Of a stretch of DNA of 20,169 nucleotides, positions 1 to 20,169 are shown one piece after another. The DNA is from a virus. A program made the translations under genes and the position numbers. Within the stretch, counting starts at the first letter, position 1; each line of letters begins with the position of its first letter. The DNA lies in IMG/VR virus record IMGVR_UViG_3300030389_000862, positions 1 through 20,169 of that record. One strand, written 5' to 3'. The notes under the pieces are model-generated. The model had not been told where the DNA came from, searched no databases, and saw nothing but the letters and a program-made list of their open reading frames with translations.

Positions 1-1
1 T

Positions 2-589
2 TATTATCGTAACGGACAAGACGTGCAGAGCTCTGCCTCCAATGGACAACCTCAAGCATACCCTGAACAAGGATTGCAAGAGCCTTCATTGAAGGAGCCT
101 ACAGCACCTGAAAGACCACATTCATACAATGAGGTTGATGCTTATAATGATCCACAAAGTGAATCGTTTAAGTATCGAGTGGCTAAAGAAGCCTATAGAG
201 ATAAGTACATGGATTTTCTAAAAGAAAAAGACCAAGTACGTGAACAGGAACTGCAAGCACAATACCAAGCTCAAATGCAACAGCAACAGGCACAGATGGT
301 ACAGCAACAGGCTATGAGCCATGCTGTAAATAACTTCGGATGGGATCAGAATAAAGCTATGGAGTTTGTACGGTGGTCACAGAGTCCTGAGAATCTTACA
401 TTAGACAATTTAGCCAAGTTGTTTGAATTAAGGACAAACCCTAACCCAGTAGTAAAGCAAAGAACAGAAGAAATGCAGAATCAGGCAAATCGTTTGAATG
501 TGCCTAAAACAACTGCAGTTCAGACTGGTCAGGCGGAACAGCCTAGAACAGAAGAACAACTCTTTAGTGATGCTTTATTGGGTAGGTAA
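2..589 (+). CDS. Scaffold-like capsid assembly protein, 5' end missing
   Basis: The reading frame is open to the left edge, so the gene almost certainly begins upstream. A GTG at 23 exists but has no ribosome binding site in view and need not be the start. The visible part (about 195 residues) is hydrophilic. It has a Pro/Glu/Gln-rich N-terminal stretch, then a helical, strongly glutamine-rich segment (around residues 75-100 counted from the GTG) that should form a coiled coil, then a charged, low-complexity C-terminus. It has no cysteine and no hydrophobic core. This composition, and its place directly before the major capsid gene, is typical of phage scaffolding proteins, which guide procapsid assembly and are then lost. 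The assignment rests mainly on position and composition. A minor virion protein is possible. Confidence 0.6.
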   Translation, partial: YYRNGQDVQSSASNGQPQAYPEQGLQEPSLKEPTAPERPHSYNEVDAYNDPQSESFKYRVAKEAYRDKYMDFLKEKDQVREQELQAQYQAQMQQQQAQMVQQQAMSHAVNNFGWDQNKAMEFVRWSQSPENLTLDNLAKLFELRTNPNPVVKQRTEEMQNQANRLNVPKTTAVQTGQAEQPRTEEQLFSDALLGR

Positions 590-623
590 GTCATAAAGTA
601 AACTAGAACAATAGGAGTTAAAA

Positions 624-1985
624 ATGGCAGCTACAGAAAAGCTACTAGGAGCTTCTGGTGTACTTTTTACGGATAGACGAAATTTTTACGTAGATCCGCA
701 GGTCACTAAGGAGCTATGGACAGACGTTGCCCCTTTTACTACAATGATTAGTAATCAGGAACAACGTGATGTACCAGACCCAGTTTTTAAGATGTTTGAA
801 CATCGTAATCCTTGGGTAAAACAAGAGTTTAAAGCAAAAGAAGATGTTGCTGATGCAGATAGCAACGCTACTTTGCCAGCAAATGATGTTGGATCAGTTG
901 AATTAGAAATTGATTCAATACAAGGTTTGGCAAGTCCAGTTGATTCATCATACATAGGTTTACAGTGTGAAGTATGGAACAGCGACAAAACTTCTAAAAA
1001 AGGTGTTGTTTATGTTTCTGCATTAGGAGCAACTGCAGGTCATATTATTATTAAAAACCTTACTGGTTCAGCTATGGATATTAATAATAATGATTGCTTT
1101 TTAGTTATTGGTAATGCACATGGTGAAGGTAGTTCAGCACCAGAAGCATGGGCAGATGAACTAGACGTTGTTTACAATTCTTGTCAGATCTTTAAAACAC
1201 CTCTTCAAGTTACTGGTACTCTAGAAGCAGCAGTGCTTAGAGGTGAGTCATCTGAATTAGCTAGACTTCGTAGAATGAAAGCACAAGAACACAAAATGCA
1301 AAAAGAAAAAGCATTTTTGTTTGGTAAAAGACTCGGTGGTACAGGCCTTGGAGATGCAGCATACGATGCTGGTAACGTAGGATCAGATCCTGCTGAAGGT
1401 GCTTTAGAAGATGGTGGAAGAACAGATGCTAATGGAAATCTTGTAAGAACAACTTATGGGATTATATCAGCATTAGAACAGTATGGTAACAGTACAGCTA
1501 CAGACGATGCACAAAACATATTTACAATAGATGATTCATATGGCTATGCAGACTTTGTTGATGATATGGAAAAAGTATTTCAGTATATTCCAGAAGCAGG
1601 TGTTAAGCGTGCTTTTGTTGGTGCTGGTGCTTTAGGATACTGGTCTAAAATGGCAGGTTCATCAGGATTATCTGGCAACTCAGGTTGGACAGTAAATCTT
1701 GGAGATATGGCACGTGATTCACTTGGTTTTAATTACAGAGTGCTTGAAACACCTCATGGAATGTTGCAGTTGATTCCAACTCCAGCACTACGTGGGCCTT
1801 ACAACAAGTACATGGCTGTAGTATCTGATGAGAATCTATTCCATGCTATATATCGCCCATCTATGTATCAGACAAACATCAAGACCGATAATGCCTTTGA
1901 TGGTGTTAAAGATCAATACATGTCTGATGAAGGTGTTGGTATACAGTTAATTGAAAGTCATCACTTGTTCAAAATCACAGCATAA
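624..1985 (+). CDS. Major capsid protein (HK97 fold, SU10/DUF5309-like)
   Basis: The 453-residue product is the expected size for a major capsid protein. The N-terminal arm (residues 1-70) holds a TPF-like 'APFTTMISN' motif and 'FEHRNPWVKQEF', which I recognise from capsid proteins of marine phages of the SU10/DUF5309 type. Residues about 95-165 are a beta-rich insertion (VDSSYIGLQCEVW onward). Residues 200-233 form a long charged helix (LRGESSELARLRRMKAQEHK), matching the HK97-fold spine helix. The C-terminal part (residues 380-453) contains 'LRGPYNKYM' and 'KDQYMSDEGVG', also typical of this group. An AGGAG at 613-617 precedes the ATG, and the gene lies between the scaffold-like gene and a small decoration-like gene. 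Family membership is from memory of conserved motifs; the capsid role is well supported by context. Confidence 0.88.
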   Translation: MAATEKLLGASGVLFTDRRNFYVDPQVTKELWTDVAPFTTMISNQEQRDVPDPVFKMFEHRNPWVKQEFKAKEDVADADSNATLPANDVGSVELEIDSIQGLASPVDSSYIGLQCEVWNSDKTSKKGVVYVSALGATAGHIIIKNLTGSAMDINNNDCFLVIGNAHGEGSSAPEAWADELDVVYNSCQIFKTPLQVTGTLEAAVLRGESSELARLRRMKAQEHKMQKEKAFLFGKRLGGTGLGDAAYDAGNVGSDPAEGALEDGGRTDANGNLVRTTYGIISALEQYGNSTATDDAQNIFTIDDSYGYADFVDDMEKVFQYIPEAGVKRAFVGAGALGYWSKMAGSSGLSGNSGWTVNLGDMARDSLGFNYRVLETPHGMLQLIPTPALRGPYNKYMAVVSDENLFHAIYRPSMYQTNIKTDNAFDGVKDQYMSDEGVGIQLIESHHLFKITA

Positions 1986-1990
1986 GGAGG
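1984..1990 (+). promoter_or_regulatory. Strong ribosome binding site
   Basis: AAGGAGG lies 6 bases before the ATG at 1997 and overlaps the stop codon of the capsid gene. It is the strongest Shine-Dalgarno match I noted in the window, which suggests very high translation of the small protein that follows. That would fit a protein needed in many copies per head. Confidence 0.7.
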
Positions 1991-1996
1991 CTTATT

Positions 1997-2407
1997 ATGG
2001 CTAGACCTTACTTAGGTGGTTCAAGTGCAGGAGTCAAAGAACTGACTGCTGCTTCAACATTGGCTATTGCTGATAGCGGTAAAGTTTTTATGCTTAACTC
2101 AAGTGATGAGTTTGCAACGAAATTACCCGCTCCTAGCAACATCGGATGGGAAGCTACATTTATTGTAAAAGGTGCACCTTCAGGTGCAAGTTATACAGTA
2201 GTAACTCCATCAGGTGCAATACTAGGATCAGTAAGTGCTGGTGCTGCTGATGATGTAGCAGATACAAGTGATGGTAGTGATACTACTATTACATTTGTTG
2301 ATGGAGAAGCAGTTGCAGGTGATTATGTAAAGTTGGTAGCAGATGGTACTAACTACTACATAGTTGGCGGTCTTGGAAAAGTCGCTGCTGGCATAACAAT
2401 CAGTTAA
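1997..2407 (+). CDS. Small capsid-associated protein, probable head decoration protein
   Basis: The 136-residue protein is rich in Ala, Gly, Ser, Thr and Val and has alternating beta-strand patterns throughout. The N-terminal 'MARPYLGGSSAG' is followed by strands suited to a small beta-sandwich, with an acidic Ser/Asp loop around residues 85-100. It lies 11 bases after the major capsid gene, behind the strong ribosome binding site at 1984-1990 and before a transcription terminator. Small, highly expressed beta proteins right after the capsid gene are often head decoration (cement) proteins. No family signature is recognised, so the role is inferred from position, size and expected expression. 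Confidence 0.55.
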   Translation: MARPYLGGSSAGVKELTAASTLAIADSGKVFMLNSSDEFATKLPAPSNIGWEATFIVKGAPSGASYTVVTPSGAILGSVSAGAADDVADTSDGSDTTITFVDGEAVAGDYVKLVADGTNYYIVGGLGKVAAGITIS

Positions 2408-2422
2408 TAAACAAAACAAGTT

Positions 2423-2448
2423 GGGGGAGTGTAATGCTCCCCCTTCTT
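2423..2448 (+). terminator. Rho-independent terminator after the capsid genes
   Basis: A perfect 7-bp stem, GGGGGAG (2423-2429) with CTCCCCC (2437-2443), encloses a 7-base loop and is followed by TTCTT. It lies in the only sizeable intergenic gap (2408-2462). The stem is very GC-rich in an AT-rich genome. The U tract is short and interrupted, so termination may be partial, letting some transcripts continue into the neck and tail genes. It would set the capsid and decoration mRNAs at a higher level than downstream ones. Confidence 0.8.
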
Positions 2449-2462
2449 AACTAGGAAAAATT

Positions 2463-2705
2463 ATGGGATTACAAGATTTAACAGTAAAAGAAAGTGTATC
2501 TCCTTATGGTAAAGCGGTAGTAGCTACAGGTAGTGCACAAAAAGAAAGTAGAGCTGTATATATTAAAGCAGCTGCTGGCTCAGGCCTTGAACATATTTTT
2601 ACAATAAATGGTAGTGATGTTACTTTTAATGGTTTGTTAGTGGGTCATGTTTATCCATTTAAAATAACAAAAGCTAATTCAACAAACGTTATTCTTTTGT
2701 ATTAA
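2463..2705 (+). CDS. Small beta-rich protein of unknown function
   Basis: The 80-residue protein is not recognised. It is predicted to be mostly beta-strand (VKESVSPYGKAVVATG, then AVYIKAAAG, HIFTINGSDVTF and VILLY) with no cysteine and no membrane segment. It is the first gene after the terminator at 2423-2448 and has a modest TAGG ribosome binding site at 2452-2455. Its stop codon overlaps the next start (TAATG). Its place between head and neck genes suggests a minor head or head-completion protein, but that is position only. Confidence 0.6.
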   Translation: MGLQDLTVKESVSPYGKAVVATGSAQKESRAVYIKAAAGSGLEHIFTINGSDVTFNGLLVGHVYPFKITKANSTNVILLY

Positions 2706-3310
2706 TGGCAACATTTAAACAAAAAATGGAGCAATTGGTAGGAACAATAGATTCCTCTGTTGCTGATACAGACTTAAATGTATTTCTAACAAACACTGCT
2801 TATGAAGTATTAGAAATAATACCTGACAAAATAGCTATTAGATATACTATAGATAACGAGCAAACAGATAATAGTGGATTTAATAGCACTAACAACAGAG
2901 TGTTGGGAGTTATAAGAAATGGATTTGAAGCACAAGAAGTATCTATTGGGTTAAGCACACAAATAGAAGATGCTGACTCTATACACTTTAGAAGTGTTAG
3001 AACTCCTGTGTATTACTACAATAACGGAACAATTGTAATAAAACCAGATCCTACAAATAGTGAAAGAGCACAGATCAAAACTATAGCATATCCTACTGTA
3101 ACACACAGTGGAACAGCTATAACAGGGTTTCCAGATACAGCAGAATATGCGGTAGTATTAGGTGCTTGTGTAAAGTATTTATATGATGTATTAAATACTG
3201 CAGTTAACATAGATGAAGACATTGAAATAACACAGGCTATTAAGCTACAGATAGATTCATTAATGCAGTTATATCAACAAGAATTAAAAAGGATTAGTGA
3301 GATAAAATGA
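2705..3310 (+). CDS. Virion structural protein, probable neck/connector component
   Basis: The 201-residue protein begins 'MATFKQKMEQLVGTI' followed by a helical segment ending 'NTAYEVLEIIPDK'. This opening resembles structural proteins I know from marine phages and cyanophages, where it precedes a beta-rich middle. Residues 60-135 are beta-rich (YYYNNGTIVIKPDP). Residues 140-201 are helical (EYAVVLGACVKYLYDVLN, then a charged helix ending ELKRISEIK). A helix-beta-helix layout with an 'EYAVVLGACVKYL'-type helix is common in head-tail connector proteins. It overlaps the next gene by 4 bases (ATGA), so translation is likely coupled. The connector role is moderately supported; the exact position in the neck is not known. 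Confidence 0.6.
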   Translation: MATFKQKMEQLVGTIDSSVADTDLNVFLTNTAYEVLEIIPDKIAIRYTIDNEQTDNSGFNSTNNRVLGVIRNGFEAQEVSIGLSTQIEDADSIHFRSVRTPVYYYNNGTIVIKPDPTNSERAQIKTIAYPTVTHSGTAITGFPDTAEYAVVLGACVKYLYDVLNTAVNIDEDIEITQAIKLQIDSLMQLYQQELKRISEIK

Positions 3311-3570
3311 AACAAAAGCAGTTACACGAACTAATTCAATCACACCATCCTGAAATGAAAGAAGGTGAAATAAGGCTACGCTTAAATAATGCATTAAAAG
3401 AGTTTTGTAGAAAAACAAGAATATTGCAAGGTGCATTTAAGTTTACAACTCAATCTGGTCAAAGATATTATGGGTTAGATGAAAAAATTATAGAAATAAC
3501 AAGTGTTGATTATGATGGTGAGTCTATAGAAAGATTATCAGGCAGACCCAATAAAAGAGATTTAACATGA
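3307..3570 (+). CDS. Head-tail adaptor protein, N-terminal half
   Basis: The 87-residue protein has a helical first half (MKQKQLHELIQSHHPEMKEG, then LRLNNALKEFCRKTRIL) and a beta second half with 'GQRYYGLDEKIIEITSVDYD'. A helix bundle followed by 'YY.L...I..I..V..D' is the hallmark of the N-terminal part of phage adaptor proteins that dock under the portal (T7 gp11-like and SU10-type adaptors). Those proteins are usually about 200 residues in one chain. Here the chain stops early and the next gene, overlapping by ATGA (3567-3570), supplies a matching C-terminal part. This may be a normal two-gene version in this lineage. Confidence 0.6.
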   Translation: MKQKQLHELIQSHHPEMKEGEIRLRLNNALKEFCRKTRILQGAFKFTTQSGQRYYGLDEKIIEITSVDYDGESIERLSGRPNKRDLT

Positions 3571-3932
3571 AGATTTATTTTATTGAACGTGATGCAATAG
3601 CAATTGCAGAAACAAGTGATAGGGTAACATTTACAAGTGTTACTGAGGAAAAAGAGGTTACTTTATTTTGTGTAAAAGAAGATGAGGAGTTTGTATCTGA
3701 CAATACATCTGCTAGTGGAATAGGCATGAACGAAGAACCAAATATAGCAGATGAGTTTCACGAAGCATTAGCATACAGAGTTATACAACAAGGTTACGAA
3801 AGAAAACCTGAAGAAATACAATTAGCAGCATATTTTAAACAGCAGTTTAATGAAACAATTAGGGAAGCTAAAAAGTCTGCTAATAAAAACTATGATGGAA
3901 GTGGTTATGCAATAAGAGGCTATGATTACTAA
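3567..3932 (+). CDS. Head-tail adaptor protein, C-terminal half
   Basis: The 121-residue protein begins with beta strands (MKIYFIERDAIAIAE, VTFTSVTEEKEVTLFCVK). It then has a short loop, 'EEPNIADEFHEALAYRVIQQ', and ends in helices (QLAAYFKQQFNETIREAKKS). The 'PxIxxEFHEAL' segment is typical of the second half of phage adaptor proteins, where it begins the C-terminal helices. Together with the preceding 87-residue product it would reconstitute a complete adaptor of about 200 residues. The start codon shares bases with the previous stop (ATGA), in the -1 frame. Translational coupling is the simplest explanation; a programmed -1 frameshift producing some fused product cannot be excluded from sequence. 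Confidence 0.58.
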   Translation: MKIYFIERDAIAIAETSDRVTFTSVTEEKEVTLFCVKEDEEFVSDNTSASGIGMNEEPNIADEFHEALAYRVIQQGYERKPEEIQLAAYFKQQFNETIREAKKSANKNYDGSGYAIRGYDY

Positions 3933-4180
3933 TGAGTTATGTTTCTAAAAAACCAAAAACAAATAATAGTATTGGAGATTCTTTTTGGCAGAACGTTTCA
4001 CAAGAATGGCGTTTTATTGATGCCATAACAAAGAATGGTCTTGATTTTAAAATAGATCAATATGCATTAACTCAGAAATTATTAAAATACTCAAAGCCTA
4101 GTTACACAGCTCCATCTGATTATGTTGCTCCAACAAGAAATGAAGTATTAATACCAACAACAACAATGACGAGTGTATAA
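3932..4180 (+). CDS. Small hypothetical protein in the neck gene cluster
   Basis: The 82-residue protein is not recognised. The N-terminus is polar (MSYVSKKPKTNNSIGD). The middle contains aromatic residues (FWQNVSQEWRFIDAI) in a likely helix. The C-terminus is Pro/Thr-rich and probably extended (YTAPSDYVAPTRNEVLIPTT). Both its start and its stop overlap neighbouring genes as TAATG, so it is translated as part of the connector cluster. It has no membrane segment or signal peptide. It may be a minor neck or tail component; this is position-based only. Confidence 0.55.
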   Translation: MSYVSKKPKTNNSIGDSFWQNVSQEWRFIDAITKNGLDFKIDQYALTQKLLKYSKPSYTAPSDYVAPTRNEVLIPTTTMTSV

Positions 4181-4443
4181 TGTCTAGTTTATATAATAAA
4201 AAAGTAAGAGAAACCTTTCCAGATTTATTAACTGTATTAGGCAGTTCTGTTGGAGAAGGATTAACTACATCTGCTAAAAGAATATTTGATGGAGATGGCA
4301 CAGGTAGTGCATTATTGTTAAGCACAACTACACTTCAAGTAGATGGAACACTTAATTTAAAAGAGCAATCATCGGAACCAAGTAATCCTAGCGTTGGAGA
4401 TTTGGCTTTTATAAATGATGATTTGTATATAGCCAAACAATAG
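4180..4443 (+). CDS. Small structural protein with fibre-like C-terminus
   Basis: The 87-residue protein has a short N-terminal helix (YNKKVRETFPDLLTVLG) followed by beta strands ending in 'LQVDGTLNLKEQ', a Ser/Pro loop and 'VGDLAFINDDLYIAKQ'. The last segment resembles short beta elements found in phage fibre and tail proteins, where 'GDLAFxNDDLYI' recurs. It lies immediately upstream of the first fibre gene (gap of 9 bases), so it may connect fibres to the tail or be a mini-fibre. The function is inferred from this resemblance and its position. Confidence 0.5.
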   Translation: MSSLYNKKVRETFPDLLTVLGSSVGEGLTTSAKRIFDGDGTGSALLLSTTTLQVDGTLNLKEQSSEPSNPSVGDLAFINDDLYIAKQ

Positions 4444-4452
4444 GAGATCATT

Positions 4453-5358
4453 ATGGCAACATGGAAAAAAGTCATTACAGTAGATGATGACGCTAATTAT
4501 AAAAATGAATCAATAACATTAGCACAACTAGATGCAGGATTAGATGGTGAATCTGGTTATGGTGCTAATAAAGTACTAAAAGTTAATAGCTCTGGTAATG
4601 CTATTGAATGGGCAGATGATAATGCTACTACAACTATAGGAGCATTAACAGATGTAAGTATATCTAGCGTAGCAGATAATGAAGTATTAGCATATGATAA
4701 TAGTTCCAGCGAATTTATAAACCAAACTGCTGCTGAAGCAGGGTTACAAACTGCACTTACGTTTGGGGCCTCTAGTGGCAATGCAGTAAAAGTTGTTACT
4801 GGAATAGGTGCAGATATAGATGCGAATGATTTTGCTGTGTTTACACACGATGCAGGAAATGCCTCTGCAGGATTAAAAGGTTTAAGTGCACAAGAAGTTA
4901 GAAGTGCAATTGGAGCTGCACAAGCTGCAGGTCAGTCTAGTCAAAACTTTGCTGCTAATAATTTAACAGTTGCTGGAGATTTAACAGTAACTGGTACAAC
5001 AATAAGTTCTGCTTCAGAAAATATACTAATTGAAGACTCTGTAATGACTTTAAATAGTGGAGTTGCAAGTGGAAACACTGCTATTGATGGTGGCTTTATT
5101 GTTGAGAGAGGTACAAATGGAGCTACTGCAGGTTTAGTTGGAACTGATGGTCACAATGTAGGTTTTGGATTTGATGAATCTGCAGGATATTTTGGGTTTA
5201 GTTCTGGTAGTTCTACTAGTGCATTTACTTTTGTAGCAGGAGTACCTACAGCAACAAACCATGCAACAAATACAGCACCATCTAACGATGATATAGGCCC
5301 AATAGGTTCAATACATGTTGCTACAGATTCTGATTCTGTATATATCAGAGTAGCTTAA
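4453..5358 (+). CDS. Tail fibre protein 1 (WKKV N-terminus)
   Basis: The 301-residue protein starts 'MATWKKVITVDDDANYKN', an N-terminal motif common in marine phage fibres. Residues 15-110 form a low-complexity beta/turn region (GANKVLKVNSSGNAIEWADD). Residues 165-200 contain 'NLTVAGDLTVTGTTISSAS' followed by 'ENILIEDSVMTLNSG', a stretch I recognise from cyanophage and other marine fibres. The C-terminus has a small beta domain (GFGFDESAGYFGFSSG) and closes with 'GSIHVATDSDSVYIRVA'. An AGGAG at 4442-4446 precedes the ATG. The next large fibre gene has the same WKKV opening, which suggests a shared anchor. Fibres of this type are usually trimers, and this one may act as a short spike or connector. 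Confidence 0.72.
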   Translation: MATWKKVITVDDDANYKNESITLAQLDAGLDGESGYGANKVLKVNSSGNAIEWADDNATTTIGALTDVSISSVADNEVLAYDNSSSEFINQTAAEAGLQTALTFGASSGNAVKVVTGIGADIDANDFAVFTHDAGNASAGLKGLSAQEVRSAIGAAQAAGQSSQNFAANNLTVAGDLTVTGTTISSASENILIEDSVMTLNSGVASGNTAIDGGFIVERGTNGATAGLVGTDGHNVGFGFDESAGYFGFSSGSSTSAFTFVAGVPTATNHATNTAPSNDDIGPIGSIHVATDSDSVYIRVA

Positions 5359-5528
5359 TGTCAAAGTTAGTACCTGTTAAAAAGAACAAAGAATCGTTTA
5401 CTGTAAAAGATACAGACTTTTTATTAAAGCTTATTATGAGGTCAACCTTTGACGGTGCTGATATAGACATAGCATACAATGTTCTCAAAAAATTAACTGA
5501 ACTACATAGGTCTAAACTTGAAAGTTGA
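5358..5528 (+). CDS. Small hypothetical protein between fibre genes
   Basis: This 56-residue reading frame starts at the ATG overlapping the stop codon of the upstream fibre gene (TAATG). The product is charged and helical: 'MSKLVPVKKNKESFTVKDTD', then 'FLLKLIMRSTFDGADIDIAY' and a C-terminal 'NVLKKLTELHRSKLES'. It has no membrane segment. Its compact helical look and the TAATG junction, together with a second small gene immediately after it, support a real gene. It could be a fibre assembly helper or a regulatory protein; no function is recognised. Confidence 0.6.
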   Translation: MSKLVPVKKNKESFTVKDTDFLLKLIMRSTFDGADIDIAYNVLKKLTELHRSKLES

Positions 5529-5670
5529 TTTATCAATAGATGATTTAAGTATTCTTAAACAAGCATTAGAAACTATGACAATACGAGGTAAAGATGCTAT
5601 GTTTGTAGGAAAGTTATTAGAAAAGATTACAACCTGTTTTAATAAAGAGTTAGCCAAGGAATCTAAATAA
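5518..5670 (+). CDS. Very small hypothetical protein with TTG start
   Basis: The 50-residue frame is proposed to start at a TTG at 5518, with a TAGG at 5507-5510 as ribosome binding site. It overlaps the previous gene by 11 bases, and its stop overlaps the next gene's ATG as TAATG. The product begins 'MKVDLSIDDLSILKQALETM' (TTG read as Met) and continues as two amphipathic helices (DAMFVGKLLEKITTCFNKEL). An in-frame ATG at 5575 would leave only 31 residues and would lose the DLSIDDLSILKQAL helix, so I prefer the TTG. The fold may be a small helical hairpin. The function is unknown. Confidence 0.5.
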   Translation: MKVDLSIDDLSILKQALETMTIRGKDAMFVGKLLEKITTCFNKELAKESK

Positions 5671-8600
5671 TGCCTAGTTGGAAAAAAGTAGCGTTAGCTG
5701 ATGCAACTAATACATTTACTTCTGACCAAATAGTTGATGGTGGAACTACATCAAGATTAATTATAAATAGTTCTACCCACAATGCAAGTGTAGCTAATGA
5801 AGCTAGACTGCAACTTGGATTTGGTCATTCTGGTGCACCTGATGCTGTAGGCTATATTAAGCTAACCGAAAATGCTACCAATTCATTTGATGGTACAATA
5901 ACTATAGGTGTGCCATATAATAATGGTTCTGGTGGTAGTGCTACAAGAGATGCACTTACTATAAGACAAACAGGTGATACTATTTTTGCTGGTAATATTA
6001 GAGTTGGTAGTGATTTAACAAGCATTACGTCAGATACACATTTTGCAATAGGAGACAGTGGTGATACTCATTTTATATTAGGTGAAGATGTTAATAATCA
6101 CGCCAGAATTACTTGGGATGCATCTGAGGATGCTTTAGACTTTAATTTAAAAGATGGTGGCACTGCTACTGTGCCTTTAATATTAACAGGAACTAGTGCT
6201 ACTTTTTCTGGTGAGGTAAAGTCTACTACTAATATCACATCTAATTCTGGAGGCGTAGGAAAAGTATCATTAGCTACAAGCGGTAATAATGCTGTTATTG
6301 ATATGAACAACAGTACACCATCTCATGTAGTAAGAATTCATGCAGGTGGAGATACTTTTTTTAATGGTGGAAATGTTGGCATTGGAGAAGCTAGCCCAAG
6401 CTATAAACTTGATGTTGTTGGTTCTTATTCTGCACCATCAAAAACTGCAGGAGCTACTGCATTAGTAGGTATAAGTGCAGGTGCTAGTGGGAGTGAATTA
6501 GTCATTGGTGGAGAACAAACTGGTGGCAAAATATGGATTCAAAATAGACATAAGTCTGCAAATGGATATGATTTTGAAATAGCTGTACAACCTCAAGGCG
6601 GTACAACTTCTTTTGGTGGCGATGTATCAATTGGAATGCCCACAGCACAAATGTCAAAAACTTTTCATGTACAGTCTAATACTGGAAGTGCAGGTACTCC
6701 AAATGGCATTATGCTTACCAATACTGTTCATGGAAGTGACAGCCAAATTTATATGTATGCTGAAAATGACAGTGGTACACTAAGTGGTAGTGTAATTAAA
6801 TATGACCCTGATGCAATGTATATGTGGCTTCAAGGGTCAAGTGGTAAAGGTTTATATATTAACCATAGTGGTAATACTATTTTTAGTGAAAATGTTCATC
6901 TTTTAGATGACAATTCTTTAACTCTTGGCACTAACGAAGATGCTCAAATATGGAACGATGGAAGCAATACTTATTTTAGAAATAATGTTTCTAGTCAAGA
7001 TATGATTTTTAAAGTAAGAGTTGGCTCTACCGACACTCAAGTACTCAGATTAGATGGAGCTACAGCAAATGTTGAAATTAATAAACATCTAATATTATCT
7101 AATACATATTCTTTACAATGGGGCGATGTAAATGCAAGAATTGAAGGCTCTACTGCTAATGATTCTATTAATATTCTTACAGGAGGAACAAGTGCATTAA
7201 GTATAAACTCAAGTCAAAATGCTACTTTTGGTGGCAATGTTGAAATAGGCTCTGGTAAAAGTATAGTTTATTCACCTACTGTTTACACAGGTGCAGTACA
7301 AGGTATAAAATTTGACGACCCAGTTGTAACTACTGATTCAATTATACAGCCAGTTAGATTAGCAAGTAATGTAGGTATTCCAATATTTATTGGTGCTAAT
7401 TCTTATGTAAATACATCTGGAAGTATTGTTAGGTACAACACAAGCGAAGAAAGTTCTTTTATACAAGTAGACTCAAGAGGTGATTTGTATTTTGGTACAA
7501 ATAGCTCTGGAGCAACAGCAACTACAAGAATGTATATAAGTCCTGCAGGCAATGTTGGAGTAGGCACAGGAGCAAGTGCATCATATAAACTAGATATTAC
7601 AGGCCCTGCTACAGAAAATGGTTCTACACTTAGACTTAATGATGCAATAGCAAGTAAAAACTCAAAACATTTATTAATACAAAGAGCAAGTTCTACTGCA
7701 AGTATAGGTATAGCAGGTTCTCAAGCTAACGACCCACTATGGATTTCAAGAAGTGGTGGTTATGATTTAATGGTTGCAAGTGGGGGTAATATAGGTATTG
7801 GCACAACATCCCCTGTTGCAAAGCTTGTTGTATCTGATGGTGGTAATGCTGGTATTGAGTTACAACCTGAAATAGTTACAGATACTAATAGAATTACTAA
7901 CTATGATAGAGCTGCAAGTGCATATATGAATTTTAGATTAGATGCGTTGACTCAACAGTTTCTTATTTCCAATACTGAAAAAATGAGACTTGATTCTACA
8001 GGACTAGGCATCGGCACCACAAATCCTGATGCTACCTTGCATTTAGAAGATGGAAATGATACTGAAATAAGATTTTCTTTTGGCAATAGTCAGTATATGA
8101 ACAAGCTAAAAAATGAATGGAGTGCTGGTACAGCATCTGCTAATAAAATGAGATTTCATATTAGTGATGGTTCTACAACTGGTTTTAATGAAGTTTTAAC
8201 TCTTACTGGAGACCAACGAGTTGGTATTGGAAATAATAGTCCTTCAAAAACATTAGAAGTAGATGGAAGTTTTAATTTAGGCTCAAATGCTTTTATCAAC
8301 TACAATGCTACTTATCCATATACAATTAATGTAGAAAACACTGCAGGAGTTGGAAACTTAACATTTCAAGCAGGAACTGGGTCTACTGGTTATAAATCTA
8401 AAATAGAATTGCAAGGTGGAAATACAGCTACTGATGCATCTATTACACTAACTACTGCTGATACTGCTAGAATGACTATTTTAAATAGTGGTGATGTTCA
8501 ACTTGCAAACAATCTCTCACTAACAAATTCAAGTCCAGTAATGTACATGAGTGGTAGTTCAGGAGACCATACTAGGTTTGGATGGGCAGAAGGAGACCCT

Positions 8601-11159
8601 GACGTTGCTTATTGGAGATTTTATCAAAATTCTGGTCTTACTGCATCTATTACTATGGATGCTATTACAGAAAGTACTGCAGGTGGCAAAATAGAATTTA
8701 ATAGTGGTGCATCAGAAGTAGCTATTGCATCTATTGATAGCGGTGGTGTTTTTTTAGGGAGGGATGCAGTTGGTCAACAAACAACTACAGAACTTGGTGG
8801 CTACGGAGTTTTATCTGCAAATGGTCAAAGGTACGGTAATTACGGTTGGCTTACATTTAATGCACCTACAACTAACTTTACAGCCAGTTCAAGAGGTTGG
8901 GCATTAACTAATGGTTATCAGGCACATAGTTTTGCAATATTAAAATCTAGCAATGCGAGTACTGAACCTTATTTAACTACTAATGGCGAATTAGGTACTG
9001 GTGCTACTGCACCTTTTGTTATTGATAATGGTGGAAATGCAACATTTGGTGGTGGGGTAAGTATGCCTACGGGTAATGTTAGCGTAGGTGGAAAATTAAA
9101 TGTATCATCAAGTGTTGGCATTGGAGAGTTGGGTCTTGAAAAAACTTTTTCTATTGCATTTGCTAATGGTGTAGCAAACCAAAAAGCACAAATCCAGTTT
9201 ACAAAATTTTGGGGAGAGTTAGAAATTTCTGTATCAGGTACTTTTTCTCACCAAAATAATGCAGGAGTTATTACTAAAAAATTTGGATTAGGTGTTCAAG
9301 GTGGTGCTACATATGCTGATGAATGTAGATATACAGAATCTTTAGGAGTTACTGCTAATAATTTTGCTATTGGGAATAAGGTTTATGATACTGCAAATAG
9401 TAGATATTATATCCCCATAGTTCATAGAGTTTCTACTGGAAATACTTGTACGGTTCGTGTAAGGTGTTTAGGTGGTGATGCAACTATGACAAATTTTATT
9501 GAAGATTTAACTGTTAGTTCTGTTTACACTACGGATACAACTGTTTACGACAAACCTGAAGTATCATTTATAAGTCCTATTGGTATTGATACAGCTACCC
9601 CTGAAGCCAGTCTTCATGTTCATGGTTCAACTGGTATAAGATTAACAGATAGTAACCAAAATGCCAATGAGTATTCAGAAATAAAATACGATAATGCAGG
9701 AAATACTAATTTACACATAAACAATGATTGGACTAATACGAATGCATTAATCAGTTTTGAGTTAGCTGCCTCAGCAAAAATGGTAGTTAGGGGCGATGGT
9801 AATGTTGGCATAGGAACTACTAGTCCTGATGGATATAAATTAGTAATACATAATTCTTCAGAAGATTTGTTAAGACTGCATAACACTACAGATGGTCTAG
9901 ATTCTTTAATATCATTTACAAATCCCGGAGGCACTTTAGGTAGAATACAAGGCATTGATAATGGTGGATTGGGATTTGATGTAGGCAACAATGCAGGTGG
10001 CATAAATAGCAATGCAATGTTTATAGCTAATAATGCAAAAGTGGGTATAGGTACAACTAGCCCTACAGAGAAATTGACAATTTTTGGTGGCGTTGCAAGT
10101 CCTGCCACTTCAGGAACTGGTGCAAATGGAAACCTTGCTGTTGAATCATCAAATGGAAATAGTCTTTATATAGGTTCGTATTATGCAAGTCCTTATGGAG
10201 TTTGGTTACAAGCTTCTAATTATGCAGACCAATCATTAACATATCCAATAATTTTAAATCCTCGTGGTGGCAATATTGGTATTGGAACAATAAATCCAAG
10301 TGCAGCTTTAGAAGTTCGTGATACAACTGCAAATAATGGACATATTGGTGGAAAAATTAATATAGCTGGTGACTGGAATGAGACAAATATAGCTTACGGA
10401 GGAAATAGGTCACCGGGTGTAACGATTCAATCAATAGATTCTACTGCTGGAAATTTTGGAACATTAAGTTTTATGAATGCAAGCGGATACACTGGTGCTA
10501 CTATTATTGCTAAACATGTATTACATGGTGCTGGTACTGGTAATATGGATACACAATTACACTTTGGTACAAGAGGTATTCATAATCCACAAAGTGGTGC
10601 TCACAATGTTTCTGCTATGGTGATTGATGAAGATGGTTTAGTAGGCATTGGGAAAGACAATCCTACACAAGCACTTGATGTGCAAGGTAGTATTATATCT
10701 AGTAGCGTACTTCTTGCACCAACTTATGCAACATTTATTCACAGTTTTACAGATGACTTAGGTACAACAGGACATTTTATACCTTGGAATAGTAGTGCTG
10801 AAACAACAGGAAATGATTTTAGTTCTACATCATTTGTTGTTCCAATGAACATGACATTAAAGCGTTTATATGTAAGAATTGAAACTATTTCAAATCTTGG
10901 GTCTCATACTCTTACTGCTTCGTTAATTAGTAAACCAGATGGTAGCATAACAAATACTACTGTAGCAACTGCTAGTAAGTCAGTTAACGCTGCTAGTAGT
11001 GGTAGAAGTCAAAAGTTTACAGATTCACAATTTAGTAACCCACCTACTTTATCAAGAGGACAGATGGGTTCAATAAAACTTCAATTCGGTAGTGATATAG
11101 GTGGAAGCACTGACTTTTTTATTACTAGCGTATGGGAAATGGATAACAATACAATATAG
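5670..11159 (+). CDS. Giant tail fibre protein with periodic VGIGTTSP repeats
   Basis: At 1829 residues this is by far the largest gene. It opens 'MPSWKKVALADATNTF', sharing the WKKV anchor motif of the fibre gene at 4453. Eleven copies of a motif like 'VGIGTTSPxxxLxV' occur at residues 236, 629, 708, 779, 851, 1149, 1304, 1379, 1458, 1536 and 1658. Related 'NATFGGNVxIG' elements lie between them (near 319, 409 and 524). These are typical of trimeric beta-helical or repeat-rich phage fibres and adhesins. Residues about 1155-1300 form a non-repeat beta domain. Residues about 1674-1829 form a C-terminal head domain with no visible S74 chaperone motif. It is likely the main host-recognition fibre. 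It starts at TAATG behind two tiny genes. Confidence 0.85.
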   Translation: MPSWKKVALADATNTFTSDQIVDGGTTSRLIINSSTHNASVANEARLQLGFGHSGAPDAVGYIKLTENATNSFDGTITIGVPYNNGSGGSATRDALTIRQTGDTIFAGNIRVGSDLTSITSDTHFAIGDSGDTHFILGEDVNNHARITWDASEDALDFNLKDGGTATVPLILTGTSATFSGEVKSTTNITSNSGGVGKVSLATSGNNAVIDMNNSTPSHVVRIHAGGDTFFNGGNVGIGEASPSYKLDVVGSYSAPSKTAGATALVGISAGASGSELVIGGEQTGGKIWIQNRHKSANGYDFEIAVQPQGGTTSFGGDVSIGMPTAQMSKTFHVQSNTGSAGTPNGIMLTNTVHGSDSQIYMYAENDSGTLSGSVIKYDPDAMYMWLQGSSGKGLYINHSGNTIFSENVHLLDDNSLTLGTNEDAQIWNDGSNTYFRNNVSSQDMIFKVRVGSTDTQVLRLDGATANVEINKHLILSNTYSLQWGDVNARIEGSTANDSINILTGGTSALSINSSQNATFGGNVEIGSGKSIVYSPTVYTGAVQGIKFDDPVVTTDSIIQPVRLASNVGIPIFIGANSYVNTSGSIVRYNTSEESSFIQVDSRGDLYFGTNSSGATATTRMYISPAGNVGVGTGASASYKLDITGPATENGSTLRLNDAIASKNSKHLLIQRASSTASIGIAGSQANDPLWISRSGGYDLMVASGGNIGIGTTSPVAKLVVSDGGNAGIELQPEIVTDTNRITNYDRAASAYMNFRLDALTQQFLISNTEKMRLDSTGLGIGTTNPDATLHLEDGNDTEIRFSFGNSQYMNKLKNEWSAGTASANKMRFHISDGSTTGFNEVLTLTGDQRVGIGNNSPSKTLEVDGSFNLGSNAFINYNATYPYTINVENTAGVGNLTFQAGTGSTGYKSKIELQGGNTATDASITLTTADTARMTILNSGDVQLANNLSLTNSSPVMYMSGSSGDHTRFGWAEGDPDVAYWRFYQNSGLTASITMDAITESTAGGKIEFNSGASEVAIASIDSGGVFLGRDAVGQQTTTELGGYGVLSANGQRYGNYGWLTFNAPTTNFTASSRGWALTNGYQAHSFAILKSSNASTEPYLTTNGELGTGATAPFVIDNGGNATFGGGVSMPTGNVSVGGKLNVSSSVGIGELGLEKTFSIAFANGVANQKAQIQFTKFWGELEISVSGTFSHQNNAGVITKKFGLGVQGGATYADECRYTESLGVTANNFAIGNKVYDTANSRYYIPIVHRVSTGNTCTVRVRCLGGDATMTNFIEDLTVSSVYTTDTTVYDKPEVSFISPIGIDTATPEASLHVHGSTGIRLTDSNQNANEYSEIKYDNAGNTNLHINNDWTNTNALISFELAASAKMVVRGDGNVGIGTTSPDGYKLVIHNSSEDLLRLHNTTDGLDSLISFTNPGGTLGRIQGIDNGGLGFDVGNNAGGINSNAMFIANNAKVGIGTTSPTEKLTIFGGVASPATSGTGANGNLAVESSNGNSLYIGSYYASPYGVWLQASNYADQSLTYPIILNPRGGNIGIGTINPSAALEVRDTTANNGHIGGKINIAGDWNETNIAYGGNRSPGVTIQSIDSTAGNFGTLSFMNASGYTGATIIAKHVLHGAGTGNMDTQLHFGTRGIHNPQSGAHNVSAMVIDEDGLVGIGKDNPTQALDVQGSIISSSVLLAPTYATFIHSFTDDLGTTGHFIPWNSSAETTGNDFSSTSFVVPMNMTLKRLYVRIETISNLGSHTLTASLISKPDGSITNTTVATASKSVNAASSGRSQKFTDSQFSNPPTLSRGQMGSIKLQFGSDIGGSTDFFITSVWEMDNNTI
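6375..10688 (+). repeat. Eleven degenerate fibre repeats (VGIG-type)
   Basis: Copies begin at 6375, 7554, 7791, 8004, 8220, 9114, 9579, 9804, 10041, 10275 and 10641. Each encodes V/I/L-G-I/V-G/D, usually followed by T-T-S/N-P and a short beta strand such as 'LDVVG' or 'LEVDG'. Adjacent spacings are 71-79 residues where copies are consecutive (708-779-851 and 1304-1379-1458-1536), and roughly multiples of that elsewhere. DNA copies differ at many third positions, so the repeats are conserved at protein level rather than freshly duplicated. Confidence 0.8.
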
Positions 11160-11169
11160 GAGTAGAACC

Positions 11170-11496
11170 ATGAAAGGTTATGCACAAAAAAAGAAAGACA
11201 AGAAATGGTCTGTTGGGAAAAGCAAAGAAGTGGTTTCTCCTGCAGTATCAGAAGTAAAAGATGAGAATGGCGTTATAGTTCGTGAAGCGAGAGCTGAAGA
11301 ATCTAAAGAGCTCATTCAATTAAGTAAGAAACGCTATGACCCAGAAACAGGCAAAGCACTTGAAGATTATAAAGAAGTAGTATCTGAAGGTGTTTGTGAT
11401 AATGCTGTTGCTGACATAGATAACCAGATTGCTGAATTAACTGCACAAAAAGAAGGTTGGGAAGCCTTAAAAGCAGATATTAAAGCACTTAAATAA
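11170..11496 (+). CDS. Small charged protein following the giant fibre gene
   Basis: The start is placed at the ATG at 11170, because AGGAG (11158-11162) lies directly before it. The frame stays open upstream only as a shadow inside the fibre gene. The 108-residue product is hydrophilic and starts with a Lys-rich segment (MKGYAQKKKDKKWSVGKSKE). Its middle carries 'KKRYDPETGKALEDYKEVVS', and it ends in an amphipathic helix (NAVADIDNQIAELTAQKEGW) suited to a coiled coil. It lies 10 bases after the fibre gene, a place often taken by fibre assembly chaperones or fibre attachment proteins. No known chaperone family is recognised. Confidence 0.6.
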   Translation: MKGYAQKKKDKKWSVGKSKEVVSPAVSEVKDENGVIVREARAEESKELIQLSKKRYDPETGKALEDYKEVVSEGVCDNAVADIDNQIAELTAQKEGWEALKADIKALK

Positions 11497-11508
11497 AAGG
11501 ATAACAAA

Positions 11509-11748
11509 ATGCCAGATAAAAAAGAAAAAGAAAGTCAGGTAGTTGTCATTAACGATGTAGAATACAAAGTAGATGACCTAACGGAACCTCAAGTAATGTT
11601 AGTAAACCATGTATGGGATTTGGATAGAAAACTTGCAAGTAGCAAGTTTAATCTTGACCAATTGCAAGGTGGTCGTGAACATTTTATGAAAAAGTTAGAA
11701 GCGGAGTTAGAGAATGGCGAGAGTAATGATGCTGTTGAATCTAGCTAA
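11509..11748 (+). CDS. Small hydrophilic coiled-coil protein
   Basis: The 79-residue protein begins with a Lys/Glu-rich tail (MPDKKEKESQ). It then has a short beta segment (VVVINDVEYKVDDLTEPQ) and a helix that runs almost to the end (LVNHVWDLDRKLASSKFNLD, then a charged tail). It looks like a small helical protein with a beta hairpin cap, probably a dimer or oligomer. The ribosome binding site is a weak AGGAT at about 11498-11502. The next gene starts 35 bases inside its 3' end in another frame. The function is not recognised. Confidence 0.58.
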   Translation: MPDKKEKESQVVVINDVEYKVDDLTEPQVMLVNHVWDLDRKLASSKFNLDQLQGGREHFMKKLEAELENGESNDAVESS

Positions 11749-11941
11749 CATTAGTTGTAGTGGTGGTTGGTCAGTGGGTGGGTATGAACTCACCCCTGCC
11801 GACACAAGTAAGCCTAATGTATTTATAGAAATAATGGATACAGATTCGGTAGTTCATTACTATCATGGAGGTTTATATGAATCATCTAATTGGTGTTGGT
11901 TGCATCAAAAATTTGAAATAGTAAAAAGAGTAGATGAGTGA
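11714..11941 (+). CDS. Small aromatic-rich protein, function unknown
   Basis: The 75-residue product overlaps the previous gene by 35 bases in another frame and the next gene by 8 bases. GGAG at 11702-11705 gives the ATG at 11714 a suitable ribosome binding site. In-frame ATGs at 11726 and 11729 are alternatives. It starts with a short hydrophobic run (MARVMMLLNLANISC). The rest is beta-rich and unusually rich in Trp, Tyr and His (FIEIMDTDSVVHYYHGGLYE, then SSNWCWLHQKFEIV). The layout looks like a small beta domain with three cysteines. It leads directly into the membrane protein cassette, but nothing shows a lysis role. Confidence 0.55.
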   Translation: MARVMMLLNLANISCSGGWSVGGYELTPADTSKPNVFIEIMDTDSVVHYYHGGLYESSNWCWLHQKFEIVKRVDE

Positions 11942-12254
11942 AAAACCACATACCGCCAGAAGCTATCGCACTGCCATTCTTGATGATAATGCCATTGTTT
12001 CTATTAATCTTAAATGGCTTGCCCAAGGTCTCGTTCTGGTTGCAGCTTTGGTATATGGTTACTTACAGATTGAAAGTAGGATTAAGACGTTGGAAAACAA
12101 ATTGGTGGAAGCTGATAGCACGATTAGGAGTTTACTTGATAAACACAGCATCGAAGAAGAACGAAAACGGGCGGAATTGGAAAGTAAGCTTTCATTCTAT
12201 GAAAAGGAATTAAATCTTAACCCTTTTAGCTGGGGTAAAAAGAAACGGAAATAA
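11934..12254 (+). CDS. Membrane protein with one helix and a coiled coil
   Basis: The 106-residue protein has a short polar N-terminus (residues 1-24). One hydrophobic membrane segment follows (about 25-44, containing LAQGLVLVAALVYGYL), then a long charged coiled coil (45-95, IESRIKTLENKLVEADSTIR), and it ends 'WGKKKRK'. There is no cleavable signal peptide or lipobox. The topology resembles inner-membrane spanins and some small holin-like proteins. It precedes two more one-pass coiled-coil proteins and, about 1.4 kb downstream, the endolysin. A role in lysis is likely but unproven; a membrane anchor for another phage function is possible. Confidence 0.62.
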   Translation: MSEKPHTARSYRTAILDDNAIVSINLKWLAQGLVLVAALVYGYLQIESRIKTLENKLVEADSTIRSLLDKHSIEEERKRAELESKLSFYEKELNLNPFSWGKKKRK

Positions 12255-12256
12255 TT

Positions 12257-12574
12257 ATGGATTTTATGGCAGTATATGGCGAAGCAGGAATGATAGGCGT
12301 AGTAGGCGTTATGTTCGTTTATTTAGTTATGTCTTTAAGTAAAAAGTCTGAAGCTCAACAAGAGGCTTTAGAAAATCTTAAAGTAGAAAACAAAGGTCAA
12401 TCTGAAACTCTTGAAAATATGGAAGGTATGGTTATTAAATTAATTGCAAGATGGAATCAGTCTGACGACAAGCTTGATAGAAAGTTTGACGGACTTACTA
12501 AAGAAATAAATGATTTAGATAATCAAGTGTCTAGAATAGAAGGGTCACTTAGTAGAATAAATGGAAAGCATTGA
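12257..12574 (+). CDS. Membrane protein with N-terminal helix, holin-like candidate
   Basis: The 105-residue protein has an N-terminal hydrophobic segment (about residues 9-27, GEAGMIGVVGVMFVYLVMSL). This is followed by a long polar helical tail with heptad-like patterning (30-60 and about 69-102, e.g. KEINDLDNQVSRIEGSLSRI). A short N-terminal membrane helix with a charged coiled-coil tail resembles the BhlA/UviB class of small holin-like proteins in topology only. It lies 2 bases after the previous membrane gene, with only a weak ribosome binding site (CGGAA), so coupling is likely. It is the best holin candidate here with moderate confidence; it could equally be a tether or a spanin-like partner. 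Confidence 0.6.
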   Translation: MDFMAVYGEAGMIGVVGVMFVYLVMSLSKKSEAQQEALENLKVENKGQSETLENMEGMVIKLIARWNQSDDKLDRKFDGLTKEINDLDNQVSRIEGSLSRINGKH

Positions 12575-12789
12575 TGGCACACGATAAAGATATATTAGCA
12601 ATGATGGTGAAGTTTAACGAAAGGCAACGAACCATATTTAATACCCTACATAGAATTGAAAAGCATTTAGAAAAGTTGAATGGAAAGGTAGCTAACCACG
12701 AAACTGCTATAGCTAAGTTACAAACAGTTGGTGCAGTAGCTGTAGTTAGTATACCAATAATCGTAAACGTAATAATGAGGATAGTGTAA
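12574..12789 (+). CDS. Small protein with coiled coil and C-terminal membrane helix
   Basis: The 71-residue protein has a polar helical N-terminal half (RQRTIFNTLHRIEKHLEKLN) and a C-terminal hydrophobic segment (about residues 50-69, LQTVGAVAVVSIPIIVNVIM). It would therefore be tail-anchored, the mirror of the two preceding proteins. I chose the ATG at 12574, which overlaps the previous stop as TGATG, over the TTG at 12571, which adds only one residue. The three-gene set of one-pass proteins with coiled coils is compact and probably co-translated. A lysis or membrane-remodelling role is suggested by context. Confidence 0.6.
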   Translation: MAHDKDILAMMVKFNERQRTIFNTLHRIEKHLEKLNGKVANHETAIAKLQTVGAVAVVSIPIIVNVIMRIV

Positions 12790-12965
12790 TGTTAGCAAAG
12801 TTAATAGCAGATGATCTGTTGTCAGATGAGAATGGTGCAGAGGTTATTGCTGAAATAAATAAAGCAGTAGACATACCCATCATATCAGAAAAAACAGAAC
12901 AAAAAATATTAGAAGCACTTTGGAAAGTGATTAAAGGTGTTCTTCTAAAAAAGATTGGTGTCTAA
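12789..12965 (+). CDS. Small amphipathic helical protein
   Basis: This 58-residue frame joins the previous gene and the next by TAATG overlaps at both ends. The N-terminal half is acidic (MLAKLIADDLLSDENGAEVI). The C-terminal half is basic and strongly amphipathic (KILEALWKVIKGVLLKKIGV), of a kind that can bind membranes or a partner helix. It has no full-length membrane segment. Given its place between the membrane cassette and the basic-protein cluster, it may assist lysis or membrane contact. The function is not recognised. Confidence 0.58.
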   Translation: MLAKLIADDLLSDENGAEVIAEINKAVDIPIISEKTEQKILEALWKVIKGVLLKKIGV

Positions 12966-13285
12966 TGCCTGCCAAAAGAAAATCTACTAAAAGATCTTAT
13001 AAGACTCCTGCATGGCAAAGAAAAGCAGGTAAGAATCCTAAAGGTGGATTAAATGCTAAAGGTAGAGCATCTGCTAAGAGGCAAGGTAGTAATTTAAAAC
13101 CACCTCTTAGCAAAGGCACTAGTCCAAGAAGAGTAAGCTTTGCTGCAAGGTTTGCAGGAATGAAAGGCCCTATGAAAGACTCAAAGGGTAGACCTACAAG
13201 AAAAGCATTGGCTTTAAAGAAGTGGGGATTTAGTTCTGTTGCTGCAGCAAGAGCATTTGCAAATAGACATAAAAAGAAAAAGTAG
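12965..13285 (+). CDS. Small basic protein 1 (DUF6321-like)
   Basis: The 106-residue protein has 21 Lys and 12 Arg and only one acidic residue. The motif 'WQRKAGKNPKGGLNAKGRAS' followed by 'GSNLKPP' and 'SPRRVSFAARFAGM' matches a conserved small protein of phages that I know as DUF6321; the function of that family is not established. A 'KGRP' core sits at residues 74-77 and the C-terminus ends 'ANRHKKKK'. It starts at a TAATG junction. Its charge strongly suggests nucleic-acid binding. It is the first of three consecutive very basic genes, so it may help condense or protect phage DNA. Confidence 0.68.
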   Translation: MPAKRKSTKRSYKTPAWQRKAGKNPKGGLNAKGRASAKRQGSNLKPPLSKGTSPRRVSFAARFAGMKGPMKDSKGRPTRKALALKKWGFSSVAAARAFANRHKKKK

Positions 13286-13292
13286 GAATACT

Positions 13293-13472
13293 ATGCCAAG
13301 AAAAAAGAAAAAGAAAGGCTTGTATGCAAACATACATGCAAAACGTAAACGAATTAAAGCTGGTAGTGGTGAGAAAATGAGAAAACCCGGATCTAAGGGT
13401 GCACCAACTGCAGCAAACTTTAAACGAGCTGCTAAAACAGCTAAGAAAAGAAAGCCAAGAAAAAGGAGATAA
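13293..13472 (+). CDS. Small basic protein 2
   Basis: The start is placed at the ATG at 13293. The frame runs further upstream but there it only overlaps the preceding gene, and a TAGGAA lies just before this ATG. The 59-residue product has 17 Lys, 9 Arg and one Glu, with no other acidic residue. It begins 'MPRKKKKKGLYANIHAKRKR', continues 'IKAGSGEKMRKPGSKGAPTA' and ends 'KKRKPRKRR'. The 'KMRKPGSKGAPTA' segment is one I recognise from small conserved proteins in marine phages. It should be disordered in isolation and bind DNA or RNA electrostatically. Confidence 0.66.
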   Translation: MPRKKKKKGLYANIHAKRKRIKAGSGEKMRKPGSKGAPTAANFKRAAKTAKKRKPRKRR

Positions 13473-13474
13473 TT

Positions 13475-13636
13475 ATGCCTTACGGAAAAGGAACATATGG
13501 TTCTAAAAAAGGTAGACCACCAAAGAAAAAGAAACCAGCTAAAAAGAAAGGTAAGTCAATGCTTACTAAAAAGCAAAAAACATTGCCTAAAAAACTTCAA
13601 CGTATGATTGTTAAATCTAAAAAGAAGAAGAAATAA
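13475..13636 (+). CDS. Small basic protein 3 with AT-hook-like core
   Basis: This 53-residue frame follows 2 bases after the preceding stop, with AAGGAGA directly upstream as ribosome binding site. The product has 22 Lys and 2 Arg and no acidic residue at all. It opens 'MPYGKGTYGSKKGRPPKKKK', where 'KKGRPPKKK' looks like the GRP core of an AT-hook, a minor-groove binder of AT-rich DNA. A short less-charged segment (LTKKQKTLPKKLQRMIVK) may form a helix, and the end is a run of lysines. The AT-hook idea is inference from the core motif. A similar 'MPYGKGTYGS' start occurs in marine phage proteins. Confidence 0.65.
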   Translation: MPYGKGTYGSKKGRPPKKKKPAKKKGKSMLTKKQKTLPKKLQRMIVKSKKKKK

Positions 13637-13638
13637 TA

Positions 13639-14037
13639 ATGCCTAGGTTTGGAAAAAGAAGTAAACAAAGACTACAAGGTGTTGATGCTAGACTTGTTAA
13701 TGTTCTTAATAAAGTTGTTAAATACTTTGACATTACTGTAATAGAAGGTCTTAGAAGTCAGGAAAGACAAAATGAACTGGTTGCTAAAGGTCTAAGTAAA
13801 ACAAAGTATGGTAAGCATGTACAAGGCAAAGCAGTTGATATTTCGCCATATCCGATAGATTGGGATGCTAGGGATGACTTCCATTACCTTGGTGGTTTTG
13901 TGCTTGCTACAGCAGCTTCTATGGGCATTAAGATACGTTGGGGCGGAGATTGGAACGCTAGTTCTTTGTATAAAGGTAAACGTACAACAAAAGATAATAA
14001 GTTTGACGATCTTGTACATTTTGAATTGTTGGATTAA
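13639..14037 (+). CDS. Peptidase M15 endolysin (T5 endolysin-like)
   Basis: The 132-residue protein has the catalytic pattern of a zinc M15 peptidase that cuts the peptide stems of peptidoglycan. The zinc ligands are His60 and Asp67 in 'GKHVQGKAVDIS' and His127 in 'DDLVHFEL', and Asp124 is the likely catalytic acid. The spacing (7 residues between the first two ligands, 60 to the third) is the same as in the T5 endolysin (His66, Asp73, His133), an L-alanyl-D-glutamate peptidase. 'RWGGDW' at 100-105 also fits. There is no signal peptide, so a holin must release it. It starts at a TAATAATG junction after the basic-protein genes. Confidence 0.85.
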   Translation: MPRFGKRSKQRLQGVDARLVNVLNKVVKYFDITVIEGLRSQERQNELVAKGLSKTKYGKHVQGKAVDISPYPIDWDARDDFHYLGGFVLATAASMGIKIRWGGDWNASSLYKGKRTTKDNKFDDLVHFELLD

Positions 14038-14799
14038 ATGAAAAGAGCAATAGTAATACCAGATCAACACTTTCCTATACATGATGAAGAAGCAGTTAAT
14101 GTAACTCTTCAAGCTATAGAGTATGTAAAGCCAGAGATATTTATCAATCTTGGTGACGTAGGTGAATGGGATAGTGTATCCGCATGGAGATTTAAAGGTA
14201 AACGATTACCTAATCTTGAACATCAACTTATAGATGTAGATAAAGAAATCGAAGCTGTTAATGCTGGTATAGATATGTTTGACAAATCTTTAGATAAAAT
14301 AAAATGTGAGGAGCGATACATTCTTGCAGGAAACCATGATGAATGGTTAGATCATTTTGTTAACAAACATCCATACTTAAAAGGTTACAGATTTAGAGAT
14401 GCATGTAGATGGAAAGAACGTGGTTATAAATATTATGCATATAATAAACCTTTAAAGTTGGGTAAAGTAAACTTTATACATGGAGCTTACGCTACAACAT
14501 ACCATGCTAAAAAACATCTAGAAGCTTATGGATCAAACATAGTCTATGGACACACTCACGATATTCAAAGGCATAGTTTGACTAAATTAGATTCTGGTAC
14601 AATTGCAGCATGGTCTATGGGTTGTTTAAAAGATATGTCACCGGGTAAGAATAAATGGTTAAAAGGTAGATTGCATAACTGGAATCATTGTTTTGGTATT
14701 GTAACATTCTTTGATAGACCAAAAGGTAACTTTCAGATAGAACAGATAGAAATTGTAAAAGGTCAATGTACGCTATGGGGAGAACAGTTTAATGCCTAA
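14038..14799 (+). CDS. Calcineurin-like metallophosphoesterase
   Basis: The 253-residue protein carries all the metal-binding motifs of the family: D9-x-H11 in 'PDQHFPIH', D40 in 'NLGDVGEW', N99-H100 in 'AGNHDEW', H148 in 'FIHGAY' and H172-x-H174 in 'YGHTHD'. This set indicates an active two-metal phosphoesterase, which may act on nucleotides, nucleic acids or phosphoproteins. It starts immediately after the endolysin stop and overlaps the next gene by 8 bases. Such enzymes occur in phages near structural or replication genes. Its substrate is unknown; a virion-carried or late-infection role is suggested by its place among late genes. Confidence 0.85.
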   Translation: MKRAIVIPDQHFPIHDEEAVNVTLQAIEYVKPEIFINLGDVGEWDSVSAWRFKGKRLPNLEHQLIDVDKEIEAVNAGIDMFDKSLDKIKCEERYILAGNHDEWLDHFVNKHPYLKGYRFRDACRWKERGYKYYAYNKPLKLGKVNFIHGAYATTYHAKKHLEAYGSNIVYGHTHDIQRHSLTKLDSGTIAAWSMGCLKDMSPGKNKWLKGRLHNWNHCFGIVTFFDRPKGNFQIEQIEIVKGQCTLWGEQFNA

Positions 14800-17356
14800 A
14801 CGAATTTTACAATTAAATGATTTTAGTGGTGGTCTTAATGTAGAAAGAGATATAGCTGATATTGCAAACAATGAAGTAGGTGTAGCTGAAAATCTTATGT
14901 TTAATATCTACGGAGGTGTACAGCCATCTTATAGTATGAATCAAACTGCTAATAAGGTTACTGCATATCAAAGCTCAAACATAAAAACAGTAGAGCCCGG
15001 ATATGGTCTTGGTTACTTTGAAACAGATAGAACAAGAGATGCTCAAACTCTTGCAGTAACAACTGGTATACAAGGTGTAATAGATGTTACAGACGGTTCT
15101 CAGGTTGGAGTAACAGATCTTAATGGTTTTGTTGGATTAAAACATAATACTGGTGGAGAATATAAAGAGTTAGCTCGTTACGTTAATAATTCTCAAGTAG
15201 ATCTAACAAGCAATTTTCCAATAGGAACTGTTATAAGAATAGTAGGTGTAGATGTAACCAATCTTGGTATTTTTCAACAAGGTCAAGGTCTATATACTGT
15301 TGTAGAACATAATAGTAATAGTCTAATATTAAATAAAAAGATAAGTATACGTACAGGAGAAGGCCCTAACATTAACAAGCAAACAGTTTGGGGAGCTACT
15401 ATTACAGGTCATAAAATGGGTGACAACTTAATATTTTTAGCACATCCTTCTGTACATAAAGTAGATGTATTTTCTACAGATGCAAGTAGTTGGCAAACTA
15501 ATGCAATAACACTAAGAAACACTGCTAGTGGTATTAATTCTAAAATGTTATTTATAAAAGGTGGAGACAATATACGTTGCATAGATACTGCAGATAAAAA
15601 TAACGCCACTATTCAATGGTATGGTTTTATACAAAGAGAACATTTTAGAGATTTATCTAATACAAAAACATCTGATACTCAATCATTTACAGGGTATATT
15701 CCAAGAGATAATAAATTAAGCAGACCAACAGAGACTACTCTTACTTCTGGTATAGCTGCTAATACTAATGCTATAGGTAATAACATTAGTTTACTGCAAG
15801 CTGGTGCAGGTTTTAGGTTGAAGGTAACTACTATACAACAAGATGGAGCTATCCCTAAAGGAACTAAAGTAGATCCAGATGGAAGTAGTGATACATATGA
15901 ATATGAATTTGCATCATCGTTTATATACGATGGTAATCAAGAATCATTACTAACAAAATATTCTACTACACATAATACAGGTAATAATGATTTAAAACAA
16001 TTAGCAATAAACATTGCTGTTAAAGCACCTTTTGACAGAAGAATATCAGGTGGTAGAATATATGCAAGAGCTGTAGACAGTGATGATGAATTTATTATGG
16101 TGTTAGACATACACTTAACTAAAGGGTGTAGAACAAAGTTATCTGATGACTATACTAAATGGCATGATGCAGGAAGCAATCAATACAATTGCCCTACTGC
16201 TACAGGGTCAGGTGATTTTATATTATCAGAGTTTGGTTTACTTACGTATGAAGTGTTAAATGGTTTTTCGTCTAGTATATATAGTAATTATATAGGCGAA
16301 GCAGGTGAACATTTTAAAGATGCAGTTGTTGCAAACAACAGAGCTTTTGTATGCAATGTAACTATGGCAGATGAAGATACAGGTATAGACAAAGCAAACT
16401 CTTTTGATAATTCAATACTAAAGTCTTTTCCTGATAGGATTATGTATTCGATGCCTAATCGTTTTGATACGTTTCCGTACCATAATTTTATAGAAGCTGC
16501 TAAAGCTGATGCAGATGTGTATGTAGCATTAGAAGCATATGCAGACAGACTGTTAGCATATAAGAATAAAAGCTTAGATATAATTAATATATCAGGAGAT
16601 GATCGTAATTGGTTTCTAGAAGACAGTAAACAGTATCAAGGTGTATTGCATCCAGAGGCTGTAAAGAAAACACAGTATGGAGTTATATGGGTAAACAAGC
16701 AAGGACTTCATATGTACAATGGTCAAACAATAGTTAATCTAAAAGATAACAAAATAAGTGACACTGTATGGGAAGCTCATGTAACAAACCTTTCTAGTAT
16801 TATATATGATGAGCAAGAGTCTATGGCATTTGTTGTAAAAAACATGAGCAATAATGGCGATGCTTATATGGTTGATTTACGTAAAGGCAACTTTACTTTA
16901 ATTAAAAACTTTGTAAATGTTGCTAATGATGGAGTAACAAACTCTGTAGATACAGATAGTAATAACACACTTCTTGCTGCAGATACTGGAAACAATGTAG
17001 ATGTTTATCAGTTTAATAGACAGGTAGTTGCAGCAGTTAGCAAACTAACAACAAAGGCATTTGATTTTGGCAGTGTACATCAAGTTAAAAAAGTATATGC
17101 AATACATGTTACTTACAAATCAGATCAAGTGTTAACAGGTAAGTTTTCTTTATTAGAAGAAGACGGTACTAGCACAGCTTTAAGTGGTACAGTTGCATCT
17201 GCTACAAGCAATTGGGCAAAAGTAAAACTTACTCCGTCAGCACCAGTTGTATGTAATAAACTATCAGTAAAATTAGATAGTACATCAACAAGTGCTAAAG
17301 TGTATATTAATGATATTGGAATAGAGTATAGAATCATTCATAAGAAAGGTTCGTAA
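14792..17356 (+). CDS. Large virion protein, tail/head stabilisation type
   Basis: The 854-residue protein opens 'MPKRILQLNDFSGGLNVERD' and continues with 'DIANNEVGVAENLMF'. The 'DFSGGLN' start followed by 'N-E-x-x-x-x-N' is common to a family of large phage structural proteins in short-tailed phages, which form a tail nozzle or stabilise the tail and head junction. The middle and second half are beta-rich with propeller-like blades, for example 'YGVIWVNKQGLHMYNGQTIV'. The C-terminal 'VCNKLSVKLDSTSTSAKVYI' looks like a beta-sandwich. It overlaps the metallophosphoesterase gene by 8 bases and is followed by TAATG. The exact structural position is inferred from family resemblance. Confidence 0.75.
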   Translation: MPKRILQLNDFSGGLNVERDIADIANNEVGVAENLMFNIYGGVQPSYSMNQTANKVTAYQSSNIKTVEPGYGLGYFETDRTRDAQTLAVTTGIQGVIDVTDGSQVGVTDLNGFVGLKHNTGGEYKELARYVNNSQVDLTSNFPIGTVIRIVGVDVTNLGIFQQGQGLYTVVEHNSNSLILNKKISIRTGEGPNINKQTVWGATITGHKMGDNLIFLAHPSVHKVDVFSTDASSWQTNAITLRNTASGINSKMLFIKGGDNIRCIDTADKNNATIQWYGFIQREHFRDLSNTKTSDTQSFTGYIPRDNKLSRPTETTLTSGIAANTNAIGNNISLLQAGAGFRLKVTTIQQDGAIPKGTKVDPDGSSDTYEYEFASSFIYDGNQESLLTKYSTTHNTGNNDLKQLAINIAVKAPFDRRISGGRIYARAVDSDDEFIMVLDIHLTKGCRTKLSDDYTKWHDAGSNQYNCPTATGSGDFILSEFGLLTYEVLNGFSSSIYSNYIGEAGEHFKDAVVANNRAFVCNVTMADEDTGIDKANSFDNSILKSFPDRIMYSMPNRFDTFPYHNFIEAAKADADVYVALEAYADRLLAYKNKSLDIINISGDDRNWFLEDSKQYQGVLHPEAVKKTQYGVIWVNKQGLHMYNGQTIVNLKDNKISDTVWEAHVTNLSSIIYDEQESMAFVVKNMSNNGDAYMVDLRKGNFTLIKNFVNVANDGVTNSVDTDSNNTLLAADTGNNVDVYQFNRQVVAAVSKLTTKAFDFGSVHQVKKVYAIHVTYKSDQVLTGKFSLLEEDGTSTALSGTVASATSNWAKVKLTPSAPVVCNKLSVKLDSTSTSAKVYINDIGIEYRIIHKKGS

Positions 17357-17544
17357 TGGATAGAGTATCAAGATTTATTAACAATAAGAAACAAGATAAG
17401 ATACGTGTAGTAAACTCACAACCATCTATACAATCTATGAGAGAAGGTGAAGAAGTATTATTCTTTACTAAGGATGGAAAACTTTCTAGGTATAGAAAAG
17501 AACGTGGGCAGCTATGGCGATCAGATATGGTTAAAGCAGGATAA
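17356..17544 (+). CDS. Small basic hypothetical protein
   Basis: The 62-residue protein is polar, starting 'MDRVSRFINNKKQDKIRVVN' and continuing with 'SMREGEEVLFFTKDGKLSRY'. The second segment looks like a short beta hairpin and is a pattern I associate with small proteins downstream of large tail genes in marine phages. It starts at TAATG with the upstream gene and ends 9 bases before the next ATG. It may be a tail-tip or fibre-related protein; no family is established. Confidence 0.58.
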   Translation: MDRVSRFINNKKQDKIRVVNSQPSIQSMREGEEVLFFTKDGKLSRYRKERGQLWRSDMVKAG

Positions 17545-17553
17545 GAGGTAGTT

Positions 17554-18474
17554 ATGTCAGTACAAAATTTATTTTTAACACAACAAATGAGAGAAACTCA
17601 AAGAAATCTTGAGAATCGTTTAGAAAAAGAAGAAGCTAGACAAAAAAGAGGTGGTCTTTTTAGTTCTATTGGAAGTGGTTTAGGAGGATTTTTAGGAGGA
17701 ATTGGTGGAACAATGTTAGGTGCAGCATTAGCTCCTATGACTGGTGGTTTAAGTTTAGCTGCTACTGCTGGTTTAACAGGGTTAGGTGCTACAGCAGGAT
17801 CACTTGCAGGTTCTAGAGTGGGTTTAGAATTAGGAGATGGCAAGCGATCTGATGCTATTGATTTAGGAATGAATAGAAGTGCTGTAACAGGTAAAGAAAG
17901 AGAATTTGGTCAAGACATAAAAGATAGATACAGAAGAGGAATAAATGATTTTCAAGACTCTCTAAATAATAGAATACTATCAAGTGCTTTACAAACAGGT
18001 ATTAAAGCAGCAGCATTTGCTTATGGTGGTGGAGCTTTAAATAAACCTACAATGGCAGAAGGTACTGTTGTAGATGCATCAGGTAATGTAGTAGATATAC
18101 CTAAAGCTAATGTAGCTGGTGCACAAGCATATCAACCTGCAAGTATGGGTGGTTCAGCAAGGATTAATGCTAGTCAATTGCCTGCACCTAGTGTAGCTCC
18201 TAGAGTTAATCCTTCACTTGCTACTACCACTGCTCCTGCAGTAACTACAGCAAAACCACAACCAACTAATTTATTTGATCAGGCTATGATATCTCAACCT
18301 GATTTACCTGCAATGTCTAATCCTACTGTAGGTCAAGTTTTTGATAACTTTTCTAGACAAGCAGAATTAGCTCAGTTTCCTAATTCGTTTACTGGGCCTT
18401 TAGCTAATAACATGATACCTAATCAAAACAATCAACTTTTTCAATATATAACAGATTTTAGAGGGAGACCCTAA
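17554..18474 (+). CDS. Glycine-zipper protein, likely internal virion/ejection protein
   Basis: The 306-residue protein begins with a charged coiled coil (residues 10-31). It then has a long glycine/alanine-rich hydrophobic region (about 34-94, with GSGLGGFLGGIGGTMLGAAL and ATAGLTGLGATAGSLAGSRV) having many GxxxG spacings. A helical charged middle follows, then an Ala/Pro/Thr-rich tail. Glycine-zipper segments insert into membranes and oligomerise. In T7-like viruses internal core proteins use membrane-active segments to build a DNA-transfer channel. GAGGT (17545-17549) is the ribosome binding site. The role is inferred from this segment and its place after the large tail protein. Confidence 0.6.
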   Translation: MSVQNLFLTQQMRETQRNLENRLEKEEARQKRGGLFSSIGSGLGGFLGGIGGTMLGAALAPMTGGLSLAATAGLTGLGATAGSLAGSRVGLELGDGKRSDAIDLGMNRSAVTGKEREFGQDIKDRYRRGINDFQDSLNNRILSSALQTGIKAAAFAYGGGALNKPTMAEGTVVDASGNVVDIPKANVAGAQAYQPASMGGSARINASQLPAPSVAPRVNPSLATTTAPAVTTAKPQPTNLFDQAMISQPDLPAMSNPTVGQVFDNFSRQAELAQFPNSFTGPLANNMIPNQNNQLFQYITDFRGRP

Positions 18475-19109
18475 TGGCACATTCACCATATCATTTTGAC
18501 TGGAACATTACACCGTCAGGTTTAGAACCACCTGCTAGCACAGAATCACCTGAACAATTTTTACAAGAGTTTTCTAATATTACTGTGGATGGATTAACAG
18601 ACGAAGATAGAATATTTTTACCTGATTCTAGCCAAATGGCACAAAATATAGCTATGTCTAGATTTGGATTAGGAAATGCTATGGCTGCACAAAGATTAGC
18701 TGGCACAAATAATCTTATGAATATGACTGCTGGAATGGGTGTCAATAGCATGGGGCAAGGTTTTGGTAGAAGGCAGTCAGCTTTAACACAGGGGTTTAGA
18801 GACTTTAATCAACAACAACAAGCACAGCTTCAAGAAAATATAGCAGGGTTTAGATCAGATGTTTTAGGTGAACAGTTTCGTTACCAAGATGCATTAACTA
18901 CAGCTTTAGGCAACTTAATACGAAGTGGTGAAAATGATGATTTAACTATCACGCCTGAAGGTTCTACTAGGTTTACTCAGTTACCTACAGATTACCAAGG
19001 TAATACAATTGATTTTAATGGAGTAGACTTTAATTGGGATGGAACTAAATATGTTCCAGATCGAGCATCATTGAATCAATACTTTGGTGGTGGAATAATA
19101 GGTGGTTAA
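18474..19109 (+). CDS. Hypothetical virion-associated protein
   Basis: The 211-residue protein has an extended N-terminus (MAHSPYHFDWNITPSGLEPP). It then has a helical Met/Gln/Gly-rich segment (about residues 55-130, including FNQQQQAQLQENIAGFRSD) and a polar beta-like C-terminus with 'GVDFNWDGTKYVPDRASLNQ', ending in a glycine tail (YFGGGIIGG). It has no membrane segment. It starts at TAATG with the previous gene. A short hairpin (18462-18472) encloses part of its ribosome binding site. Its place between two putative ejection proteins makes it a likely internal or tail-associated virion component. Confidence 0.58.
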   Translation: MAHSPYHFDWNITPSGLEPPASTESPEQFLQEFSNITVDGLTDEDRIFLPDSSQMAQNIAMSRFGLGNAMAAQRLAGTNNLMNMTAGMGVNSMGQGFGRRQSALTQGFRDFNQQQQAQLQENIAGFRSDVLGEQFRYQDALTTALGNLIRSGENDDLTITPEGSTRFTQLPTDYQGNTIDFNGVDFNWDGTKYVPDRASLNQYFGGGIIGG

Positions 19110-19135
19110 ACAATAAAATTAAATAGGAGTCAATT

Positions 19136-19723
19136 ATGGCAGTAGATCCAGCATTAGTAGGCTTTGATGTAGTAAATACATTACAAGATACATTACTTAA
19201 TTATGTAATGGCTAATAGAAGAATGCAACAACAAGACAGGCAGTTTAATACTCAAATGCAATTGCAACGAGATCAAATGAAAGATAGCAGAGATAGATTT
19301 AATAGAACTTTTGATGACAGCAGAGATAGGTTTGATATAAATACTGCAAGGTTAGACCGAGAAGAAGATAGACTTATTTCAGCAGGTAAATTTGATAGAA
19401 AAATGTTTGAAGATGTATTTGTAGATGCACAAAAACAAAGAGAAGCTCAAGCAAAATACGATAGAGACTACAAACAATTTGAAAATGAAAATAAATCAAA
19501 ATACATGTTTGCATTAAATAGAGATAATGTAACAAAAAATCTTAGAAGAGAGTTTGAACAACAGGTTGGTAAACGACCAGAGTTTGTAGTTCCTCCTTTA
19601 CCTGAAGGTGATTTCCTAGGATCTCCAGCTTTTACAAATCAATATTTACAAATGATGCAAAATAATCCTGAAAATTTATTAAACATGATGATGATGTCAA
19701 TGGCAGGAAGAGGAGGACAATAA
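19136..19723 (+). CDS. Charged coiled-coil virion-associated protein
   Basis: The 195-residue protein is helical and strongly charged, with an aromatic-poor middle. 'MQQQDRQFNTQMQLQRDQMK' is followed by two DSRDRF units (residues 50-55 and 61-66) and by Asp/Arg-rich helix (RLDREEDRLISAGKFDRKMF). It is likely an elongated coiled coil. The C-terminus is hydrophobic and Met/Gly-rich (LLNMMMMSMAGRGG). AGGAG at 19125-19129 is the ribosome binding site. The stop overlaps the next start as TAATG. Long charged helical proteins in this position are common among internal virion proteins, and that is the best guess here. Confidence 0.6.
   Translation: MAVDPALVGFDVVNTLQDTLLNYVMANRRMQQQDRQFNTQMQLQRDQMKDSRDRFNRTFDDSRDRFDINTARLDREEDRLISAGKFDRKMFEDVFVDAQKQREAQAKYDRDYKQFENENKSKYMFALNRDNVTKNLRREFEQQVGKRPEFVVPPLPEGDFLGSPAFTNQYLQMMQNNPENLLNMMMMSMAGRGGQ
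19283..19333 (+). repeat. Imperfect 33-base tandem repeat in coding sequence
   Basis: GATAGCAGAGATAGATTT at 19283-19300 recurs as GACAGCAGAGATAGGTTT at 19316-19333, 33 bases (11 codons) later, and both copies encode DSRDRF. The 11-residue period suits a coiled-coil (hendecad) helix rather than a mobile element. Confidence 0.6.
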
Positions 19724-20169
19724 TGGATCCTAATTTAATAATAGACTTAATAGAAAATTATAATGCAAATCCACAAAGATATTCGGATGAAGAAGCAGAG
19801 TTTATTGCACAGCTTTCAAATCAAGTAGGTCGTTATTTTAATAGAGACAGTAAACCAATTAGCAAAGCTTTATTTGATTTAGCTGATACTGCTACTTTTG
19901 GATTATTACCTAATGAACTTAGACCTGTTTCTAGAGGTGAGTCTGTATATGGACAAACATTTTCTGAAGATGTTGGTGGTTTACTAGGAATGTTAGGTGG
20001 CGGTGCTCTTGGTGGTGCAGGAGCTGTTAGAGGAGCTAGAGGCATTATGAATATGTTTAGAAAGAGTCCTCCTTTTTATAGTCAACCACTTTTACCGGGT
20101 TCTGTTCAATATGGTAGATATGGAACACCTCCAACAAGGAATCCTTTGCAATTAACGGAAGGTCAAAGA
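19723..20169 (+). CDS. Putative internal virion/ejection protein, 3' end missing
   Basis: The frame opens at the TAATG junction and stays open to the right edge (149 residues visible). The N-terminus is helical and acidic (MDPNLIIDLIENYNANPQRY, then SDEEAEFIAQLSNQVGRYFN). A hinge containing 'DTATFGLLPNELRPVSRGES' leads into a glycine-rich hydrophobic patch (residues 84-107, GGLLGMLGGGALGGAGAVRG). A Pro-rich, extended stretch follows. The 'PQRYSDEEAEFI' and 'RGESVYG' segments recall large proteins at the end of marine phage structural operons. As in the gene at 17554, the glycine zipper suggests membrane insertion during DNA ejection. Full length is unknown because the gene is cut. Confidence 0.55.
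   Translation, partial: MDPNLIIDLIENYNANPQRYSDEEAEFIAQLSNQVGRYFNRDSKPISKALFDLADTATFGLLPNELRPVSRGESVYGQTFSEDVGGLLGMLGGGALGGAGAVRGARGIMNMFRKSPPFYSQPLLPGSVQYGRYGTPPTRNPLQLTEGQR

Follow-up and report, generated by a model that had tools for sequence, protein, structure and literature searches.

Capping-loop motifs in the fibre gene

The window, the whole 20,169-nucleotide stretch analysed (IMG/VR virus record IMGVR_UViG_3300030389_000862, positions 1 to 20,169), comes from a marine tailed phage whose capsid protein is SU10-like. An open frame of 1,829 codons encodes a protein that matched two PHROGs tail fiber families (phrog_18345, E value 1.1e-22; phrog_9942, E value 4.2e-22), in partial alignments whose best stretches lay at approximately residues 589 to 796. 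No Pfam family was matched at E ≤0.1, and neither this search nor the C terminus, a predicted jelly-roll-like tip, revealed an S74 chaperone/protease domain. The N terminus (MPSWKKVALADATNTFTSDQ), read directly from the sequence, has no hydrophobic stretch of the kind found in signal peptides. The features identified were as follows.

5670..11159, + strand: fibre gene, 1,829 amino acids (open frame; PHROG tail fiber matches)
5670..5987, + strand: N-terminal region, residues 1-106, putative virion anchor (96-99% identical in L089, L086 and L087)
6342..6422, + strand: capping-loop joint, G 237 (matrix score 41.1, 0/500 shuffles)
6636..6656, + strand: residues 323-329, site of 73 extra residues in L002, one cap-to-cap module (alignment)
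7203..7250, + strand: NATFGGNV-type joint, residues 512-527 (half-element 525, block end 520)
7521..7601, + strand: capping-loop joint, G 630, weak form (score 8.9, 1/500 shuffles)
7581..7808, + strand: travelling module, residues 638-713 (shared-block identity, five relatives)
7758..7838, + strand: capping-loop joint, G 709 (score 46.0)
7971..8051, + strand: capping-loop joint, G 780 (score 23.8)
8187..8267, + strand: capping-loop joint, G 852 (score 33.9)
8214..8486, + strand: shared block, residues 849-939 (93% identical to L089 388-478)
8487..9038, + strand: shared block, residues 940-1123 (88% identical; L089 873-1056, L087 second ORF 27-210)
9018..9065, + strand: NATFGGGV-type joint, residues 1117-1132 (half-element 1125, block end 1123)
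9072..9581, + strand: stretch without known relatives, residues 1135-1304 (searches of 9090-9590)
9546..9626, + strand: capping-loop joint, G 1305, weak form (score 10.1)
9771..9851, + strand: capping-loop joint, G 1380 (score 35.3)
10008..10088, + strand: capping-loop joint, G 1459 (score 45.8)
10242..10322, + strand: capping-loop joint, G 1537 (score 33.0)
10608..10688, + strand: capping-loop joint, G 1659, final one ahead of the tip (score 37.1; shared block from 1660)
10704..11156, + strand: C-terminal tip, residues 1679-1829, predicted jelly roll (model, VIA, 27 tip loci)

An earlier note on this DNA had described eleven VGIGTTSP-like motifs at near-constant spacing. The first glycine of GIG lies at residues 237, 630, 709, 780, 852, 1150, 1305, 1380, 1459, 1537 and 1659, and the resulting gaps (393, 79, 71, 72, 298, 155, 75, 79, 78 and 122 residues) are identical to those reported there. 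Using a scoring matrix trained on other fibres and 500 shuffles for comparison, ten motifs were clear, nine with scores reached by no shuffle and that at 630 by a single one; the eleventh, at 1150 (VGIGELGLEKT), is degenerate, has no proline and gained no matrix support. Six of the ten gaps measure 71-79 residues and fall in a single 9-wide band, for which uniform placement gave a mean of 2.3 and reached six in 1/5000 trials. Among 117 unique fibre ORFs, this one included, those with at least three motifs gave 921 gaps, and 509 of these were 60-94 residues, compared with 21% under uniform placement, in a set biased to such spacing because many loci were retrieved by a two-cap query. The suggestion that the longer gaps approach multiples of 75 holds for 155 and 298 but not for 122 and 393, while the NATFGGNV-type elements were found near residues 315, 519 and 1124. 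Across 831 windows from other fibres, conservation was limited to some 27 residues surrounding the motif (−12 to +14).

Structural relatives, anchor and tip

A profile of the module region searched against the PDB matched five sequences at E ≤0.1 (best, 1.7e-22), all of them "mosaic adhesive trimer" (MAT) fibres of Bdellovibrio, a group that includes Bd2133, Bd3182, Bd1334 and Bd2439 (PMC10769870; PDB 8ond, 8onc, 8oml, 8ol4). In the solved fibres a capping loop closes trimeric beta-helix segments (PMC10769870). Those of Bd3182, R656-H669 and F752-H765 (PMC10769870), read RVGVGTTAPTSALH and FFGINTAAPAYNIH when residues are counted along the PDB chain, and by the profile and these loop sequences the phage motif corresponds to the capping loops with which beta-helix segments end. 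In a Foldseek search with a model of residues 590-880, the top ten matches were the same fibres, for a single-chain model with a mean pLDDT of 62 and a pTM of 0.40 that superposed on the matched chains at TM 0.13-0.26 and rmsd 8-14. In a second single-chain model the rod part (model residues 1-310) was mostly below pLDDT 60.

The phage protein thus resembles the MAT fibres in capping-loop sequence and in its location between beta-helix segments, as judged by profile and fold search. It differs in being encoded by a structural gene of a phage, in lacking a signal peptide on direct reading of the sequence and in being far longer. MAT fibres combine a conserved rod with interchangeable tips (PMC10769870), whereas exchange in the phage fibres extends beyond tips to rod segments. 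Cap-bearing fibres are also present in the isolated Synechococcus phages S-CRES2 (12 caps, spaced 71-94) and S-B28 (5 caps, spaced 73-90), although shaft alignments of isolated marine phage fibres to this one are 24-34% identical and their ends differ. Similar fibres were found in Synechococcus, Pelagibacter and Roseobacter phages, with many matches falling on other parts of the query.

Residues 1 to approximately 106 would, from their sequence conservation, anchor the fibre in the virion; downstream of this region L089, L086 and L087 diverge from the present fibre. At the other end, the tip model (model residues 311-460) gave block pLDDT means of 74-97 and resembled the receptor-binding protein of phage 1358 (VIA Z 9.4, rmsd 3.3, 133 aligned), with unrelated jelly rolls within about 1 Z. 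The tip had no match among phage records, and its best PDB sequence hit had an E value of 3.7. This predicted jelly roll probably binds the receptor. The tip family occurs on 22 ORFs carrying 0 to 11 caps, in proteins ranging from 222 residues without caps up to 1829; tips of the short uncapped proteins are just 33-35% identical. Residues 1135-1304 are possibly an embedded domain: searches with 9090-9590 (residues ~1141-1307) of viral contigs, phage records and the PDB returned no relative (best PDB E value, 0.6).

Shared blocks and their ends

The capsid protein query retrieved 80 loci, many on contigs too short for a fibre, and eight of the 80 hold an ORF with at least two GIGxxxP motifs. 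In nine capsid loci inspected closely, the fibre position was occupied by long proteins of other kinds, each carrying between 0 and 3 loose motifs. Blocks 87-94% identical to parts of this fibre occupy different, non-colinear positions in other fibres. Residues 638-713, for example, recur at 91-93% identity in L089 (1283-1358), L002 (586-659), L104 (503-576) and L105 (1050-1123), and at 70% in L109. The 73-residue indel of L002 is flanked by blocks 83% and 84% identical. L087, whose capsid-gene DNA is 97.7% identical to that of this phage, shares with its fibre only the anchor, one block, a 75% identical tip and four short matches. On these sequence comparisons, whole segments appear to have been exchanged, gained and lost at joints among related phages.

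In the core six sequences, 35 of 62 block ends lay no more than 10 residues from a cap (8.1 expected; 0/5000), and 52 of 62 came equally close to a full or half joint (16.5 expected; 0/5000), the half-joint matrix being loose, with 16 matches in this fibre against approximately 9 by chance. For the ends of this fibre alone, the excess was weaker, at 6/17 near caps (2.0 expected; 52/5000) and 11/17 near half-joints (3.1 expected; 0/5000), with one of the 11 (1766) inside the tip. The later-found, held-out fibres L188 and L190 placed 16/27 ends near joints (6.8 expected; 0/5000); in a wider band of 15 residues the count was again 16/27, a less clear excess (9.6 expected; 64/5000). Chance extension of block ends by at least 5 residues occurred in 0.19% of 20000 random pairs.

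T-even tail fibres are reportedly recombined between short conserved motifs inside the fibre gene, a description attributed to Tetart in 1998, and the conserved cap DNA could likewise be a recombination hot spot. The block ends at caps would fit, as would 31-62 nt DNA matches linking a cap or joint of one phage to that of another, and a somewhat raised cap DNA likeness (0.44 versus 0.31 at random). Yet the longest common word between caps averaged 7.4, versus 7.0 for random in-frame windows, a comparison made within this gene and not on donor DNA at an exchange; the longest cap DNA word shared within the gene was 12 bases, and many block ends fall at half-joints that lack the GIGTTSP half. As cap DNA words within this gene are no longer than random, structural compatibility is favoured and a DNA hot spot appears unlikely. 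The T-even case also differs in that adhesin tips are swapped there, whereas here rod segments are involved and cap DNA has no long shared words in this gene.

The regular spacing, together with near-identical internal stretches in L109, could instead reflect a rod built from one ancestral 75-residue unit multiplied in-gene by unequal crossing-over. This appears very unlikely, given that conservation does not continue between motifs, no tandem repeat was found in the gene, a near-identical internal block was absent from 10 of 11 sequences tested, and the matching blocks are located in other phages. The 1829-residue fibre has no near-identical internal copies, and conservation is confined to the surroundings of the motif, an outcome that, taken literally, the earlier note had itself set against its module; nevertheless, profile and fold matches place the motif where capping loops close the solved trimeric beta-helices. 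The 71-79 residue module is not a sequence repeat, while a rod that changes by gain or loss of modules agrees with the cap-to-cap indel, the relocated blocks and a tip family on very different lengths. The best model of the fibre unit is a structural segment with a standard joint and unlike segment sequences.

That the mosaic is an assembly artefact is less probable still: the close relatives (L-numbered loci) are all IMG/VR contigs and the L087 fibre frame is lost at such a junction, but the L089 arrangement recurs in four contigs from four metagenomes (0, 0 and 5 nucleotide differences), L188 matches L189 at 99.9% of residues, cap DNA words within the gene reach only 12 bases, and a shared block is also seen between isolates (S-B28 residues 184-371 versus S-CBP3, 48.5%).

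Proposed fibre architecture

We consider it fairly likely that the protein is a beta-helical trimer whose rod links dissimilar segments through standard joints, with an anchor at the N terminus and a tip of jelly-roll fold, and that segments are exchanged as joint-bounded units. Residues 1 to ~106 would form the anchor, residues ~110-1660 a rod in which intertwined beta-helix segments, most of them 70-90 residues long, follow one another, and residues 1679-1829 the tip. Segments would be closed by the capping loop M-x-I-x-x-x-G-N-V-G-I-G-T-T-S-P-x-x-K-L-x-V-x-G, or by the shortened GNATFxGN. With a standard joint and free segment sequences, phages could exchange, gain or lose segments if crossover occurs at a joint, so that rod composition and length would vary independently of anchor and tip. 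The proposal draws directly on the joints, the blocks at new positions, the block ends at joints, the module indel and the tip family on varied lengths. By analogy with the MAT fibres the protein would be trimeric and, scaled from published Bdellovibrio sizes, might measure ~3-5 nm for each module and 70-130 nm overall; module number would then set fibre reach, as the earlier note had proposed. Selection for a closed fold may be the reason that exchange is joint bounded.

The capping loop, the fold and fibre mosaicism had each been described before; the contribution of this analysis is the proposed shuffling of joint-bounded segments among phages. Protein-fragment shuffling in phage receptor-binding proteins has been described, with tail fibres and spikes showing recent mosaicism, in passages that do not tie the junctions to a structural loop (PMC10684548). 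Within the accessible text of the open-licence PMC literature, no paper was found to describe an exchange of segments at capping loops, and a literature text search for the motif letters returned no paper.

These results provide a sequence rule for where natural phage fibre rods get cut and joined, and connect the fibres of marine phages with structures solved for Bdellovibrio. Fibre length change independent of specificity becomes testable via joint counts in population genomes. More tentatively, the capping loop might be a general plug in marine phage fibres, with a shared pool of spliceable beta-helix segments tuning reach and side contacts while anchor and tip are untouched, and predatory bacteria using the same plug.

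Fibre gene and its neighbourhood

In a virus record of 45,606 bases, the ORF at 5670-11159 (+) encodes 1,829 residues and matches two tail-fibre families in PHROGs; the gene for an SU10-type capsid protein is upstream of it. Three further assignments were made downstream.

Genes downstream of the fibre gene
12257-12574, +, spanin-like gene (phrog_739; E value, 2.5e-4)
13639-14037, +, endolysin gene (phrog_465; E value, 2e-39)
14038-14799, +, metallophosphoesterase gene (phrog_221; E value, 1.1e-28)

The last 59 bases of the fibre gene also belong to a 131-aa ORF at 11101-11496 (+). In 9 of 27 tip loci the fibre tip (residues ~1679-1829) is followed by a homologue (75-95% identical), and the ORF could possibly encode an assembly partner of the fibre. 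Several proteins, including those starting in the window at 4453-5358 and 5670 and in viral contigs L188, L195 and L199, share a W/Y-K-K-V/I start (MPSWKKV, MATWKKV, MANWKKV, MPTYKKV or MASWKKI), perhaps a shared anchor. In five contigs (L008, L013, L052, L061 and L085; MCP 73-83% identical) the fibre position, from the MCP to the downstream genes, is held by other long proteins of 899-1468 aa, each with at most one loose motif.

The conserved joint

The earlier note described a rod of regular modules marked by VGIGTTSP-like motifs. All eleven motifs and ten gaps that it named are present; ten motifs were supported by a matrix trained on other fibres, and the one at residue 1150 lacks both the proline and matrix support. 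Six of the ten gaps measure 71-79 residues, an outcome reached by uniform placement in 1 of 5,000 trials. Across ORFs with at least three motifs among 117 unique ORFs, 509 of 921 gaps (55%, versus 21% by uniform placement) measure 60-94 residues, a set biased to that spacing because one fetching query contained two motifs. The joints are fairly regularly spaced, but the segments between them are not sequence repeats. In 831 windows (of 940; <50% mutual identity) from fibres other than this one, conservation was restricted to positions -12 to +14 around the first G of GIG, with no column beyond -20 and +18 exceeding 0.11 bits. The repeated unit is thus a joint of ~27 residues, (E)(R)M-R-I-x-S-x-G-N-V-G-I-G-T-T-S-P-x-x-K-L-D-V-x-G. 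No tandem repeat was found in the window's fibre gene, and near-identical internal blocks were absent from 10 of 11 sequences tested. The exception, contig L109, encodes at 4439-13633 a 3,064-aa fibre with 26 motifs and near-identical internal stretches, on a part of the contig where the window's other genes are absent.

The motif corresponds to a structure solved in Bdellovibrio mosaic adhesive trimer (MAT) fibres, whose capping loops sit at the edges of trimeric beta-helices (PMC10769870). Using phmmer, the whole protein matched one PDB sequence at E < 0.001, Bd2133 (8ond; 5.5e-4), and a 26-sequence profile of the module region gave five matches at E ≤ 0.1, all MAT fibres (best, 1.7e-22). 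Foldseek with a model of residues 590-880 returned the same fibres as its ten best matches, three of them at E ≤ 0.001. This model was of moderate quality (mean pLDDT, 62; pTM, 0.40), and its low TM-scores to the matches (0.13-0.26) would be expected of a single chain from an intertwined trimer, which is not proof. In Bd3182, RVGVGTTAPTSALH and FFGINTAAPAYNIH carry the motif of the window's fibre and fall exactly at the capping loops R656-H669 and F752-H765 reported in PMC10769870 (PDB chain numbered with the same offset); the consensus printed there has one residue fewer between V-G and the proline. The window's fibre appears to share the working principle of MAT fibres but carries no signal peptide and, partly for this reason, is not filed as a MAT member.

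Mosaic blocks and their ends

Relatives with the same N-terminus were retrieved with an N-terminal query. In comparisons by strictly scored ungapped blocks, residues 638-713 recur at 91-93% identity at 1283-1358 in L089, 586-659 in L002, 503-576 in L104 and 1050-1123 in L105. Residues 849-939 and 940-1123, adjoining in the window, are separated in L089 (388-478 and 873-1056), and the window and L002 differ by one 73-residue stretch, gained or lost from capping loop to capping loop between blocks 83% and 84% identical. The L087 contig matches the window in its capsid and phosphoesterase genes (97.7% and 98.4% DNA identity), while in its fibre the shared stretches are limited to the opening 318 bases (98%), a single block (90%), the tip (75%) and four matches 39-62 bases long. 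In L087 the fibre (7059-11614) comprises two ORFs, of 848 and 618 aa; the reading frame breaks, either truly or by error, close to the mosaic junction that corresponds to the window's capping loop at residue 852.

Block ends were compared with capping loops and with half-joints, the upstream part of the element as defined by a matrix trained on 789 windows from other families; this matrix is loose, giving 16 matches in the window's fibre versus about 9 by chance. The core set comprised six sequences, each retrieved by a query different from the single-module one: the window, L089, the pieces L086 and L002 and both L087 ORFs. Within 10 residues of a capping loop lay 35 of its 62 unique interior block ends (random, 8.1; SD, 2.6), and 52 lay as close to a half-joint (random, 16.5; SD, 3.4), neither reached in 5,000 trials. 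For nine sequences the counts were 45 of 93 (11.5 expected) and 73 of 93 (24.7 expected), respectively. Of 46 ends >20 residues from any capping loop, 28 had a half-joint no more than 10 residues away (8.4 expected; 0 of 3,000 trials), NATFGGNV elements among them. In the later-found L188 and L190, 16 of 27 ends lay within 10 residues of a joint (6.8 expected; 0 of 5,000), and the same number within 15 (9.6 expected; 64 of 5,000). As ends in paired members are not independent, the careful count is that of the window alone: of its 17 ends, 6 are near capping loops (2.0 expected; 52 of 5,000) and 11, one of them inside the tip, are near half-joints (3.1 expected; 0 of 5,000).

We favour, as an inference, exchange at many places, from which those products would survive whose joint still closes a beta-helix. 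Were crossing-over instead driven by conserved capping-loop DNA, long shared words would be expected; within the window's gene the shared words are not long, averaging 7.4 compared with 7.0 in random in-frame pairs, although overall identity was above random (0.44 versus 0.31). In general the mosaic is unlikely to stem from misassembly, since four contigs, each from a different metagenome, carry the same L089 fibre (0, 0 and 5 nucleotide differences), and L188 agrees with L189 at 99.9%.

Tip, reach and the fibre family

In the tip model, block pLDDT means were 74-97 at model residues 311-460 (protein 1680-1829); the rod part, mostly <60, was uninformative. Against the receptor-binding protein of phage 1358 the tip scored a Z of 9.4 over 133 aligned residues at an rmsd of 3.3; scores for PRD1 P5, viral capsid jelly rolls, RANKL and 4-1BBL were no more than about 1 Z away. 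The tip's predicted fold class is likely a jelly roll. The tip family is present at 27 loci, of which 22 had ORFs inspected (L183-L186 and L191 were left out as contigs already covered): 15 ORFs lacked the capping loop and seven carried 1 to 11. Nine of the 15 are 222-235 residues long, several being near-duplicates of one another, with tips 33-35% identical to the window's; tips at least 63% identical to it occurred on capped fibres only.

Scaling from Bd2133 (142-150 Å per 370 residues) and a full-length Bd3182 model (about 550 Å; PMC10769870) would give an estimated fibre length of 70-130 nm, or about 3-5 nm per 75-residue segment. The loop and fold are already known from Bdellovibrio, and isolated marine phages also carry fibres with capping loops. 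T-even fibres reportedly recombine at conserved motifs. Fragment shuffling in phage receptor-binding proteins (PMC10684548) and tail-fibre variability in marine phages (PMC3909814) have been described, and a preprint on a marine element cites the Bdellovibrio fibres for comparison (PMC12324425). What this analysis adds is that, within one family of fibres from marine phages, block ends fall at capping-loop joints, and that single segments shift position.
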